A DNA stretch of 64,000 nt, taken from contig NZ_VLKE01000001.1 in NCBI RefSeq assembly GCF_007830265.1, positions 1,364,001-1,428,000 on the forward strand, written 5' to 3'. Made by a program: the position numbers and the translations under genes. This document shows, piece by piece, positions 1 to 64,000 of this stretch; the stretch's first letter is position 1; each line of letters opens with the position of its first letter. A model generated the notes under the pieces. The model did not search any database. It saw only the letters and a list, made by a program, of their open reading frames with translations, and was not told where the DNA came from. Origin of the DNA: Micromonospora olivasterospora (GTDB lineage: Bacteria > Actinomycetota > Actinomycetes > Mycobacteriales > Micromonosporaceae).

Positions 1-243
1 GAGCTGGGCCCGGTACTGCTCGAGGAGCTGGTTGGCCTCGGCCTGGGCGGCCTCGGCGCGCTTGATGCCACCCTCGATCGCATCGACGCGGGCCTGGAAC
101 GTCTGCTCCATGCGGGGGAAGACGAACTTCATCAGCACGACGCAGAGCACGATGAAGGCGATGCCACCGACCACCAGCTCCTGCCAGAGCGGGATGATCG
201 GGTTGTGGGTGGATTCACCACCCTCAGCGGCGAGCAGGAACAT
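1..243 (-). CDS. atpF: ATP synthase F0 subunit b, 5' part (cut by window edge)
   Basis: This is the first 81 codons of the peripheral-stalk subunit b, which links F1 to the membrane a/c rotor. It opens with a short periplasmic stretch (MFLLAAEGGESTHNPIIPLW), then one membrane helix (about residues 22-41), then a charged helix (RVDAIEGGIKRAEAAQAEAN) typical of the stalk coiled coil. The rest lies beyond position 1. The start ATG at 243 is preceded by a GGGAGG ribosome site. It follows atpE by 28 bases in the usual actinobacterial order atpB-atpE-atpF, so it should be part of one atp operon transcribed leftward. Confidence 0.95.
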   Translation of the reverse strand, partial: MFLLAAEGGESTHNPIIPLWQELVVGGIAFIVLCVVLMKFVFPRMEQTFQARVDAIEGGIKRAEAAQAEANQLLEQYRAQL

Positions 244-271
244 GGGAAACCTCCCGGTCTAAGGGCGGGAC

Positions 272-523
<252 letters not shown>

Positions 524-576
524 TTATCACGCGTGACGGTCACGCGGGACGACAACGGGTGGTGCGAGAAGGTGGA

Positions 577-1374
577 TCAGTGTTCCTCGGCGAGGGCGCC
601 CTGCACGTAGCTGGCGGTCAGCACGGTGAAGACGTACGCCTGCAGGCAGATCACCAGGAACTCGAGGAAGGTGAGCGCGACGGTCATCACCCAGGACAGC
701 ACCGAGACCGGGGCCAGCCAGGTGTTGGCGCTGATCATCGCGAAGCCGCCGAGCGTGAAGACCAGCAGGAGCATGTGGCCGGCGAACATGTTCGCGAAGA
801 GACGGACGGCCAGCGAGAACGGCCGGACCAGGAAGGTCGAGAAGAACTCGATCGGGATCAGAATCGGCAGGATGTACCAGGGGGCCGGCGGGATCAGCGA
901 GTTCTTGAAGTACTTCACGAAGCCGTGGTGCCGGATGCCGATCCAGTTGAACATCACGTAGCTGATCGCGGCGAGGAAGGCCGGGAAGGCGATGTGCGAG
1001 TTCGGCGAGATCTGGAAGAACGGCACGATCGCGAAGAAGTTCGTCAACAGGATGAAGCAGAACAGCGTGGTGAAGTACGGCGCGAACCGCACACCCGCGT
1101 GCCCGATCATGTCGACGGCGATGTTGTTCCGGACGAAGCCGTAGATCGACTCGGCGATCCACTGCTTCTTCGTCGGCACCAGCTGCGGCTTCCGGTAGCT
1201 GGCCAGGAAGAAGATGATCAGGACGCCGACGGCGATCCAGACCATGGCCGTGATCTTGGTGAACCAGTACGAGTTGTGCTCACCCCACGGGAGGATGCTG
1301 GGCAGGTAGAAGTCCTCCACGCTGGGTGGGAAACCTGCCGCGCCCTGTGCCAGGACGTTCGCCTGTCCGAACAC
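577..1374 (-). CDS. atpB: ATP synthase F0 subunit a
   Basis: This 265-residue membrane subunit provides the proton half-channels against the c-ring. The C-terminal half has the family hallmark with the essential arginine in the segment LVRPFSLAVRLFANMFAGH, and the last helix carries the conserved glutamine in CLQAYVFTVLTASYV. The open frame extends further upstream, but the GTG at 1374 (protein begins VFGQANVLAQ) has an AGGAAGGGA site at good spacing, so that start was chosen. It lies 11 bases after the AtpZ-like gene and just before atpE. Confidence 0.95.
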   Translation of the reverse strand: MFGQANVLAQGAAGFPPSVEDFYLPSILPWGEHNSYWFTKITAMVWIAVGVLIIFFLASYRKPQLVPTKKQWIAESIYGFVRNNIAVDMIGHAGVRFAPYFTTLFCFILLTNFFAIVPFFQISPNSHIAFPAFLAAISYVMFNWIGIRHHGFVKYFKNSLIPPAPWYILPILIPIEFFSTFLVRPFSLAVRLFANMFAGHMLLLVFTLGGFAMISANTWLAPVSVLSWVMTVALTFLEFLVICLQAYVFTVLTASYVQGALAEEH

Positions 1375-1385
1375 CGCGTCCCTTC

Positions 1386-1622
1386 CTAAGTAGGCGTGCC
1401 CAGTCGGCGGACGACCAGGACGATCCCCCCGGCCATGCCGAGCACGACGCCGATCCCGGTGGCGATGCCGCCGGTGTCGAGCCACTGGTCGACCAGCCAG
1501 CCGATGAAGCCCCACACGAGCATGCCCGCGATCAGGTAGCTGAGCGCGGTCCAACCCTGGCCGGCTCCGGTCGGAGGTTCGTCCGGGCCGCCACTGGGTC
1601 GGGGGGTTTGGTCACCAGCCAT
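1386..1622 (-). CDS. AtpZ/AtpI-family small membrane protein
   Basis: This protein of about 78 residues has two membrane helices (LSYLIAGMLVWGFIGWLVDQ and GIGVVLGMAGGIVLVVRRLG). The GWLVDQW stretch between them is typical of the AtpZ/AtpI 'gene 1' proteins found ahead of atpB. Such proteins are thought to help c-ring assembly or magnesium supply, and the exact role is not settled. The start at 1622 (MAGDQTPRPS) gives the usual length. An alternative ATG at 1646 would add eight residues, and neither has a strong ribosome site. A promoter-like pair lies upstream at 1721-1749. Confidence 0.8.
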   Translation of the reverse strand: MAGDQTPRPSGGPDEPPTGAGQGWTALSYLIAGMLVWGFIGWLVDQWLDTGGIATGIGVVLGMAGGIVLVVRRLGTPT

Positions 1623-1720
1623 GACGGGGCGAACGATATCAGCCATGCAGACGAGGCTGTGCCTCACCCCCCGCACAACCGTCGTTGTGTGGGCGTCGGG
1701 CGGGAAAATCGTCTGTGGGC

Positions 1721-1749
1721 ACGCTACTCCCCTCACGCCAGCGAGAGAA
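1721..1749 (-). promoter_or_regulatory. Candidate promoter for the atp genes
   Basis: On the minus strand TTCTCT (1744-1749) and TAGCGT (1721-1726) are separated by exactly 17 bases. They lie in the otherwise non-coding 182-base gap between the AtpI-like gene and the AtpZ-like gene. This would allow atpZ-atpB-atpE-atpF to be transcribed separately from glyA. The -35 box is weak, so this is a prediction. Confidence 0.35.
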
Positions 1750-1804
1750 TGACCGGTACCGGACACATTGGCGCGTCGTCCGAAGCGTGGGACGGCGGGG
1801 CGGA

Positions 1805-2236
1805 TCAGCCCTGCTGGCGGCGGGTGTGCACCGTGGTCAGCCACCAGATGTGCACGCCGGTCCACACCGCCACGCCGGCCGCGATGCCGAGGCAGAGCGG
1901 GACCAGCCCCGCCCAGCCGCTCGACGCGACCAGCACCATCACCCCGCCGAGCAGGGTGAGCTTGGCGACGTAAAGGCCGACGCCGAACGGCAACACCAAC
2001 TGCGGGTTGCGGGCGTCGGCCCAGGCCAGCACGACCGTGGTCAGCGTGTAGCTGAGGGCGGTGACGGCCACCCCGGCGGCCACCCCGAGCGCCGCGTCGG
2101 CGCCGCCGGTGACGCCGCCGACGGCCGCGCCGAGCGCCGCCAGCACCACCGAGGAGAGCACCAGCACCGGCAGGTGGCGCAGCCGCCAGCCCCGGTCCGC
2201 GGCGGCCCGCGCCGCGTCCGCCGTCGGCTCAGCCAC
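1805..2236 (-). CDS. AtpI-like four-helix membrane protein
   Basis: This 143-residue protein has four predicted membrane helices (about residues 24-46, 50-72, 83-105 and 110-134) after a short charged N-terminus, and ends with HTRRQQG. No catalytic motif is visible. Its place directly upstream of the atp cluster matches the 'ATP synthase I' proteins of actinobacteria, which is the main reason for the name. It overlaps the 3' end of glyA by eight bases, so it is probably translated from the same message. Confidence 0.7.
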
Positions 2237-3545
2237 GGGGGTACGCCGGGAAGGCGGCGACCAGGTCGGCCACGTCGGCGGCGATCCGGGTCAGCTCGTC
2301 GGCGCCGCCGGGGGCGGCCGGGTCGGTACGCACCGCGCGGGCGATGAGCGCGGCGACCTGCCGCATCTCCCCCTCCCGCATGCCCTGGGTGGTGACGCTC
2401 GGGGTGCCCACCCGGACGCCGGAGGCGACCATCGGCTTCTGCGGGTCGTACGGGATCGCGTTCTTGTTCAGGGTGATCGTCGCGGCGTCGCAGCGGGCCT
2501 CGGCCTCCGCGCCGGTCACCCCGGCCTCCCGCAGGTCGACCAGCGCGAGGTGGGTGTCCGTGCCCCCGGACACCGGGCGCATGCCCTCGGCGGCCAGCCC
2601 GTCGGCGAGCGCCCGGGCGTTGGCCACCACCTGGGCGGCGTACGCCCGGAACTCCGGCTGGGCGGCCTCGCGCAGGGCGACCGCCTTGGCCGCGACGGCG
2701 TGCATCAGCGGGCCGCCCTGGGTGAACGGGAAGACGGCCTTGTCGATCCGCTGGGCCAGCGACTCCCGGCAGAGGATCATGCCGCCGCGCGGGCCGCGCA
2801 GCACCTTGTGGGTGGTGAAGCAGACGACGTCGGCGTACGGCACCGGCGACGGGATGGCCCCGCCCGCGACCAGCCCGATGAAGTGCGCGGCGTCCACCAT
2901 CAGGTAGGCGTCCACCTCGTCGGCGATCTCGCGGAACCGGGCGAAGTCGATCAGCCGCGGATAGGCGGTCGCCCCGCAGATGATCATTTTTGGCCGGTGC
3001 GCGAGGGCCAGGTCGCGCACCTCGTCGTAGTCGATCAGCTCCGTGTCGCGGCGGACCCGGTAGCCGACGGTGGCGAACCACCGGCCGGAGAAGTTCACCC
3101 GGCTGCCGTGGGTCAGGTGCCCGCCGTGCGGCAGGTCCATCGCCAGCACCGTGTCGCCCGGCTGCACCAGCGCGGCGTACGCGGCCAGGTTGGCGCTCGC
3201 CCCGGAGTGCGGCTGGAGGTTGGCGTGCTCGGCGCCGAACAACTCCTTCGCCCGGGCAAGGCCGATCTCCTCGGCCCGGTCCACCTCGCCGCAGCCGCCG
3301 TAGTAGCGCCGGCCCGGGTAGCCCTCGGCGTACTTGTTGGTCAGCGTCGAGCCGAGCACGGCGAGGACCGCCGGCGAGGTCAGGTTCTCGCTGGCGATCA
3401 GCTGCAGGCCGCCGCGCAGCCGGTCCAACTCGCCGAGCACCACCCCCGCTATCTCCGGGTCGGTGGCGCTGAGCTGGTCGAAGTCCGGCCCCCAGAAGGT
3501 GCTCGTCGCGTTCTCCACGACGAAGAAGTCTATGGGGCCGCACAC
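2229..3545 (-). CDS. glyA: Serine hydroxymethyltransferase
   Basis: This PLP enzyme of 438 residues interconverts serine and glycine with tetrahydrofolate, supplying one-carbon units. Visible family features are [15 protein letters not shown], the [12 protein letters not shown] segment, and the PLP-lysine region [18 protein letters not shown] (Schiff-base Lys in THK). The start is uncertain. ATG 3545 adds about nine residues that look non-conserved, while an internal GTG would begin [10 protein letters not shown]. Neither has a good ribosome site, and only eight bases separate the gene from the divergent SDR gene, so a leaderless message is possible. It overlaps the AtpI-like gene downstream. 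Confidence 0.93.
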
Positions 3546-3553
3546 TGGAGGCC

Positions 3554-5026
3554 GTGAGATGCCTCGTCACGGGCGCCACCGGGTACGTCGGTGGGCGCCT
3601 CGCGCCCCGGCTGCTCGCCGAGGGACACACCGTACGCTGCCTGGCCCGTCACGCCGGCCGGCTGCGCGACGTGCCGTGGGCCGCGGACGCCGAAATCGCC
3701 GAGGCGGACCTGCGCGCGCCGGAGACCCTGCCGGCCGCGTTCGACGGCGTGGACGTCGCGTACTACCTCGTGCACTCGCTCGGGCAGGCCGGCTTCGCGA
3801 AGGCCGACCGGGAGGCGGCGGCGAACTTCGCCGCCGCGGCCCGCGGCGCTGGCGTACGGCGGATCGTCTACCTCGGCGGGCCGGAGCCGGCGGCGGCCGA
3901 CCGGGCCGAGTCGCCGCACCTGCGCTCGCGGGCCGAGGTGGGACGGATCCTGCTGGCCAGCGGGGTGCCGACGGCGGTGCTGAGGGCGGCGGTGATCATC
4001 GGGTCGGGTTCGGCGTCGTTCGAGATGCTGCGGTACCTGACCGAGCGGCTGCCCGTGATGCTCACCCCGCGCTGGGTCCGCAGCCGGGTCCAGCCGGTCG
4101 CCGTCCGGGACGTGCTGCGCTACCTGGCCGGCTGCGCCACCCTGCCGCCGGAGGTCAACCGCGCCTTCGACATCGGCGGCCCCGACGTGCTCACCTTCGA
4201 GGCCATGATGCAGCGGTACGCCTACGTCGCCGGGCTGCGCCGGCGGGTCGTCGTGCGGGTACGGCCGCTGACCCCGGCGCTGTCCTCGTACTGGGTCGGG
4301 CTGGTCACGCCGGTGCCGAACGCGATCGCCCGCCCGCTGGTGGAGAGCCTGACCCACGAGTCGGTGGCCCACGAGCACGACATCGCCCGGTACGTCCCGG
4401 ACCCGCCGGGCGGGCTGACCGGCTTCGACGACGCGGTGCGGCTGGCGCTGGCCAAGGTCCGCGACGCGGCGGTGGAGACCCGCTGGTCCACCGCGAGCGT
4501 GCCGAACGCCCCGGCCGAGCCGCTGCCCAGCGACCCGGGGTGGGCCGGCGGCACCGCCTACACCGACGTACGCACCCGCGCCGTGGACGCGCCGCCGGCC
4601 GCGCTCTGGCGGGTGATCGAGGGCGTCGGCGGGGAGCACGGCTGGTACTCCTTCCCGCTCGCCTGGGCGGTGCGCGGCTGGCTGGACCGGCTGGTCGGCG
4701 GCGTCGGGCTGCGCCGGGGCCGGCGCGACCCGCACCACCTGCGGGTCGGCGAGGCGCTGGACTTCTGGCGGGTCGAGGAGATCGAGCCGGGGCGGCTGCT
4801 GCGGCTGCGCGCCGAGATGCGGCTGCCCGGCCGCGCCTGGCTGGAGATGCGCGCCGAGCCCGCCGACGGGGGCCGCAGCCGGTACGTCCAGCGCGCCGTC
4901 TTCCTCCCCCGCGGGCTCGCCGGCCACGCCTACTGGAGCTCGGTGGCCCCGTTCCACGCGGTCGTCTTCGGCGGCATGGCCCGCAACATCGCCCGGGGCG
5001 CCGAGCGGGTCGCCGCCCGCTCCTGA
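3554..5026 (+). CDS. SDR-family NAD(P)-binding protein with DUF2867 domain
   Basis: This 490-residue protein joins two parts. Residues 1 to about 300 form an atypical short-chain dehydrogenase Rossmann fold with the dinucleotide motif [15 protein letters not shown] near the start and the tyrosine-containing [11 protein letters not shown] segment. The C-terminal part (about 320-490) fits the START-like DUF2867 domain ([19 protein letters not shown]). Such fusions are common in actinobacteria, and their substrate is unknown. The GTG start at 3554 has GGAGG only two bases away, which is tight. It is divergent from glyA with an eight-base gap. Confidence 0.85.
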
Positions 5027-5063
5027 GCCGTGTCCGGCCCGCTCGGCACCGGCCGGGGCCGGA

Positions 5064-7178
5064 TCAGTTGCCGGTCCGCTCGGCCGTCCGCCGGAAGGCG
5101 ACCGACTCACTGGGCGGAACGAAGTCGCGCGCCGGCTGACCGCGCAGGGTGTCGGAGAGGACCCGGCCGACGACGTCGATCAGGTCGGACACGACGGCCC
5201 CGCCGACGGCGTCCTGCGGGTCGTCGGGGTTCGCCGCCATCGAGGCGACGGCGAGCTGCGGGGTGAAGGCGACCACCGTCTCCGTCCCGTTGTGCTCCGA
5301 ACTGCCGGTCTTGCCGGCCACCGGCCGGCGCAGCCGCTCCCGCAGGTCGGGGGCCGTGCCGCCGTCGCACTCGCGGTACATCGACTGGTCCCCCACCGGG
5401 CAGCGGGCGGCGTCCGTCGCGGCCCGGGCCACCTCGGGGTCGAGCACCGGTCGGCACTCGGGACGCCCGGCGGCGACCGGCTGGCCGGCGCCGTCGGTGA
5501 TCGAGACGATGGGCGTGGGCGCGCAGTATGTCCCCTCCGCCGCCAGCGTCGCGTACGCGTTGGCCAGGTCGAGCGGGGTCGTGGCGGAGACGCCCAGGGT
5601 GAACGGCCCCCAGCCCTTCGCGCCGTATCGGGCCAGCCGGGCGTCGGACGCGGAACGGAACTTGATGCCGAGCCGCTGGGCCATCTCGACCGCCCGGTCC
5701 GCGCCGACCCGCTCGATCAGCCAGGCGAAGTACGTGTTGACCGAGCGTCCGAAGGCGTCCCACATCGTCCGGTAGCCGTCCATCGACGGGTCCGCGTTGG
5801 ACGGGCACCACCGCCCGTCGCAGGAGGCGGGCCCGCCACCGGTCGGGTACCCCGTGACGAGGCGGCCCGGGGCGTCGAAATCGGTGGCCAGCGGCAGCCC
5901 GGCCTCCAGCGCGGCGAGCATGGTGAAGAGCTTGAAGGTCGAGCCGGCCTGGTAGCCCTCGATCGCCCCGCCCCCCGCCACGAGCTGGTTGACCGTGTTC
6001 GGGCGGTTCTTCCAGCCCGGCGGGTTGGCCGCCACGCTGTAGTTCCGGTTCACCGCCAGGGCGAGGACCCGGCCCGTGCCCGGCTGCACCACGGCGGTCG
6101 GCGCCGCGCGGCGGTCGTCGACGTCGTAGGTCCGCAGCACCTGCTCCATGGCGCTCTGCTGCACGGCCGGGTCGAACGAGGAGACGATCCGGAAGCCGCC
6201 CCGGCGCAGGGTGCGCTGCCGCTCGTCCGGGTTCGCGCCGAACGCCGGCTGCTCGCTCCACCAGCGGCTGAACCAGTCGCAGAAGAAGCCCCAGTCCTGG
6301 TGCTGCTCGGGCACCGCCGTGCAGTCGTTCGGCGTCGCGCTCGGCTTCAGCGCCAACTGCTCGGCCTTGGCCGCCGCCGCCGCGTCGGGCGCGACGTGGC
6401 CGGCCTTGACCAACTGGTCCAGCACGTACGCCCGGCGGGCCAGCGCCGCGTCGGCGTCGCCGTTGATCGGGTCGTCGGTGTGCGGCGACTGGACCAGCCC
6501 GGCGAGCAGGCTCGCCTCGGCGAGGGTGAGCTCGCTCGGCGGCTTGGAGAAGTACCGCTTGCTGGCGGCGGCCACCCCGTACGCCCCGGCGCCGAAGTAC
6601 GCGATGTTGAGGTAGCGGCCGAGGATCTCGTCCTTGTTCAGCTTCTGCTCCAGCGCCAGGGCGTACCGCATCTCCTTGAGCTTGCGGGCCTTCGTGATCT
6701 CGGTGGCCTTGGCCCGCTGGTCCTCGGTCAGCCGCGGGTCCGTGCCGAGCACGTTGCGGACGTACTGCATGGTCAGCGTGGAGGCGCCCTGCCGGTTTCC
6801 CCCGTCGCGGGTGTTGACCGTGAGCGCCCGCAGCACGCCCCGCACGTCCACGCCGTGGTGCTGGTAGAACCGGACGTCCTCGGCGGCGACGATCGCCTGG
6901 CGCATCACCGGCGCCACCTCGGCCAGCGGCACGTCCACCCGGTCCTCGGCGTAGAACGAGGTGATCGGAGTGGTGCCGTCTTTGGCGTAGAGGGTGGACC
7001 GCTGGGCAGTCGGCGGCGTCAGCAGCGAATCGGGCAGGCCGCCGGTGAGGCCCGCGAGTTGGCTGGCGCCGACCCCGTACACCAGCGCGGCCGGCAGTGC
7101 CACGACCGCGAGCGCCAGGCCGGCGAGCGCGCCGGCGATCAGGACGGTGAACAGCTTGTCGAGACGAACCCGGATCAT
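5064..7178 (-). CDS. Class A penicillin-binding protein (transglycosylase/transpeptidase)
   Basis: This 704-residue bifunctional peptidoglycan synthase has one N-terminal membrane helix (about 10-38). The GT51 glycosyltransferase domain carries its catalytic glutamate in AAEDVRFYQHHG (E100) and the QGASTLTMQYVRN motif. The transpeptidase domain has SxxK (STFK, 413-416), SVN (479-481) and KTG (623-625), all intact. It lacks the PASTA repeats seen in some relatives. The start at 7178 has a GGGGAGAG site five bases upstream, which fixes it over longer in-frame options. It is separated from the upstream phosphatase gene by about 200 bases that hold a hairpin. Confidence 0.93.
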   Translation of the reverse strand: MIRVRLDKLFTVLIAGALAGLALAVVALPAALVYGVGASQLAGLTGGLPDSLLTPPTAQRSTLYAKDGTTPITSFYAEDRVDVPLAEVAPVMRQAIVAAEDVRFYQHHGVDVRGVLRALTVNTRDGGNRQGASTLTMQYVRNVLGTDPRLTEDQRAKATEITKARKLKEMRYALALEQKLNKDEILGRYLNIAYFGAGAYGVAAASKRYFSKPPSELTLAEASLLAGLVQSPHTDDPINGDADAALARRAYVLDQLVKAGHVAPDAAAAAKAEQLALKPSATPNDCTAVPEQHQDWGFFCDWFSRWWSEQPAFGANPDERQRTLRRGGFRIVSSFDPAVQQSAMEQVLRTYDVDDRRAAPTAVVQPGTGRVLALAVNRNYSVAANPPGWKNRPNTVNQLVAGGGAIEGYQAGSTFKLFTMLAALEAGLPLATDFDAPGRLVTGYPTGGGPASCDGRWCPSNADPSMDGYRTMWDAFGRSVNTYFAWLIERVGADRAVEMAQRLGIKFRSASDARLARYGAKGWGPFTLGVSATTPLDLANAYATLAAEGTYCAPTPIVSITDGAGQPVAAGRPECRPVLDPEVARAATDAARCPVGDQSMYRECDGGTAPDLRERLRRPVAGKTGSSEHNGTETVVAFTPQLAVASMAANPDDPQDAVGGAVVSDLIDVVGRVLSDTLRGQPARDFVPPSESVAFRRTAERTGN

Positions 7179-7294
7179 CAGCTCTCCCCGCAGGAGCCGG
7201 TCAGGTGCGGACCCGTCCAGCATGGCTACGCAACGGCTCAAACCCGACCCTTTTTCCCGAAAGGGGTACGGATTCCACGGGGAGAACAAGCGAC

Positions 7295-7323
7295 GCGGGG
7301 CCGGACACGACGCCCGGCCCCGC
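7295..7323 (-). terminator. Hairpin between phosphatase and PBP genes
   Basis: GCGGGGCCGG (7295-7304) and CCGGCCCCGC (7314-7323) form a perfect ten-base stem with a nine-base loop, just downstream of the phosphatase stop. There is no T-run, as is usual in very GC-rich actinobacteria. Confidence 0.5.
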
Positions 7324-7378
7324 CGATACCCGGCCGGGCCCCGTCCGGCGGTCACCCGGAGGGCGGCCCGGGCGGCCG

Positions 7379-7990
7379 TCAGGGCAGCAGGGCCGCGGCC
7401 AGCGGGTGGACGGTCTCCTCGATCTCGTCGGCCACCCGGCTGAAGCACTGGTCGCCGCGCCCCCACGGGTCGTCGAGGTCGTCGGTGTGCAGCGGGGAGG
7501 CGCCCTGCCGGGCGGCGTCCACGGCGGCGACCAGGGCCAGCCCCCGGGCGTACGCGGCCTCCGGGCCGGCGTCGGCCGGCGGCAGCGCGGCGGCGTCGAC
7601 GGCGCCCAGCAGCCGGCCGAACTCGCCCAGCACGAAGGTGCGGGACGCGGCGTCGGGCCGCAGCGCCACGACGTACTCCTGCTGGTCGGCGGTGGCGGTG
7701 AGCACGAGGTCGGCGGCGTCGATGAGGTCGGAGCGCAGCTTGCGGGCGGCGAACCCGGCGACGTCGCCGCCGCGCGAGACCACCTGCCGGGCGGCCGGCG
7801 GGTTCATCTCCTCGCCCGCGTGCCAGCCGCCGGTGCCGGCGCTGTGGCTGTGCAGCAACTCGTCCGCGCCGACCGGGTCCAGGCCGCGCCGCGCCAGCCG
7901 CTCGCGGACGGCCAGCGCCAGCAGCCGCTCGGCCATGGGCGAGCGGCAGATGTTGCCCATGCAGACGTGCAGGACGGTGAACGGCGGCAC
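7379..7990 (-). CDS. Low-molecular-weight protein tyrosine phosphatase
   Basis: This 203-residue protein has the phosphatase P-loop near its N-terminus: CMGNICRSP fits C-x5-R-S, with catalytic Cys10 and Arg16. The acid loop near the end reads DDLDDPWGRG and supplies the general-acid aspartate. It is longer than the classic 150-residue enzymes because of an insert around residues 85-150. Homologues include bacterial YwlE-like enzymes and arsenate reductases. The C-terminal D-P motif favours a phosphatase. It follows tsaC with a one-base gap, so the two are probably co-transcribed. Confidence 0.88.
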   Translation of the reverse strand: MPPFTVLHVCMGNICRSPMAERLLALAVRERLARRGLDPVGADELLHSHSAGTGGWHAGEEMNPPAARQVVSRGGDVAGFAARKLRSDLIDAADLVLTATADQQEYVVALRPDAASRTFVLGEFGRLLGAVDAAALPPADAGPEAAYARGLALVAAVDAARQGASPLHTDDLDDPWGRGDQCFSRVADEIEETVHPLAAALLP

Positions 7991-7991
7991 C

Positions 7992-8636
7992 TCAGCCCAC
8001 CCGGCTCTCGACGATGTCGGGCACCACGTCCCGCAGCTTCTCCATCGGGATCGCCCCGCCGCGCACCACCCGGGGCACGTCCCCGGTGAGGTCGACGATC
8101 GTGCTCGGCACCGGGTCCGGGCACGGCCCGGCCTCCAGGTACGCCCGCACGGCGTAACCGAGCTGGTCCCGGGCCTCCTCGGCGGTGACCGCGGCCGCCT
8201 GGCCGATCCGGTTGGCCGAGGCGACCGCCATCGGGCCGGTCTCCCGCAGCACCTCCAGCGCGACCGGGTGCAGCGGCATCCGCACGGCGACGGTGCCGCT
8301 GTCGTCGCCGAGGTCCCACGACAGGCTCGGCGAGTGCTCGATCACGATGGTCAGCGCGCCCGGCCAGAACGCCTCGACCAGGTCGCGGGCCGCCCGCGGA
8401 AGCGAGAAGGTCAGCCCGTCGAGGGTGTGCCGGGAGCCGATCAGCACCGGTGGCGCCTGCCGGGTGCCGCCCTTGGCGTCCGCGAGCGCCTTCACCGCGT
8501 ACGGCGTGAAGGCGTCGGCGCCGATCCCGTAGACCGTGTCCGTCGGCAGGACGACCAGTTCGCCGTTCTTGACCGCCTCGATGGCAGCGGCGACGCCGCG
8601 GTCCCGGTCGGCCGGCGACCGGCAGTCGTAGAGCAT
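7992..8636 (-). CDS. tsaC: L-threonylcarbamoyladenylate synthase
   Basis: This YrdC/Sua5-family enzyme makes threonylcarbamoyl-AMP from threonine, bicarbonate and ATP, the first step of the t6A tRNA modification. Of its 214 residues the signature is the KNGELVVLPTDTVYGIGADA region near residue 25, with later PGALTIVIEHSP and TGPMAVASANRIG motifs. The chosen start (MLYDCRSPAD) matches actinobacterial relatives; an ATG at 8657 would add seven residues. It lies between prmC and the tyrosine phosphatase, the usual prfA-prmC-tsaC neighbourhood. Confidence 0.9.
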   Translation of the reverse strand: MLYDCRSPADRDRGVAAAIEAVKNGELVVLPTDTVYGIGADAFTPYAVKALADAKGGTRQAPPVLIGSRHTLDGLTFSLPRAARDLVEAFWPGALTIVIEHSPSLSWDLGDDSGTVAVRMPLHPVALEVLRETGPMAVASANRIGQAAAVTAEEARDQLGYAVRAYLEAGPCPDPVPSTIVDLTGDVPRVVRGGAIPMEKLRDVVPDIVESRVG

Positions 8637-8750
8637 CACGAGGAGCCAGTCTGCCACGCCGCGGCCCGGTCGGCGTGCGCGGCGTTCCCGCCCCCCGGCC
8701 TGGGGACGCGTCGTTCCCGGCGACGCGTGCCCGCGCCGGCGGGGACGACG

Positions 8751-9653
8751 TCAGCGTGCCCGGCGAAGGGCGGTGGCGAAGCGGGGCCGCCCCGCCAGGT
8801 CCCGGTGCTCCTCCACCACCTCGTACCGGCCGTCGGCGGCGAGCAGGGCGGGCACCGCGCCGCCGTGCGTGTCGTCGTGCTCGACGCCGAGCACCCCGCC
8901 GGGGCGCAGCAGCTCCGCGGCGCGCGCCACCACCGGCCTGATCACCGCAAGCCCGTCCGCGCCGCCGAAGACCGCCTCGTCCGGGTCGTGGGCGGCCACC
9001 TCCGGGGGTACGGCCACCGCGCGGGGCACGTACGGCGGGTTGCACAGCAGCACGTCCACCCGCCCGGCCAGCTCCGCCAGCAGGTCCGGGGCGGTGACGT
9101 CGGCGGCGACCACCGCCACCGGCCGGTCCCCGGCGGCGATCCGGTCGGCGGCGTTGCGGCGCAGCCACCGCAGCGCGTCCGGCGACCGCTCCACCGCCAC
9201 CACCCGGGCGTCGGGCGCCTCCTGAGCGACCGAGAGCGCGATCGCGCCCGAGCCGCTGCACAGGTCCACCACCAGCGGGCGCCCGGCCCCCCGGGCCCGG
9301 TCGATCCCCCAGCCGGCGAGCAGCTCGGTCTCCGGCCGGGGCACGAAGACGCCCGGGCCGACCGCCAGCTCCAGGTGCCGGAAGGCGGCGCTGCCGGTGA
9401 GGTGCTGCAACGGCTCCCGGGCCACCCGGCGGGCGACCAGGTCGTCGTACCGGTCGAGCTGGTCCGGGGTGAGGCCGCCGGCCAGCGCCAGCCGACCCCG
9501 GGAGACCCCCAGCACGTACGCGGCCAGCAGCTCGGCCTCGGCGCGGGGCGCCTCGATCCCCGCCGCGCCGAGGGCGCGGGCCGCCCGCGCCACGACCGCC
9601 GAGGGGCGCAGGCGTTCTGTCCCTTCGGACGGGTGTTGCGGGAAAGGGGTCAC
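8751..9653 (-). CDS. prmC: Peptide chain release factor N5-glutamine methyltransferase
   Basis: This 300-residue SAM-dependent enzyme methylates the glutamine of the GGQ motif of release factors. It has an N-terminal helical domain, a SAM motif (VVDLCSGSGAIALS) and the substrate motif NPPY (LLCNPPYVP). The start appears to be GTG 9653 (VTPFPQHPSEG), because the longer open frame upstream is antisense to a diguanylate cyclase gene. It has no ribosome site and is only nine bases from that divergent gene. Its natural partner prfA lies just beyond that gene. Confidence 0.9.
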   Translation of the reverse strand: MTPFPQHPSEGTERLRPSAVVARAARALGAAGIEAPRAEAELLAAYVLGVSRGRLALAGGLTPDQLDRYDDLVARRVAREPLQHLTGSAAFRHLELAVGPGVFVPRPETELLAGWGIDRARGAGRPLVVDLCSGSGAIALSVAQEAPDARVVAVERSPDALRWLRRNAADRIAAGDRPVAVVAADVTAPDLLAELAGRVDVLLCNPPYVPRAVAVPPEVAAHDPDEAVFGGADGLAVIRPVVARAAELLRPGGVLGVEHDDTHGGAVPALLAADGRYEVVEEHRDLAGRPRFATALRRAR

Positions 9654-9662
9654 GACATAATC

Positions 9663-10976
9663 ATGAAGCGTCGCCGGTTCGCGCCACGAGCCGGTACGCC
9701 AGGGCGCGCCGACAAGGAGGTCGCGGGGGCGCTCGACCGGTGCGTCACCCACCTGGTCAAGGCCGCGCGGGCGCTCGGCGCGGTGGAGGACCCGGACCGG
9801 GACACCGCGTGGGCCTGGCACGACCTGGCGATGGCCTACTCGTACCTCAGCTTCCACGGGTACGCGCTCGGCGCGATCGAGCGCGCCCGGCAGCTCGGGC
9901 TGGCGGCCGGCATCCCGGAGGAGACGTTCGCCGCCCCCGGGATCCGGCTGCGCAACGCCGCCGCCCTCGACCACACCGGCGACAGCGACGGCTGCCTGCG
10001 GGTGCTCCGGGACGTGGCCGCCGACCTGAGCCGGTTTCTGCGCGGCGGGCGGGCCGACCAGCTGCGCCCGAGCAGCCTCGCGGCGTACGGCTACGCGGCG
10101 GCACGGCGGGCCGCGCTGGGCGACCGGGTGGAGACGGGCACGGACGCCGACCCGTGCCGGCTGCTCAGACACGGCGCGGACAGCGCCCGGGCCCGGGACA
10201 TGCGCCAGCTCGGCCGGGTGTGCCTGGCCATCGCGGCCGGCAACCCGATCGAGGCCGTCACCCTGCTGGACGCCGCCCGGGTGTCCCACGAGACCCTCGG
10301 CGCGGCCGAGCCGGCCCGGCTGCGCAGCATCGCGTACGCCCGCGGCGGTGACCACGCGTCGGCGCACCGGGCCGACCGGCACGCGTTCCGGCTCGCCGCG
10401 CAGCGCAACGACCGGCTGCGGGACGTCTACATCGACGGCATCGCCGCCCGGATCGACCACGAGGAGATGCGCCGCGAGGCGGCCCGCTACGAGGGCGAGG
10501 CGCTCACCGATCCGCTGACCGGGTTGCCCAACCGCCGCCGGCTGGAGCGCTACATCGCGGCGGTCGTGGCCGCCGGGGAGCAGGTGGTGATCGGCGTCTG
10601 CGACCTGGACGGCTTCAAGGCGGTCAACACCCGGCACGGCCACCACTCCGGCGACCTGGTCCTCCAGCGCATCGCCGGGGTGATCAACCGGGTGATGCGC
10701 CGGGGCGACTTCGTGGCCCGCTACGGCGGCGACGAGTTCGTGGTGGTGCTCGCCGGCGCGGGCATGGCCGACGCGGCCGAGGTGGCCCGCCGGATCGAGG
10801 CGGCGGTACGCACCGAGGACTGGGAGTCCCTGGTGCCCGGCACCCCGGTCGGCGTGCCCATCGGCTTCGCCGAGGTCAACGCCACCGGCCCGGGGCCGCG
10901 CGACGCCCTCGGCGCGGCGTTCGAGGCCGCCGACCGGGAGATGCTGCGGGCGAAGACCCGCCCCCGCGCCTCCTGA
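9663..10976 (+). CDS. Diguanylate cyclase with helical-repeat N-terminus
   Basis: This 437-residue protein has an N-terminal part (about 20-255) of alanine/arginine-rich helices resembling TPR repeats, then a complete GGDEF domain. The entry motif is [10 protein letters not shown], the metal/GTP segment [10 protein letters not shown], and the active loop [13 protein letters not shown], so it should make cyclic di-GMP. No membrane segment is seen, so it is probably cytosolic, with the repeats as sensor or dimer platform. It lies on the opposite strand between prfA and prmC. The ATG at 9663 has no ribosome site and is nine bases from the divergent prmC start. Confidence 0.9.
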
Positions 10977-10982
10977 CCCGGG

Positions 10983-12071
10983 TCAGCGGCGGGTGAGTTC
11001 CGTGTCGCCCACGAGGCGGGCGGCGCGGTCGGCCTCGGCGAGGGCGTCCAGGACGCCGTCCAGCTCGCCGGCCAGCGCCAGGTCCAGGTTGTACGCCGTG
11101 TAGCCGATCCGGTGGTCGGTGATCCGGTTCTGCGGGAAGTTGTACGTGCGGATGCGCTCGGAGCGGTCGACCGTACGCACCTGCGCCTTGCGGGCGTCCG
11201 AGGCGGCGGCGTCGGCCTGCTCCTGGGCGGCGGCGAGCAGCCGGGCCCGCAGGATGCGCATCGCCTGCTCCCGGTTCTGCAGCTGGGACTTCTCGTTCTG
11301 GCAGGAGACCACGATGCCGGTCGGCAGGTGGGTGATCCGCACCGCCGAGTCGGTGGTGTTCACCGACTGCCCGCCCGGGCCGGACGAACGGAACACGTCG
11401 ATGCGCAGCTCGTTCGGGTCGATCGTGACGTCGACCTCCTCGGCCTCGGGCAGCACGAGCACGCCGGCGGCGCTGGTGTGGATACGGCCCTGCGACTCGG
11501 TGACCGGGACGCGCTGCACCCGGTGCACGCCGCCCTCCCACTTGAGCCGGGACCAGACCCCGTTGCCGCCCTCCGGCACGCCCTTGGTCTTGATCGCCAG
11601 CGAGACGTCCTTGACGCCGCCCAGGTCCGAGTCCTGCGCGTCGATGACCTCGGTGAGCCAGCCGCGCCGCTCGGCGTACCGGGTGTACATCCGCAGCAGG
11701 TCGCCGGCGAAGAGGGCGGACTCCTCGCCGCCCTCGCCGGCCTTGATCTCGACGATCACGTCCTTGGCGTCGTGCGGGTCGCGCGGGATCAGCAGCTCGG
11801 CGAGGCGTTCCTCCAGCGCCGGCAGGCTGGCGGCGATCGACTCGGCCTCGGCGGCGAAGGACGGGTCCTCGGCCGCCAGCTCCTTCGCCGCGGCCAGGTC
11901 GGCGCGAGCCTGCTCCAGCTCGGCCGCCGCCTTCTGCACGGGGACCAGCTCCGCGTACCGGCGGCCGACCCGGCGGGCCGTGCCCTGGTCGGCGTGGATG
12001 GCCGGGTCCGCGAGCCGCTTCTCCAGCTCGGCGTACTCGTCGAGAAGGGCGGCCAGGCGCTCGCTGCTCAT
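10983..12071 (-). CDS. prfA: Peptide chain release factor 1
   Basis: RF1 reads UAA and UAG. The 362-residue protein contains the universal GGQ peptidyl-hydrolysis motif ([16 protein letters not shown]) and an N-terminal helical domain beginning [13 protein letters not shown]. The start at 12071 has AAGGAG nine bases upstream. RpmE precedes it, as in many actinobacteria. PrmC, which methylates this GGQ, is 1.3 kb downstream but separated by an oppositely oriented cyclase gene. Confidence 0.97.
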
Positions 12072-12137
12072 GCTCGGGTGCTCCTTCGACGACGGGGGCG
12101 GCCGGCGACCGGCCGGAGAGAAGGGAAGCAATACGGA

Positions 12138-12176
12138 CGGCGCCCGCGCCCGGCACGAAACCGGACGCGGGCGCCG
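12138..12176 (-). terminator. Hairpin after rpmE
   Basis: CGGCGCCCGCG (12138-12148) pairs perfectly with CGCGGGCGCCG (12166-12176), and CCGG repeats extend the inner stem. It lies ten bases after the rpmE stop and ahead of prfA, so it probably ends or weakens the rpmE transcript. Confidence 0.55.
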
Positions 12177-12185
12177 AACACGCAG

Positions 12186-12410
12186 TTACTTGGCCTTCTT
12201 GGCCTGAACCTTGGCGTACTTCTGCTGGAACTTCGCGACCCGGCCCGCGGTGTCGAGGACGCGCTGCTTACCGGTGTAGAACGGGTGGCAGGCGCTGCAG
12301 GTCTCGACGTGGATCGAGCCGCCCTTGGCGGTGCTGCGGGTCGTGAAGGAGTTGCCGCAGGAGCAGGTGACCTCGGTGGTCACGTACTCCGGGTGGATGT
12401 TGGCTTTCAT
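12186..12410 (-). CDS. rpmE: 50S ribosomal protein L31
   Basis: This is a 74-residue ribosomal protein of the large-subunit periphery. It is the zinc-binding type: four cysteines are present in CSCGNSF and CSACHPFY. In actinobacteria this form is commonly replaced by a zinc-free paralogue under Zur control when zinc is low. The ATG at 12410 begins [10 protein letters not shown] and has a GAGG site upstream; the open frame further upstream is not conserved. Confidence 0.97.
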
Positions 12411-12652
12411 GTCGCCTCGGTCCTCTCGTCGGTGGTCGCCGGGTCGCCGTACGCCGGCCGCGCGGGATGCGCGCCGGGCTCGGGCGTGAACCGGAACCAG
12501 TGGCCGATTGACCAGTGTGCCATGGGCGTGAGCCGACCCGGTAGGCGGGCCGCACAGCGGGTCCGGCCTCGTCAACGCACCCGCGCCCCTGAGCATTCCC
12601 GCCCGGCCGGGGGCACATTCCTCCGCCGCCCGTGGCCGGACGCGCCCCGGCG

Positions 12653-12658
12653 TACCGT
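12653..12658 (+). promoter_or_regulatory. -10 box for a leaderless transcript
   Basis: TACCGT occupies exactly -12 to -7 relative to the GTG at 12665 if transcription begins on that G. No ribosome site precedes the GTG, so a leaderless message is likely. The rest of the 254-base gap back to rpmE shows nothing else recognisable. Confidence 0.45.
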
Positions 12659-12664
12659 GGTCTG

Positions 12665-13600
12665 GTGTCCGGTTCGCCCGAGAAACCGGCCGCGACGCGG
12701 CGGCCGCCCCGGCTGATCGCCACCCGGGGGCTGCCCGCCTCGGGCAAGACCACCTTCGCCCGCACCCTCCAGCCCTCGGTGGTCCGGGTGAACCGGGACG
12801 ACCTGCGCCGCATGCTGCACGGCGAGCGGCTGTTCACCCAGTGGGCGGAGGCCCAGGTCACCCGGGCGCAACGGGCGCAGGTGGAGGCGCTGCTGCGGGG
12901 CCGGGTCAGCGTGTGCGTGGACGACACCAACCTGCGCGCCCGGACGCTGCGGGACTGGGCGCGGCTGGCCGCCGACTGCGGGGCCGGCTTCGAGGTGCAC
13001 GACTTCACCGACGTACCCCTGGACGAGTGCCTGCGCCGGGACGCCGCGCGGCCGGAGGCCGACCGGGTGGGCGAGGAGGCGATCCGGCGGCTGCACCACC
13101 GCTACCTGGCCGACCGGCCGCTGCCGCTGCCGGTGCCGGAGGTCGCCCCCGGCGGCCCGGCCCGGGTGCACGACGCGCGGGGCGGGCCGCCGGAGATCGT
13201 CCTGGTGGACATCGACGGCACCGTGGCGCTGAACGTCTCCCGCAGCCCGTACGACATGACCCGGGTGGGTGAGGACGTGCCGAACGATGCGGTGATCGCG
13301 GCGGTCCGGGCGATGCACGCCGCCGGGTACGGGGTGGTGTTCTGCTCCGGCCGGGACGCCTCGGCCCGGGCCGACACCGTGGCCTGGCTCGCCCGGCACG
13401 TCCGGGTGCCCTACCTGGCCCTGCACCTGCGCGCGATCGGCGACTCCCGCAAGGACGCCGTCGTCAAGCGCGAGATCTACGAACGGGAGATCCGGCCCCG
13501 CTACCGGGTGGCCGGGGTCTTCGACGACCGGATGCAGGTGGTCCGGATGTGGCGCGCCCTCGGCCTGACGGTCTTCCAGGTGGCCGAGGGCGACTTCTGA
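12665..13600 (+). CDS. Bifunctional polynucleotide kinase/phosphatase-like protein (AAA kinase + HAD)
   Basis: This 311-residue protein has an N-terminal P-loop kinase domain ([11 protein letters not shown], about 20-30; [14 protein letters not shown] downstream) and a C-terminal HAD phosphatase domain (DIDGTVALN near residue 180; [12 protein letters not shown]; final [11 protein letters not shown]). The same order occurs in T4 polynucleotide kinase, which heals RNA or DNA ends by adding 5' phosphate and removing 3' phosphate. No ligase or 2'-phosphotransferase partner is adjacent, so an end-repair role is inference. The GTG at 12665 was chosen for its promoter geometry. Confidence 0.82.
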
Positions 13601-13634
13601 GCAGGGCCCCCTGTCGCGCCAGGGTGCCCTGCTC
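13599..13634. terminator. Bidirectional hairpin between convergent genes
   Basis: GAGCAGGGC (13599-13607) pairs with GCCCTGCTC (13626-13634), and an inner CCCT/AGGG extends the stem. It overlaps the stop of the kinase gene and lies just after the glycosidase remnant on the other strand. Confidence 0.5.
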
Positions 13635-13639
13635 AGGTC

Positions 13640-14767
13640 TCAGGCGGCCGGGGCCGCCGCGGCCTCGGTGAGGGCGACGGTGGCCTCGGCGCGTTCGCCG
13701 TTGACCGCCACCGCCAGCACGACCGTGGCGCCGGGGCGCAGGGCGGTCAGCTCGCCGGTCGCCGGGTCGAAGCCGGCGACGTGCCAGGGGCCAGCAGCGT
13801 GGACGAGCCGCCGCCGTCGAGGTTCAGCGCGTTCCAGGCCCCGAGTTCGGCCATCATCCGGCCGGCCTCAATCTGGGTCACGCCCCGGCTGTCCGCCTGC
13901 CGACCGTCCACGGTGAGCATGATCATCCGCCGGCCGTCGGCGGAGAAGCCGACCGCGGTGCGCGGCGCGAGGCTCGCGTCGGCGATGCTCTGCACCACCC
14001 CGTCGCGGACCAGCACGCTGCCGCCGCCGACCGCCGCGCGCAGGCCGCCGCCGTCCGACGGCTTCGGCCGCCAGGTCACGTCGACCGGGTCTCCCGGCCG
14101 CAGCCCGGCGAGCGCGTCCGCCCCGGCGTCCCGGCCCAGCAGGATGGTCGTGCCGGCGGCGATCGGCCCGCTGCCGGCCGCCCGGGTCACGCGGTCCACC
14201 CGGCCGCCGACCACGGCGACCTCGGTGACGCGGGCCGCGCCGGCCACCGCCCGCTCCCGGGCGTACGTCCCCCAGAGCGCGGTGAAAACGCCGACGCCGC
14301 CCGCCTGGATCATGTTGTTGAACTGGGTGAGGGTGACGGGACCCGTGGGCAGGGTGGCGGTGCCGTCGAAGTGCACCTGGATCACCCGGCCCAGCCCCTC
14401 GGCGTCGATCGCGACGGCGTTGGTGTGCCCGGCCACCGGCGACTGGACCAGTTCACCGGCGCGGACGCCGATCCCCTGCGCCGCGCCGGAGTTGTTGATG
14501 TCGAAGAAGTCGCCGTTGACCGCGGCGACGGCCCGGGAGCGGTCCACCGCGCCGCGCAACGGCTCGGCCTTCGTCACCGCACCCGAGTTGACGTAGTCCA
14601 CGGTCACCCCGCCGGCGAGGTCGGCGGTCAGCGCGTCGGCGCGCAGCCAGCCGTCGGCGTCGTACCGGTCGAGGGCCGGCCGTCGCCGGCACGGGGCCGG
14701 CCATGGTGAGCAGCGGCGTCAGCAGCAGGACGCCGGCGAGGTGGGCAGATCGTCTGCGGGTGCGCAT
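13640..14767 (-). pseudogene. Decayed phosphodiester glycosidase-family secreted protein
   Basis: Three pieces lie in different frames. Codons from 14767 give a signal peptide (MRTRRRSAHLAGVLLLTPLL). Near 14670 the frame shifts, and homology resumes with DRYDADGWLRADALTAD. The main body (NAGPA/phosphodiester glycosidase domain, ending NLDGGGSSTLLA) then stops near 13790 in frame, while the next frame continues with HVAGFDPATGELTALRPG to the stop at 13640. Family members usually carry extra sequence at both junctions, so small deletions probably caused both shifts. Function is lost unless the assembly is wrong here. Confidence 0.75.
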
Positions 14768-14920
14768 GGACGACAGTCAACCGGACGGTGAATAGAAGTT
14801 TCAATAGGCGACGCATTAACCGAAGGAAAATTCCAAAGGACCGGGCGCGAGGTCGCCGCGTCGGGCGGCGTCCGCGCCGGGACAGCGCCGGGTGGGTCCG
14901 CCCGGATCACCGGGACGACG

Positions 14921-14950
14921 AAGGGCACGGCCGCGAACGGCCGTGCCCTT
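14921..14950 (-). terminator. Hairpin after rho
   Basis: AAGGGCACGGCCG (14921-14933) and CGGCCGTGCCCTT (14938-14950) form a perfect 13-base stem with a CGAA tetraloop, 18 bases past the rho stop. The remaining bases back to 14768 show nothing recognisable. Confidence 0.7.
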
Positions 14951-14968
14951 CCGGTCGATCCCGCCGGG

Positions 14969-17137
14969 TCACTCCCCCGGCGTGGACTTCGCGATCTGCA
15001 TCAGGAACTCGATGTTGGTGCGGGACTGCTTGAGCCGGTCCAGCAGCAGGTCCAGCGCCGCCTGCGAGTCCAGCGAGTGCAGGACCTTCCGGAGCTTGTG
15101 CACGATCGCCAGCTCCTCCGGCGCGAGCAGGACCTCCTCCTTGCGCGTGCCGGAGGGGTTGATGTCGATCGCCGGGAAGACCCGCTTGTCGGCGATCTTC
15201 CGGTCCAGCTTCAGCTCGGCGTTGCCGGTGCCCTTGAACTCCTCGAAGATGACCGTGTCCGCCATGGATCCGGTCTCCACCAGCGCGGTGGCGAGGATGG
15301 TCAGCGAGCCGCCGTTCTCGATGTTGCGCGCCGCGCCCAGGAAGCGCTTCGGCGGGTAGAGCGCGGTGGAGTCGATACCACCCGACATGATCCGGCCGGA
15401 GGCCGGCGCCGCCAGGTTGTACGACCGACCGAGCCGGGTCACGGAGTCGAGCAGCACGACCACGTCGTGCCCCAGCTCGACCAGCCGCTTCGCCCGCTCG
15501 ATCGCCAGCTCCGCCACCGTCGTGTGGTCCTGCGGCGGACGGTCGAACGTGGCCGCGATGACCTCGCCCTTCACCGACCGCTGCATGTCGGTGACCTCTT
15601 CCGGCCGCTCGTCCACCAGCACCACCATCAGGTGGCACTCCGGGTTGTTTCGGGTGATCGCGTTGGCCAGCGCCTGGAGCACCATCGTCTTGCCGGCCTT
15701 CGGCGGCGACACGATCAGCGCCCGCTGGCCCTTGCCGATCGGCATGACCAGGTCGATCACCCGGGTGGTCAGGATGTGCGGCTCGGTCTCCAGCCGCAGC
15801 CGCTCCTGCGGGTACAGCGGAGTGAGCTTGTAGAACTCCGGCCGGCGCCGCGCCTCCTCCGGCTCCATGCCGTTGATGGTGTCCAGCCGGACCAGCGGGT
15901 TGTACTTGTCCCGCCGCTGCTCGCCCTCGCGGGCCGCGCGCACCCCGCCGGTGATCGCGTCACCGCGGCGCAGGCCGTACTTCTTGATCTGGGACATCGA
16001 CACGTAGACGTCGTTCGGGCCGGCCAGGTAGCCGGTGGTCCGGACGAACGCGTAGTTGTCGAGCACGTCGATGATGCCGGCCACGGGGACGAGGACGTCG
16101 TCCTCGCCGACCTGCGGCTCCCGGGTACCCTCGCCGCCCTCGGCGCGCTCGCCCCGACCGCGACGGCGGTCCCGGAACCGGCTGCGCCGGCCACGCCGGC
16201 CGGCGCCCTCGCCGTCCTCGTCGCCGTCGTTGTCGCGCTCGGCGCGCTGGCCACGGTCGTTGCGGTCACCGCGCTCGGCCCGGTCACCGCGCTCGGCCCG
16301 CTCAGTCCGGTCCCCGCGCTCGGTCCGGTCGCCGCGCTCGGCCCGCTCGGTCCGCTCACCGCGCTCGACCCGGTCGCCGCGTTCGGCCCGCTCACCGCGC
16401 TCGGTCCGGTCGCCGCGCTCGGCCCGCTCGGTCCGCTCACCGCGCTCGACCCGGTCGCCGCGTTCGGCCCGCTCACCGCGCTCGGTCCGGTCGCCGCGCT
16501 CGGTCCGCTCGGCCCGGTCGCCGCGCTCGGCCCGGTCGCCGCGCTCGGCCCGGTCGCCGCGCTCGGCCCGGTCGCCGCGCTCGGCCCGCTCGGCCTGGTC
16601 CCGGCCGCTTCGGCCCTCGCCACGCTCCCGGCGGCCCTCGCCGCGCTCGGCCCGCTCCGCCCGCTCCGCCCGCTCGGCGGGCTCGATCGCGGGTGCGGTC
16701 TCCTCGACGCGGGTCTCGGCCGGCCGGGTCTCAGCCGCGGCAGCCCGGGTCTCAGCCGCGGCGGCGGCCCGGCTGCGCCGGGTCCGGGTCCGACCCTCGG
16801 TCGGGGCGGCGGCCGGCTCCGCAGGACGCTCGGCGCCCGACGGGGCGACCTCCGCGCGCACCTCCTCACGGGCGGCAGCGGCCGCGGCCGCGACGTCGGC
16901 CCGCGGTCGAGGGGTACCGGCGGCGGCGCCGCCCTGCCGCTCGGAGATCGCGCTGATCAGCTCGCCCTTGCGCATGCGAGCCGTACCGGAGATGCCGAGC
17001 GACGCGGCCAGGCTCTGGAGCTCTGGCAGCAGCATCGCCGACAGGCCGGTGCCGCTACGCCGACGGCGGGCGGGGGCGGCGGTGGCTTCGCCAGCGACGT
17101 TGGAAACATCCGACGTCACGTCGGTGGTGTCGCTCAA
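14969..17137 (-). CDS. rho: Transcription termination factor Rho with long N-terminal insert
   Basis: Rho is the hexameric RNA helicase that ends untranslated transcripts. The 722-residue protein has an N-terminal Rho_N helical domain ([18 protein letters not shown]), then about 250 residues of Arg/Glu/Gly/Asp-rich low-complexity sequence (ERGDR, ERTE and ERGER repeats, about 16240-16680), then the RNA-binding domain and ATPase (Walker [32 protein letters not shown]). Such inserts are known in actinobacterial Rho and bind RNA. The TTG start at 17137 has GGAAGG upstream and begins [10 protein letters not shown]; a GTG at 17245 is a poorer alternative. Confidence 0.95.
16262..16640 (-). repeat. 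Tandem coding repeats in the rho insert
   Basis: Units of 9-18 bases encoding [15 protein letters not shown] peptides are repeated many times. A block of about 27 codons ([20 protein letters not shown] followed by GERTERA) occurs twice in succession, showing recent in-frame duplication. Confidence 0.75.
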
Positions 17138-17433
17138 TGGATTCCTTCCCTCGATAGGCCGGGACTGCCCGGAGTCGACGAAGCGGGTGGCCGGGCGGCC
17201 TCGGTGCACCCGCCTCGCATGACGCGTCGCGGGAGTCTGTGACACAGCAGCCGGTCGGTCTCCCGACTCACCAACATCGGTGAGCAGGTCTCGCCGTCTG
17301 CGGCGACCTGTGGAAACTGCGGTGCGGCGTGAGCCTTAGGCAGGGGTGACGGGCTGACCGCCGAGAGCTTCGGGGGTGCGCCGACCCGCAGGCAGATCGC
17401 GTGCTTCGCGGCTGTGCTAGGTCTAGAGCGTAA
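17138..17433 (-). other. Intergenic region between thrB and rho (rho leader)
   Basis: These 296 bases hold no gene. Between about 17414 and 17450 the minus strand is relatively AT-rich (TTGATTACGCTCTAGACC then TAGCAC), and this is the most likely place for a rho promoter. It would give a long untranslated leader of about 270 bases, as for other rho genes that regulate themselves. No clear 17-base-spaced promoter pair is visible. Confidence 0.35.
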
Positions 17434-18378
17434 TCAACTCTTCCGACCTGCGGCAACAGGGTCCCGCTCGGCGTGTCCAAGTCTACCCCTGGCGACCCGC
17501 GCTCCGTGCACGTCTATACCCAACCGCCAGGTCTGCCAACCTGTTCCCGGCGAGAAGCCTTCCGGCGGCTCGGTCAGCGCCAGCACCGTCGGGCCCGCCC
17601 CGCTGACCACAGCCGCCACACCGGCCGCACGCAACGCATCGACCAGCGCCGCGGTCTCCGGCATGCCGGCGGCGCGGTAGCCCTGGTGCAGCCGGTCGAC
17701 CGTCGCCGGCAGCAGCAGCGCCGGCTCGGCGGTGAGGGCGTGCACCAGCAGCGCGGCCCGGCCGGCGGTCAGCGCGGCGTCGCCGTGCGGGACGGTGGCG
17801 GGCAGCGCGGCCCGGGCGGCCGACGTCAGGCCGCGCTGCTCGGGCACGAAGACCGTCGGCCGTACCGCCTCGGCGACGGTCAGCGAGACCGCCCGGGCTC
17901 CCGGCGGCTCCGTCCAGGCGACGGTGAAGCCACCGAGCAGGCAGGGCGCGACGTTGTCGGGGTGACCCTCGATCTCGGCCGCCAGCCGCAGCGCCGCCGC
18001 ATCGTCGAGCCGGGTCGCCCCGTCGGCGACCAGAGCCCGGGCCAACTGGACGCCGGCGACGATCGCGGCGGAGGACGAGCCCAGCCCCCGGGCCTGCGGG
18101 ATCCGGTTGACGCACTCCACGGCGAAGCCCGGCGGCTGAGCGCCGAGCGCCTCGAACGTGGCCCGCATGGCGCGGGCGACCAGGTGCCGCTCGTCGTCGG
18201 GCAACTCCCCCGCACCCTGCCCGGTCACCGTCACCCGGACGCCGTCGGGCACCACCTCACCCGCCACGTCGTCGTAGAGGCCGAGCGCCAGGCCCAGCGC
18301 GTCGAAGCCCGGCCCGAGGTTCGCGCTCGTGGCGGGAACCCGGACCCGCACCGGCCCGGATACGAATGTCGTCGGCAC
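17434..18378 (-). CDS. thrB: Homoserine kinase
   Basis: This 314-residue GHMP kinase phosphorylates homoserine for threonine synthesis. Family motifs are present in order: VPATSANLGPGFDALG near the N-terminus, the ATP-binding PQARGLGSSSAAIVAG, and the C-terminal AVVSGAGPTVLAL. The remaining steps, hom and thrC, lie 6.5-9 kb upstream on the same strand, separated by unrelated transport and deacetylase genes, so thrB must have its own promoter here. Confidence 0.96.
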   Translation of the reverse strand: MPTTFVSGPVRVRVPATSANLGPGFDALGLALGLYDDVAGEVVPDGVRVTVTGQGAGELPDDERHLVARAMRATFEALGAQPPGFAVECVNRIPQARGLGSSSAAIVAGVQLARALVADGATRLDDAAALRLAAEIEGHPDNVAPCLLGGFTVAWTEPPGARAVSLTVAEAVRPTVFVPEQRGLTSAARAALPATVPHGDAALTAGRAALLVHALTAEPALLLPATVDRLHQGYRAAGMPETAALVDALRAAGVAAVVSGAGPTVLALTEPPEGFSPGTGWQTWRLGIDVHGARVARGRLGHAERDPVAAGRKS

Positions 18379-18481
18379 CGGCTCATGCTAAGCGGCCGGG
18401 CCGACACGGAGGGCCTTCGCCCGGTCGGTGGGATCTGATCATCTCGGCTAACCTGACCTTATCGATCATGGGGAGGGTGTC

Positions 18482-18832
18482 GTGGAGATCCTGAACAACC
18501 CGTTCGTGCAGGCGTCCCTGCGGCTGCCCACCCTGCTGGTGCTGGTGGTCGGGCTCGCGATGGCCCTGGTCGCGCGGAAGCGGCTGCCCGGCCGGTGCAT
18601 GGCGTTGCTGGTCGGCGGGTTGCTGGCGCTCTTCCTCCAGCTCCTGGTCGACCTGGCCGCGGTGTTCGCCCTGCCCCAGCTCTACCGAAGCGGCGCCCTG
18701 TCGTTCTCCGCGCTCACCGGCGTCGCCACGGCGGTCGGCCTGGCGACCTCCGTGCTCCTCTCGGTCGGGCTGGCCCTGCTGATCGCCGCCGCGCTCGCCG
18801 GCCGCCACCCGACGCCGCCCCCCTCCCGCTGA
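18482..18832 (+). CDS. Small three-helix membrane protein of unknown function
   Basis: This 116-residue hydrophobic protein has three predicted helices (about 15-32, 43-65 and 84-108) and no catalytic motif, ending RHPTPPPSR. The GTG at 18482 follows a strong GGGGAGGG ribosome site. It is convergent with the MFS gene, whose extended reading frame overlaps its last 119 bases on the opposite strand. I do not recognise the family. Confidence 0.65.
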   Translation: MEILNNPFVQASLRLPTLLVLVVGLAMALVARKRLPGRCMALLVGGLLALFLQLLVDLAAVFALPQLYRSGALSFSALTGVATAVGLATSVLLSVGLALLIAAALAGRHPTPPPSR

Positions 18833-20423
18833 CCACCCGCCCCGCCCGGCCGCCCCGCCCGCCGGAGGCCGGCCGCCGGGCGCGGCCGCCGGCGCGGCCG
18901 CCGGGCGCGGCCGCCGGGCGCGGCCGCCGGGCGCGGCCGCCGGTGATCAAGAGAAATGCGTCGGAGTCGATCTCCCCGGTGGCGCAAACCTCTTGATCGA
19001 CCGGGCGGGGACCACGCAGGCCGGGCAGGGACCACGCAGGCCGGGCAGGGACCACGCAGGCCGGGCAGGGACCACGCAGGCCGGGCAGGGACCACGCAGG
19101 CCGGGCGGGGATCACGCAGGCCGGGCGGGGACCCCACGCAGCCGGGGGGATCACGCAGGCGGGGCGGGCGCCGCGGGGGCGGGGCCGGTGCCGGCTCGGC
19201 GGCCGGGCGGTCAGGGAGAGCCGGCGGGTGGCGATCCGCCAGCCGACCGCGTAGACCACGGTGACCAGGCCGCAGCCGGCCAGCACGACCCGCTCGTCGA
19301 CGACGTCGACCACCGCGGCCACGACGAGTTGGCTGACCGAGATGGCGAGCGTCGCCAGCATCATGTCGGTCGCGAACACCCGGCCGCGCAGCCGGTCCGG
19401 CACCTCGCCCTGGAGGGCGAAGTTCGACATCACCCAGTTGCTGCCGCCCGCGAAGTGCGCCACGAAGACCAGCGCCAGCACCAGCGGGAACCATCGGGCC
19501 ACCGAGACGCCCAGGTAGGACAGCCCGTACAGCGACATGGACAGGGCCAGGCCGGTCAGCAGCCAGGCCCGGTTGGTCAGCACCCGGCGCATCAGGATCG
19601 GGCCGACCAGCGCACCCGCCCCGCGTACGGCGAAGAGCAGGCCCGTGCCGATCGGACCCACCCCGTACAGGCCGGCGAGCAGCGGGAAGACGGTGAGCAC
19701 CCCGTTGCCGAGCCCCACCGCCGACTTGACCGTGACCAGCCCCAGCACGCGCGGGCGGTGGCCGATGTAGCGGAGCGCCTCCCCGATCGCCGCCCAGGTT
19801 CGCTGCGCCGGCGCGGCGGCGTCCCGCGGGGCCTGCAACGGCCGGCGGATCAGCGCCGCCAGGCCGGCGGCCAGGGCCAGGCCCGCGGCGGCCACCCAGA
19901 AGCAGGCGTACGGGCCGGCGGCGGCGCTCAGCACGCCGCCGAGCGAGGCGCCGACGACGGTCATGGTGCCCCAGGCCGACCCGGCGACGGCGTTGCCGGC
20001 GGCCAGCTCGTCCGGGTCGAGCACGTTGGGCAGGGCGGCCTGCGCGGCGGGCGAGTAGAAGGCCTTCGCCACCGCCACCAGGGCGATCGCCGCCATGGCC
20101 AGCCACGCCGTCCCGGCGCCCCGCACGCCGAGCAGCAGCAGCACGCCGAGTAGGGCGGCGACGTTGGCCGCGATCATGACCTTCCGGCGGTCGAACCGGT
20201 CGGCGACCACGCCCGTGACCGGCAGCAGCAGCGCCACCACGCCCGTGTCCACGGCGAGCACCAGGGCCCCCCAGATACCGCTGCCGGTCAGCTTCGGCAG
20301 CAACACCAGCAGCGGCACCATGACGAACCAGTCGGCGCCGAAGACCACCAGCTCGGCCAGGAAGAGGTTGCGGAAGCTCCGGTTGCGGACCAGGACCGAG
20401 AGGGTTGGCGACACGTCCGGCAA
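18714..20423 (-). CDS. MFS transporter with aberrant repeat-encoded C-terminal tail
   Basis: Residues 1 to about 405 are a complete twelve-helix major facilitator (VADRFDRRKVMIAAN loop A motif, PLLAGLYGVGPIGTG, DRLRGRVFATDMM), of the MFS_3/enterobactin-exporter-like group. After the last helix (about 19205) the frame does not stop. It reads through a 20-bp tandem repeat, producing PACVVPARPAWSLPGLRGPC repeats, then a palindromic element and GC repeats, and ends at 18714 inside the convergent membrane-protein gene. The original stop was probably lost when the repeat arose. Substrate unknown. Confidence 0.8.
   Translation of the reverse strand: MPDVSPTLSVLVRNRSFRNLFLAELVVFGADWFVMVPLLVLLPKLTGSGIWGALVLAVDTGVVALLLPVTGVVADRFDRRKVMIAANVAALLGVLLLLGVRGAGTAWLAMAAIALVAVAKAFYSPAAQAALPNVLDPDELAAGNAVAGSAWGTMTVVGASLGGVLSAAAGPYACFWVAAAGLALAAGLAALIRRPLQAPRDAAAPAQRTWAAIGEALRYIGHRPRVLGLVTVKSAVGLGNGVLTVFPLLAGLYGVGPIGTGLLFAVRGAGALVGPILMRRVLTNRAWLLTGLALSMSLYGLSYLGVSVARWFPLVLALVFVAHFAGGSNWVMSNFALQGEVPDRLRGRVFATDMMLATLAISVSQLVVAAVVDVVDERVVLAGCGLVTVVYAVGWRIATRRLSLTARPPSRHRPRPRGARPACVIPPAAWGPRPACVIPARPAWSLPGLRGPCPACVVPARPAWSLPGLRGPRPVDQEVCATGEIDSDAFLLITGGRARRPRPAAAPGGRAGGRARRPASGGRGGRAGRVVSGRGAASGGGRRARRRSAGPARPRGARRSPGRPPWRRR
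18879..18943. repeat. 13-bp GC-rich tandem repeat
   Basis: About five copies of a unit close to GCGCGGCCGCCGG lie just after the small membrane-protein gene. Each contains a NotI-type GCGGCCGC core. Confidence 0.75.
18945..18998. repeat. Palindromic intergenic element A
   Basis: GATCAAGAG (18945-18953) is mirrored by CTCTTGATC (18990-18998), and inner TGCG/CGCA bases add to the stem. The 54-base element sits between two tandem repeats. Its form suggests a dispersed intergenic palindrome; copy number was not tested. Confidence 0.6.
19001..19120. repeat. 20-bp tandem repeat, six copies
   Basis: The unit is CCGGGCRGGGACCACGCAGG. Copies at 19021-19100 are identical and the flanking ones differ by one or two bases; degenerate copies continue to about 19160. 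Because 20 is not a multiple of three, the overlapping minus-strand frame yields a 20-residue peptide period. Confidence 0.9.
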
Positions 20424-20425
20424 CC

Positions 20426-21247
20426 CTACCCCTCGGGGTGCGGGGCGGTCGCCTGACGGAGCAGCTCGGAGACGGTCACGAAGGCGAAGCCCCGGTCCCG
20501 CAGCGCGGTGATCATGTCGGGCAGGCCGCGCAGCGCGACCAGCCGGCGGGCGTCGCCCACGTCGTGCGCGAGCAGGATGGTGCCGGGCTCCACGCCGGCG
20601 ACGACCCGCCGGGCGTGCCCCGCCGGGTCACCCGGGAACTGCCTCTCGACCATCTGCAACGACCACAGCACCAGCCGGTAGTCCAGCCGGGCGGCGGCGT
20701 GCAGCACCGCGCCGCCGAGGTGTCCGTACGGCGGACGGAGCAGGCGGGGCGCGGACCCGGCGGCCTCGGCGATCGCGTCGTGGGCGCGGCGCAGGTCGTC
20801 GTGGACCTCGACGGCGTCGTGCCGGGCCAGGTCACGGTGCGCCCAGCTGTGGTTGCCCACCTCGTGCCGGCCGAGCCGGCCGCGCAGGATGCCGGCGTGC
20901 CGCCGGGCCCGTTCGCCAACCAGGAAGAACGTGGCCGGCACGGCGTACCGGTCCAGGGTGTCCAGCACCATCGGGGTCCACCGTGGCTGCGGACCGTCGT
21001 CGAAGGTGAGCGCGACCAGCCGCCGCGCGGTGCGGGCGGCCCAGACCACCGACACCTCGCCGCCGCCGACCTGCTGGCGGCCGCCGCCCAGCGTGGCGCT
21101 GGCCGGGCCGCCCGCCAGTGGCAGCCGCCGGTCGGCGATCCAGGTGGCCTGGGACATGCCCACGGCGCCCAGGGCCGCGCCTCCGGCGGCGAGCCCCGAC
21201 CGGCGCAGCACGGCCCGCCGGTCCCATCGGCCAGCCCCGTCCGCCAT
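20426..21247 (-). CDS. Secreted polysaccharide deacetylase (NodB domain)
   Basis: This 273-residue carbohydrate esterase (CE4) removes acetyl groups from chitin oligomers, xylan or peptidoglycan. A twin-arginine-like signal (DRRAVLRRSGLAAGGAALG) precedes the NodB domain. The domain has TFDDGP (catalytic base and metal aspartates), the metal-binding HSWAH, and RPPYG. The last helix ends DRGFAFVTVSELL. The start at 21247 (MADGAGRWDRR) puts the signal at the N-terminus; ATG 21310 is an alternative. It lies two bases from the MFS gene and downstream of the RND pump. Confidence 0.88.
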   Translation of the reverse strand: MADGAGRWDRRAVLRRSGLAAGGAALGAVGMSQATWIADRRLPLAGGPASATLGGGRQQVGGGEVSVVWAARTARRLVALTFDDGPQPRWTPMVLDTLDRYAVPATFFLVGERARRHAGILRGRLGRHEVGNHSWAHRDLARHDAVEVHDDLRRAHDAIAEAAGSAPRLLRPPYGHLGGAVLHAAARLDYRLVLWSLQMVERQFPGDPAGHARRVVAGVEPGTILLAHDVGDARRLVALRGLPDMITALRDRGFAFVTVSELLRQATAPHPEG

Positions 21248-21354
21248 GGCCCGCCCCCGCTCCGGGCGGTCGCCCCGCGAGGCGACCGCGAGACACCCAG
21301 TATGTGGCAAGGGGCTCGCGGTACGGGCCGGAACACGACCGGGCGGAGCCGGAA

Positions 21355-21387
21355 ACGCCCCCGCCGGGTCGGACCCGGCGGGGGCGT
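21355..21387 (-). terminator. Strong hairpin after the RND pump gene
   Basis: ACGCCCCCGCCGGGTC (21355-21370) and GACCCGGCGGGGGCGT (21372-21387) are perfect complements, giving a stem of about 14 pairs, 17 bases past the pump stop. Confidence 0.7.
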
Positions 21388-21403
21388 CAGCCGTACGCGT
21401 CGA

Positions 21404-24400
21404 CTACTCGGTCGGCGGCAGCGGCGACTGCCGGCTCCTCGGCAGCCGGAGCACCTCGAACTGGTCGGTACCGTCGACCAGCGCCCCGGAGGGCGCGGGC
21501 CGGGCCGGGGCCGCCACGCCGGCCGGTACGGGCTCGGCACGGCCGTCCGCCGCCGCGCCGTCCGCCCCCGGCTCCGACCCGCCGGTACGCCGGGCGCGCC
21601 GCGCCCGCAGCGACTCCTTCGTGTACTCCACCATCGTGTAGAGCGTCGGCACGAGCACCAGGGTGAGCAGGGTGGAGGTGATCAGGCCGCCGATCACCAC
21701 GATCGCCAGCGGCTTGGAGATGAAGCCGCCCTCCCCGGTGAGCCCGAACGCCATCGGCAGCAGCGCGAAGATCGTGGCCACCGCCGTCATCAGGATCGGC
21801 CGCAGCCGGCGCCGGCCGCCCTCGACCACCGCCTCCCCGACCGCCATGCCCTGCGCCCGGTACTGGTTGACCAGGTCCAGCAGCACGATCGCGTTGGTCA
21901 CCACGATGCCGACCAGCATGAGCACGCCGATCAGCGCCGGCACGCCCAGCGGGGTGCCGGTGGCCAGCAGCAGGCCGATCGCGCCGGTCGCCGCGAACGG
22001 GATGCTGACCAGCAGGATCAGCGCCTGGGTCAGGCTGCGGAACGTCGCCACCATGATCAGGAAGACGATCGCGATCGCGGCCAGCACGGCCAGGCCGAGG
22101 TCCCCGAACGCCTCCTCCTGGTCGGCGCTGACACCGCCGATACGCAGCGTCGCCCCCGGCAGGTCGATGGCGTCCAGCTTCTTCTGCAGCTCCTGGGTGG
22201 TCGCGCCGAGGTTGGCGCCGGTCGCCGTGCCGGTGACCGAGACGCTGCGCTCGCCGTCGATCCGGGTCACCTGCTGCGGCCCCTCGGCCTGGGTGACGTC
22301 GGCGATGTCGTCCAGCTTCACCGGCCCGACCGGCAGGGCGCGCAGCTCCTCCACCGTCGTCGGCGGCTGGCCCGCGCCGCGCAGCACCACGTCCTGCTGG
22401 ACGCCGTCGACGCTCACCTGCCCCAGCGGGGTGCCCCGGTACACCTGGGCCACCAACTGCCCGACGGCCGCCTCGGTGAGCCCGACCCGGGCCGCGGCCA
22501 GCCGGTCCACCGTGACGTCGACCCGCGGCACCCGCTCGGCCAGGCTGGTCGAGACGTCCTCCACGTCCGCGAGGTCCGCCATCGCGGCCCGCGCCTGCTC
22601 GGCCGCCCGGGCCAGCACCTCCTGGTCGGCGGCCTGGACGACCACCTCCAACCGGTTGGCCGAGGCGCCGCCCTGGCCGGCGCCGAAGCTGATCTCGCCC
22701 GCGTCGGCGCCGAGCGCGTCGAACTCCCTGCGCAGCTTCTCCCGCACCCCGGCGGCGTCCGAGTCGCCGTCGAGGGTGACGGAGAAGCTGGCGGAGTCGT
22801 TGCCCCCGCCGCCCGCCCACGGCTGGTCGTTGCCGCCGGCCGTCACCTGGTACGTCTCGACGCCGTCCGTCCGCTCCAGCACCGCCTCGACCCGGCGGGC
22901 CGCCTGGTCGGTGGCGGCCAGGCCGGAGCCGGCCGGCAGTTCCTGGGTGATGGTCAGGGTGTCCTGGCCGGAGTCGTCGAGGAAGTTGGTCTTCAACGCG
23001 CCGGACAGGCAGAGCGTGCCGACCAGCACGACCAGGCCCGCCCCCACGGTGATCCAGCGGGTCTTGCGGGACCGGGTGGCGAACCCGATCGCCGGCAGGT
23101 ATGCCCGCTGCAGCGGGCTGCGCAGCTCCCTCTCCTCGGCCGCCCGGCGCACCGCGGCGTCGTCCGCCCCGGCCGGCTTGGGCCGCAGGAACCAGTACGC
23201 CAGCACCGGGATCACCGTCAGCGAGACCAGCAGCGAGGCGAGCAGGGCCACCGTCACCGTGATCGCGAACGGCGCGAAGAGCTGCCCGACGAAGCCGCCG
23301 ACCAGCGCGATCGGGGCGAAGACGGCGACCGTGGTGAGCGTCGAGGCGGTGACGGCGCCGGCCACCTCGCGTACGGCGGTGACGATCGCGTCCCGCTTCG
23401 GCTCGCCGTACTCCAGATGGCGCTTGATGTTCTCCAGCACCACGATCGAGTCGTCGACGACCCGCCCGACCGCGATGGTCAGCGCGCCGAGGGTGAGCAG
23501 GTTGAGCGAGTGGTCGCCGATCCAGAGCGCGATCAGGGCCACCAGCACCGACAGCGGGATGGAGACGGCGGTGACCAGGGTGGAACGGATCGAGAGCAGG
23601 AAGACCAGGATCACCACGACCGCCATGACCAGGCCGAGCAGGCCCTCCGTGGTCAGGCTCTCGATGGACCTCTCCACGAACGGCGCCTGGTCGAACACGA
23701 CGGTCAGGTCCGCGCCCGCGGTGGCCCCCAGGTCGGCGAGCCGGTCGCGGATCTCGTGGGAGATCTCGACCGCGTTGCCGTCCGGGGCGGCCGTCACGGC
23801 GATGCCGAGGCTGTCCTTGCCGTTGGTACGGGTGAACGACGTCGCCGGGGCGAGCTGCTGCTCGACCGTCGCCACGTCGCCGAGCCGCACCGGCGCCGCC
23901 TTCGGCGCCGTCGGGGTCAGGACGATGCCCCGGAGGTCGTCGATCGAGGCGATCGGGGTGCCGACCTGGACGGTCAGCGAACGGGAGCCGTCGGTCACCG
24001 CGCCGGCCGGCACCGCCACGCCGTTGGTCTTCAGCGCCGCGCCGATCGCGGTCGGCGCGAGTTGCGCGGCGGCCAGCTTGGCCGGGTCCGGGGTGACCGT
24101 GACGACCTCGTCCCGGGTGCCGGTCACCGCGACCGTGCGCACCCCGTCGATCGCCTCCAACTCCGGCACCACGGTCTCGCGCAGCTTGTCGGCCAGGGCG
24201 CGCTCGTCGCCGCCGCCCGCCGCGGCGATCACCACCGCAGGCAGATCGTCGGTGGTGCCGGTGAGGATCTGCGGGTCGACGCCCTCGGGGAGCTGGCTGT
24301 CGATCCGGCCCAGCGCGGTCTCCATCTTGTTGACCACGGTGTCGAGGTCGGTGCCGAACTCGTACTGCACCTGGACGACCGTGGACCCCTCGCGGGAGGT

Positions 24401-24649
24401 CGAGGTCATCTTCTCCAGCCCGGGCAGGCCCTGGAGGCTGTTCTCGATCGGCTCGGTGACCTGCGACTCGACGATCTCGGGCGCGGCGCCGGGATAGACC
24501 GCCACGATGAACGCGCCCGGGAACTCCAGCGACGGCAGGAGTTGCTGCTTCAGCGACGGTACGGCGAACGCCCCGAAAAGCGTCACGACCACCGCGACGA
24601 GGGCGACCAGCCCCCGGTTGGCGAGGCTTGATCTGGCGAGCAGCGACAT
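21404..24649 (-). CDS. RND-family efflux pump (AcrB/HAE1-like)
   Basis: This 1081-residue inner-membrane transporter begins MSLLARSSLANRGLVALVAV, has two large extracytoplasmic loops, and twelve expected helices. The proton-relay region is visible in the fourth helix (IAVGRVVDDSIVVLENIKRH), and the second half repeats the pattern (GVLMLVGIVVTNAIVLLDLV). Gram-positive members act without an outer-membrane channel, and the substrate is unknown. The start has AGGAG eleven bases upstream. It sits between thrC and thrB, interrupting what is usually a continuous threonine operon. Confidence 0.92.
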   Translation of the reverse strand: MSLLARSSLANRGLVALVAVVVTLFGAFAVPSLKQQLLPSLEFPGAFIVAVYPGAAPEIVESQVTEPIENSLQGLPGLEKMTSTSREGSTVVQVQYEFGTDLDTVVNKMETALGRIDSQLPEGVDPQILTGTTDDLPAVVIAAAGGGDERALADKLRETVVPELEAIDGVRTVAVTGTRDEVVTVTPDPAKLAAAQLAPTAIGAALKTNGVAVPAGAVTDGSRSLTVQVGTPIASIDDLRGIVLTPTAPKAAPVRLGDVATVEQQLAPATSFTRTNGKDSLGIAVTAAPDGNAVEISHEIRDRLADLGATAGADLTVVFDQAPFVERSIESLTTEGLLGLVMAVVVILVFLLSIRSTLVTAVSIPLSVLVALIALWIGDHSLNLLTLGALTIAVGRVVDDSIVVLENIKRHLEYGEPKRDAIVTAVREVAGAVTASTLTTVAVFAPIALVGGFVGQLFAPFAITVTVALLASLLVSLTVIPVLAYWFLRPKPAGADDAAVRRAAEERELRSPLQRAYLPAIGFATRSRKTRWITVGAGLVVLVGTLCLSGALKTNFLDDSGQDTLTITQELPAGSGLAATDQAARRVEAVLERTDGVETYQVTAGGNDQPWAGGGGNDSASFSVTLDGDSDAAGVREKLRREFDALGADAGEISFGAGQGGASANRLEVVVQAADQEVLARAAEQARAAMADLADVEDVSTSLAERVPRVDVTVDRLAAARVGLTEAAVGQLVAQVYRGTPLGQVSVDGVQQDVVLRGAGQPPTTVEELRALPVGPVKLDDIADVTQAEGPQQVTRIDGERSVSVTGTATGANLGATTQELQKKLDAIDLPGATLRIGGVSADQEEAFGDLGLAVLAAIAIVFLIMVATFRSLTQALILLVSIPFAATGAIGLLLATGTPLGVPALIGVLMLVGIVVTNAIVLLDLVNQYRAQGMAVGEAVVEGGRRRLRPILMTAVATIFALLPMAFGLTGEGGFISKPLAIVVIGGLITSTLLTLVLVPTLYTMVEYTKESLRARRARRTGGSEPGADGAAADGRAEPVPAGVAAPARPAPSGALVDGTDQFEVLRLPRSRQSPLPPTE

Positions 24650-24824
24650 CGGCGTGGCTCACTCCTGGAGAAAGGCGGACAGGTCGGCAGGGAAAGTGTG
24701 CCGGACCCGATAATCCCCTCCGGCGACGGCGACGGGTCTCGCGGGCCCGCCGTGCCATCGGTAGCCACACCGCCCCGCCGATCGGCTACCCCGTTCCGCC
24801 GGTCCCCGCTGCCGGGCGGCAGCC

Positions 24825-25874
24825 TCAGGCGAGGTCGAGCGAGCGGGCGGCGGCCAGCGGGTCGTTGGCGATGGTGACCGGGGCCGGGGCGGTGGAGATC
24901 GCCCACTCCGGATCCTTGAGCCCGTGGCCGGTGACGGTGCAGACGACCGTGGCGCCGGCCGGGACCCGGCCCGCCGCGGCCTGCTGGAGCAGGCCGGCCA
25001 CGCTGGCCGCGCTGCCCAGCTCGACGAAGACCCCGACCTCCCGGGCGAGCAGCCGGTACGCGGCGAGGATCTCCCGGTCGGTGACGGCGGCGATCAGCCC
25101 GCCCGAGGCGTCCCGGGCGTCGAGCGCCTTCGTCCAGCTCGCCGGGTTGCCGATGCGGATCGCGGTGGCGATGGTGGACGGTTCGGGCACCACCCGACCG
25201 GTGACGATGGGCGCCGCCCCGGCCGCCTGGAAGCCGTACATCTTCGGGGCGCGGGTGGCGTTGCCGGCGCGCAGGTCCTCCGTGTAGCCCAGCCAGTACG
25301 CGGAGATGTTGCCCGCGTTGCCGACCGGCAGGCAGTGGATGTCCGGCGCGTCGCCGAGCGCCTCGACGATCTCGAACGCGGCCGTCTTCTGCCCGTGCAG
25401 GCGGTCGGGGTTGACCGAGTTGACCAGCGCGACCGGGAAGTCCTGGGCGAGCTTCGCCGCCAGCGCGAGGCAGTCGTCGAAGTTGCCGTTGACCTGGAGC
25501 AGCTTCGCACCGTGCACCAGCGCCTGGGCCAGCTTGCCGAGCGCGATCTTGCCCTGCGGCACCAGCACCGCACAGGTGATCCCGGCCCGGGCCGCGTACG
25601 CCGCGGCGGAGGCGCTGGTGTTGCCGGTCGACGCGCAGATGATCGCCTTGTCGCCCGCCTCGATGGCCTTGGAGACGGCGACCGTCATGCCCCGGTCCTT
25701 GAACGAGCCGGTCGGGTTGGCGCCCTCGACCTTGAGGTAGACGTCGCAGCCGAGGCGGGCGGAGAGCACCGGCGCGGGCAGCAGCGGGGTGTTCCCCTCG
25801 TGCAGCGTGACGACCGGGGTGGCATCGGTGACCGGCAGCCGGTCCCGGTACGTCTCGATCAGGCCCCGCCACAT
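24825..25874 (-). CDS. thrC: Threonine synthase
   Basis: This 349-residue PLP enzyme converts O-phosphohomoserine to threonine. The PLP lysine is in [18 protein letters not shown] (about residue 58), and the phosphate-binding glycine loop in [13 protein letters not shown]. Length is that of the short actinobacterial type. It lies about 115 bases downstream of hom on the same strand. Its usual downstream neighbour thrB is 6.4 kb away. Confidence 0.96.
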
Positions 25875-25989
25875 GTCGCTCTCCTCGCCTCGGCCCGCCC
25901 CGGTCTCGTCGGGGCCCTACCCAGCGTGAACCAGCCTCCCGGACCGGCCGCCGGCACACCTCGGCTTAACCATCAGGCGGGACGGAAGG

Positions 25990-27321
25990 CTACGCCCCGC
26001 CCTCGACCCGAAGCACACTCGGCACCGACCGGACGATGTCCAGCCCCCGCAGCTCGCCCACGGTGGCCGCGAGCGCGGCGTCGGGCGCCGTGTGGGTGAC
26101 GATGACCAGCTCGGCGTCCTCGCCCGAACCCGCCCCGGCCCCGCTCGCGCCGGCCGAGCCCTGACGGACCGTGGCGATCGACACGCCGTGCCGGGCGAAC
26201 ACCCCGGCGACCGCCGCCAGCACCCCGGGCCGGTCGGCCACGTCGAGGCTGACGTGGTAGCGGGTCAGCGCCTCGCCCATCGGCCGCACCGGCAGGTCCG
26301 CGTACGCCGACTCGCTGGGCGCGCGGACGCCCGCGAGCCGGTTGCGGGCCACCGCCACCACGTCGCCGAGCACGGCGCTGGCGGTCGGCGCGCCGCCCGC
26401 GCCGCGGCCGTAGAACATGAGCTGCCCGGCCGCCTCGGCCTCGACGAAGACCGCGTTGAACGCGTCGCCGACGCTGGCCAGCGGGTGGGTCCGCGGAATC
26501 ATCGCCGGGTGCACCCGGACGTTGACCGTCTCCTTCCCGGCGGCGTCCGGGACCCGGGCGGCGATGCAGAGCAGCTTGATGGTGCAGCCCATCGCCCGGG
26601 CGCTCGCCACGTCGGCGGCGGTGACCTCCGTGATCCCCTCGCGGTGCACGTCCGCCGCGGTGACCCGGGTGTGGAACGCCAGCGAGGCGAGGATGGCCGC
26701 CTTGGCCGCCGCGTCGAAGCCCTCCACGTCGGCCGTCGGGTCCGCCTCGGCGTACCCCAGCGCGGTGGCCTCCTCCAGCGCCTCCGCGAATCCGGCGCCG
26801 GTGGCGTCCATGGCGGAGAGGATGAAGTTGGTGGTGCCGTTGACGATGCCGGTGACCCGGTTGACCCGGTCGCCGTGCAGCGAGTCGCGCAGCGGGCGCA
26901 GCAGCGGGATGGCCCCCGCGACGGACGCCTCGTAGTAGAGGTCCGCGCCGCCCTCGGCGGCGGCGGCGTGCAGCGCGGCGCCGTCCTCGGCGAGCAGCGC
27001 CTTGTTGGCGGTGACCACGCTCTTGCCGGCGCGCAGCGCCTCGACCAGCCAGCCGCGGGCCGGCTCGATCCCGCCGACGACCTCGACCACCACGTCGACG
27101 TCGTCCCGCTTGACCAGGCCGAGCGCGTCGGTGGTGAACAGGGCCTCGTCGACCGGCAGGTCGCCGCGGTCCCGGCCGAGCCGGCGGACGGCGATCCCGG
27201 CGATCTCCAGCGGGGCGCCGATCCGGGCGGCGAGGTCGGCCGACTGCTCGTGCAGCAGCCGCACCACCTCGCTGCCGACCGTGCCGCAGCCGAGCAGCGC
27301 CAAGCGCACAGGTGAGATCAT
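25990..27321 (-). CDS. hom: Homoserine dehydrogenase with ACT domain
   Basis: This 443-residue enzyme reduces aspartate semialdehyde to homoserine. The N-terminal Rossmann motif is LLGCGTVGSEVVRLL, the catalytic domain has the GIVNGTTNFIL signature, and a C-terminal ACT domain (YHVSLDVADRPGVLAAVAGV) suggests feedback inhibition by threonine. Its ATG overlaps the lysA stop by four bases (27318-27321), so the two are translationally coupled. Confidence 0.97.
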   Translation of the reverse strand: MISPVRLALLGCGTVGSEVVRLLHEQSADLAARIGAPLEIAGIAVRRLGRDRGDLPVDEALFTTDALGLVKRDDVDVVVEVVGGIEPARGWLVEALRAGKSVVTANKALLAEDGAALHAAAAEGGADLYYEASVAGAIPLLRPLRDSLHGDRVNRVTGIVNGTTNFILSAMDATGAGFAEALEEATALGYAEADPTADVEGFDAAAKAAILASLAFHTRVTAADVHREGITEVTAADVASARAMGCTIKLLCIAARVPDAAGKETVNVRVHPAMIPRTHPLASVGDAFNAVFVEAEAAGQLMFYGRGAGGAPTASAVLGDVVAVARNRLAGVRAPSESAYADLPVRPMGEALTRYHVSLDVADRPGVLAAVAGVFARHGVSIATVRQGSAGASGAGAGSGEDAELVIVTHTAPDAALAATVGELRGLDIVRSVPSVLRVEGGA

Positions 27322-28703
27322 CCGACATCCAATGCGAGAAGGTCCTGTTCCGTCTCCCGCCGGACGATCAGCCGCGCGCGTCCGTCCCGCACCGCGACCA
27401 CCGGGGGCCGGGGCACGTGGTTGTAGTTGCTGGCCATGCTCCGGCAGTATGCGCCGGTGCCGGGCACCGCGAGAAGATCTCCGGGCTGCACGTCGGCGGG
27501 CAGGAATTCATCCTTCACCACGATGTCCCCGGACTCACAGTGCTTTCCCACCACGCGGGCGAGCATCGGCTCGGCCGCCGAGGCCCGGGAGGCCACGGTC
27601 GCCGAGTACGACGCGTCGTAGAGGGCGGTGCGGATGTTGTCGCTCATCCCGCCGTCCACACTCACGTACGTCCGCAACCCGTCCACGTCCTTGACGGTGC
27701 CGACCTCGTACAGGGTGAACACGGCGGGGCCGGCGATCGCCCGACCCGGTTCGATGGACAGGTGCGGCACGGCGAGCCGTTCGGCCTGGCACTCCCCCTC
27801 GACGATCTTGCGCATCCGCTTGGCCAGTTCGTGCGGGGCGGCCGGGTCGTCCTGGGTGGTGTACGCGATGCCGAAGCCGCCGCCCAGGTCCAGCTCGGGC
27901 AGCTCCACGCCCCGGGCGTCGCGGATCTGCGCCTGCAGGCCGAGCACCCGCCGGGCGGAGACCTCGAAGCCGCTGGCGTCGAAGATCTGCGAGCCGATGT
28001 GCGAGTGCAGGCCGCGCAGGTCCAGCACGCCGTCGTCGAGGACGCGCAGCGCGGCGGCGATCGCCGCCCCGCCGGCCAGCGAGAAGCCGAACTTCTGGTC
28101 CTCGTGGGCGGTGGCGATGAACTCGTGGGTGTGCGCCTCCACCCCGACGGTGACCCGGATCAGCACGCCGGGGCGTACCCCCCGCTCGCGGGCCAGCGCG
28201 GTGAGCCGGTCGATCTCGTCGAACGAGTCGAGGATGATCCGTCCGACCCCCGCGTCCAGCGCCCGGGCCAGCTCGGCCACGGACTTGTTGTTGCCGTGGA
28301 AGCCGATCCGCTCCGGCGGCATCCCGGCCGCCAGCGCCACGGCCAGCTCGCCGCCGGTGCAGACGTCGAGGTGCATGCCCTCCTCGGCGATCATCCGCAC
28401 GACCGCGCGGCAGAGGAACGCCTTGCCGGCGTAGTAGACGTCGGCCTCGGGGAAGGCCGCGCGGAACTCGCGGCAGCGCGCCCGCAGGTCGTCCTCGTCG
28501 AGGACGTACACCGGGGTGCCGAACTCGGCCGCGATGTCGCGGACGCCGAGCCCCGCGACGGCGAGCGCGCCGTCGGCGGCCCGGGCCACGTTGCGCGGCC
28601 AGAGCTGCGGCACCAGAGCGTTGACGTCGACCGGCGTACGCAGCCACGCGGGCCCCCGGTTGCCCAGCTCGCCGTGCAGCGCCCCGGCCTCATGCGCGCG
28701 CAT
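27318..28703 (-). CDS. lysA: Diaminopimelate decarboxylase
   Basis: This 461-residue PLP enzyme of fold type III makes lysine from meso-diaminopimelate. The PLP-lysine motif is DVYYAGKAFLCRAV, with HSHIGSQIFD and GGGFGIAY further on and the dimer-interface catalytic CESGDIV. ATG 28703 has GGAGG six bases away; a GTG sits immediately before it. It lies between argS and hom, the common actinobacterial order. Confidence 0.96.
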   Translation of the reverse strand: MRAHEAGALHGELGNRGPAWLRTPVDVNALVPQLWPRNVARAADGALAVAGLGVRDIAAEFGTPVYVLDEDDLRARCREFRAAFPEADVYYAGKAFLCRAVVRMIAEEGMHLDVCTGGELAVALAAGMPPERIGFHGNNKSVAELARALDAGVGRIILDSFDEIDRLTALARERGVRPGVLIRVTVGVEAHTHEFIATAHEDQKFGFSLAGGAAIAAALRVLDDGVLDLRGLHSHIGSQIFDASGFEVSARRVLGLQAQIRDARGVELPELDLGGGFGIAYTTQDDPAAPHELAKRMRKIVEGECQAERLAVPHLSIEPGRAIAGPAVFTLYEVGTVKDVDGLRTYVSVDGGMSDNIRTALYDASYSATVASRASAAEPMLARVVGKHCESGDIVVKDEFLPADVQPGDLLAVPGTGAYCRSMASNYNHVPRPPVVAVRDGRARLIVRRETEQDLLALDVG

Positions 28704-28765
28704 CACTTACCTCCGCTTCGCGACTGCGGGGCTCGCAAGCTCACTCCTCGCGCTCGCATGTCGCG

Positions 28766-30430
28766 TCACATCCTCTCGGGGGCGGACACGCCCAGCAGGT
28801 GCAGGCCGTTGGCGATCACCGTGCGGGTGGCGTCGTTGAGCCAGAGCCGGGCCCGGTGCAGGTCGGTGACCTCCTCGTCGCCGCGCGGCAGGATCCGGCA
28901 GTTGTCGTAGAACCGGTGGTACGACCCGGACAGCTCCTCCAGGTAGCGGGCCACCCGGTGCGGCTCCCGCAGCTCGGCGGCGGCGGCCACCACGGTCGGG
29001 AACTCGGCGAGCGCCTTGAGCAGCTCGTTCTCCTTCTCGTGGTCGAGCAGGTCGGGACGGAAGTCGTCGCCCGCGCCCCGGTTCAGCCCCACCTCCGCGG
29101 CGTTGCGGCCCACGCTGGCCGTCCGGGCCGCCACGTACTGGACGTAGTAGACCGGGTTGTCGCGGGTGGCCCGGGTCCACAGCTCGACGTCGATGTCGAT
29201 CGGGGAGTCGCTGGAGTAGCGGGCCAGCGCGTACCGGGCGGCGTCGACGCCGATCGCGTCGACCAGGTCCTCCAGCGTAACCACGGTGCCGGCCCGCTTG
29301 CTCATCCGCAGCGGGGCGCCGTCGCGGACCAGGTTGACCAGCTGGCCGATCAGGATCTCCAGGTTGCGGTCCGGGTCGTCGCCGAAGCAGGCGGCCATCG
29401 CCCGCATCCGGCCGACGTAGCCGTGGTGGTCGGCGCCCAGCATGATCACCACGCGCTCGAAGCCGCGCTCGCGCTTGTCGAGGTAGTACGCGCAGTCCGC
29501 CGCGAAGTACGTCCACTCGCCGTTGGACTTGCGCAGCACCCGGTCCTTGTCGTCGCCGAAGTCGGTGGTGCGCAGCCAGGTCGCGCCCTCGGACTCGTAG
29601 GTGTGGCCCTGCTCGCGCAGCCGGTCCAGGGCCTCGTCCAGCTCGCCCCGCGCGTGCAGGTCCTTCTCGTTGAAGTAGGTGTCGAACTCCACCCCGAAGT
29701 CACGCAGCGAGGACTTGATCTCGGCGAACATCAGCTCGACGCCCTCGACCCGGAACACCTCCTGGGCGGCGGCGTCGTCGAGGCCCAGCACGTCCGGCCG
29801 GGCGGCCTGCACCGCCGCGGCGATCTCCGCGAGGTACGCGCCCGCGTACCCGTCCTCGGGAGCCGGCTCGCCCCGCGCGGCGGCGAGCAGCGAGCGGGCG
29901 AAGCGGTCGATCTGGGAGCCGGCGTCGTTGAAGTAGTACTCCGTGCCGACGTCCGCGCCGGTGGCGCGCAGCAGCCGGGCGAGCGCGTCGCCGACGGCGG
30001 CCCAGCGGACCCCGCCGATGTGCACCGGGCCGGTCGGGTTGGCCGAGACGAACTCCAGGTTGATCTTCAGGCCAGCGAGCGCGGCGCTGCGGCCGTACGC
30101 CGGGCCGGCCTCGACGATCGACCGGGCGAGCTGGCCGGCGACGGCCGCGTCCAGGCGGATGTTGAGGAAGCCGGGGCCGGCGATCTCCACCGACTTGATC
30201 CCCGCGGCCCGGCCGAGCTGCTCGGCCAGCGCGGCGGCCAGCTCCCGCGGCGGCACGCCCACCTTCTTGCTGAGCTGGAGGGCGAGCGTCGAGGCGTAGT
30301 CGCCGTGCTCGGGGTTGCGGGGTCGCTCCACGGCGGTGCGCTCCGGAAGGGCGGAGCGGTCCAGGCCCCGGTCGGCGAAGACGGCGTGGGCTGCGGAGAG
30401 GACGACCTCGGCGAGTTCTGCGGGAGTCAC
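28766..30430 (-). CDS. argS: Arginyl-tRNA synthetase
   Basis: This 554-residue class I synthetase has the N-terminal tRNA-recognition domain, a HIGH-type motif written HIGG ([16 protein letters not shown]), the [14 protein letters not shown] segment, and the class I lysine loop as MSKRAG. The C-terminal DALR-type anticodon-binding domain contains [12 protein letters not shown]. It is the first gene of the leftward argS-lysA-hom-thrC run and is divergent from the DUF3105 gene with a 100-base gap. Confidence 0.97.
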
Positions 30431-30449
30431 TGATCCATGTTATCGGGGG

Positions 30450-30455
30450 TAGACT
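30450..30455 (+). promoter_or_regulatory. Candidate -10 box upstream of the DUF3105 gene
   Basis: TAGACT in the 100-base divergent gap fits TANNNT. No convincing -35 box is seen at 17-18 bases, so this is tentative. Confidence 0.3.
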
Positions 30456-30530
30456 CGGTCACCCGGCGGCGACCCTTCAGCGTGACCCCTACCCGCCACC
30501 AACGTTGACCGAGCTACCTGACGAGGCACG

Positions 30531-31334
30531 ATGAGCATCAGCACCCCGGGCGGCCCGGAGCGCCGTCCGACCGTGGTCACCACCGGCAAGAAGCCGGCGG
30601 CGGGCCGGCCGGCGTCCGACGCCAAGGCCGGGGCGGGCAAGCCGCAGGGCGGCGCGGGCCGTTCCGGCGGCGGCAAGGGCCCCCGCAAGCCGATCGCCCC
30701 GGTCAAGGTCAGCCAGGGCCGTTCCTGGGGTCCGATCGCCCTGTTCACCGCGGTCGGGGTGCTCGCCGTGGCGATCATCGGCTACGGCGCCTGGGCCGCG
30801 TACAACGGCTCGAAGCCGTGGGAGGACCGGGCCGCCGACATCGCGGGCATCGTCAACTACCGCGAGAAGGACAAGGAGCTCACCTCGGGCGGCAACCACC
30901 AGCAGGGCCCGATCAAGTACGACATCCTCCCGCCGGTGGCCGGCCCGCACAACGCGGCCTGGCAGAACTGCATGGGCGACGTCTACGACGCCCAGATCGC
31001 CAACGAGCACGCGGTGCACAGCCTGGAGCACGGCGCGGTGTGGATCACCTACCGCCCCGACCTGCCGGCCGACCAGGTGGCCACGCTCAAGAGCAAGGTC
31101 CAGGGCCAGGAGAAGATGCTGCTCAGCCCGTTCGAGGGGCTGGACAAGCCGATCTCCCTCCAGGCCTGGGGCTACCAGCTCAAGGTCGACAACGCCGACG
31201 ACAGCCGGATCGACGAGTTCATCAAGGTGCTGCGGGTCAACGCCTCGGTCGAGGGCCCGACGGCCAACTGCGCCGACGGCATCACCGCCACCGGCACCAC
31301 GCCGCGTGACGGCAACCAGATGCCCACCCAGTAA
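30531..31334 (+). CDS. DUF3105 membrane-anchored protein
   Basis: This 267-residue protein has a basic, disordered N-terminus (about 1-62), one membrane helix (about 65-90) and an extracytoplasmic DUF3105 domain with the signature EHAVHSLEHGAVWITYRP. The paired histidines and two cysteines (near NCMGD and ANCADG) suggest metal or redox chemistry, but no function is established. It is followed 27 bases later by a DUF305 gene; this pair recurs in actinobacteria. Confidence 0.85.
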   Translation: MSISTPGGPERRPTVVTTGKKPAAGRPASDAKAGAGKPQGGAGRSGGGKGPRKPIAPVKVSQGRSWGPIALFTAVGVLAVAIIGYGAWAAYNGSKPWEDRAADIAGIVNYREKDKELTSGGNHQQGPIKYDILPPVAGPHNAAWQNCMGDVYDAQIANEHAVHSLEHGAVWITYRPDLPADQVATLKSKVQGQEKMLLSPFEGLDKPISLQAWGYQLKVDNADDSRIDEFIKVLRVNASVEGPTANCADGITATGTTPRDGNQMPTQ

Positions 31335-31361
31335 CCCGTACCCCGACGACGAGGACGCCCG

Positions 31362-32030
31362 ATGACCGCACCCGCGACGACGGACCCCGACCTGGACGAG
31401 GCCCCGGTCACCGACGACGGTGACCGGCGACCCGCCCGCCGCTTCGGCACGCTGGTCGTGGCCGCCGCCGTCGTGGTCGGCCTGCTCCTCGGGTACGCGG
31501 GCGGTCTGCTGACGCCACGGCTCACCCGCCCGGGCGACGCCTCGCCGGAGGCGGGCTTCGCCCGGGACATGACCACTCACCACGCCCAGGCGGTGGCGAT
31601 GGGGCTGATCGCGTACCAGCACGGCACCGATCCCGAGGTGGTGACCATCGGGGGCGACATCGCCACCGGCCAGCAGGGCGAGATCGGCACCATGCAGACC
31701 TGGCTGCGCTCGTGGGGCCTCGACCCCACCGGGTCCCAGCCCCGGATGGCGTGGATGCCCGACGGCCCGGCCATGGTGCGCGACGGCCTGATGCCGGGGA
31801 TGGCCACCCCGGAGGAGATGGCCAAGCTGCGGGCGGCGAAGGGCCGCGAGCTGGACATCCTGTTCCTGGACATGATGATCCGGCACCACATCGGCGGCAT
31901 CCACATGATCGACGGCATCCTCAAGGCCAGCGACGAGCCCGACGTGGTGCGCACCGCCCGCGCCATGAAGAACACCCAGCAGACCGACCTCACCAACCTC
32001 AAGAACGCGCGGGACCGCCTCAAGGGCTGA
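31362..32030 (+). CDS. DUF305 extracytoplasmic protein
   Basis: This 222-residue protein has an N-terminal membrane anchor (about 27-50) and a ferritin-like helical DUF305 domain. Two histidine-rich signatures are typical: MTTHHAQAVAMG and DMMIRHHIGGIHM. Relatives are often linked to copper resistance or metal handling, but this rests on context in other species. It is probably co-transcribed with the DUF3105 gene and ends at a strong hairpin. Confidence 0.87.
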   Translation: MTAPATTDPDLDEAPVTDDGDRRPARRFGTLVVAAAVVVGLLLGYAGGLLTPRLTRPGDASPEAGFARDMTTHHAQAVAMGLIAYQHGTDPEVVTIGGDIATGQQGEIGTMQTWLRSWGLDPTGSQPRMAWMPDGPAMVRDGLMPGMATPEEMAKLRAAKGRELDILFLDMMIRHHIGGIHMIDGILKASDEPDVVRTARAMKNTQQTDLTNLKNARDRLKG

Positions 32031-32046
32031 GCGCGCCGGACACCGC

Positions 32047-32091
32047 GGAGGGCCCGCGTTCCCGTCACCACGGCGGGGACGCGGGCCCTCC
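32047..32091 (+). terminator. Terminator hairpin after the DUF305 gene
   Basis: GGAGGGCCCGCGT (32047-32059) and ACGCGGGCCCTCC (32079-32091) are perfect 13-base arms, 17 bases past the stop. The following bases to 32214 are unusually AT-rich for this genome (TATACT at about 32119) and may hold a promoter. Confidence 0.7.
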
Positions 32092-32214
32092 GGCGTCCGC
32101 GAGACCCTACTGCACCTTTTATACTGCTTTGCCCGTTTAGACCGATTGCCTCCTTTGGAGGGTTTTCTCCGCGCATATCGTGACCAGTCCTGATTCGGGC
32201 TCGTTGCGCAGGAC

Positions 32215-32907
32215 GTGGGGGTTGCACTCAGAGACGCACGGCGCTCGGTCACCAGCTGGTGCCGGCGCCACACGATCGGCGGTGACGGGGCGGTGGCTGC
32301 CGTCCGTCGCGGACAGCGGCAGGGCGAGCCGGGAACGCTCAGCCGCGAGCAGGAGCTGGAACTGATCGACGTCCTGCGGGGCGTCCACCCCGACGAGTTC
32401 GGCCTGGACGAGGAACTGTGGACGCGGCAGAGCCTCACCACGCTCGTCCAGCGCCGGTTCGACCCGGCGATGGACGTCGGCGCGATCGGGGCGTACCTGC
32501 GGGCCTGGGGGTTGGGCCCGCGCGAGCCGCGCGAGCGCGCCTGCGGGCTCTGCGTCGGCGCGGTCGAGCACTGGGTACGCAGCGAGTACCCGGCGATCAC
32601 CCGGGCCGCCCAGGAACACCTCGCCGAGGTCTACTGGCTGGGCCGGGTACGGCTGCGCGGGACGATGCCCGCGGCGGACGTGGTCTCCGCCGTCTCGTCG
32701 CGGGGACGGGTCCGGTTCATGGTGACCACGCCGTCGGTGGACCCGCCGCTGCCCCGGGACTTCGTGCTGCGGCTCAGCGGGGCCGAGGAGCGGCCGGTGC
32801 ACCTCATCGTGGACGGCTCCTGGCCGCGCAACGAGTGGCCCCGCCGCCTGCCCCGCCGCATCCTCCTGCACCCGCTCCCCAGCTGCGGCCGGACGATCGC
32901 CGCCTGA
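32215..32907 (+). CDS. Degenerate IS630-type transposase homologue
   Basis: The 230 residues follow an IS630 transposase in order. There is an N-terminal winged-helix part (ELIDVLRGVHPDEFGLDEEL; GAIGAYLRAWGLGPREP), then AVEHWVRSEYPAITRAAQ, then YWLGRVRLRG where active relatives have WGDE, then VVSAVSSRGRVRFMV, and finally HLIVDGSWPRN, where the second catalytic Asp survives. The first catalytic Asp and the last Glu region are missing, so it cannot be an active DDE enzyme. It could be a dead remnant or a DNA-binding protein kept for another use. The GTG start is the earliest plausible. Confidence 0.65.
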   Translation: MGVALRDARRSVTSWCRRHTIGGDGAVAAVRRGQRQGEPGTLSREQELELIDVLRGVHPDEFGLDEELWTRQSLTTLVQRRFDPAMDVGAIGAYLRAWGLGPREPRERACGLCVGAVEHWVRSEYPAITRAAQEHLAEVYWLGRVRLRGTMPAADVVSAVSSRGRVRFMVTTPSVDPPLPRDFVLRLSGAEERPVHLIVDGSWPRNEWPRRLPRRILLHPLPSCGRTIAA

Positions 32908-32960
32908 CACCCAATCGGCCCCACCCCGGCCTCGCGGCGCGCGGGGATACCGATTGGGTG
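32908..32960 (+). terminator. Inverted repeat after the transposase homologue
   Basis: CACCCAATCGG (32908-32918) and CCGATTGGGTG (32950-32960) are perfect 11-base arms with a 31-base loop, starting right after the stop codon and ending just ahead of the tRNA promoter. Confidence 0.5.
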
Positions 32961-32984
32961 ATCCGGGAGGGGGTTTGCTACTCT
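32954..32984 (+). promoter_or_regulatory. Candidate tRNA-Arg promoter
   Basis: TTGGGT (32954-32959) and TACTCT (32979-32984) are 19 bases apart, with the -10 box ending 14 bases before the tRNA 5' end. Confidence 0.4.
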
Positions 32985-32998
32985 TCTCGGGTCGCTGA

Positions 32999-33070
32999 GC
33001 CCCCGTAGCTCAGGGGATAGAGCACCGCCCTCCGGAGGCGGGGGCGCAGGTTCGAATCCTGCCGGGGGCA
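32999..33070 (+). tRNA. tRNA-Arg (anticodon CCG)
   Basis: A full cloverleaf is visible. The acceptor stem is GCCCCCG/CGGGGGC with discriminator A, the D arm is GCTC-AGGGGATA-GAGC, the anticodon stem CCGCC/GGCGG has loop CTCCGGA (anticodon CCG), and the T arm is GCAGG-TTCGAAT-CCTGC. The CCA end is not encoded. It reads the CGG arginine codon. tRNA-Arg genes are frequent integration targets, and the sequence downstream changes character. Confidence 0.95.
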
Positions 33071-33100
33071 CACTTGCCAAGGAAGCCGCGACCAACACGA

Positions 33101-33137
33101 AAGGCCGCTGACCAGGGAAAACCCGGTCAGCGGCCTT
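33101..33137 (+). terminator. Terminator after tRNA-Arg
   Basis: AAGGCCGCTGACC (33101-33113) and GGTCAGCGGCCTT (33125-33137) are perfect 13-base arms with a short GGGAAAACCC-type centre, 30 bases after the tRNA. Confidence 0.75.
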
Positions 33138-33395
33138 CATCGCATGTCCGGCCCACTCGGCTACCCGAGTCGGTGGAACCAGGCCGTCACGATGTGACAG
33201 ACCGCCATCCACTACGCCAACGCCGCTCGACGGCTCCTGGAGACCGAAGCCGAGCGGCAACCAATGGATCATGTTCTTGGCTTATCGGGCGGCGGTGGAG
33301 GTGGGCCGCTGGCGTTCGCCGCGCCGCATTCCGGCCGCGGCAGGGCGGTAATTACTCGTAACATTACCGTCACACTAGGCAAGTACATTTCAAAG
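33138..33395. other. Gene-poor stretch between tRNA-Arg and the SulP gene
   Basis: No convincing gene is seen. Composition becomes less GC-rich toward the right (GTAATTACTCGTAACATTAC at about 33349-33368), which probably holds the SulP promoter. One plus frame (HYANAARRLLETEAERQ, about 33211-33261) looks protein-like but is too short to name. It may be a remnant left by an integration event at the tRNA. Confidence 0.4.
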
Positions 33396-34925
33396 ATGTC
33401 GGTTTTGAGGTCGTTTCGGCACGATTTTCCCGCGTCGATCGTGGTCTTTCTGATTGCGATCCCGTTATCCCTAGGTATCGCTGCGGCGTCCGGGGCGCCG
33501 CTGCTGGCCGGGCTGGTCGCCGCCGTCGTGGGCGGAATTGTCGCTGGCGCACTCAGCGGCGCCCCGCTGCAGGTCAGCGGGCCGGCGGCCGGCCTCACCG
33601 TGATCGTCGCGGGTACCATCGTCGAGTTCGGCTTCGCCGGTACCGCCGCGATCGTGGCCGTCGCCGGCCTGGTGCAGATCCTGCTGGGCATCACCCGCCT
33701 CGGCCGGGCAGCGCTCGCTCTGTCGCCAGCAGTCGTGCACGGCATGCTCGCCGGCATCGGTTTGGTCATCGCGCTGAGCCAGATCCACGTGGTACTCGGC
33801 GGTGCGCCACAAAGCTCTGTGTGGGCGAATCTGCGTGATTTGCCCGGCCAAGTCGTCGGTCACCACAGCGTGTCCGTGGTACTCGGCGCGCTGACCATCG
33901 CGCTGTTGCTGATTTGGCCACGTCTAGTCAAAACCACCTTGCTGCCGGCGGCGCTGATCGCCGTGGTTGCCGCCACTGTGGTCGCGGCGGTCCTGAACGC
34001 CGACGTGGATCGGGTGGACCTGCCCGCCGAGCCGCTGAGTGAACTGGCCTTCGCCCGCTGGCCGGACGCGCCGCTGCGGGAAATCACCGTGGCTGTCATC
34101 ACCATCGCCCTGGTAGCGAGCGTGGAATCCCTGCTTTCAGCGGTAGCCGTTGATCGGATGCACGACGGCCCCCGCGCCAACCTCAACCGTGAACTCATCG
34201 CTCAGGGCACCGCGAACGCCGTCTCCGGCACGCTCGGCGGCCTCCCAGTCACCGGCGTTATCGTGCGAAGCTCAACCAATGTCGCGGCCGGCGCCCGCAC
34301 CCGCGCCTCGGCCATCCTGCACGGCGTCTGGATCGCCGGGTTCGTGTTGGTCGGCGCCGCATGGTTGGAAATGATCCCGATGGCCGCGCTCGCCGCCGTC
34401 CTCGTGGTGGTCGGCTTACGGCTGGTGAGCCTCGCTCAGATCCGCACGTATGCCCGGCACCGGGAACTTCCCATCTATCTGATCACCGCGGTCGGCGTTG
34501 CCGCGACGGACCTGCTCACCGGGGTCGGGCTGGGCATGGCGACGGCGGGGCTCTTCATGCTGTGGCGGTTGGCCCGGTGCGAAATCCGGACCACCCAACC
34601 GGCATCCGGCACCTGGCTCGTGTCGATCACCGGAACCCTCGCGTTCATCGCCTCCGAGCGGCTCACCCGCCGACTTGCCGCGCTACCCGCCGCTCAGTAC
34701 GTCGAACTCGAACTGCATCTTGACTATCTCGATCACGGTGCGTACGAAACCATCCGCGGCTGGCAGGAGTCCTACACGCGAGCCGGCGGTCAGGTCCACA
34801 TCAGCGAAATACACGACTCCTGGTTCCACCGGGCGGCATCCGACGGGCTCGGCACCGGCAAACGCACCCCCCGCTGCACAACTCGGGGTGGAAGTTCTCC
34901 GGATCTCGCCTGGGACGGTTCGTAG
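33396..34925 (+). CDS. SulP-family inorganic anion transporter
   Basis: This 509-residue permease is of the sulfate/bicarbonate type. The N-terminal part has FLIAIPLSLGIAAASGAPLL and the TM3-like GAPLQVSGPAAGLTVIVAG; the conserved VESLLSAVAVDRMHDGPRAN follows, and a weak STAS-like domain closes the protein (about 400-490, VELELHLDYLDHGAYETI). Bicarbonate or sulfate is likely; the sequence cannot decide. The internal ATG 33396 was chosen because the upstream extension is glycine-rich and unconserved. Codon use is less GC-biased than in neighbouring genes, consistent with transfer next to the tRNA. Confidence 0.88.
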   Translation: MSVLRSFRHDFPASIVVFLIAIPLSLGIAAASGAPLLAGLVAAVVGGIVAGALSGAPLQVSGPAAGLTVIVAGTIVEFGFAGTAAIVAVAGLVQILLGITRLGRAALALSPAVVHGMLAGIGLVIALSQIHVVLGGAPQSSVWANLRDLPGQVVGHHSVSVVLGALTIALLLIWPRLVKTTLLPAALIAVVAATVVAAVLNADVDRVDLPAEPLSELAFARWPDAPLREITVAVITIALVASVESLLSAVAVDRMHDGPRANLNRELIAQGTANAVSGTLGGLPVTGVIVRSSTNVAAGARTRASAILHGVWIAGFVLVGAAWLEMIPMAALAAVLVVVGLRLVSLAQIRTYARHRELPIYLITAVGVAATDLLTGVGLGMATAGLFMLWRLARCEIRTTQPASGTWLVSITGTLAFIASERLTRRLAALPAAQYVELELHLDYLDHGAYETIRGWQESYTRAGGQVHISEIHDSWFHRAASDGLGTGKRTPRCTTRGGSSPDLAWDGS

Positions 34926-35157
34926 CGCGGCGAGCGAGCCACGCTGCCCAACCCTCGACCCCGATTTCGTGCCAGCCGACGGCATCGGCGCGGCCGGACG
35001 GTAGCGCCAGCGGATCGGCTGGCTGTGCGCGCCAGCAGTCGGCGGCGCGAGCGCGGGCCGCCTCGACCACGTACGCCCGCCGCGCCGTCTCGCTGCATGG
35101 GTCGGCCGGCGGTGGGCCCGGCAGCAGTCGTTCGCGCACCGCGTCGGGCGGCCGCAT
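34801..35157 (-). pseudogene. Truncated hypothetical gene beside the SulP segment
   Basis: About the first 78 codons (35157 to about 34923) look like a genuine protein start (MRPPDAVRERLLPGPPPADP ... AVGWHEIGVEGWAAWLAR), with typical local codon use. Beyond 34925 the frame runs antisense through the end of the SulP gene and loses any protein-like character. The break coincides with the SulP stop, so the 3' part was probably removed when that segment arrived. I do not recognise the family. Confidence 0.5.
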
Positions 35158-35166
35158 CGCCCGACG

Positions 35167-36005
35167 TCACGGCGCGTACGGGTCCCTGCCCGCCTGGATC
35201 GCGTCGAGCAGCGCCGCCGTCCGGGCCTGGATCGCCGCGTACGGGCCCTCGCCGTGGCTGATCCGCGCCGCCCCGAGCCGGGTCAGCTCGGCGAGGCTCG
35301 GACCACCCGGCCGGTAGAGCAGGTTCACCGGGGCGTCCGCCCCGGCCACGAACTCCGCGACCTGCCCCGGCTCTGCTAGGAGGATCGGGTAGACGGAGTC
35401 CGCCCCGGCTGCCCGGTAGCGCCGGGCCCGGCGGATCGCCTCGGCGGTACGCCCGGCCGGGTCGCCGGCCCCGCGCAGGTGTACGTCGATCCGGGCGTTG
35501 AGCACCAGCGGCACGCCCGCCGCGTCGGCCGCCGCGCGAACGGCGGCAAGCAGGTCGGCCTGCTCCTCGGCGCCGCATCCCAGATCCGTACCGTCCGATC
35601 CCCGCTGGTGGAGTCGTACAGCGCGCGGGTACAGGGGTCCGAGTCCTCCAGGTTGCAGCCCACCGCCCCCGCGGACAGCAGCCGCTCGACCAGCTCGGTC
35701 GGCCGCAGCCCGTACCCGCGTTCCAGGTCGGCCGTGACGGGGACCGGCACGGCGCGGGCGATCCGGGCGACCGCGGCGAGCATCTCGTCGACAGGGGTGG
35801 CCTCGCCGTCGGCGTAGCCGAGTGATTCGGCGACGGCGGAGCTGCTGGTGGCGACGGCCGGGAAACCGGCGGCGGCGACGGCCCGGGCCGAGCCGGCGTC
35901 CCACGCGTTCGGCAGGACCAGCGGGTCGCCGGGCTTGTGCAGGGTACACAGGGTGTCCGCCTGCTCGACGAGGGTCGACGGGTTCACGGTCATGGCGCGC
36001 ATCAT
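35167..36005 (-). pseudogene. Isocitrate lyase/PEP-mutase-family gene with frameshift insertion
   Basis: The N-terminal part (LPNAWDAGSARAVAAAGFPA, VPVTADLERGYG, GCNLEDSDP) is one frame; the C-terminal part (EEQADLLAAVRAAADAAGVP, NARIDVHL, ISHGEGPYAAIQ) is another. The shift is near 35575-35615, where about 40 extra bases encode STSGDRTVRIWDAA, a peptide typical of WD40 repeats and foreign to this family. Relatives are oxaloacetate-decarboxylase-like C-C lyases. The start is one of the ATGs at 36005/36002, behind a G-rich site. It is divergent from the TetR gene. Confidence 0.75.
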
Positions 36006-36033
36006 GGCACCCCCCTGTGGCACAGCACACTCT

Positions 36034-36068
36034 CTGACCGATCGGTCAGGTGCTGACCGATCGGTCAG
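36034..36068. promoter_or_regulatory. Two tandem TetR-type operators
   Basis: The perfect palindrome CTGACCGATCGGTCAG occurs at 36034-36049 and again at 36053-36068, 19 bases centre to centre. It lies in the divergent gap 15 bases before the TetR start. The repressor probably binds here to control itself, the MMPL pump and perhaps the PEP-mutase-like gene. Confidence 0.8.
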
Positions 36069-36082
36069 GCATGCTGGAGGGC

Positions 36083-36628
36083 ATGGCACGAGCGGTACCG
36101 GCGACGCACGCCGAGATCCTCAGCGCGGCGGCGCGGCGGTTCGCCGTCACCGGGTACAAGGGCACCTCGCTACAGGACATCGCCGGCGAGGTCGGGGTCT
36201 CCAAGGCGACGGTGCTCTACCACTTCGCCAACAAGGAGGCCCTGCTCGGCGAGCTGATGGCCCCGGCGATCGCGGTGCTGCAGGAGCTGGACGCCCGGCT
36301 CGCCGGGCTGACCGGCGCGGCCGCCCAACAGGTCGCCGCCGAGGGCTTCGTCGACCTCGCGGTGCGCTTCCGCGGGGAGATCGCGCTGCTCCGCGGCGAG
36401 TTCGCCCACCTGCTCGAGCAGCCGGCGTTCGCGCACGTGCAGCAGATCTCCGAACGCCTCATCGCGGCGTTCGCCGGCCACTCGCCGCGCCCGGCGGTCC
36501 GCGTCGCGGCGCTGGTCGTCCTCGCCGGGATCGCGAAGACCTGCGGCGAGTTCGGCGACCTCGCGGACGACGAGCTGCGCGCGGCGCTGCTCGGCCTCGT
36601 CCGGCGCGCGCTGGAGCCCCCCGACTGA
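36083..36628 (+). CDS. TetR/AcrR-family transcriptional repressor
   Basis: This 181-residue regulator has an N-terminal helix-turn-helix (ATHAEILSAAARRFAVTGYK; SLQDIAGEVGVSKATVLYHF) and a helical ligand domain. ATG 36083 (MARAVPATH) has a CTGGAGGGC ribosome site; earlier in-frame starts fall inside the operator. It is followed 53 bases later by an MMPL pump gene, a very common repressor-pump pairing, and preceded by two palindromic operators. Confidence 0.92.
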   Translation: MARAVPATHAEILSAAARRFAVTGYKGTSLQDIAGEVGVSKATVLYHFANKEALLGELMAPAIAVLQELDARLAGLTGAAAQQVAAEGFVDLAVRFRGEIALLRGEFAHLLEQPAFAHVQQISERLIAAFAGHSPRPAVRVAALVVLAGIAKTCGEFGDLADDELRAALLGLVRRALEPPD

Positions 36629-36681
36629 CCCCCCACCCCCACCACCGACCAGCAAACCCACGACCGAGGGACAAGGAACTG

Positions 36682-38895
36682 ATGGCGACCCTGTTGTACC
36701 GGCTCGGCCGGGCCTCGCTGCGCCGTCGACGGCTGGTGGCCGTCGTCTGGCTCGTCGTGCTCGTCGGCCTCGGCATCGCCGCGGCCACCCTGAAGGGCCC
36801 GACGGCGAGCAACTTCACCATGCCCGGCACCGAGTCGCAGCGCGCGATCGACCTGCTCGCCGAGCGGTTCCCGCAGGCCAGCGGGGCCACCGGCACCATC
36901 GCCGTGAAGGCGCCGGCGGACGGCCAGCTCGGCACCCCGCAGGGGCAGGCCCTGGTCCGGCAGGTGACCCAGGAGGCGGCCGCCCTGCCCGGCGTGGTCG
37001 GCGCGGTCGACCCGTTCCAGGCCCAGGCGGTCTCCCCGAACGGCCGGTACGCGCTGATCCAGGTGCAGTTCGCCGGCCGGGCCGACGAGGTGACCGACGA
37101 CCAGCGCACCGCGTACGAGGAGGTGGGCGCGCGGGCGGAGGCGCAGGGCTGGCAGGTGGCGCCCGGCGGCGAGGTGCTCAACGCCGAGCCGGAGGTCGGC
37201 TCGACGGAGGCGCTCGGCGTCGTGGTCGCGGCGATCGTCCTGGTCGTGACGTTCGGCTCGCTGGTCGCCGCCGGGATGACGATGCTCAACGCGCTGATCG
37301 GCGTCGGCGTCGGCATGGCCGGCCTGTTCGCGCTCAGCGGCGCGATCGAGCTGACCAGCACGGCCCCGATCCTCGCCCTGATGCTCGGCCTGGCCGTCGG
37401 CATCGACTACTCGCTGTTCATCACCTCGCGGCACCGGCAGAACCTGCTCGACGGGCTCGCCCCCGCCGAGGCGGTCGGCCGGGCGGTCGGCACCGCCGGC
37501 TCCGCGGTGGTCTTCGCCGGCGCCACCGTGGTCATCGCGCTGGCCGGCCTGGCGGTGGTGGACATCCCGTTCCTGACCGTGATGGGTCTGGCCGCCGCCG
37601 GCACGGTGACCGTCGCCGTGCTCGTCGCGATCACCCTCGCCCCGGCCCTGCTCGGCTTCGCCGGCGACCGGGTGCTCCCCCGCCGGCTGCGCGGGACGGC
37701 GACGGCACGCGGCGGGGCGGCCGCCGGCGAGGCCCCGGCAGGCGGCGAGGCGCGGGCCGAGGGTCGCCCCGGCCTCGGGTTCCGGTGGGCCCGCCTGGTC
37801 ACCCGGCTGCGCGTACCGGTGATCCTGGTCGGCCTGCTCGGCCTGGGCCTGCTCGCGGTGCCCGCCCCCCACATGCGGCTGGCCCTGCCGGACGCCAACA
37901 CCGCTCCCGCCGGCTCGGCGGCCCGGGTCAACAACGACCTGGTCCGGGAGGGCTTCGGTCCCGGGTTCACCGGCCGGCTCGCGGTGGTCGTCACCGCCGA
38001 CTCCCCGCAGGCCACCGCCGCCGCCGCGCCGCAGGTCGCCGCGCTGATCCAGCGGACGGACGGGGTGCTCGCGGTGACCCCGCCGCAGACCGACCCGACC
38101 GGGCGGACCGCCCTGCTCGGGGTGATCCCGCGCAGCGGGCCGACGGACGAGGCCACCGAGGAGCTGGTACACGACATCCGCCGCCAGGTCTCCGGGATCA
38201 GTCAGGCGGACGTGCTGCTGACCGGCGCCACGGCGATCGGCATCGACGTGTCGGAGAAGCTGTCCGACGCGCTGCCGGTCTACCTGGTGCTGGTCGTCGG
38301 CCTGTCGATCCTGCTGCTGATGCTGGTGTTCCGGTCGATCCTGGTGCCGGTCAAGGCGGCGCTGGGCTTCCTGCTCACCGTCGCGGCGACGTTCGGCATC
38401 ACCGTCGCGGTGTTCCAGCAGGGGCACCTGGCCGAGCTGGTCGGCCTGGACGCCCCGGGCCCGCTCGTCAGCTTCCTGCCGATCCTGCTGATCGGCATCC
38501 TGTTCGGCCTGGCCATGGACTACGAGGTGTTCCTGGTCTCCCGGATGCGGGAGGACTTCGTGCACGGGGACACGGCGCGGCAGGCCACGATCAACGGGAT
38601 GGGCCACGGCGCGCGGGTGGTCACCGCCGCCGCGCTGATCATGATCTCGGTGTTCGGCGGGTTCGTCTTCCTCGAGGACCCGGTGATCAAGTCGATGGGC
38701 TTCGCGCTCGCCGTCGGCGTGGCCATCGACGCGTTCGTGGTGCGGATGACCATCGTCCCGGCGGTGATGTCGCTGCTCGACCGGGCGGCATGGTGGCTGC
38801 CCCGCTGGCTCGGCCGGATCCTGCCGAACGTCGACGTCGAGGGCGAGGGCCTGCGCGCCCACCTCGCCGAGGCGGAGAAGGCTCCCGCCCGCTGA
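36682..38895 (+). CDS. MMPL-family transporter
   Basis: This 737-residue RND-superfamily membrane protein is made of two repeated halves, each with a helix, an extracytoplasmic loop and a five-helix bundle. The MMPL signatures are GLAVGIDYSLFITSRHRQNL and FGLAMDYEVFLVSRMREDF; their D-Y pairs are the proton-relay residues. It probably exports lipids or toxic compounds; the substrate is unknown. AAGGAAC precedes the ATG. Its position suggests control by the adjacent TetR protein. A GC hairpin (38901-38927) follows the stop. Confidence 0.93.
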   Translation: MATLLYRLGRASLRRRRLVAVVWLVVLVGLGIAAATLKGPTASNFTMPGTESQRAIDLLAERFPQASGATGTIAVKAPADGQLGTPQGQALVRQVTQEAAALPGVVGAVDPFQAQAVSPNGRYALIQVQFAGRADEVTDDQRTAYEEVGARAEAQGWQVAPGGEVLNAEPEVGSTEALGVVVAAIVLVVTFGSLVAAGMTMLNALIGVGVGMAGLFALSGAIELTSTAPILALMLGLAVGIDYSLFITSRHRQNLLDGLAPAEAVGRAVGTAGSAVVFAGATVVIALAGLAVVDIPFLTVMGLAAAGTVTVAVLVAITLAPALLGFAGDRVLPRRLRGTATARGGAAAGEAPAGGEARAEGRPGLGFRWARLVTRLRVPVILVGLLGLGLLAVPAPHMRLALPDANTAPAGSAARVNNDLVREGFGPGFTGRLAVVVTADSPQATAAAAPQVAALIQRTDGVLAVTPPQTDPTGRTALLGVIPRSGPTDEATEELVHDIRRQVSGISQADVLLTGATAIGIDVSEKLSDALPVYLVLVVGLSILLLMLVFRSILVPVKAALGFLLTVAATFGITVAVFQQGHLAELVGLDAPGPLVSFLPILLIGILFGLAMDYEVFLVSRMREDFVHGDTARQATINGMGHGARVVTAAALIMISVFGGFVFLEDPVIKSMGFALAVGVAIDAFVVRMTIVPAVMSLLDRAAWWLPRWLGRILPNVDVEGEGLRAHLAEAEKAPAR

Positions 38896-38900
38896 CGTCG

Positions 38901-38927
38901 GGGCCCCGCCGGCACCCGGCGGGGCCC
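38901..38927 (+). terminator. Hairpin after the MMPL gene
   Basis: GGGCCCCGCC (38901-38910) pairs perfectly with GGCGGGGCCC (38918-38927). It lies between convergent genes and may serve both. Confidence 0.55.
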
Positions 38928-38940
38928 GCCGACGACCTGC

Positions 38941-40197
38941 TCAGACGCCCGCCGGGTACGTCTCCATCTCGCCGGGGGCGGCGAGGGCGGGCAGCGGGTG
39001 CAGGGCCGTCGTCTCGTCGCACCAGACGAACGCGTCGTAGCGCTCGCCCAGCCGGGTCGGGACGTAGTTGCCCCACGACTCGAAGCTGGGGTCGTACACG
39101 ACGCCGATCGCCCGGTGGTCGAGCTGGTCGGTGACCCAGCCCGGCTGGTCGGGGCCGCCGAAGACCAGCACCGCCCGGTCCGGCATCAGCTCGTGCAGCC
39201 GCCGCTCCACCGAGCCCGGCCGGGCCGGCGGCACCACCGTCGCCTCGGCCGGCGAGCCCCACCGGGGAGCCGCCACCGTCGTCCCGCGGTAGCTGCCGAA
39301 GCCGACGAGCACCACGTCGTCCGTACCGTGCCGCTCGCGCGCGAGCTGACCGATGTTCGTCATTCCCGCGTTCGCCATGTCGGTGGCCCGGGCGTCCCCG
39401 ACGTGGGTGTTGTGCGCCCAGACGATCCCCCGGGCGTCCGGGCCGTGGAGGTCCAGCAGCCGGTCCAGGGTGTCGGCCATGTGGACGTCGCGCACGTTCC
39501 ACGACTCCACCCCGCCGCCGACCATCGCCCGGTAGTAGCGCTCCGCGCCCGCCACCACCTCCGCGTTCTGCCAGGCCGAGAAGCGGTCCGGGCCGTCCGC
39601 GGCGGCCTGTTCCCGGGTACGCGTCAACAGCCGCACCACCTCCTCCTCGCAGCGGGCGGAGACGAAGCGACTGTTGTCCCCGTACTCCTCAAGCCGCCGG
39701 CCGTACGGCTCGAAGCACCGGTACGCCTCCTGCGCCGCCTCCAGCGAGGTCGGGTCCTCCTCGCCGAGGTAGTCGAAGATCGCCTGCATCGACTCCCAGA
39801 GGCTGTAGACGTCCAGCCCGTGGAAGCCGGCCCGGCGGTCCTCGGGGCGCTCCGAGTTCCAGGCGCGCAGCCAGCGGGCGAAGCGGGCCACCTCGGCGTT
39901 GGCCCACATCCAGGTGGGCCAACGCTCGAAGCGTTCGAGGGCGATCCTCGGGTCGGCGAGCCCGTCGGGGGCGGCGGTCACCGAGCGGTGCACCCGCTCG
40001 CAGTCCGGCCAGTCCCCCTCGACGGCGACGAAGGAGAAGCCCAGTTCGGCGATGAGCCGCCGGCTGAGCTGCTCCCGCAGGCGGTAGTAGTCGTACGTGC
40101 CGTGCGTCGCCTCGCCGATCATGACGATCCGGGCGTTCCGGATCCGCTCCAGCAACGGATCGAAGTCGCTCGGCGCGCCCAGTCGCTGTACCAGCAT
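38941..40197 (-). CDS. Erythromycin esterase-family protein
   Basis: This 418-residue protein belongs to the EreA/succinoglycan-biosynthesis esterase family. Active-site motifs are visible: MIGEATHGTYDYYRLR (catalytic-base histidine) and VAVEGDWPDCERV (acidic residues), with WAHNTHVGDARATDM later. Some members hydrolyse the macrolactone of erythromycin; many in actinobacteria have other, unknown substrates. An Erm-type gene 0.3 kb away makes macrolide resistance more plausible here, but this is inference. The ATG at 40197 (MLVQRLGAPS) was chosen over an upstream GC-rich extension. Confidence 0.85.
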   Translation of the reverse strand: MLVQRLGAPSDFDPLLERIRNARIVMIGEATHGTYDYYRLREQLSRRLIAELGFSFVAVEGDWPDCERVHRSVTAAPDGLADPRIALERFERWPTWMWANAEVARFARWLRAWNSERPEDRRAGFHGLDVYSLWESMQAIFDYLGEEDPTSLEAAQEAYRCFEPYGRRLEEYGDNSRFVSARCEEEVVRLLTRTREQAAADGPDRFSAWQNAEVVAGAERYYRAMVGGGVESWNVRDVHMADTLDRLLDLHGPDARGIVWAHNTHVGDARATDMANAGMTNIGQLARERHGTDDVVLVGFGSYRGTTVAAPRWGSPAEATVVPPARPGSVERRLHELMPDRAVLVFGGPDQPGWVTDQLDHRAIGVVYDPSFESWGNYVPTRLGERYDAFVWCDETTALHPLPALAAPGEMETYPAGV

Positions 40198-40299
40198 GCC
40201 CGCGGCTACCCGAGCCCGGAGCGGGCAAACCCGGGGCGTCACCCGGCCGGGTGCCGGGACGGGGCGGCATGGCCCACGTCCCAGCGGGTAGCCGCGGGC

Positions 40300-40500
40300 A
40301 TGACGGTCAGCGGGGCGCAGTTGCAGGAGTTGCAGGAGTACCTGGCGGGGCTCGACTACCCGCTCTCCCGGGAGGACCTGGTCCGCTGGGGCCAGGAGAA
40401 CGGACTGAGCACCGCGGCCCTACAGCTGCTGCGGTCCCTGCCGGCCGAACAGTTCGGCTCCCCGGGCGAGCTGGGCGACGCGCTACGCGGCCTGGGCTGA
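40300..40500 (+). CDS. DUF2795 small protein
   Basis: This 66-residue soluble helical protein (MTVSGAQLQELQEYLAGLDY; LSREDLVRWGQENGLSTAAL) matches the DUF2795 family, common in actinobacteria and without known function. It sits alone between two convergent-facing resistance-type genes. The ATG at 40300 is the only sensible start. Confidence 0.8.
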   Translation: MTVSGAQLQELQEYLAGLDYPLSREDLVRWGQENGLSTAALQLLRSLPAEQFGSPGELGDALRGLG

Positions 40501-40510
40501 CCGGGGCCGT

Positions 40511-41302
40511 TCAGCGCAGCAGGCGGAAGAGGGTGAGCCACTGCTCGGGCCAGACCTCGCCGACGGGGGCGTCCGGCGCGAGGCGTACGGCGCGCAGCGC
40601 CGAGTACACCCGGCCCCGGGGCAGGTGCCGGCACAGCGAGGCCGCGAGCGAGCCGCCGACCCCGCCGAATCCCGCCTCCACCAACCGCCGGTACGCCGGC
40701 AGCGCGCCCGGCGGCAGCAGCGGCTCGGGCCGCCGCTCCAGGCGCAGGATGCCGGCATCGACGCGGGGCACCGGGCGGAACGCCGTACGGGGCACCGTGC
40801 CGGCGAGCCGCCACGCGTACTCCGGCCAGGTGAGGACCGTCAGCCGGCTCCACCGGCCGCCGTGGCCGGTGCGCTTGCGGGCGTACTCCAACTGGGTGAG
40901 CAGGGTGGCCGAGGTCAGCCGGTCGGCGGCGAGGCACCAGCGGACCACGGCGGCTGTCAGCGACCAGGGGATGTTGCCGACCACCGCGAACGGCTCCGGC
41001 GGCGGGGGCACCGCCAGGAAGTCGGCCCGCCGCGGGCTCACCGTCGGCAGGTCCGCGCAGGCCACGGTCAGCTCGGCGGCGGCGAGCGGGTCGACCTCGT
41101 ACGCGACGAGCCGGCCGCAGCGGGCGGCCAGCGGCCGGGTCAGCGATCCCCGGCCGGCGCCCACCTCCAGCAGCAGGCCGGCGGGGTCGGGCCGGGCGGC
41201 CCGGACGATGCGGGCGACGGCGGCCGGGTCGGCGAGGAAGTTCTGGGACAGCGCGCGACGGGACCGGTCGCGTTCGGTGGCACGGGTACGGCGGGGCGCC
41301 AT
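40511..41302 (-). CDS. erm: 23S rRNA adenine-N6 methyltransferase (Erm family)
   Basis: This 263-residue enzyme methylates A2058 of 23S rRNA and so blocks macrolides, lincosamides and streptogramin B. Family features are the RRALSQNFLADPAAVARI start, SAM motif LLEVGAGRGSLTRPL, VAYEVDPLAAAEL, and the catalytic motif VGNIPWSLT. The RRALSQNFL opening separates Erm from the housekeeping KsgA family. Its start lies within a 320-base leader containing a leader peptide and competing hairpins, so expression is probably induced by drug. Confidence 0.88.
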   Translation of the reverse strand: MAPRRTRATERDRSRRALSQNFLADPAAVARIVRAARPDPAGLLLEVGAGRGSLTRPLAARCGRLVAYEVDPLAAAELTVACADLPTVSPRRADFLAVPPPPEPFAVVGNIPWSLTAAVVRWCLAADRLTSATLLTQLEYARKRTGHGGRWSRLTVLTWPEYAWRLAGTVPRTAFRPVPRVDAGILRLERRPEPLLPPGALPAYRRLVEAGFGGVGGSLAASLCRHLPRGRVYSALRAVRLAPDAPVGEVWPEQWLTLFRLLR

Positions 41303-41503
41303 GGCTCGTCCTGTCTGTCGCCGGACGGCGACGGGTACGGACAGGCGGCCGGCGGGCAGCCGGCAGGGCGGGCCTGTCCGAGCGGATCGGGACTCGGACG
41401 GCCCTCGGCGCGGCGGGTAGTTCGGACAGCGCTCGCCACCCGACCGGCGGCTGCCGGGGCGCGGGCGCGCCGCCGGTGGCGGGTCGGGTCTGTACTGGGC
41501 GGA
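41303..41503 (-). promoter_or_regulatory. Candidate translational attenuator of erm
   Basis: GGACAGGC (41339-41346) can pair with GCCTGTCC (41372-41379), upstream in the message, or its GACAGG core with CCTGTC (41310-41315), which lies in the ribosome-binding region just before the erm ATG. The two pairings exclude each other. This is the standard arrangement by which ribosome stalling on a leader peptide frees an erm start site. Confidence 0.5.
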
Positions 41504-41623
41504 TCAGGCGCGGGTCGCGTCCCGGCCGGCCGGGGCCGGACGCCGGACTCGCGGGCGGGCCGCCAGGATCGGGGCCCACGCGGCCGGCGTGCCGACCACG
41601 TCGATCAGGGCATGCGTGAACAT
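41504..41623 (-). CDS. Putative erm leader peptide (39 residues)
   Basis: This short open frame ends 200 bases before the erm gene on the same strand. It reads MFTHALIDVVGTPAAWAPIL then AARPRVRRPAPAGRDATRA. It contains consecutive R-x-R motifs (RPR, RVR), the kind on which macrolide-bound ribosomes stall, and its AARP core recalls the AARPPR stretch of the ermSF leader. Its ATG is placed for leaderless transcription. No homology search was done; the assignment rests on position, motif and promoter. Confidence 0.5.
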   Translation of the reverse strand: MFTHALIDVVGTPAAWAPILAARPRVRRPAPAGRDATRA

Positions 41624-41629
41624 CCCGCG

Positions 41630-41635
41630 AGGCTA
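41630..41635 (-). promoter_or_regulatory. -10 box for the erm leader transcript
   Basis: TAGCCT on the minus strand lies exactly at -12 to -7 from the A of the leader-peptide ATG at 41623, predicting a leaderless message. No clear -35 box is visible. The remaining bases to 41722 hold nothing else recognised. Confidence 0.45.
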
Positions 41636-41722
41636 ACCGGGTCGGGCCGGGCGCACGACCGGTTTATCCGGCGGGGGCGACGGACGGCAGCGGCCGGCCG
41701 CGCCCGCGCCGCCGCGGCCGGG

Positions 41723-42628
41723 TCAGCCGGGGAGGCTGACGGTGCGGCCCTCGGCGCGGGCGGTCTCGGCGGCGTCGAGGACGGCCGCCACCTCCCGGCC
41801 GAACCGGACGTCGCAGCGGTGGTCCCGGGTGCCCGCGTCGATCTCCTCCAGCAACTGCTCGATCGCGGTCCCGTACGCGATCAGCGCGTTGCCGTCGCCG
41901 GGGGGCACGCTCTGCATGCCGTCGTCGCCGAAGAAGACCACGTCGCGGATGATGGCCGCCGGCGGCGCGTCCAGGGTGAGCGAGACGGTGCTGGTCGCCC
42001 CGCCGTCGTGGGTGAGCAGCAGGTGGATCAGCCCCCGGGGGCCGTCCGCCGCGGCGACCCGGCTCACCCGGCCGAGCACCGGCAGGATCAGTGACAGGGC
42101 GTGCGGCCCGATGTCCCACAGCGCGCCGCGCTCCCGCCGCCACTGCGACCCGCCGTACGGGCTGTCGGGCTGGAAGATCGACGCGAACATCGTCGCCCGG
42201 GCGTGCTGCCAGCCGCCGGCCGCCGCGGCCGAGGCGAGGAACCCGGTCACGTTCGGGTGGAAGCGCTGGGTGAAGAAGACCACCGAGGCGACCCCGGACT
42301 GCTGGGCGGCGGTGACCACCCGGTCGGCGTCGGCCAGGCTGAGCGCCAGCGGCTTGTCCAGCAGCAGGTGCCGGCCGGCCGCGGCGGCCCGGACGGCGAT
42401 GTCGGCCTGCACGTCCGGCGGGAGCGCCACGGCGATCGCGTCGCAGGCGTCGATCAGCGCGTCGACGTCGGCGAAGGCGGGCACCCCGTGCCGGTCGGCC
42501 AGCGCGGCGGCCCGCTCGGCGTTGCGGCCCCACACCCCCGCCAGCGCGGCGCGGGGATGCGCGTCGATGGCCGCCGCGTGCGTCTCCGCCGCCCAGTGGC
42601 CGGTGCCGAACAACCCGAACCGCAGCAC
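41723..42628 (-). CDS. Gfo/Idh/MocA-family oxidoreductase
   Basis: This 301-residue NAD(P)-dependent sugar-type dehydrogenase starts with the Rossmann motif MLRFGLFGTGHWAAETHA and has the family lysine motif DKPLAL (usual form EKP), followed by the C-terminal alpha/beta domain (LTHDGGATSTVSLTLDAPP). The substrate cannot be predicted. The IS200/IS605-type element ends immediately upstream of its start, so its original promoter may have been displaced; two hairpins lie 25-76 bases upstream. Confidence 0.9.
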   Translation of the reverse strand: MLRFGLFGTGHWAAETHAAAIDAHPRAALAGVWGRNAERAAALADRHGVPAFADVDALIDACDAIAVALPPDVQADIAVRAAAAGRHLLLDKPLALSLADADRVVTAAQQSGVASVVFFTQRFHPNVTGFLASAAAAGGWQHARATMFASIFQPDSPYGGSQWRRERGALWDIGPHALSLILPVLGRVSRVAAADGPRGLIHLLLTHDGGATSTVSLTLDAPPAAIIRDVVFFGDDGMQSVPPGDGNALIAYGTAIEQLLEEIDAGTRDHRCDVRFGREVAAVLDAAETARAEGRTVSLPG

Positions 42629-42652
42629 GAGGAACTCCCGGTGTCGTCGTCC

Positions 42653-42704
42653 GCCACGGCGATCCCGTGGCCTGATCCGAACTCCGCCACGGCGAGCCCG
42701 TGGC
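42653..42704. repeat. Two tandem hairpins at the tnpB 3' end
   Basis: GCCACGG-cgatc-CCGTGGC (42653-42671) and GCCACGG-cgagc-CCGTGGC (42686-42704) are identical seven-base stems with five-base loops. They lie in a near-perfect 33-base duplication between tnpB and the Gfo/Idh gene. They could be element-end hairpins recognised by TnpA, or part of a guide RNA scaffold. Confidence 0.6.
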
Positions 42705-42774
42705 CGTGATCCAACCTAGTCCTCGGGCCCGTCCCGTGCAGCCACGGCAGCGGAACGGCACGGATCGGCGGGCG

Positions 42775-43598
42775 GGGCGAACCCGCCTCCGGGAGGGTCG
42801 CGTTGGTTGCGGCGTGGTCGAGGTGCCCGCACGAGGTACAGGTGAACGCGACGCCGTGACGGGAGCGGGGGTCACGGTGCCCGCAGGTTGAGCACGTTTG
42901 CGACGTGTACGCTGCTGGCACTTTCAGCAGTTGCCCGCCCCGCTCGGCCAGCTTGTACGCCAGCAGTTCAACGGTGCGTGCGTGGGCCTCGTTGAGCATG
43001 ACCCGGTTCAGCCCGGCCTTCTGCCGCACGTTGCGGCCCGGCTCGGCGATGGTGCCTCTCGCAGAGCGGGTCATGTTTTCCACCCGCAGTTCTTCCACCG
43101 CCACGATGCCGTACCTTCCGGCGATGGTCGTGGTGGTCTTGTGCTGCCAGTCGTAGCGGCGGCGCTTGGCTCTCGCGCGTGACCCCGCGATCTGGTCGTA
43201 GGTGCGGTGCAGACGGTTCGACGTACGCTCGAACGGATTGCGGGCCCGCTTCTGCCGGGCGGCCTTGCGTTCCAGCCGCTGCAGCCGTGCCGGGGATCGG
43301 CCCGGACCAGCGGAACCGGACCACGCCGGCTTTCGGGATGCGCACCTGACCGACGCGGCGGGACAGGCGGGTGATCGCGAGGTCTCGTCCCTGCGGCACG
43401 TCAACGGACATGCGTGACCGTAGGCGGGCTTTGAACTCCGGTGCGCACGCCCGGCCTTCCCAGCAGTTTCTCCACGCCCGCACGTACGTTTTCAACACCT
43501 GCCGTGCGGCCTGCGCGGGCAGGGTTGCCCGGGCCGCGTGGCCCTGAATGTCGAGTGCGGCGGCCTGCTCCGCAGTGGGGGCGAGACGACGTACGTAT
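42775..43598 (-). pseudogene. TnpB (IS605 OrfB) main fragment, interrupted and deleted
   Basis: Reading leftward from the IS4 junction: LAPTAEQAAALDIQGHAARA and MSVDVPQGRDLAITRLSRRV belong to the TnpB N-domain. Near 43300 the frame changes and about 70 residues, including the expected RuvC-I aspartate region, are missing. The rest follows as QKRARNPFERTSNRLHRTYD, the RuvC-II glutamate in VAVEELRVENM, and the zinc ribbon CSTCG...CTSCG. No stop follows the ribbon. The protein cannot be an active RNA-guided nuclease. Its first eleven codons (GTG at 46133) lie beyond the IS4 insertion. Confidence 0.85.
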
Positions 43599-44431
43599 CA
43601 ACACCGTTGCGTTTAGCGCCGTGAGCGGGAGGCAAGCCCCTTTTCGAAGATTGTGATGTCGGCGTGGAAGGTGTAGGTCTGCGTGGTTGCGGGGTGCTGT
43701 CCGGCGTTCGGGCTGTACTTGCTGGTCGGGTTCTTGCGGGAGCGGGCCTTGATTCGAGGGCGGCGCCAGGCGGGTAGGAGGTCGGCCAGCGCGGCGTGGC
43801 CTATCGTGCCGAGGAGGTCGGTTGAGCTGCCGGGAAGGATTCCGCTGGCGGTGGTGATCGTGTCGGCGGCGGCGTCGATGAGGATGGTGAAGCTGATCCG
43901 GTCCATGTCCAGGCCGGGCTGGGTGCAGGTGGCGTCTGCTGCCGCGCGGATGAGGGCCTGGTAGGCGGTGAGCAGGGCGTACACCTCCTGCTCGATCCCG
44001 GGGATGCTGCGGGAGCGCAGGACGCGGCCGTCGAGCATGGTCGCTTTGATCGAGAAGTACGTGGTTTCGGCCTGCCAGCGTTCGTGGTAGAGGTCCACGA
44101 GTTCGTGGGCGGGGTAGCGGGTGTGGTCTGTCAGGCTGGTGATCAGCCGCCACTGCTCGCGCCGCAGGCTGCCGTCGGCCAGTGTGACGGTGACCTGCGC
44201 TTCGATGACCCGCACCAGGATGAGAGCGGGTAGGCTGCCGTAGCCGATGCGGGCCAGGTAGGAGCCGTCGGGTAGGCGACGCTGGATGGTCGGGCAGCGG
44301 CGGGCGGATGAGCGGACCAGGAACTGCGCGCCGGTGGCGCCGACGTCGCGCAGGAATTCCGCGGCGTCGAAGCCGGCGTCGGCCAGCAGCAGCATCGTGC
44401 GGTCCAGGACGCCCAGAAGCCGCCGCGCGTA

Positions 44432-45401
44432 AGAGCCCGCGCAAATAGGTCAGACGCGCTGCCCCAGATACGAGGCGGGCACGGACATCCATGATCATGA
44501 AGGTGCTTACGCCTCGTGATCGCCAGGAGTGTCCGTGCCCGTTGTTCCATCATGGCTGATGACCCCGCTGTGGGACCAGTTCGCCGCGCTGTTGCCCGAG
44601 CGGCCGCGGGTTGATCCGTCGCATCCGCTGGGGTGTCACCGGCCGCGGGTGGCGGATCGGCTGATATTCGAGAAGTTGTTGCAGGTGCTGCGGTTCGGGT
44701 GTGCGTACGAGTCGATCGCGGACAGTGGTTGTTCGGCGACGACGATCCGGAACCGGCGTGACGAGTGGATCACGCTGGGCGTGTTCGAACAATTGAAGGC
44801 CATCGTATTGGACACCTATGACCGGATTGTCGGACTGATTCTGGACGATATCTCGGTGGACGGGTGTATCACCAAGGCTCCCGGTGGCGGTGAGGTCGCC
44901 GGCCGGTCTCCGGTCGACCGGGGCAAGCAGGGGATGAAACGCTCCAGCATGGTCGAGGCCCGGGGGATCCCTCTCGACCGGGTTCTGGCCGGCGCGAACC
45001 GTCATGATTCACCACTACTGGCGTCTACTCTGGACAAGCTGGATGTGTTCGGTCCGCTGCCGGAGAAGGTGACAGTACACCTGGACGCCGGCTACGACTC
45101 GGCGGTCACCCGCGAGCTTCTGGCCGGCCGTAACCTGCACGCCGAAATAGCCCATAAGGGCGACAAAGCACCCATCCAGGCGGGCCGCAGGTGGCATGTC
45201 GAGCGGACGAACGCCTGGCACAACGCCTTCAACCGCCTGCAACGCTGCTACGAACGCCGAGAACGCGTCATCGACGCGTTCTTCGACCTCGCCGACGCGA
45301 TCATCACTCTACGTAGCCTGATCCGGCAGGCATGGACCCTCTACCGCTGGGACAACCGTCCCACCCGGCGCCCATGATCTTGACCTATCTGCGCGACCTC
45401 T
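44432..45401 (+). mobile_element. Intact IS5-family (IS427-group-like) insertion sequence, 970 bp
   Basis: Terminal inverted repeats are GAGCCCGCGCAAATAGGTCA at the left and, reading inward from the right end, GAGGTCGCGCAGATAGGTCA (three mismatches in 20). It is flanked by TAA on both sides (44429-44431 and 45402-45404), a TNA duplication as expected for this group. It carries one complete transposase gene and lies in the opposite orientation to the IS4 transposase that it splits. Confidence 0.93.
44535..45377 (+). CDS. IS5-family DDE transposase
   Basis: This 280-residue protein appears intact. It has an N-terminal DUF4096-like domain (TPLWDQFAALLPERPRVDPS) and a DDE domain with ILDDISVDGCITKAPGGGEV (first Asp), TVHLDAGYDSAV (second Asp) and WHVERTNAWHNAF (Glu). 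It ends RWDNRPTRRP, 24 bases before the right inverted repeat. GTG 44535 has AGGAG five bases upstream; GTG 44529 would add two residues but overlaps the ribosome site. With clean ends and target duplications the element may still move. Confidence 0.93.
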   Translation: MPVVPSWLMTPLWDQFAALLPERPRVDPSHPLGCHRPRVADRLIFEKLLQVLRFGCAYESIADSGCSATTIRNRRDEWITLGVFEQLKAIVLDTYDRIVGLILDDISVDGCITKAPGGGEVAGRSPVDRGKQGMKRSSMVEARGIPLDRVLAGANRHDSPLLASTLDKLDVFGPLPEKVTVHLDAGYDSAVTRELLAGRNLHAEIAHKGDKAPIQAGRRWHVERTNAWHNAFNRLQRCYERRERVIDAFFDLADAIITLRSLIRQAWTLYRWDNRPTRRP

Positions 45402-46129
45402 AAGCCAGTTCGCCTTCTGTTTCGGGGCCGAAGGCCGCGGCGAGCAGGGCGCGGGTCCCACACTCGATCACCACGAGCAGCCGTAGCAGCGGGTAGCCGA
45501 ACTCCAGCTTGTCTCCTACGCGTTTGGGGTAGCGCCAGGTGACCCGTTCCTCGTCGGGCACGTGCAGGTGGGTGCCGTCGATGGCCACGGTACGCAGGCC
45601 CCGGTAGAACACGCCGGGCTGGCCGAGCAGACCGACGGCACCGGCCAGGGTCTCGAACAGGCGCCGTAGCGGCGCTACTCCGACCCGGCGGCGAGCGCGT
45701 GACAGTGAGGAGATACTCGGCCGCGTCAGGCACAAGCCGGCCAGGGCCGCGGTCAGCTTCCCCCACGTCGCTCGGTAGGAACAGCGGTCGAGCAGGGCGA
45801 GTGCGAGGACGAAGTACACCACGACCCGAGACGGCAGCAGCCGCAGCCGCTTCTCGCGTGTCCCGGTTTCTTCCAGCACCGCGTCGACCAGGTCGAAGTC
45901 GATGATCTGGGTCAACTCGCCCAGATGTCCGGGCGCGTGCACACCCCCGGCTACCTCGATCGACCGGGTGATGACAGACTTCTCCTGCAACGGGACTCCT
46001 GAGGCATGATCTTCTTGCTCGACACAAGTTGATCTATCAGAAGTCCCGTTCGCGTCTTCAAAGTCCCCCTTGACTCATCCGCCGATCGCCAAACGCAACG
46101 GCGTTGACGTACGTATCCGTGGTTGATCT

Positions 46130-46432
46130 TCACGACGCGACTCTCTTCCTCCACGGCCGCTCCCACTGGGTTTCGATGTACCTCTGGATGGTGACGGCGG
46201 ACACGTTGCCGACCGACGACACGAAGTACGACCGGGACCACAGGGTTGGCAGCCGGCTGCGCAGGTGAGAGAACTCGTCGCGAAGCACCCGCGAGGTGAA
46301 GCCCTTGAACTGGTTCGCGATGTACGACGGCGAAGCGTTCGGGTCGGCCCGGACGAACAGGTGCACGTGGTCCACGAACCTAGTATACGCATGGCACATA
46401 ACTAACAGAGCAGCATCAGGGCAGCGATTCAC
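46130..46432 (-). pseudogene. TnpA (IS200-type Y1 transposase), 5'-truncated
   Basis: This 100-residue fragment carries the HUH motif (DHVHLFVRADP), QFKGFTSRVLRDEF, LPTLWSRSYFVSSVGNVS and the catalytic tyrosine in IQRYIETQWERP. Relatives have about 50-60 more residues before the HUH motif; here only MNRCPDAALLVMCHAYTRF precedes it, so the N-terminus is lost. Its stop overlaps the tnpB GTG (46133) as GTGA, the usual coupling. The element is probably immobile. Confidence 0.8.
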
Positions 46433-46471
46433 CTGCCGCCTGGAGACGGCAGCCCTCTCGCCTCAAATCGG

Positions 46472-46477
46472 TAGGCT
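46472..46477 (+). promoter_or_regulatory. -10 box giving a leaderless start at 46484
   Basis: TAGGCT lies exactly at -12 to -7 from the ATG at 46484. That ATG opens an eleven-codon frame (MTETPTGCRR, stop) whose stop overlaps the ATG of the membrane-protein gene at 46513. Confidence 0.4.
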
Positions 46478-46483
46478 GTCCCG

Positions 46484-46516
46484 ATGACCGAGACTCCGAC
46501 GGGGTGCCGTCGATGA
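46484..46516 (+). CDS. Short upstream open reading frame (10 residues)
   Basis: The frame encodes MTETPTGCRR and ends in TGA overlapping the next ATG as ATGA. With a -10 box placed for leaderless transcription it may be translated and couple initiation at 46513. It could equally be the true N-terminus of the next gene, thrown out of frame by an indel. Confidence 0.35.
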   Translation: MTETPTGCRR

Positions 46517-46908
46517 CCAGCGCGGCGGCGTCCGCCTCGCCGGTGGACGGGGCCCTCGCGACGGCGACGATCGTGCTGTCGCTCGTACTCGCGGTGTGGG
46601 CCCTGGTGGCGGCGGCGCGCAACCGGCCGCCGGACCGGGCGCAGTTCGCCGGCCTGGCCCTGCTGGAGCTGGGCCTGCTCGCGTTGGCGGCGGTGGCGCT
46701 CGCCGCCCTCGGCGGCGGCGAGTCGCCGGGCGAGCCCGGCGCGTTCTTCGGGTACCTGGTGACGCTGGTCTGCCTGCCGCCGCTGGCCTGGGTGCTGGCC
46801 CGGATGGAGCCGACCCGGTGGGGCTCGGCGATCGTCTGCGCGATCTGCCTGGTGGCCCCGGTCGTGGTGGTCCGGCTCCAGCAGACCTGGGAGGCCGTCG
46901 GTGGTTGA
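46513..46908 (+). CDS. Four-helix membrane protein of unknown function
   Basis: This 131-residue hydrophobic protein (MTSAAASASPVDGALATATI) has helices at about 17-38, 48-68, 78-98 and 103-122 and no motif I recognise. It is probably co-transcribed with the following gene, whose GTG overlaps its stop by eight bases. Both genes appear native to the chromosome and lie just outside the nested insertion sequences. The start choice (ATG 46513 rather than GTG 46504) follows the ATGA overlap with the short upstream frame. Confidence 0.6.
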   Translation: MTSAAASASPVDGALATATIVLSLVLAVWALVAAARNRPPDRAQFAGLALLELGLLALAAVALAALGGGESPGEPGAFFGYLVTLVCLPPLAWVLARMEPTRWGSAIVCAICLVAPVVVVRLQQTWEAVGG

Positions 46909-47296
46909 GCCGCGGGCGACGAACCGGGGGCCCGGCCGGCTGTTGATCGCGGTGTACGTCCTCTTCGCCATCGCCGCGACGTCACGGGCCGGGCTGCAGA
47001 TCGCGACGAAGTTCGACGAGGCGCCGGTGGCCTACCTGCTCTCCGCGGTGGCCGCGCTGATCTACATCGTGGCGGCCGTCGGGTTGGCCCGGGCCGGGCA
47101 CGCCGGCCGCCGGCTCGCGCTGGCCTGCTGCACCGTGGAGCTGGTCGGGGTGGTCGCGGTCGGCATCCTCAGCCTGGCCGACAGGGCGCTGTTCCCGGAC
47201 GAGACCGTCTGGTCGGGGTTCGGCAGCGGCTACGGCTACATCCCGCTGGTGCTGCCGGCCCTCGGCCTGTTCTGGCTCAGGCGCACCCGCACCTGA
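46901..47296 (+). CDS. Membrane protein of unknown function
   Basis: This 131-residue protein has an N-terminal basic stretch (MVEPRATNRGPGRLLIAVYV) and four predicted helices (about 14-30, 44-64, 70-92 and 106-126). The polar loop DRALFPDETVWSGFGSGYGY lies before the last helix. I recognise no family. It overlaps the previous membrane-protein gene, so the two may form one complex. It is convergent with the FabG-like gene; the 72-base gap holds only GC-rich sequence. Confidence 0.65.
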   Translation: MVEPRATNRGPGRLLIAVYVLFAIAATSRAGLQIATKFDEAPVAYLLSAVAALIYIVAAVGLARAGHAGRRLALACCTVELVGVVAVGILSLADRALFPDETVWSGFGSGYGYIPLVLPALGLFWLRRTRT

Positions 47297-47368
47297 CCCA
47301 CCCACCCCGTCCCACCCGGGCGATTCGCGCTTCGGACGGGCGGGGCGGCGCCGGTGGCGGTGGTCGGG

Positions 47369-48127
47369 TCAGTCCCTCGGGCCGCCGGCGACGTAGATGA
47401 CCTGGCCGGAGACGAACGACGCGCCCTCGCTCGTCAGGAACGAGACGGTGTGCGCGACGTCCTCCGGGCGGCCGACGCGGCGGACGGGGATCTCCTTCGC
47501 GGAGTGCTCCTGCAGCGCCTCGAAGTCCACCTTCATGCGGGCGGCGGTGGCGGCGGTCATGTCCGTGACGATGAACCCGGGCGCGACCGCGTTGACGGTG
47601 ACCCCGAACGGGCCCAGCTCGATGGCGAGGGTCTTGGTGAAGCCCTGGAGGCCGGCCTTCGCCGCGGAGTAGTTGGCCTGCCCCCGGTTGCCCAGCGCGG
47701 AGGTGCTGGAGAGGTTGACGATGCGGCCCCACTTCCGCTCGACCATGTGCTTCTGCGCGGCCTGGCTGAACAGGAACGCGCCGCGCAGGTGCACGCCCAT
47801 GACCGTGTCCCAGTCGGCGTCGGTCATCTTGAACAGGAGGTTGTCGCGGAGCACCCCAGCGTTGTTGACGAGCACGCCCGGCGCGCCCAGCTCGGCGGCG
47901 ATGCGCTCGACGGCCGCCTCGACCTGGGCCCGGTCGGACACGTCCGCGCCGACCCCGAGCGCCCGGCCGCCGTCCGCGACGATCGCGTCCACCGTGTCCT
48001 TGGTGGCCGCCTCCTCGATGTCCACCACGGCGACGGCCAGGCCGTCGGCGGCCAGCCGGCGGGCGGTGGCCGCCCCGATCCCCCGCGCGGCCCCGGTGAC
48101 GATCGCGACCCGCTGCTCCTCCGCCAT
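47369..48127 (-). CDS. 3-oxoacyl-ACP reductase-like short-chain dehydrogenase
   Basis: This 252-residue classical SDR has the cofactor motif VTGAARGIGAAT, NNAG (VLVNNAGVLRDN), the catalytic serine in NLSSTSALGNRGQ, and Y-x3-K (NYSAAKAGLQGFTK). PG-type APGFIVTDMT follows and it ends FVSGQVIYVAGGPRD, as in FabG proteins. The genomic position, alone rather than in a fatty-acid cluster, leaves the true substrate open. ATG 48127 has GGGAGG upstream, which excludes the longer frame. Confidence 0.9.
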   Translation of the reverse strand: MAEEQRVAIVTGAARGIGAATARRLAADGLAVAVVDIEEAATKDTVDAIVADGGRALGVGADVSDRAQVEAAVERIAAELGAPGVLVNNAGVLRDNLLFKMTDADWDTVMGVHLRGAFLFSQAAQKHMVERKWGRIVNLSSTSALGNRGQANYSAAKAGLQGFTKTLAIELGPFGVTVNAVAPGFIVTDMTAATAARMKVDFEALQEHSAKEIPVRRVGRPEDVAHTVSFLTSEGASFVSGQVIYVAGGPRD

Positions 48128-48218
48128 GCCTACCTCCCGGTAACCTACGACTGGTTCCGGGAGCCTAACCCAACGCCGCACACGCCGGGCACCGCCGATC
48201 GCGGGCCCGGTGGGGCGG

Positions 48219-49871
48219 TCAGAGCGCCTCGCCGCGGCGCAGGCGGATCCAGCGGTAGCCCTGCCCGGCGACCTTCAGCGCGTCCAGCTTGCCCACGTCG
48301 CCGTAGTGGCGGTCGGCGAGCACGTCGATCGGCAGGTCCGCCTCCGGCGCGAGCACGCCGAGGTCGGCCTCGGCGTCGTCGGTGCCGAGGTTGTGCAGGA
48401 ACACCATCGTCCCGGTGGGGCCGTCGGCCCGGTGGGCGAGCACCCCGGGCGGCAACGGCACGTCGATGTGGGTCGTCGAGCCGGAGCCGATCTCCGGCGC
48501 CTCGCGCAGCGTACGGATCATCCGCTCGAACCAGGCCAGCAGCGAGCGCGGGTCGCTGCGCTGGGCGGTCACGTTGACCTTCTCGTACGAGTAGTCGCCC
48601 CTGTCGACCACCGGGCGGACCAGCTTCTCCGGGTCCGCGGTGGAGAAGCCGCCGTTCGGCTGGTACGACCACTGCATCGGGGTACGGATCGCCTGCCGGC
48701 CGGGCAGGGACAGGTCCTCGCCCATCCCGATCTCCTCGCCGTAGCGCAGCACCGGCGTGCCGCGCAGCGAGAACTGCAGCGCGTACGCCAGCTCGATGCG
48801 CCGCCGGTCGTTGCCCAGCATCGGGGCGAGCCGACGCCGGATGCCCCGGTCGTAGATGCGCATGTCCTCGTCGGGGCCGAACTCGGCGTACACCTGGTTG
48901 CGCTGCTCGGTGGTGAGCCGGGACAGGTCGATCTCGTCGTGGTTGCGCAGGAAGGTGGCCCACTGCCCGCCGGCCGGCAGCTTCGGGGTGTCCCGCAGCG
49001 CCTCGATGATCGGCTCCGGGTCGCGTCGGGCCAGGGCCAGCATGAGCCGCCCGTTGAGCATGAAGTCGAAGAGCATGTGCAGCCGGTTGCCCGACCCGGC
49101 GACGTCGCCGAAGAACGCGGGCAACTGGGCGGGCTCGACGTTGGCCTCGGCGAGCAGCACGGCGTCGCCCCGGCGCCACTGGACGTGCTGGCGCAGCTCC
49201 GTCAGGAAGTCGAAGTCCTTCGGCGAGTCCGGGTTGCCCGGCTCGGTCAGCTCGATGATGAACGGCACCGCGTCCATCCGGAACCCGGAGACACCGAGCT
49301 GGAGCCAGAACGAGACGATCTTCTTGACCTCCGCGCGGACCTGCGGGTTCGCGAAGTTGAGGTCCGGCTGGTACCGGTAGAACCGATGGTAGTACCAGGC
49401 CTTGGCGGTCCGGTCGTAGCTCCAGGTCTCCCGCTGCTCGCCCGGGAAGACCATGCCCTGGTGGCGGTCCGCCGGCTCCTGCTTTGACCAGACGAACCAG
49501 TCGCGGTACGGCGAGTCCGGCGAGGAGCGGGCGGACTGGAACCACGGGTGCTCGTCGGAGGTGTGGTTGACCACCAGGTCGATGATCACCCGGATGCCCC
49601 GGTTGCGTGCCTGGTGCAGCAGCTCCGCGAAGTCGCCGAGGGTGCCGAAGCGGGGGTCCACGTTGTAGAAGTCGGTGACGTCGTAGCCGTCGTCACGGTT
49701 GGGCGAAGGGTGGATCGGGTGCAGCCAGAGGCAGGTCACGCCCAGCCGGGCCAGGTAGTCCAGCCGCGCCATCAGACCCCGGAAGTCGCCGACCCCGTCG
49801 CCGTCGGAGTCGGCGTACGTGTCGACGTCGAGGCAGTAGACGACGGCCTCGGAGTACCACCTGTCACCCAT
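48219..49871 (-). CDS. GH13 alpha-amylase-family enzyme (trehalose-synthase-like)
   Basis: This 550-residue glycoside hydrolase starts MGDRWYSEAVVYCLDVDTYA. GH13 regions are visible: DLVVNHTSDEHPWF, GFRMDAVPF (nucleophile Asp), LLAEANVEP (acid/base Glu) and FLRNHDEIDLS (transition-state Asp). The opening and the DGVGDFRGLMARLDYLARLG segment resemble trehalose synthase (GH13_16), which isomerises maltose and trehalose; a related glucosylase is possible. No maltokinase domain is fused. ATG 49871 has GGAGAAGG ten bases away. Confidence 0.85.
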   Translation of the reverse strand: MGDRWYSEAVVYCLDVDTYADSDGDGVGDFRGLMARLDYLARLGVTCLWLHPIHPSPNRDDGYDVTDFYNVDPRFGTLGDFAELLHQARNRGIRVIIDLVVNHTSDEHPWFQSARSSPDSPYRDWFVWSKQEPADRHQGMVFPGEQRETWSYDRTAKAWYYHRFYRYQPDLNFANPQVRAEVKKIVSFWLQLGVSGFRMDAVPFIIELTEPGNPDSPKDFDFLTELRQHVQWRRGDAVLLAEANVEPAQLPAFFGDVAGSGNRLHMLFDFMLNGRLMLALARRDPEPIIEALRDTPKLPAGGQWATFLRNHDEIDLSRLTTEQRNQVYAEFGPDEDMRIYDRGIRRRLAPMLGNDRRRIELAYALQFSLRGTPVLRYGEEIGMGEDLSLPGRQAIRTPMQWSYQPNGGFSTADPEKLVRPVVDRGDYSYEKVNVTAQRSDPRSLLAWFERMIRTLREAPEIGSGSTTHIDVPLPPGVLAHRADGPTGTMVFLHNLGTDDAEADLGVLAPEADLPIDVLADRHYGDVGKLDALKVAGQGYRWIRLRRGEAL

Positions 49872-50001
49872 GCCCCGGTACCTTCTCCGGTTTCCCGTTC
49901 CCCCAAACGCGCTCCCGCCCCGCCGGACGCGGCCGGCCGTGTAACCGCGGGCGACCCGGGTATCACCCTTCGATCCCGGCTGCTCGTGCGGAAGGACGAT
50001 C

Positions 50002-50718
50002 ATGGCCCTCGCCCAGGATGTCGACCCGGCTCAGTTCACCGGCCTGACCGGCTGGGTGGCCGGCGTCATCGACGCGCTGGGCGGTGTCGGGGTGGCCCTG
50101 CTGGTGGCGTTGGAGAGCATCGTCCCGCCGATCCCGAGCGAGATCGTGCTGGCGATGGCCGGCTACCTCGCCGCCGAGGGCCGGTTCAACGTCGTCGCGA
50201 TCGTGCTCGCCGCGACGGTCGGCTCGCTGGCCGGGGCGCTGGTGCTGTACTGGCTCGGCGCGGCGCTCGGCGAGGAGCGGCTGAAGCGGTGGCTGGACCG
50301 GGTCCCGCTGGTCGACCGGGACGACCTGGAGCGGGCCGACCGCTGGTTCGAGCGGCACGGCAGGTGGGCCGTGCTGATCGGCCGGGTGGTGCCGGTGGTC
50401 CGTAGCCTCGTCTCGATCCCCGCCGGGGCGAACCGGATGCCGCTGGGCGAGTTCGTCCTGCTGAGCACCCTGGGCAGCGGCGTGTGGAACGGGCTGATCG
50501 TCGGCGCGGGCTACGCGCTCGGCACCCGCTGGCAGGAGGTGGACCGGTACAGCAGCTGGTTCAACTACGGGATCCTCGCGGCCCTCGCGGCCACGGCCGC
50601 CGCCTGGGTGGCGAAGAAGCTGCGCCGCCGCGCCGCGCGCCGGGGCGCCCGCGCGGGTGGTACGACCCGCGCGGGCGCCGACGGTGAGCAGGGCACCCTT
50701 CTCGACCGGAGGCGTTAG
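50002..50718 (+). CDS. DedA/VTT-domain membrane protein
   Basis: This 238-residue protein of the DedA family is thought to flip undecaprenyl phosphate or phospholipids. Typical motifs are ESIVPPIPSEIVLAMAGYLA, the re-entrant GRVVPVVRSLVSIPAGANRM, and GVWNGLIVGAGYALG, with five or six helices. The C-terminus is a basic, disordered tail (RRRAARRGARAGGTTRAGAD) whose DNA contains a perfect 15-base hairpin. GGAAGG precedes the ATG. Confidence 0.9.
   Translation: MALAQDVDPAQFTGLTGWVAGVIDALGGVGVALLVALESIVPPIPSEIVLAMAGYLAAEGRFNVVAIVLAATVGSLAGALVLYWLGAALGEERLKRWLDRVPLVDRDDLERADRWFERHGRWAVLIGRVVPVVRSLVSIPAGANRMPLGEFVLLSTLGSGVWNGLIVGAGYALGTRWQEVDRYSSWFNYGILAALAATAAAWVAKKLRRRAARRGARAGGTTRAGADGEQGTLLDRRR
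50644..50679 (+). terminator. Hairpin inside the 3' end of the DedA gene
   Basis: GGCGCCCGCGCGGGT (50644-50658) and ACCCGCGCGGGCGCC (50665-50679) form a perfect 15-base stem with a six-base loop, 40 bases before the stop codon. It could be a terminator overlapping coding sequence. Confidence 0.5.
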
Positions 50719-50733
50719 GAAGGGCTCTCCCGC

Positions 50734-52287
50734 TCAGTAGTGGGCGGTGATGGAGGTGAACTCCCAGGTGTTCTGGCTGATGCCGGAGCAGTTGGACACC
50801 ACTCCCCCGCCCGGGCAGGGGCGGTCGCGGTTGACCGACCAGAACGTGAACCGGGACAGGCCGCGGGCCTTCGCCCAGTCGCGGATCTGCGTCCAGGTGG
50901 CCGGCGAGGTCAGCTCCTGCTGGTCGGACAGGCCGTTCATCCCGGAGAGCCCCATGTGCGCGTACGCGGTCGCGTCGGACCAACCGAAGGCGTTCTTCAG
51001 CGCGTTCTTCAGCCCCTCGGCGGCGTTGACCGTGTTCTGGTACATGTTCGCGCCGCCGCCGAAGTCGAACGGCATGATGGTGAAGGTGTCGATGTTCGCG
51101 CCGAGCGCGGCGGCCTGGTTGACCAGCCGGGTGCCGTAGTACGACGGCCCGGTGGTCGTGGTGCCGAACGTGATGATCGTCTTGATGCCCGGGTTGTTCT
51201 GCTTGACGATCTTCAGCGCGCCGAGGATGCGGTCCTGCACCGCCTCGTTCTCGAACTCGTCGCTGTTCTCGATGTCGATGTCGATCGCCTTCAGCCCGTA
51301 CGCGTTGATGACCTGCTGGTACGCCCCGGCGAGGGCGCTGGCCGAGGCGCAGTTCGGGCCGAGCTTGTTGCCGCTCCACCCGCCGAGGGACGGGATGACG
51401 TCGCCGCCGGCCGCCCGGATCGCGGCGATGGTGCTGGCGTGCACGCCGCCGGTGAGCGGGCCGGAGCCGTCCCACGCCGGGGTGCAGCCGCCGCCGGAGA
51501 GGACGAACGCCATGGTGAACCACTCGATCCCGGTCGCACCCATCACCGTGGCGGGCGCGGGCGGGTCGCCCCAGCCCGGGTAGAGGTAGGGCGCGGCGGC
51601 CATGGGCCCGCTGCCGCCGGTGCACCCGGTGGTGGTGGCGGAGACCGGCGCGGACTTCGCCGACTCGCCGGAGGAGTTGTACGCCGTCACGGTGTAGCTG
51701 TGCGCCGAGCAGGTGGCGAGCCCGGAGATCGTCGCCGAGGTGCCGGTGACGGTGGCCCGGACGGTCGTGCCCTCGTACACCCGGTAGCCGGTCACCGTGC
51801 CGCTCACCGCGTTCCAGGCCAGCGAGACCGACGAGTTGGTGGTGCCGGTGACCCGCAGCCCGCCGGGGGTGGCCGGGCCGGACGGGCCCCCGCCGGTGCA
51901 GGAGCCCCCGTTGACCGTGCAGTTCGTCGGGTTGCCGGTGCCGTTGACGTTGAAGCCGAAGGTGGTGCTGGCACCCGGGGCGAGCGTGCCGTTCCAGGAC
52001 TGGTTGACGGCGGTGACGTGCTGGCCGGAGGTGGTCAGCAGGGCGTCCCAGAAGGTGCCGACGGAGCTGCCGGCCGGCAGGTCGAACTGGACGTTCCAGG
52101 AGTTGATGGTGGTCGAGGTGTTGTTGGTGACGGTGAACTTCCCCTCGTACCCGGTCTCCCAGGTCACGGTGCGGGTGAAGGCGGCGGTGGCGGCGGACGC
52201 GGGCGGCGGGGCCGCGACGGTGGCCGCGACCACGGCGGCGGCGAGCGCGGCGGCGAACGTGGCCGCGCGCGGGGGACGGAGTTTCAC
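50734..52287 (-). CDS. Secreted GH18 chitinase with CBM2 and FnIII domains
   Basis: This 517-residue protein has a signal peptide (about 1-32, ending PPPASAATAA), a CBM2 chitin/cellulose-binding domain (about 33-135), a fibronectin type III domain (about 145-230) and a GH18 catalytic domain. The catalytic strand reads GLKAIDIDIENSDEF, keeping the acid Glu of DxxDxDxE but lacking the first Asp. It degrades extracellular chitin. GTG 52287 has CTGGAGG upstream. A second GH18 gene and a GH16 gene follow upstream on the same strand. Confidence 0.9.
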   Translation of the reverse strand: MKLRPPRAATFAAALAAAVVAATVAAPPPASAATAAFTRTVTWETGYEGKFTVTNNTSTTINSWNVQFDLPAGSSVGTFWDALLTTSGQHVTAVNQSWNGTLAPGASTTFGFNVNGTGNPTNCTVNGGSCTGGGPSGPATPGGLRVTGTTNSSVSLAWNAVSGTVTGYRVYEGTTVRATVTGTSATISGLATCSAHSYTVTAYNSSGESAKSAPVSATTTGCTGGSGPMAAAPYLYPGWGDPPAPATVMGATGIEWFTMAFVLSGGGCTPAWDGSGPLTGGVHASTIAAIRAAGGDVIPSLGGWSGNKLGPNCASASALAGAYQQVINAYGLKAIDIDIENSDEFENEAVQDRILGALKIVKQNNPGIKTIITFGTTTTGPSYYGTRLVNQAAALGANIDTFTIMPFDFGGGANMYQNTVNAAEGLKNALKNAFGWSDATAYAHMGLSGMNGLSDQQELTSPATWTQIRDWAKARGLSRFTFWSVNRDRPCPGGGVVSNCSGISQNTWEFTSITAHY

Positions 52288-52358
52288 GGTGGCCTCCAGG
52301 GACCGGCGGTGGGGGGTCCGCCCGGCTGGGCGGGGCTGGCCCGGGCCGCGTGGCCGGG

Positions 52359-53318
52359 TCAGGGCAGGGTGGCGAGGTGCGGCCTGACGGTGCGCGCGAA
52401 GCTGTTGCCGTTGCTGACGTCCCAGTTCACGGACCAGGTCATCGCGCCCCGCAGGCTCGGGTACGTGCGCGGCGGCCGGAAGCTGCCGCAGTTGGTGCCC
52501 TTGGCGAGGCAGTCGAGGGCGGCGTTGACCACGCTGGGCGCGACGACCCCGCCGCCGGCCGCGCCGGGGCCCGCGGGCAGGCCGAGCCCGACCTGGTCGG
52601 GGCGCAGGCCGGACTCCAGTTGGATGCAGGCGAGCGCGACGATGAAGTTCACCGTCCCCTGGCTGTACGCGGCGTTGTTGTCGCAGCCGAGCATCGCGCC
52701 GGAGTTGTAGAACTGGGTGTTGACCACGGTGAGGATGTCCCGGATGTCCAGCGCCAGCCTGAAGTAGCTGGTGGCCGGGTTCTGCATGTCCGGGTTGACG
52801 AAGTTGTGCCAGTACCCGGTGAGCAGGTGTCTCGGCAGGCCGCCGGTGGGCGGCGGGGTCGTCGGCGGTGGGGTGGTGGGCGGTGGGGTGGTCGTCGGCG
52901 GCCCCGTCGTCGGGGTGGGGCCGCCGCCGCAGGGCGCGCCGTTGAGCTGGCAGTTCGCCGGGCTGCCGGAGCCGGCGACGAGGAAGCCGAACGACGCGCT
53001 GGCTCCCGGCGCGAGGGTGCCGTTCCAGGACAGGTTGACGGCGGTGACCCGCTGGCCGGACGTGGTCAGCCGGGCGTCCCAGAACGAACCCAGCGTGTTG
53101 CCGGCGGGCAGGTCGAAGGTGAGGGTCCAGCCGTTGACGGTGGTCGTCCCGCCGTTGGTGATCGTGTACTTCCCCTCCCAGCCGGTCCCCCAGTCGGAGG
53201 TCTTCACGAAGCTCGCGGTGGCTCCGGCGGCGTACGCGGGCAACGCCACCCAGGCCGCTCCGACGGTCGCGGCCAGCACCGCGACCAGGGCCAGGACGAG
53301 GGATCTGGAACGCTTCAC
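52359..53318 (-). CDS. CBM2-GH18 chitinase with deleted catalytic core
   Basis: This 319-residue protein has a signal peptide (about 1-31, ending PAYAAGATA), a CBM2 domain (about 32-130), a PTTTPPPTTPPPT linker and the start of a GH18 barrel (HLLTGYWHNFVNP). It then jumps straight to DMQNPATSYFRLALDIRDIL, which in relatives lies well after the catalytic DGVDIDLE strand. The roughly 130-150 missing residues include all catalytic acids; the frame is kept. It could only be a chitin-binding protein now. GTG 53318 has GGAGG upstream. Confidence 0.8.
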   Translation of the reverse strand: MKRSRSLVLALVAVLAATVGAAWVALPAYAAGATASFVKTSDWGTGWEGKYTITNGGTTTVNGWTLTFDLPAGNTLGSFWDARLTTSGQRVTAVNLSWNGTLAPGASASFGFLVAGSGSPANCQLNGAPCGGGPTPTTGPPTTTPPPTTPPPTTPPPTGGLPRHLLTGYWHNFVNPDMQNPATSYFRLALDIRDILTVVNTQFYNSGAMLGCDNNAAYSQGTVNFIVALACIQLESGLRPDQVGLGLPAGPGAAGGGVVAPSVVNAALDCLAKGTNCGSFRPPRTYPSLRGAMTWSVNWDVSNGNSFARTVRPHLATLP

Positions 53319-53405
53319 GCAGGCCTCCACCCGGACTGGGCATTCACGGCCGCCGACTCTTGCATCAATTATTAAGACTGTTAACTGTTTCTGTCCACGA
53401 AAAAA

Positions 53406-53482
53406 TCCGCGATCTTGCACTTTGCGCCCGCGGCATGGGCGATCTGCCCCGATTGCCGGGGCAGTAAGTGCAAGATCGCGGA
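53406..53482. repeat. Palindromic intergenic element B
   Basis: TCCGCGATCTTGCACTT (53406-53422) is perfectly mirrored at 53466-53482, and an inner hairpin CTGCCCCG/CGGGGCAG (53444-53451 and 53457-53464) lies between. The 77-base element would fold as a long stem with an inner arm. It sits between a chitinase start and the GH16 stop. The AT-rich bases at about 53362-53405 may hold the chitinase promoter. Confidence 0.7.
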
Positions 53483-53527
53483 GGCGAAGGGGTGGGCCGG
53501 GGCCGGGGAGCTCCCCGGCCCGAGGGG

Positions 53528-54922
53528 TCAGTGGCGGAAGGTGAACCAGTTGACGTTGACGAAGTTGGCGGGCTGGCCGCTGGTGAAGGTCAGGTACACG
53601 GTGTGCCGGCCGGTCACCGCGCCGACGTTGCCCGGCACCGGGCGCCAGCTCTGCCAGCCGCCCGTGTTGGCGATCGCGAAGCTGCCGATCGGGGTGGCCG
53701 TGGGGCTGTCGATGCGCACCTCCACCAGGCCGCTCACCCCGCCGGCCGCGCCCGAGGCCACCCGGGCGACGAAATCGCGGGGCGGGGTCGAGCCGAACTC
53801 GACGTTGTCGAAGCGGACCCAGTCGCCGTTACGCACCGCGCCGATGTTCTGCCCACCCTCGGAGCAAGCCTCGACGATCACCCCGCTCTGGGCGTTGAAC
53901 GCCTCGGCCTGGATCGTCCCGTACGCGTCGACGGTCCCGCCGGGCGGCGGCGTCGTCGGCGGGGTGCCGCCCCGGCTGTACACGGCCACGTAGTCGACGA
54001 GCATCGACCGGCCGGGCACGGTCGACGCGGTCGGCGTGGTGAAGCCGGCCACCCCGTTCGGGAAGCCGCCGCCCATCGCCACGTTCAGCAGCAGGAAGTA
54101 TCCGCCGTGCCCGGTCATCTGCGTCCAGTACGGCTCGCCGACCTGGCTCTGGGTCACGGTGTGGAAGAGCTGCCCGTCGACGTACCAGCGCAGTTGCTGG
54201 GGGCTGACCGAGGTGTCCCACTCGAAGCGGTAGGTGTGGAACGCCGACTGGCAGGTGGCGCCCGGGCAGGCCCGGGAGGCACCGATGCCGTTGAACTCGT
54301 TGCACGGCCCGCCGGGGGCCACGCCGCAGTGCAGCACGCCCCACACCGAGTTGATCCCGTTGACGTTCTCCATCACGTCGAACTCGCCGATCCCTGGCCA
54401 GTTCTGGTAGTTGCCGCGGTAGGGCGAGCCGAGGGCCCAGAACGCCGGCCAGTAGCCGAGGGCCTCAGCGCCGGTCACGTTCGGCATCTGGATCCGGCCC
54501 TCGATGGCCAGCACCCCACCGGACGACGGCTTGAAGTTGCTGCGTACCGTCTCGATCCGCCCCGAGGTCCAGCCGCCGGAGGCGTTCTGCAGCGGCGTGA
54601 TGCGCAGGTTGCCGGCGCCGTCGTGGGCGACGTTGGCGGTGCTGTTCGTGTACGTCTGGATCTCGCCGGTGCCCCAGTTCGGCGGCCCGCCGGGGTAGCT
54701 GGTGCCGGTGTCGATGATCCAGTTGGCGCTTGCCGGGAGGGTGTTCGCCGCCCCGGTGAAGTCGTCGCTCCACACCAGGCTCCAGCCTGCCGGGGGCGGC
54801 GGCACGGCGGCGTTCGCGGACAGGGTCGTGCCGGCGAGGGCGGTGGCGGCGGTGGCCAGTGCGGCCACCGCCAGCGAGAGTCGGCGCCGCCGGGGGGCGG
54901 GCGTCGTGCGGGCAGGTTCCAT
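53528..54922 (-). CDS. Secreted GH16 beta-1,3-glucanase-type enzyme with CBM6
   Basis: This 464-residue protein has a signal peptide (about 1-38, ending LSANAAVPP) and a GH16 catalytic domain with the motif GEFDVMENV (nucleophile and acid/base Glu of ExDxxE). A PTTPPPGG linker is followed by a C-terminal CBM6-like domain (IQAEAFNAQSGVIVEACSEG; NVNWFTFRH). It probably cleaves laminarin or similar beta-glucans. A LacI-type palindrome lies about 32 bases upstream of the ATG, suggesting sugar-dependent repression. Confidence 0.9.
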   Translation of the reverse strand: MEPARTTPAPRRRRLSLAVAALATAATALAGTTLSANAAVPPPPAGWSLVWSDDFTGAANTLPASANWIIDTGTSYPGGPPNWGTGEIQTYTNSTANVAHDGAGNLRITPLQNASGGWTSGRIETVRSNFKPSSGGVLAIEGRIQMPNVTGAEALGYWPAFWALGSPYRGNYQNWPGIGEFDVMENVNGINSVWGVLHCGVAPGGPCNEFNGIGASRACPGATCQSAFHTYRFEWDTSVSPQQLRWYVDGQLFHTVTQSQVGEPYWTQMTGHGGYFLLLNVAMGGGFPNGVAGFTTPTASTVPGRSMLVDYVAVYSRGGTPPTTPPPGGTVDAYGTIQAEAFNAQSGVIVEACSEGGQNIGAVRNGDWVRFDNVEFGSTPPRDFVARVASGAAGGVSGLVEVRIDSPTATPIGSFAIANTGGWQSWRPVPGNVGAVTGRHTVYLTFTSGQPANFVNVNWFTFRH

Positions 54923-54954
54923 GGGACGTGCCTCTCTGCGGGGACGGGAGGGCG

Positions 54955-54968
54955 AGAGAGCGCTCTCT
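54955..54968 (-). promoter_or_regulatory. LacI-family operator upstream of the GH16 gene
   Basis: AGAGAGCGCTCTCT is a perfect 14-base palindrome centred on CG, of the kind bound by LacI/CebR-type sugar repressors in actinobacteria (core GAGCGCTC). It lies 33 bases from the GH16 start. Confidence 0.6.
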
Positions 54969-54997
54969 GCCCGTTGTACGCCCAGGCCCCAGACGTG

Positions 54998-55575
54998 TCA
55001 ACGGACGTCGATGGCTGCGGCTGTGCCGGGGCGGCGCAACACCGCCTGTTCCAGCGCGGTCCAGGCCGTCGTGGTGACCAGGTAGAGCACCGCCGCCAGC
55101 GGCACCACCAGTGCCGCCACCACGGTCAGGTACGGCAGCAGCGGGACCAGCCGGGCCACGGCCGCCACCCCGGGCGCCTCCGTCGGCGCGCCGGCCCGGC
55201 CGCCGGTGCCGGCCCGACTTTCGGGCCGGCACCGGCGGCCGGGCCGGCGTTCGCGCCCGCGGGCATCCCGACGGCCGCCGCCGCGCGCCGCGCCCGCCGG
55301 GACGACCACCAGGCCAGGGCCAGCAGCGCCGCGAGCAGCGCCCCGAACAGCGGGCCCGCCGCGCCGGTCAGCCCGTCGGCAAGGTGCCAGCCCAGCGGCA
55401 CCCCGGCCAGCCGCTCGGCGAGCAGCGCCGTGCCGCCCTCGTCCGTACTGAACAGCCGGTACATGACCAGGAAGAACGGCGCCTGGAGCAGGGCCGGCAG
55501 GCAGCCGGCGACCGGGCTCGCCCCGGCCGAGCGGTAGAGGGCGAACAGCTCGGTCCGCAGCCGGGCCCCCCTCAC
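54998..55575 (-). pseudogene. Decayed YidC/Oxa1-type membrane insertase paralogue
   Basis: From 55575 one frame gives the Oxa1 core (RTELFALYRSAGASPVAGCL, then PALLQAPFFLVMYRLFSTDE). After an Ala/Pro/Gly-rich stretch near 55200 the frame changes, and the last helices follow (LVPLLPYLTVVAALVVPLAA, LYLVTTTAWTALEQAVLRRP). The N-terminal helix and cytoplasmic loop expected in YidC are absent. It is therefore a truncated, frameshifted copy; the working yidC should lie elsewhere, near the origin of replication. Confidence 0.7.
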
Positions 55576-55592
55576 CCTAGAAGCCGCCGGCA

Positions 55593-55609
55593 AGGAAGGG
55601 CCCCTTCCT
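55593..55609. terminator. Short palindrome in the gap before the YbdK-type gene
   Basis: AGGAAGGG and CCCTTCCT flank a single C. This could be a weak terminator. Otherwise the 190-base gap shows nothing definite. Confidence 0.3.
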
Positions 55610-55768
55610 GGCGCTCCCCGGTAACGAACGGTTCCCCCGGGGCAGGGCGGGCGGCGCGTCGCGGCCGACACGCGGACGGCGGCGTTTCCCCCGTTGGACA
55701 CTCCGGGTAATGGCCGGTCGACGACGCGGCACGATGCCGCGACCGGCATCGAACGGATGGTGAGGGCG

Positions 55769-56908
55769 ATGGGTGGAGCAGTGGCGCAGCGGGAACGGAG
55801 CGCCGCCCCGGGCGACATGGACCTGCTCACCGTCGGCGTGGAGGAGGAGTTCCTGCTCGTCGACCCGCACACCGGCGTCGCCGTTCCCGCCGTGGACCTG
55901 GTGCTGGAGCAGGTGCCGGCGGAGTTGCGCGGGCAGGTGGAGCGCGAGTTCCAGACCAGCCAGATCGAGATCGGCAGCCCGCCCGGGCTGGAGCTGTCCT
56001 CGATCCGGCACTCCCTCGGGATGCTGCGCCGGGCGCTGTCCGAGGCCGCCGAGCGGGCCGGCGTACGGATGCTGGCCATCGGCACCGGGCCGGTGGACGG
56101 CCCGGTGCCGCCGGTGGTCGACAAGCCCCGCTTCGACGAGATGATCGAGCGGTTCCGGCTGCTGGTGCCCGGGCCGGGCAACAACGGCATGCACGTGCAC
56201 GTCGGCGTGCCCGACCCGGAGACCGGGGTGCAGGTGCTCAACCACGTCCGGCCCTGGCTGCCGGTGCTGCACGCGATGACCGCCAACTCCCCGTTCGCCC
56301 GCGGCGAGGACACCGGGTACGCGAGCTGGCGCTCGGTGGAGTGGGAACACTGGCCGTCCGTGGCGCCCACGCCGTACCTGGAGTCGCACGAGCACTACCA
56401 ACGGCTGATCCGGCAGCTCATCGCCAGCGGCGTGATGCTCGACGAGGGGATGCTCTACTGGTACGCCCGGCTGTCGGCCCGGTACCCGACGGTGGAGCTG
56501 CGCATCGGCGACGTCTGCCCGTCGGTGGACGACGCGGTGCTGGTCGCCGCCCTGGTGCGGGCCCTGGTGGCCACCGCGATGGCCGACATCGCCGCGGGCC
56601 GCCCGGCCATCCGCACCGACCACCACCTGCTGGTCGCCGCGCACTGGCGGGCCGCCCACGACGGGTTGGAGGGCGACGGGGTCGACCTGACCGACGGCGA
56701 GCTGTGCCCCTCGTGGGAGCTGCTCGACCGCCTCGTGGAACGGGTGCGCCCCGAGTTGGAGCGGCACGGCGACCTGGCGGAGGTGACCGACCTGCTGGGC
56801 GCGCTGCGCCGGCACGGCAGCGGCGCGGCCCGGCAGCGGGCGGTCTTTGCGCGTACCGGCAGCCTGGTCGACGTGGCGCGGGACGTGGCGCGGCAGACCC
56901 GTGGCTGA
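55769..56908 (+). CDS. YbdK-type carboxylate-amine ligase (glutamate-cysteine ligase 2 family)
   Basis: This 379-residue protein of the GCS2 family opens its domain with LLTVGVEEEFLLVDPHTGVA and has NNGMHVHVGVPD, TANSPFARGEDTGYASWR, and PTVELRIGDVCPSVDDAVL. These are hallmarks of the YbdK subgroup, which has weak glutamate-cysteine ligase activity in E. coli but an uncertain role in actinobacteria, which use mycothiol. ATG 55769 has GGTGAGG eight bases away. The next gene is a CoA-disulfide-reductase-like flavoprotein, so a thiol or redox link is possible. Confidence 0.87.
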   Translation: MGGAVAQRERSAAPGDMDLLTVGVEEEFLLVDPHTGVAVPAVDLVLEQVPAELRGQVEREFQTSQIEIGSPPGLELSSIRHSLGMLRRALSEAAERAGVRMLAIGTGPVDGPVPPVVDKPRFDEMIERFRLLVPGPGNNGMHVHVGVPDPETGVQVLNHVRPWLPVLHAMTANSPFARGEDTGYASWRSVEWEHWPSVAPTPYLESHEHYQRLIRQLIASGVMLDEGMLYWYARLSARYPTVELRIGDVCPSVDDAVLVAALVRALVATAMADIAAGRPAIRTDHHLLVAAHWRAAHDGLEGDGVDLTDGELCPSWELLDRLVERVRPELERHGDLAEVTDLLGALRRHGSGAARQRAVFARTGSLVDVARDVARQTRG

Positions 56909-56932
56909 GCGCGCCGTGACAGGATGGTGTGC

Positions 56933-58312
56933 GTGGCGCAGCGGCTGATCGTCGTCGGTGGGGACGCCGCCGGCATGGCGGCGGCGTCGCAGGCCCGGCG
57001 CCGCCGCGACCGGTCGGACCTGGAGATCGTGGCGTTCGAGCGGGGGCGGTTCACGTCGTACTCGGCGTGCGGCATCCCGTACTGGATCAGCGGGGTGGTC
57101 CCGGAGCGGGACCAGCTCATCGCCCGCTCCCCCGCGGCGTTCCGGAACGATTTCGACATCGACGTGCGGCTGCGGCACGAGGTCACGGCGATCGACCTGA
57201 CGCGCCGGGAGGTGGTCGCCCGCGACCTCGACGGCGGCGGCGAGGTCCGCGAGCGGTTCGACGACCTGGTGTACGCCGCCGGGGCGGTGCCGCTGCGGCC
57301 CGACTGGGCCGACACCGCGGCCGGCGGCGTCTTCGGCGTGCAGACCCTCGACGACGGCGCGGCGCTGCGCGAGTGGCTGGACGCCGACCCCGCGCCCCGA
57401 CGCGCGGTGGTGGTCGGCGGCGGCTACGTCGGGGTGGAGATGGCCGAGGCGCTCGTCCAGCGGGGGTTGTCCGTCACCCTGGTCGAGCAGTCCGACCAGC
57501 CGATGTCCACCGTCGACAGTGACATGGGTGCCCTGGTCGCGGAGGCGATGCGGGGCGTGGGCATCGGCATCCGTACCGGCGTCGAGGTGACCGGTGTCGA
57601 GGAACGCGACGGCCGGGTGTCCGCGGTGGTCACCTCCGAGGGGCCGGTGCCGGCCGACGTGGTGGTCCTGGGCCTGGGGGTACGCCCCAACACCGCGCTT
57701 GCCGAGGCCGCCGGCCTGCCGCTGGGGCCCACCGGCGGGATCCGGGTGGACCTGCGGATGCGGGTGGCCGGGGTGCCGGGGGTATGGGCGGCGGGCGACT
57801 GCGTGGAGACCCTGCACCGGGTCAGCGGCCTGCCGGTGCACGTGCCGCTGGGCACGCACGCCAACAAGCAGGGCCGGGTCGCCGGGATCAACCTCGGCGG
57901 CGGGTACGCGACCTTCCCCGGCGTGATCGGCACTGCGGTGACCAAGGTCTGTGACCTGGAGGTGGCCCGCACGGGGCTGCGCGAGCGGGACGCGGTGGCC
58001 AGCGGCTTCGAGTTCGTCTCGGTGGTCAGCGAGTCCACCAGCCGGGCCGGCTACTACCCGGGTGCCCGGCCGATGACGGTGAAGCTGATCGCCGAGCGCC
58101 CCGGCGGGCGGCTGCTCGGGGCGCAGATCGTCGGCTGGTCGGAGGCGGCGAAGCGGATCGACGCCCTGGCCGTGGCGCTGTGGAACGGCATGACGGTGGA
58201 CGAGATGACCGGCCTCGACCTCGGCTACGCGCCGCCGTTCGCGCCGGTGTGGGACCCGGTGCTGATCGCCGCCCGCAAGGCCGTCGACGCCCTGGCCCGC
58301 GCCGGCCGGTAG
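56933..58312 (+). CDS. FAD-dependent pyridine nucleotide-disulfide oxidoreductase (CoA-disulfide-reductase-like)
   Basis: This 459-residue flavoprotein has the N-terminal FAD motif VVGGDAAGMAAASQA and the single redox cysteine of the CoA-disulfide reductase/NADH oxidase group in SACGIPYWISG. The NAD motif is VVGGGYVGVEMAEAL, the second FAD motif is WAAGDCVETLHRV, and the C-terminal dimer domain contains RPMTVKLIAE. Substrate may be a low-molecular-weight disulfide or oxygen. GTG 56933 (VAQRLIVVGG) was preferred because CAGGAT stands about -13 to -8 from it; ATG 56924 adds three residues. Confidence 0.87.
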   Translation: MAQRLIVVGGDAAGMAAASQARRRRDRSDLEIVAFERGRFTSYSACGIPYWISGVVPERDQLIARSPAAFRNDFDIDVRLRHEVTAIDLTRREVVARDLDGGGEVRERFDDLVYAAGAVPLRPDWADTAAGGVFGVQTLDDGAALREWLDADPAPRRAVVVGGGYVGVEMAEALVQRGLSVTLVEQSDQPMSTVDSDMGALVAEAMRGVGIGIRTGVEVTGVEERDGRVSAVVTSEGPVPADVVVLGLGVRPNTALAEAAGLPLGPTGGIRVDLRMRVAGVPGVWAAGDCVETLHRVSGLPVHVPLGTHANKQGRVAGINLGGGYATFPGVIGTAVTKVCDLEVARTGLRERDAVASGFEFVSVVSESTSRAGYYPGARPMTVKLIAERPGGRLLGAQIVGWSEAAKRIDALAVALWNGMTVDEMTGLDLGYAPPFAPVWDPVLIAARKAVDALARAGR

Positions 58313-58423
58313 GGAGTGCTTCTACCGGGCGTACGGGGACATCCGCCGGCTCCGCTGACCGCGACCGCCTTGCCCGCCGGGCGACCCGCTCCCCAGGATG
58401 GCCGGATGGCGGCGAGCTGGGGC

Positions 58424-59256
58424 TCAGGCGCTGACGGCGGCCGCTTCCTCACCCGGCTGGCAGGTGGGGCACCAGTAGAGGTTGCGGCCGGCGAGGGTGC
58501 CGCGGCGCACCTCGTCGCCGCAGACGTGGCAGGCCGCGCCGGGCCGGCGGTAGACGTACACCTCGCCGCCGTGCCGGTCCACCCGGGGCGCGCGGCCCGT
58601 CGCCTCGGGGAGGTGGGCGTCCCGGACGGTGTCGATCCGGCCGACCTCGACAGCCCGCGTCATCAGCGCCACGAGGTCCGCCCAGAGCGCCCGCCAGCCG
58701 GTCGGGGACAGCTTCCGGCCGGGCAGGGTCGGCGCCAGCCCGGCCCGGAACAGCGCCTCGGTAACGAAGATCAACCCCGTGCCGGCCACCACGGACTGGT
58801 CCAGCAGCAGCGCCGCGAGCGCCGTCGGGCTGCGGGAGATCCGGGCGTACGCCCGGGCCGGGTCGGCGTCGGGGCGCAACGGGTCGGGCCGAGCCGCTCG
58901 CGCAGCGCCGCCACCTCGGGCGGGGTGAGCAGCTCGCAGGCGGTGGGACCGCGCAGGTCCAACCAGTGCAGGTCGCTGGTCAGCCGCAGCCGCACCTGGC
59001 CGACCGGTGGCGGCGGCTCGCCCGGCCCGTCGGCGAACTTGCCGTACAGGCCGAGGTGGACGTGCAGGGTCAGCTCGCCCGCGTAGTGGTGCAGCAGGTG
59101 CTTGCCGTACGCCTCCGTGCCCTCCAGGACCGTGCCGGCCAGCCGGGCCGCGCCCTCGGCGAAGCGGCCCTGCGGGCTGGCGGCGTGCACCTTGTCGCCG
59201 GCGAACAGCTCGGCGTGCCGGGCCGCCAGGCGATGGATGCTGTGTCCCTCTGGCAC
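58424..59256 (-). pseudogene. Fpg/Nei-family DNA glycosylase with single-base frameshift
   Basis: From GTG 59256 the protein begins VPEGHSIHRLAARHAELFAG, with the catalytic Pro2/Glu3 of Nei enzymes, and continues through LRERLG. Near 58885 one C appears to be missing from a run. The next frame carries on with the helix-two-turn-helix region (LLLDQSVVAGTGLIFVTEAL) and the zinc finger CHVCGD...CPTCQ. All catalytic parts are present, so the gene is either a recent pseudogene or mis-sequenced at a homopolymer. Intact, it would excise oxidised pyrimidines. Confidence 0.8.
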
Positions 59257-59408
59257 AGCCGCCAAGCGTAGCTTCCCGATGGCAGCATCCAGCCGCACCC
59301 TCGGCGAGGTGTCGGCGGCTCGGCGGTTGGGTACCTCCTGTCCGTTACCGCGTGGCTGCCGCCGACGCTCCTGGGAGGCCTCCGCGCACTGATCTGGAGG
59401 TGAACAAG

Positions 59409-60116
59409 GTGAAACTTCCTTCGCTGACGCGCCGGACCGAGCCGGCCCCCGCGCACGACGGTGCCGACGGCCCGTACGGGGCCACGAGCACCGTCGCCGC
59501 CGGGCGGCCGGTGGCGGCCGACCGCGACCACGAGCGCACGACGTACCGCGGCGGCGCGACGGCAATCGATGGCGAGCGCGCCGCGGACACCGAGCGGCGG
59601 GCGGCCGCGCGGGCGGCGGTGGCCCGCTCCGCCACGGGCGTCCGCCCGACGGACGACGAGGCCCACCGGGCCGGGTTCGGCCCGATCGACGCCGAGGAGC
59701 GCACCGTCGACCTCGACCGGGACCGGACAGCGCAACAGCCGGTGAACCGGGTCGACGGGGAGCCCCCGGAGCCGCCCGTGGCGGTCGGGCCGAAGCCGCG
59801 GGCCAGCCTGCTCGCCACCCTGGGCCTCGTCGTCGGGGTGGCCGGGGCGCTGTTCGTGCTGACCGGCACCCTCGCCGGGTACGGCATCGCGCTGGGCGCG
59901 CTCGGCGCCGTGCTCTCCGTCCTCGGCCTGGTCGCCACCCGGCGCCGGCACGTGGCCGGCAAGACCGACGCCCTGCTGGGGATGGCCTTCGGCCTCGGGG
60001 CCGTGGTGCTCGGGGTGCTGGCGATGACCGGCCAGTTCGACTGGCCGACCACCGACGGCGACTGGGCGCCGCGCTTCCGGGAGTGGCTCGACTCACAGTT
60101 TGCCGGTCTGCTCTGA
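59409..60116 (+). CDS. Membrane protein with long charged N-terminus
   Basis: This 235-residue protein starts VKLPSLTRRTEPAPAHDGAD. Residues 1 to about 125 are hydrophilic and probably disordered, rich in Asp, Arg and Thr. Two or three membrane helices follow (LATLGLVVGVAGALFVLTGT, GIALGALGAVLSVLGLVA, GLGAVVLGVLAM). The helices resemble DUF4190-type proteins, but the match is loose. GTG 59409 has GGAGGTGA six bases upstream, which excludes the longer frame. A GC hairpin follows the stop. Confidence 0.7.
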   Translation: MKLPSLTRRTEPAPAHDGADGPYGATSTVAAGRPVAADRDHERTTYRGGATAIDGERAADTERRAAARAAVARSATGVRPTDDEAHRAGFGPIDAEERTVDLDRDRTAQQPVNRVDGEPPEPPVAVGPKPRASLLATLGLVVGVAGALFVLTGTLAGYGIALGALGAVLSVLGLVATRRRHVAGKTDALLGMAFGLGAVVLGVLAMTGQFDWPTTDGDWAPRFREWLDSQFAGLL

Positions 60117-60223
60117 CGGGCACCTGGGATCCCGTCGGCGGTGCGCCGGCGCAGGTGAAAACGCCGGCGGCGCGCCGGCGGCCCGGACCCCCTGGTGGTT
60201 CACCAGCCGGGCACATCCTCTTC

Positions 60224-60250
60224 TCGGGGGCGGCGGTTCGCCGCCCCCGA
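60224..60250 (+). terminator. Terminator hairpin after the membrane-protein gene
   Basis: TCGGGGGCGGCG (60224-60235) and CGCCGCCCCCGA (60239-60250) are perfect 12-base arms around a three-base loop. Confidence 0.65.
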
Positions 60251-60289
60251 AGCATGTCCGGGGCCGGATCGGGGCCGAGTATCCCAGGG

Positions 60290-60347
60290 ACGCAACGGAT
60301 CGTCGGCGCACCGGCGCGAAACGCAACGATCAGTCGGTCGACGCAAC
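60290..60347 (+). promoter_or_regulatory. Three ACGCAAC half-sites upstream of the ArgZ-like gene
   Basis: ACGCAAC occurs at 60290, 60321 and 60341; the first two extend to similar ACGCAACG(G)ATC sequences. Regularly spaced direct repeats 100-160 bases before a catabolic operon suggest an Lrp/AsnC-type binding region. Apart from the terminator, the rest of the 335-base gap shows nothing else. Confidence 0.4.
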
Positions 60348-60451
60348 TTCCGCCGGTGGATGTCACCGTCCTCCCGCGCATACCGTTGGGCAACGGCGCC
60401 AGCCCGCGTGCCGAAGGTGGCCGGGCGCGCCCGAGCCCTGGGAGCAGGACA

Positions 60452-61273
60452 ATGACGATGGACGCCACGAGCCAGCGCTTCCTGATGTGCCGGCCGACGT
60501 ACTTCGCCGTCGACTACGCCATCAACCCGTGGATGGACCCGGCCGCGCCGGTGGACGCCGACCTGGCGCTCCGGCAGTGGAAGCGGCTGCGCCAGGTCTA
60601 CCGCGAACTGGGCCACACCGTCGAGGAGATCACCCCGGTGCCCGGCCTGCCCGACATGGTCTTCGCCGCCAACGGCGGCACGGTGATCGACGGCAAGGCG
60701 ATGGCCGTGCAGTTCCGCGACCCGCAGCGCGCCGACGAGGCGCCCGCGTACCGGGCGTGGTTCGAGGCCGCCGGTTTCGAGCTGTACGACCCGAAGCACG
60801 TCAACGAGGGCGAGGGCGACATCCTGCTGGCCGGCGGCGTCCTGCTCGCCGGCACCGGGTTCCGCACCGCGCACGCCTCCCACGCCCAGTTGCAGGAGGT
60901 CTTCGGCTACCCGGTGGTCACCATGCAGCTGGTGGACCCGCGCTTCTACCACCTGGACACCGCGCTCACCGTGCTCGACGAGCACACCGTGGCGTACCTG
61001 CCGGAGGCGTTCTCGCCCGGCAGCCGGGCCGTGCTGCGCCGGCTGTTCCCGGACGCGGTCCACGCCACCATGGCCGACGCCGAGGTGCTGGGCCTGAACG
61101 CGGTCAGCGACGGCCGGCACGTGGTGCTGCCCGCGCAGGCCACCGGCCTGGCCGCGAAACTGCGCGACCGGGGCTACGAGACTATCGGCGTCGACCTGTC
61201 GGAGCTGCGCAAGGCCGGCGGGGGACCGAAGTGCTGCACGTTGCGACTCCGTCAGGGAAAGGCAGACAAGTGA
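60452..61273 (+). CDS. Amidinohydrolase of the DDAH/ArgZ (GME) family, probably arginine dihydrolase
   Basis: The 273-residue protein has the active-site parts of the guanidine-modifying superfamily: LMCRPTYFAVDYAINPWMDP at the N-terminus, PDMVFAANGGTV, the catalytic His in RFYHLDTALTVL, and the nucleophile Cys in GGPKCCTLRL. Such proteins are usually annotated dimethylarginine dimethylaminohydrolase. The INPWM and F-x-A-N segments match cyanobacterial ArgZ/AgrE, which turns arginine into ornithine, better than mammalian DDAH. Its stop overlaps the rocD start (GTGA), and RocD consumes ornithine. ATG 60452 follows GGAGCAGG; ATG 60458 is possible. Confidence 0.82.
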   Translation: MTMDATSQRFLMCRPTYFAVDYAINPWMDPAAPVDADLALRQWKRLRQVYRELGHTVEEITPVPGLPDMVFAANGGTVIDGKAMAVQFRDPQRADEAPAYRAWFEAAGFELYDPKHVNEGEGDILLAGGVLLAGTGFRTAHASHAQLQEVFGYPVVTMQLVDPRFYHLDTALTVLDEHTVAYLPEAFSPGSRAVLRRLFPDAVHATMADAEVLGLNAVSDGRHVVLPAQATGLAAKLRDRGYETIGVDLSELRKAGGGPKCCTLRLRQGKADK

Positions 61274-62487
61274 TCGTCGACGACATGCTGCGGACGCCGG
61301 GTGCGGTCCGGGACGCGGAGCGCTGGACCGCGCACAACTACCACCCGCTGCCGGTGGTGATCAGCTCCGCGGAGGGCGCCTGGGTCACGGACGTGGACGG
61401 CCGCCGCTATCTGGACTGCCTCGCCGGCTACTCCGCGCTCAACTTCGGCCACCGGCACCCGCAGCTGATCGCCGCCGCGCACGCGCAGCTGGACAGGCTG
61501 ACCCTCACCAGCCGGGCGTTCATCCACGACCAGTTCGCCGACTTCTGCCGCGAGCTGGCCGAGCTGTGCGGCAAGGACCTGGTCCTGCCGATGAACACCG
61601 GCGCGGAGGCGGTGGAGACCGCGATCAAGGTGGCCCGCAAGTGGGGTTACCAGGTCAAGGGCGTACCGGCCGGGCAGGCGAACATCGTGGTGGCCGAGGG
61701 CAACTTCCACGGGCGCACCACCACCATCGTCAGCTTCTCCACCGACGAGGACGCCCGGGCCGACTTCGGGCCGTACACGCCGGGCTTCACCGTCGTCCCC
61801 TACGGCGACCCGGCCGCGCTGGCCGCCGCGATCGACGAGAACACCGTCGCGGTGCTGATCGAGCCGATCCAGGGCGAGCAGGGCGTCGTGGTGCCGCCGG
61901 CCGGTTACCTGCCGGGCGTGCGCCGCGTCTGCGACGAGCACCGCGTGCTGTTCCTGGCCGACGAGATCCAGTCGGGCCTGGGCCGCACCGGCGAGACGTT
62001 CGCCTGCGACCACGAGGGCGTCACGCCGGACATGTACCTGCTGGGCAAGGCGCTCGGCGGCGGCATCGTGCCGGTCTCGGCCGTGGCCGCGAACGCCGAC
62101 GTGCTGGGGGTGTTGAAGCCGGGCCAGCACGGCTCGACGTTCGGCGGCAACCCGCTGGCCTGCGCGGTCGCGACCGAGGTGGTCCGGCTGCTGGCCACGG
62201 GCGAGTTCCAGCACCACTCGGCCGAGCTGGGCGAGCGGCTGCACGCCGGCCTGCGGGGGCTGGTCGGCAAGGGACTGGTCGCCGTCCGGGGCCGGGGCCT
62301 GTGGGCGGGCCTCGACATCGACCCGGCGCTGATGACCGGCCGGCAGGCGTGCGAGCGGCTGATGGAGCGGGGCGTCCTCGCCAAGGACACGCACGGCTCG
62401 ACCATCCGGCTCGCCCCGCCGCTGGTGATCACCACCGAGGAGATCGACCACCTGGTGGCGCAGCTCGCCGCGGTGCTGGCCGGCTGA
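61270..62487 (+). CDS. rocD: Ornithine aminotransferase
   Basis: This 405-residue class III PLP aminotransferase converts ornithine to glutamate-5-semialdehyde. Features include NFGHRHPQLIAAAHAQLDRL, PMNTGAEAVETAIKVARKWG, the cofactor aspartate in FLADEIQSGLGRTG and the PLP lysine in LLGKALGGG, followed by GSTFGGNPLACAVA. The GTG start overlaps the stop of the preceding amidinohydrolase by four bases, so the two are made together as a short arginine-degradation operon. A perfect 15-base hairpin ends the unit. Confidence 0.95.
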   Translation: MIVDDMLRTPGAVRDAERWTAHNYHPLPVVISSAEGAWVTDVDGRRYLDCLAGYSALNFGHRHPQLIAAAHAQLDRLTLTSRAFIHDQFADFCRELAELCGKDLVLPMNTGAEAVETAIKVARKWGYQVKGVPAGQANIVVAEGNFHGRTTTIVSFSTDEDARADFGPYTPGFTVVPYGDPAALAAAIDENTVAVLIEPIQGEQGVVVPPAGYLPGVRRVCDEHRVLFLADEIQSGLGRTGETFACDHEGVTPDMYLLGKALGGGIVPVSAVAANADVLGVLKPGQHGSTFGGNPLACAVATEVVRLLATGEFQHHSAELGERLHAGLRGLVGKGLVAVRGRGLWAGLDIDPALMTGRQACERLMERGVLAKDTHGSTIRLAPPLVITTEEIDHLVAQLAAVLAG

Positions 62488-62501
62488 CCGCGTACGCGCA
62501 G

Positions 62502-62535
62502 GGCGGGCGCCGGGACCTCGGTCCCGGCGCCCGCC
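62502..62535. terminator. Terminator between rocD and the FHA gene
   Basis: GGCGGGCGCCGGGAC (62502-62516) and GTCCCGGCGCCCGCC (62521-62535) form a perfect 15-base stem with a CTCG loop between two convergent genes, so it probably serves both. Confidence 0.75.
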
Positions 62536-62560
62536 GTCGCTTCGCGCCCCGCCGCCCGCG

Positions 62561-63709
62561 TCAGGGGCGCGGCAGCCGCATCGCCATGGTGGGGGCCTCG
62601 GCCATCACCGAGGTGGGGGTGAACGGCGCGCCCGTCGGCAGTTCCTCGGCGCGGCCGACCTGCACCCCCGGGTACAGCTCGACCATGTCCCGGGCCGAGA
62701 GCACCCGGGACTGCTGCGGGGCCAGCGGGACCCGGTCGGGCTCGGCCATCGAGCCGCCGGGGCGGATGCCGGAGCCGTTGGTGCTGATGTCCGTCACGAT
62801 CACCTCGCCGACCCGCAGCTCGAACCGGACGTGGCTGCGGCTGATCCAGCGCCGCGCCTCGTCGTTGAGCCACTGGCCGAGCACGATCCCGCCCTGCTGG
62901 TCGGGCGCGCGCCCGACCAGGACCGGCTGCCCCTCGGTGAGCACGAACCGGCGGCGGACCATCCCGCCGACCCGCACCGCCAGCACCTCGGTACGCGGCC
63001 GCGGCCCGGCGTCGCCGAGCCGGGCGCCGTGCCGGGGGCAGGTCGGCACGCCGTTGCGCAGGGACGGTGGCGGCTGACCGGCCGGGGCCCGGTCCACCCG
63101 GGCGAGGTCGGCGAACGCCCCGCCGCCCCCGCCGCCGAACAGGGCGCAGCCCGGCTCGGGGCAGCGCCACTGCCGGGCGAGCAGCTTCGCGCCGGCCGGC
63201 GAGCGGGTGCCCGCGACCGGCACGTTGCCGCCGCCGACGTGGGCGATGAACACCGGCCCGCCCGCGCCGGGCACCGGCGCCAGCACCCGGCCGGGCTGCT
63301 CGACCAGCCACGGAAACCGGCCCCGCAGCCCGTCGAAGCGGGCCCGGGTGAGCACCGGCAGTCCGAGCAGGTCGGCGACCTCCAGCATCCGGTCGCCCGG
63401 GTTGTCCAGCACCTCCACCAGGCCGTCGTCGGCCCACCGGCGGACGACCATCCGCTCGTTGGAGGTCAGGTCGGCGTCGGAGAGCAGCGCCCGGTGGACC
63501 ACCGCGTAGACCGGAACGCTGTCCTCCTCCAGTTCGCGGGCGAGCGCGTCGATCACCATGCCGAGCCGGAGCAGGCTGGCCGGCCGGCCGCCGTCGAGAT
63601 CCTGGTAGCGGATCACCTCGGCCAGGTCGAGGACGGCCCGGGCCAGCGACGGGTCGGTGCAGACCCGCCCCTCGATGGCGTCGAGCACCTTGCTGATCTC
63701 GAATCTCAT
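62561..63709 (-). CDS. FHA-domain protein
   Basis: This 382-residue cytosolic protein has a helical N-terminal region of about 140 residues (MRFEISKVLDAIEGRVCTDP), a middle section with four scattered cysteines (CPEPGC, C-P-R-H) that might bind zinc, and a C-terminal forkhead-associated domain. The FHA part shows GRAPDQQGGIVLG, WISRSHVRFEL and TDISTNGSGIRPGG, the phosphothreonine-binding residues. It probably reads out Ser/Thr-kinase signalling; the partner is unknown. Its ATG overlaps the stop of the upstream pterin dehydratase gene by four bases. Confidence 0.87.
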   Translation of the reverse strand: MRFEISKVLDAIEGRVCTDPSLARAVLDLAEVIRYQDLDGGRPASLLRLGMVIDALARELEEDSVPVYAVVHRALLSDADLTSNERMVVRRWADDGLVEVLDNPGDRMLEVADLLGLPVLTRARFDGLRGRFPWLVEQPGRVLAPVPGAGGPVFIAHVGGGNVPVAGTRSPAGAKLLARQWRCPEPGCALFGGGGGGAFADLARVDRAPAGQPPPSLRNGVPTCPRHGARLGDAGPRPRTEVLAVRVGGMVRRRFVLTEGQPVLVGRAPDQQGGIVLGQWLNDEARRWISRSHVRFELRVGEVIVTDISTNGSGIRPGGSMAEPDRVPLAPQQSRVLSARDMVELYPGVQVGRAEELPTGAPFTPTSVMAEAPTMAMRLPRP

Positions 63710-63999
63710 CGGGCGCTCCGGAGAATGTCGTCGATCCGGCGCGCCAGCCCCAGGTCACGGTGGGTGACCCCGCCGGCCGAGTCGGTGACGCAACGGAAGG
63801 TCAGGGTCCGCCACCGGATGTCGATGTCGGGGTGATGGTCGAGCTCCTCGGCCACCACGGCGACCCGGTCGACCACCGCGATGGCCGCCGGGAAGCTGCC
63901 CAGCTCGACGACGCGGCTGATCCCGGTCGGGTCCCCCGTCCAGTCCGCCAGGCCGCCCAGCTCGTCTCGCACCGCCTCCGCGGTGAGCACGTCTGCCAT
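63706..63999 (-). CDS. 4a-hydroxytetrahydrobiopterin (pterin-4a-carbinolamine) dehydratase
   Basis: This 97-residue protein has the PCD/DCoH signature EELDHHPDIDIRWRTLTFRC and the closing histidine motif THRDLGLARRIDDI. It dehydrates pterin carbinolamines formed by aromatic amino-acid hydroxylases; in actinobacteria without such enzymes its role is unclear. The gene is complete, beginning one base from the window's right edge, so any promoter lies outside. It is translationally coupled to the FHA gene. Confidence 0.88.
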   Translation of the reverse strand: MADVLTAEAVRDELGGLADWTGDPTGISRVVELGSFPAAIAVVDRVAVVAEELDHHPDIDIRWRTLTFRCVTDSAGGVTHRDLGLARRIDDILRSAR

Positions 64000-64000
64000 G

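Follow-up and report, generated by a model that had tools for sequence, protein, structure and literature searches.

Three insertion sequences of different families lie one inside another in the chromosome of Micromonospora olivasterospora, and the locus raises the question of the order in which they arrived and of the state of each element when the next one entered it. The window analyzed here is a stretch of 64,000 nucleotides (C1:1364001-1428000) of a 7.07-Mb genome assembled in two contigs, and the nest stands in it between a minus-strand oxidoreductase gene and a small conserved plus-strand gene, the two being divergent (Table 1). The original prediction, made from the letters of the window, described an IS200/IS605-type tnpA-tnpB element split by an IS4-family element that was split in turn by an IS5-family element. 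These families, their nesting and the order IS605, IS4, IS5 agree with natural uninterrupted copies of the elements.

Table 1. Coordinates (window numbering) of the nested elements, their target repeats and the chromosomal flanks.
Feature	Coordinates	Strand	Evidence
Gfo/Idh/MocA oxidoreductase gene, chromosomal flank	41723..42628	-	Pfam PF01408 1.9e-24; relatives in many Micromonospora records
Leader/promoter region of oxidoreductase gene, chromosomal, outside IS605	42629..42745 (right limit approximate)		Homologous to relatives' leader
Scar where the right end of IS605 is missing together with neighboring chromosomal DNA	42746..42782		Sibling homology stops at ~42782-42794; chromosomal homology stops at ~42745; breakpoint approximate
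IS605 relic, 3' part of tnpB, ending in IS4 repeat copy 1	42783..43598	-	Siblings c127k, c5457k, c4151k; PF07282 7.5e-17
IS4 10-bp target repeat ACGTACGTAT, copy 1	43589..43598		Read directly
IS4-family element with CAAC...GTTG ends, 1537 bp when IS5 and one TAA are left out	43599..46106	-	12 genome copies; PF13006, PF01609, NF033592
IS5 target repeat TAA, copy 1	44430..44432		Read directly
IS5-family element, 968 bp	44433..45400	+	5 full genome copies; NF033580 1.2e-47
IS5 target repeat TAA, copy 2	45401..45403		Read directly
IS4 10-bp target repeat ACGTACGTAT, copy 2	46107..46116		Read directly
IS605 relic: tnpB start, tnpA remnant, left end with hairpin-like stretch	46107..46470	-	Sibling comparison; Y1_Tnp match; folding
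CTAC tetranucleotide, IS605 inserted 3' of it	46471..46474	-	Present in relatives' empty sites
Conserved small gene, chromosomal flank	46513..46908 (start placed at 46513)	+	DNA conserved beside oxidoreductase gene in relatives

The uppermost element carries a transposase frame of 282 aa (44529-45377) that scores 162.6 bits against NF033580 (cut-off 110). The genome holds five full copies, a count that leaves out seven partial matches; of the other four, three match the window copy letter for letter and the fourth has a single difference. A 3-bp T(A/T)A repeat flanks all five and is therefore a target repeat beyond chance. The TAA repeat of the original prediction is indeed present, although the positions given for it (44429 and 45402, with excision of 44432-45404) are one base off. 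On account of the TNA target, we assume that the element belongs to the IS1031 group. A sample of 151 genomes of the genus, its own among them, gave some match to it in 60, many of these matches being short; outside its own genome the best-scoring match is 78% identical (150 other genomes, three candidates scored in each). The IS4-family element has a match of any kind in 128 of the 151 (own included), mostly short, and its best full-length match elsewhere reaches 87%, in one genome with two copies (150 others, two candidates scored in each). With so few candidates scored per genome, closer copies of either element could occur elsewhere in the genus, which we consider unlikely.

The middle element has an N-terminal IS4 domain (PF13006, 1.2e-27) and a DDE domain (PF01609, 6.4e-11). 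The two pieces of its transposase score 78 and 60.7 bits against NF033592, below the whole-protein cut-off of 115, as is to be expected of pieces that are each half of the protein. Twelve copies at 98-100% identity are present in the genome, apart from 16 matches at 69-70% over 171-240 bp that represent a related but different insertion sequence; 11 of the 12 are continuous through the IS5 site, and the boundaries of the window copy are the same as in the 11 others. The twelve copies occupy seven different sites, since six of the copies share one site inside an IS21-type element. Exact 10-bp repeats are found at six of these seven independent sites and 9 of 10 letters match at the seventh, and the repeat is therefore beyond chance. 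In the window, the repeat ACGTACGTAT was found exact on both sides as predicted, and so were the imperfect ends CAACACCGTTGCG and CAACGCCGTTGCG, whose arms are 90% complementary over 21 nt. A 12-bp repeat, GACGTACGTATC, would also fit the window copy but was rejected, since the other copies have CAAC...GTTG ends and 10-bp repeats. Taking out IS5 and one TAA leaves 1537 bp that depart from the commonest natural copy in two places; another natural copy (L024) has both of these variants and a third (L015) has one of them, so the IS4-family element closes exactly when IS5 is removed. The restored GELAYARRLL, which the original prediction had expected from this excision, lies inside the 496-codon frame of an uninterrupted copy (L019). 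Judging from the identical copies, the IS4-family element has probably been active recently, and the identical copies of the IS5-family element suggest activity in the same way.

The element at the bottom is a different matter. Its IS605-type family is represented in the genome by five other copies or fragments (one 40-bp match, L042, is left out), and c127k is the only sibling with both ends and both frames open. Compared with these siblings, the window copy has an in-frame deletion of 174 bp in tnpA (at about 46372), an in-frame deletion of 117 bp net in tnpB (at about 43524) and a frame-shifting deletion of 212 bp in tnpB (at about 43289), and it stops at about 42782, with the right end and the 3' end of tnpB both lost. 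It therefore makes neither protein whole and lacks an end needed to move. The IS4-family element does interrupt tnpB, as had been proposed, but its present host is a relic that carries deletions and has no right end, not a working element. Likewise, the predicted restoration of the tnpB frame holds only locally: VKINHGYVRRLAP reads across the insertion point, but 117 + 212 bp have been lost, the frame is shifted and the 3' end is gone. The 212-bp deletion removed VGIDRGVNVALALSDG, which we take to be RuvC-I of TnpB; this stretch is present in the siblings and absent from the window tnpB. The TnpA remnant matches positions 51-121 of the 121 in Y1_Tnp (5.4e-22), compared with 2-121 (2.8e-41) for c127k. 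The tnpB remnant scores 100.5 bits against guided_TnpB NF040570 (cut-off 100) and retains the TNB domain, and it reaches 54.6 bits against the narrower NF038281 IS200_TnpB, far below the cut-off of 425. A TnpB with RuvC-like parts and a zinc-finger domain thus describes the ancestry of the window copy.

All three complete left ends among the IS605 siblings are preceded by CTAC, and the right end in siblings is TCAA. The left end of the window copy can form a hairpin, which folds no better than shuffled sequences (z -0.59), and the right-end hairpin seen in c127k (z -2.60) belongs to a part that the window copy has lost. Subterminal hairpins at both ends were accordingly not found in the window copy, whose right end is missing, and the copy is therefore a relic and not a working member of its family.

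Comparison with relatives placed the outer limits of the nest elsewhere than predicted. The closest named relatives of the oxidoreductase gene are from Micromonospora, and its leader contains a 23-bp direct repeat (42650-42672 and 42683-42705). Homology to IS605-free relatives on this side runs to 42678 in most loci by blastn, and to about 42745 when 18 aligned relatives are compared by eye. The stretch 42653-42745 was thus ruled out as IS605 DNA, homologous sequence being present in relatives without the element. Limits of 42653 and 46432 had been proposed; the DNA left of about 42745 is instead chromosomal, and the IS605 left end lies at 46470. On the other side, the small conserved gene matched no Pfam family.

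The empty site was sought in 65 loci (L043-L107) of the 77 returned, 12 from distant organisms (L108-L119) being left out. Both flanks are present in 52 of the 65 and stand 74-334 bp apart in 51 of these; in the remaining one they are 3123 bp apart with other sequence intervening. No IS605 match was obtained in the 65 loci (blastn, E 1e-5), and AG[CA]CTACTAA occurs at the junction in 34 of the 52 loci with two flanks. Since relatives also carry the CTAC, the IS605-type element inserted 3' of a pre-existing tetranucleotide. The window has no counterpart of the sequence that follows CTAC in the relatives, and chromosomal DNA was thus lost along with the right end.

The order of insertion, IS605 followed by IS4 and then IS5, is read from the target repeats and from natural uninterrupted copies. 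In all four IS605 siblings that extend across the IS4 site, the target stretch is single and uninterrupted, with identical letters in c127k and c5457k and one base different in c4151k and c6228k. We propose the following course of events. An IS605-type element encoding a Y1 TnpA and a TnpB inserted 3' of CTAC between the two divergent Micromonospora genes. This copy would then have died through the loss of 174 bp of tnpA, of 117 + 212 bp of tnpB, and of the right end with adjoining chromosome. The IS4-family element entered the 5' part of the tnpB remnant, duplicating 10 bp, and the IS5-family element finally entered the IS4 transposase gene, duplicating TAA. That three ordinary transpositions together with decay explain the nest is, in our judgment, very probable.

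The place of decay in this sequence of events is less firm. Of the 1159 columns compared for the IS605 relic, 10 hold a private letter, against none of 1537 for the IS4-family element and none of 968 for the IS5-family element; the contrast between IS605 and IS4 gives a Fisher p of 0.0002, with numbers of comparison copies that differ among the three elements. About half of the ten letters (columns 672, 1245, 1716, 1717, and 1727) fall within ~20 columns of a breakpoint, and c127k itself shows 8 such letters over 1450 columns; the p value thus overstates the dating contrast. Together with the freedom of the IS4- and IS5-family elements from deletions, the private letters are no more than suggestive that the deletions preceded the IS4 insertion. 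It is fairly likely that four deletions occurring after IS4 would all have missed it by chance, and their order relative to IS4 is therefore not proved. The three internal deletion junctions share 1, 0, and 0 nt, one of them with a 1-nt insert, and the genome encodes Ku; end joining may possibly have made the deletions, although such scant junction homology is also expected by chance.

The original prediction implied that an intact IS605-type element was split by IS4 and that all of its damage came afterwards. The IS4-family element does cut the tnpB remnant near its 5' end in a frame that closes locally without the insert, and a loss of function caused in this way would have relaxed selection thereafter. 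However, the deletions are confined to the IS605 parts, leaving IS4 and IS5 without deletions or private letters, and damage is also found in four of the five IS605 copies that have no IS4 (c6228k, c5953k, and c4151k are deleted or truncated and c5457k has a 1-nt shift). We therefore regard later damage as unlikely. As an observation on the siblings, c6228k has a separate deletion of 519 bp with 3 nt shared at its junction.

The damage could also have predated the arrival of the element, if a full sibling acted in trans to move a copy that already carried the three internal deletions, the right end being lost at a later stage. The window copy has kept its left end, and a TnpA able to act in trans could come from c127k, whose frame for it is complete; yet the IS605 matches of this genome included no other copy with these deletions. 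Movement by Y1 transposases requires both ends of an element, and the absent right end would thus call for one additional late step, which makes this route quite improbable. As for a misjoining of repeats from separate places during assembly, each of the three elements occurs in several copies, and it is at such repeats that assemblies break down. Yet both inserts have an exact target repeat of their own and of the length found in other copies of their families here, the relic differs from all the other copies found, the chromosome on either side matches that of relatives, and the genome is in two contigs; an artefact is exceedingly improbable. The reading that we prefer remains insertion of an IS605-type element, decay, and two further insertions.

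A second nest involves the same IS4-family element. The genome has ten copies of an IS21-type element (IstB, 2.1e-104; integrase core in IstA), all at different places and counted without four weak matches. Six of the ten, near-identical to one another, carry this IS4 at the same istA site, past the integrase core, and the IS4 is identical among them, the whole nest measuring 4.2 kb; the four uninterrupted copies have istA open over 489 codons. Target repeats of exactly 5 bp flank eight of the ten IS21 copies and one of exactly 6 bp flanks another (L139), with none at L137, an uninterrupted copy. The IS21::IS4 nest has multiplied either as a unit or by gene conversion. Each of the six nested copies has an exact 5- or 6-bp repeat of its own, and such a repeat would survive gene conversion. 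One nested copy (L142) and one uninterrupted copy (L143) share a 9-bp shortening, in a slippage-prone tandem repeat. We lean slightly towards an IS4 burst with the nest as a mobile unit, in which an IS21 cut in istA was copied to six places and came to outnumber the four uninterrupted copies. If this is true, a broken sibling serves freely as a substrate for the IS21 transposase, and nests can travel as passengers.

Other surroundings of these elements were also recorded. Another IS5-type element occurs as two 99.4% copies, with a further IS5 copy at one end of each; these two IS5 copies are 11 kb apart. A DDE transposase frame directly adjoins one IS4 copy (L015). When 20 frames next to other copies of IS4 and IS5 were compared with Pfam, one beside IS5 copy L001 matched an ATP-binding protein and one beside IS4 copy L015 a transposase; no family was matched by the remaining 18, of which many are short or may have been read on the wrong strand.

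The Micromonospora nest matters little in itself, and its value is that of a clean example of layered insertion sequences in which all levels can be checked against uninterrupted copies. It also illustrates that, when a nest is read from a single copy, a working element may be seen where there is only a relic. The genome resembles one in recent expansion of IS4, IS5, and IS21 and could be used to gauge how often mobile elements hit one another.

Each layer can be set beside its known family. The window copy of the uppermost element has the DUF4096 and DDE parts, inverted ends and 3-bp T(A/T)A repeat of IS5-family elements of the NF033580 type, and the middle one has the N-terminal and DDE domains, inverted ends and 10-bp repeats of IS4-family elements with a PF13006-type transposase; neither differs notably from its family. 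The bottom layer shares with the IS200/IS605 tnpA-tnpB elements (IS605/IS608-like) the tandem of a Y1_Tnp TnpA and a TnpB and the insertion 3' of a tetranucleotide, as well as the TCAA right end that its siblings retain and the hairpin near that end in one sibling. It differs from them in that the window copy has no right end, no RuvC-I stretch and no N-terminal part of TnpA. The CTAC/TCAA pair of these elements resembles the TTAC/TCAA of IS608. Insertion of one insertion sequence into another is already well known, nested elements being treated as a known kind in the relevant part of PMC3852290, and the nest described here is a new instance of an ordinary mechanism. It differs from that known kind in that every level has natural uninterrupted counterparts in its own genome or in relatives.

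Among the ten IS21 copies in the M. olivasterospora genome, six carry the window's IS4 inside istA at an identical site with the repeat CAGGTCACCA. All ten lie at different genomic positions, and each of the six nested copies has an exact 5- or 6-bp repeat of its own. Either the IS21::IS4 nest moved as one unit, or gene conversion spread it. Elsewhere in the genome, a DDE_Tnp_1_assoc transposase frame starts directly beside another IS4 copy, and the two probably form another nest. A second IS5-type element has two copies (99.4% alike), each flanked at one end by a copy of the window's IS5, in opposite orientation.

Like the window copy, four of the five IS605 siblings are damaged, by a large deletion, truncations or a 1-nt shift, suggesting deletion as the way in which this family decays in this genome. 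Alignment with 18 relatives showed that a conserved intergenic stretch (46471-46490) adjoins the IS605 insertion point. Most of these relatives have CTACTAA...GTAGTA at the landing site, of which the CTAC side alone is left in the window; the stretch may serve the gene at 46513 as a promoter or operator. The oxidoreductase leader contains a hairpin-like unit that is repeated in the window, whereas the 18 relatives have only one copy. Another leader, of a ribosomal protein, was recognized elsewhere in the window.

Locations of the features discussed (C1, contig NZ_VLKE01000001.1; L, loci of the same genome; numbers alone, positions in the window)
Feature	Location	Strand	Detail
IS21 with IS4 in istA	L136, L138, L139, L140, L141, L142		
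IS21, uninterrupted	L134, L135, L137, L143		
IS4 copy	L015:1501-3037		
Second IS5-type element	L144:1872-2919, L144:12917-13964		two copies
IS605 siblings	C1:127k, 4151k, 5457k, 5953k, 6228k		
Direct repeat, oxidoreductase leader	42650-42705		23 bp, 96% alike
L31-Actinobacteria ribosomal protein leader	12434-12500	-	42.5 bits
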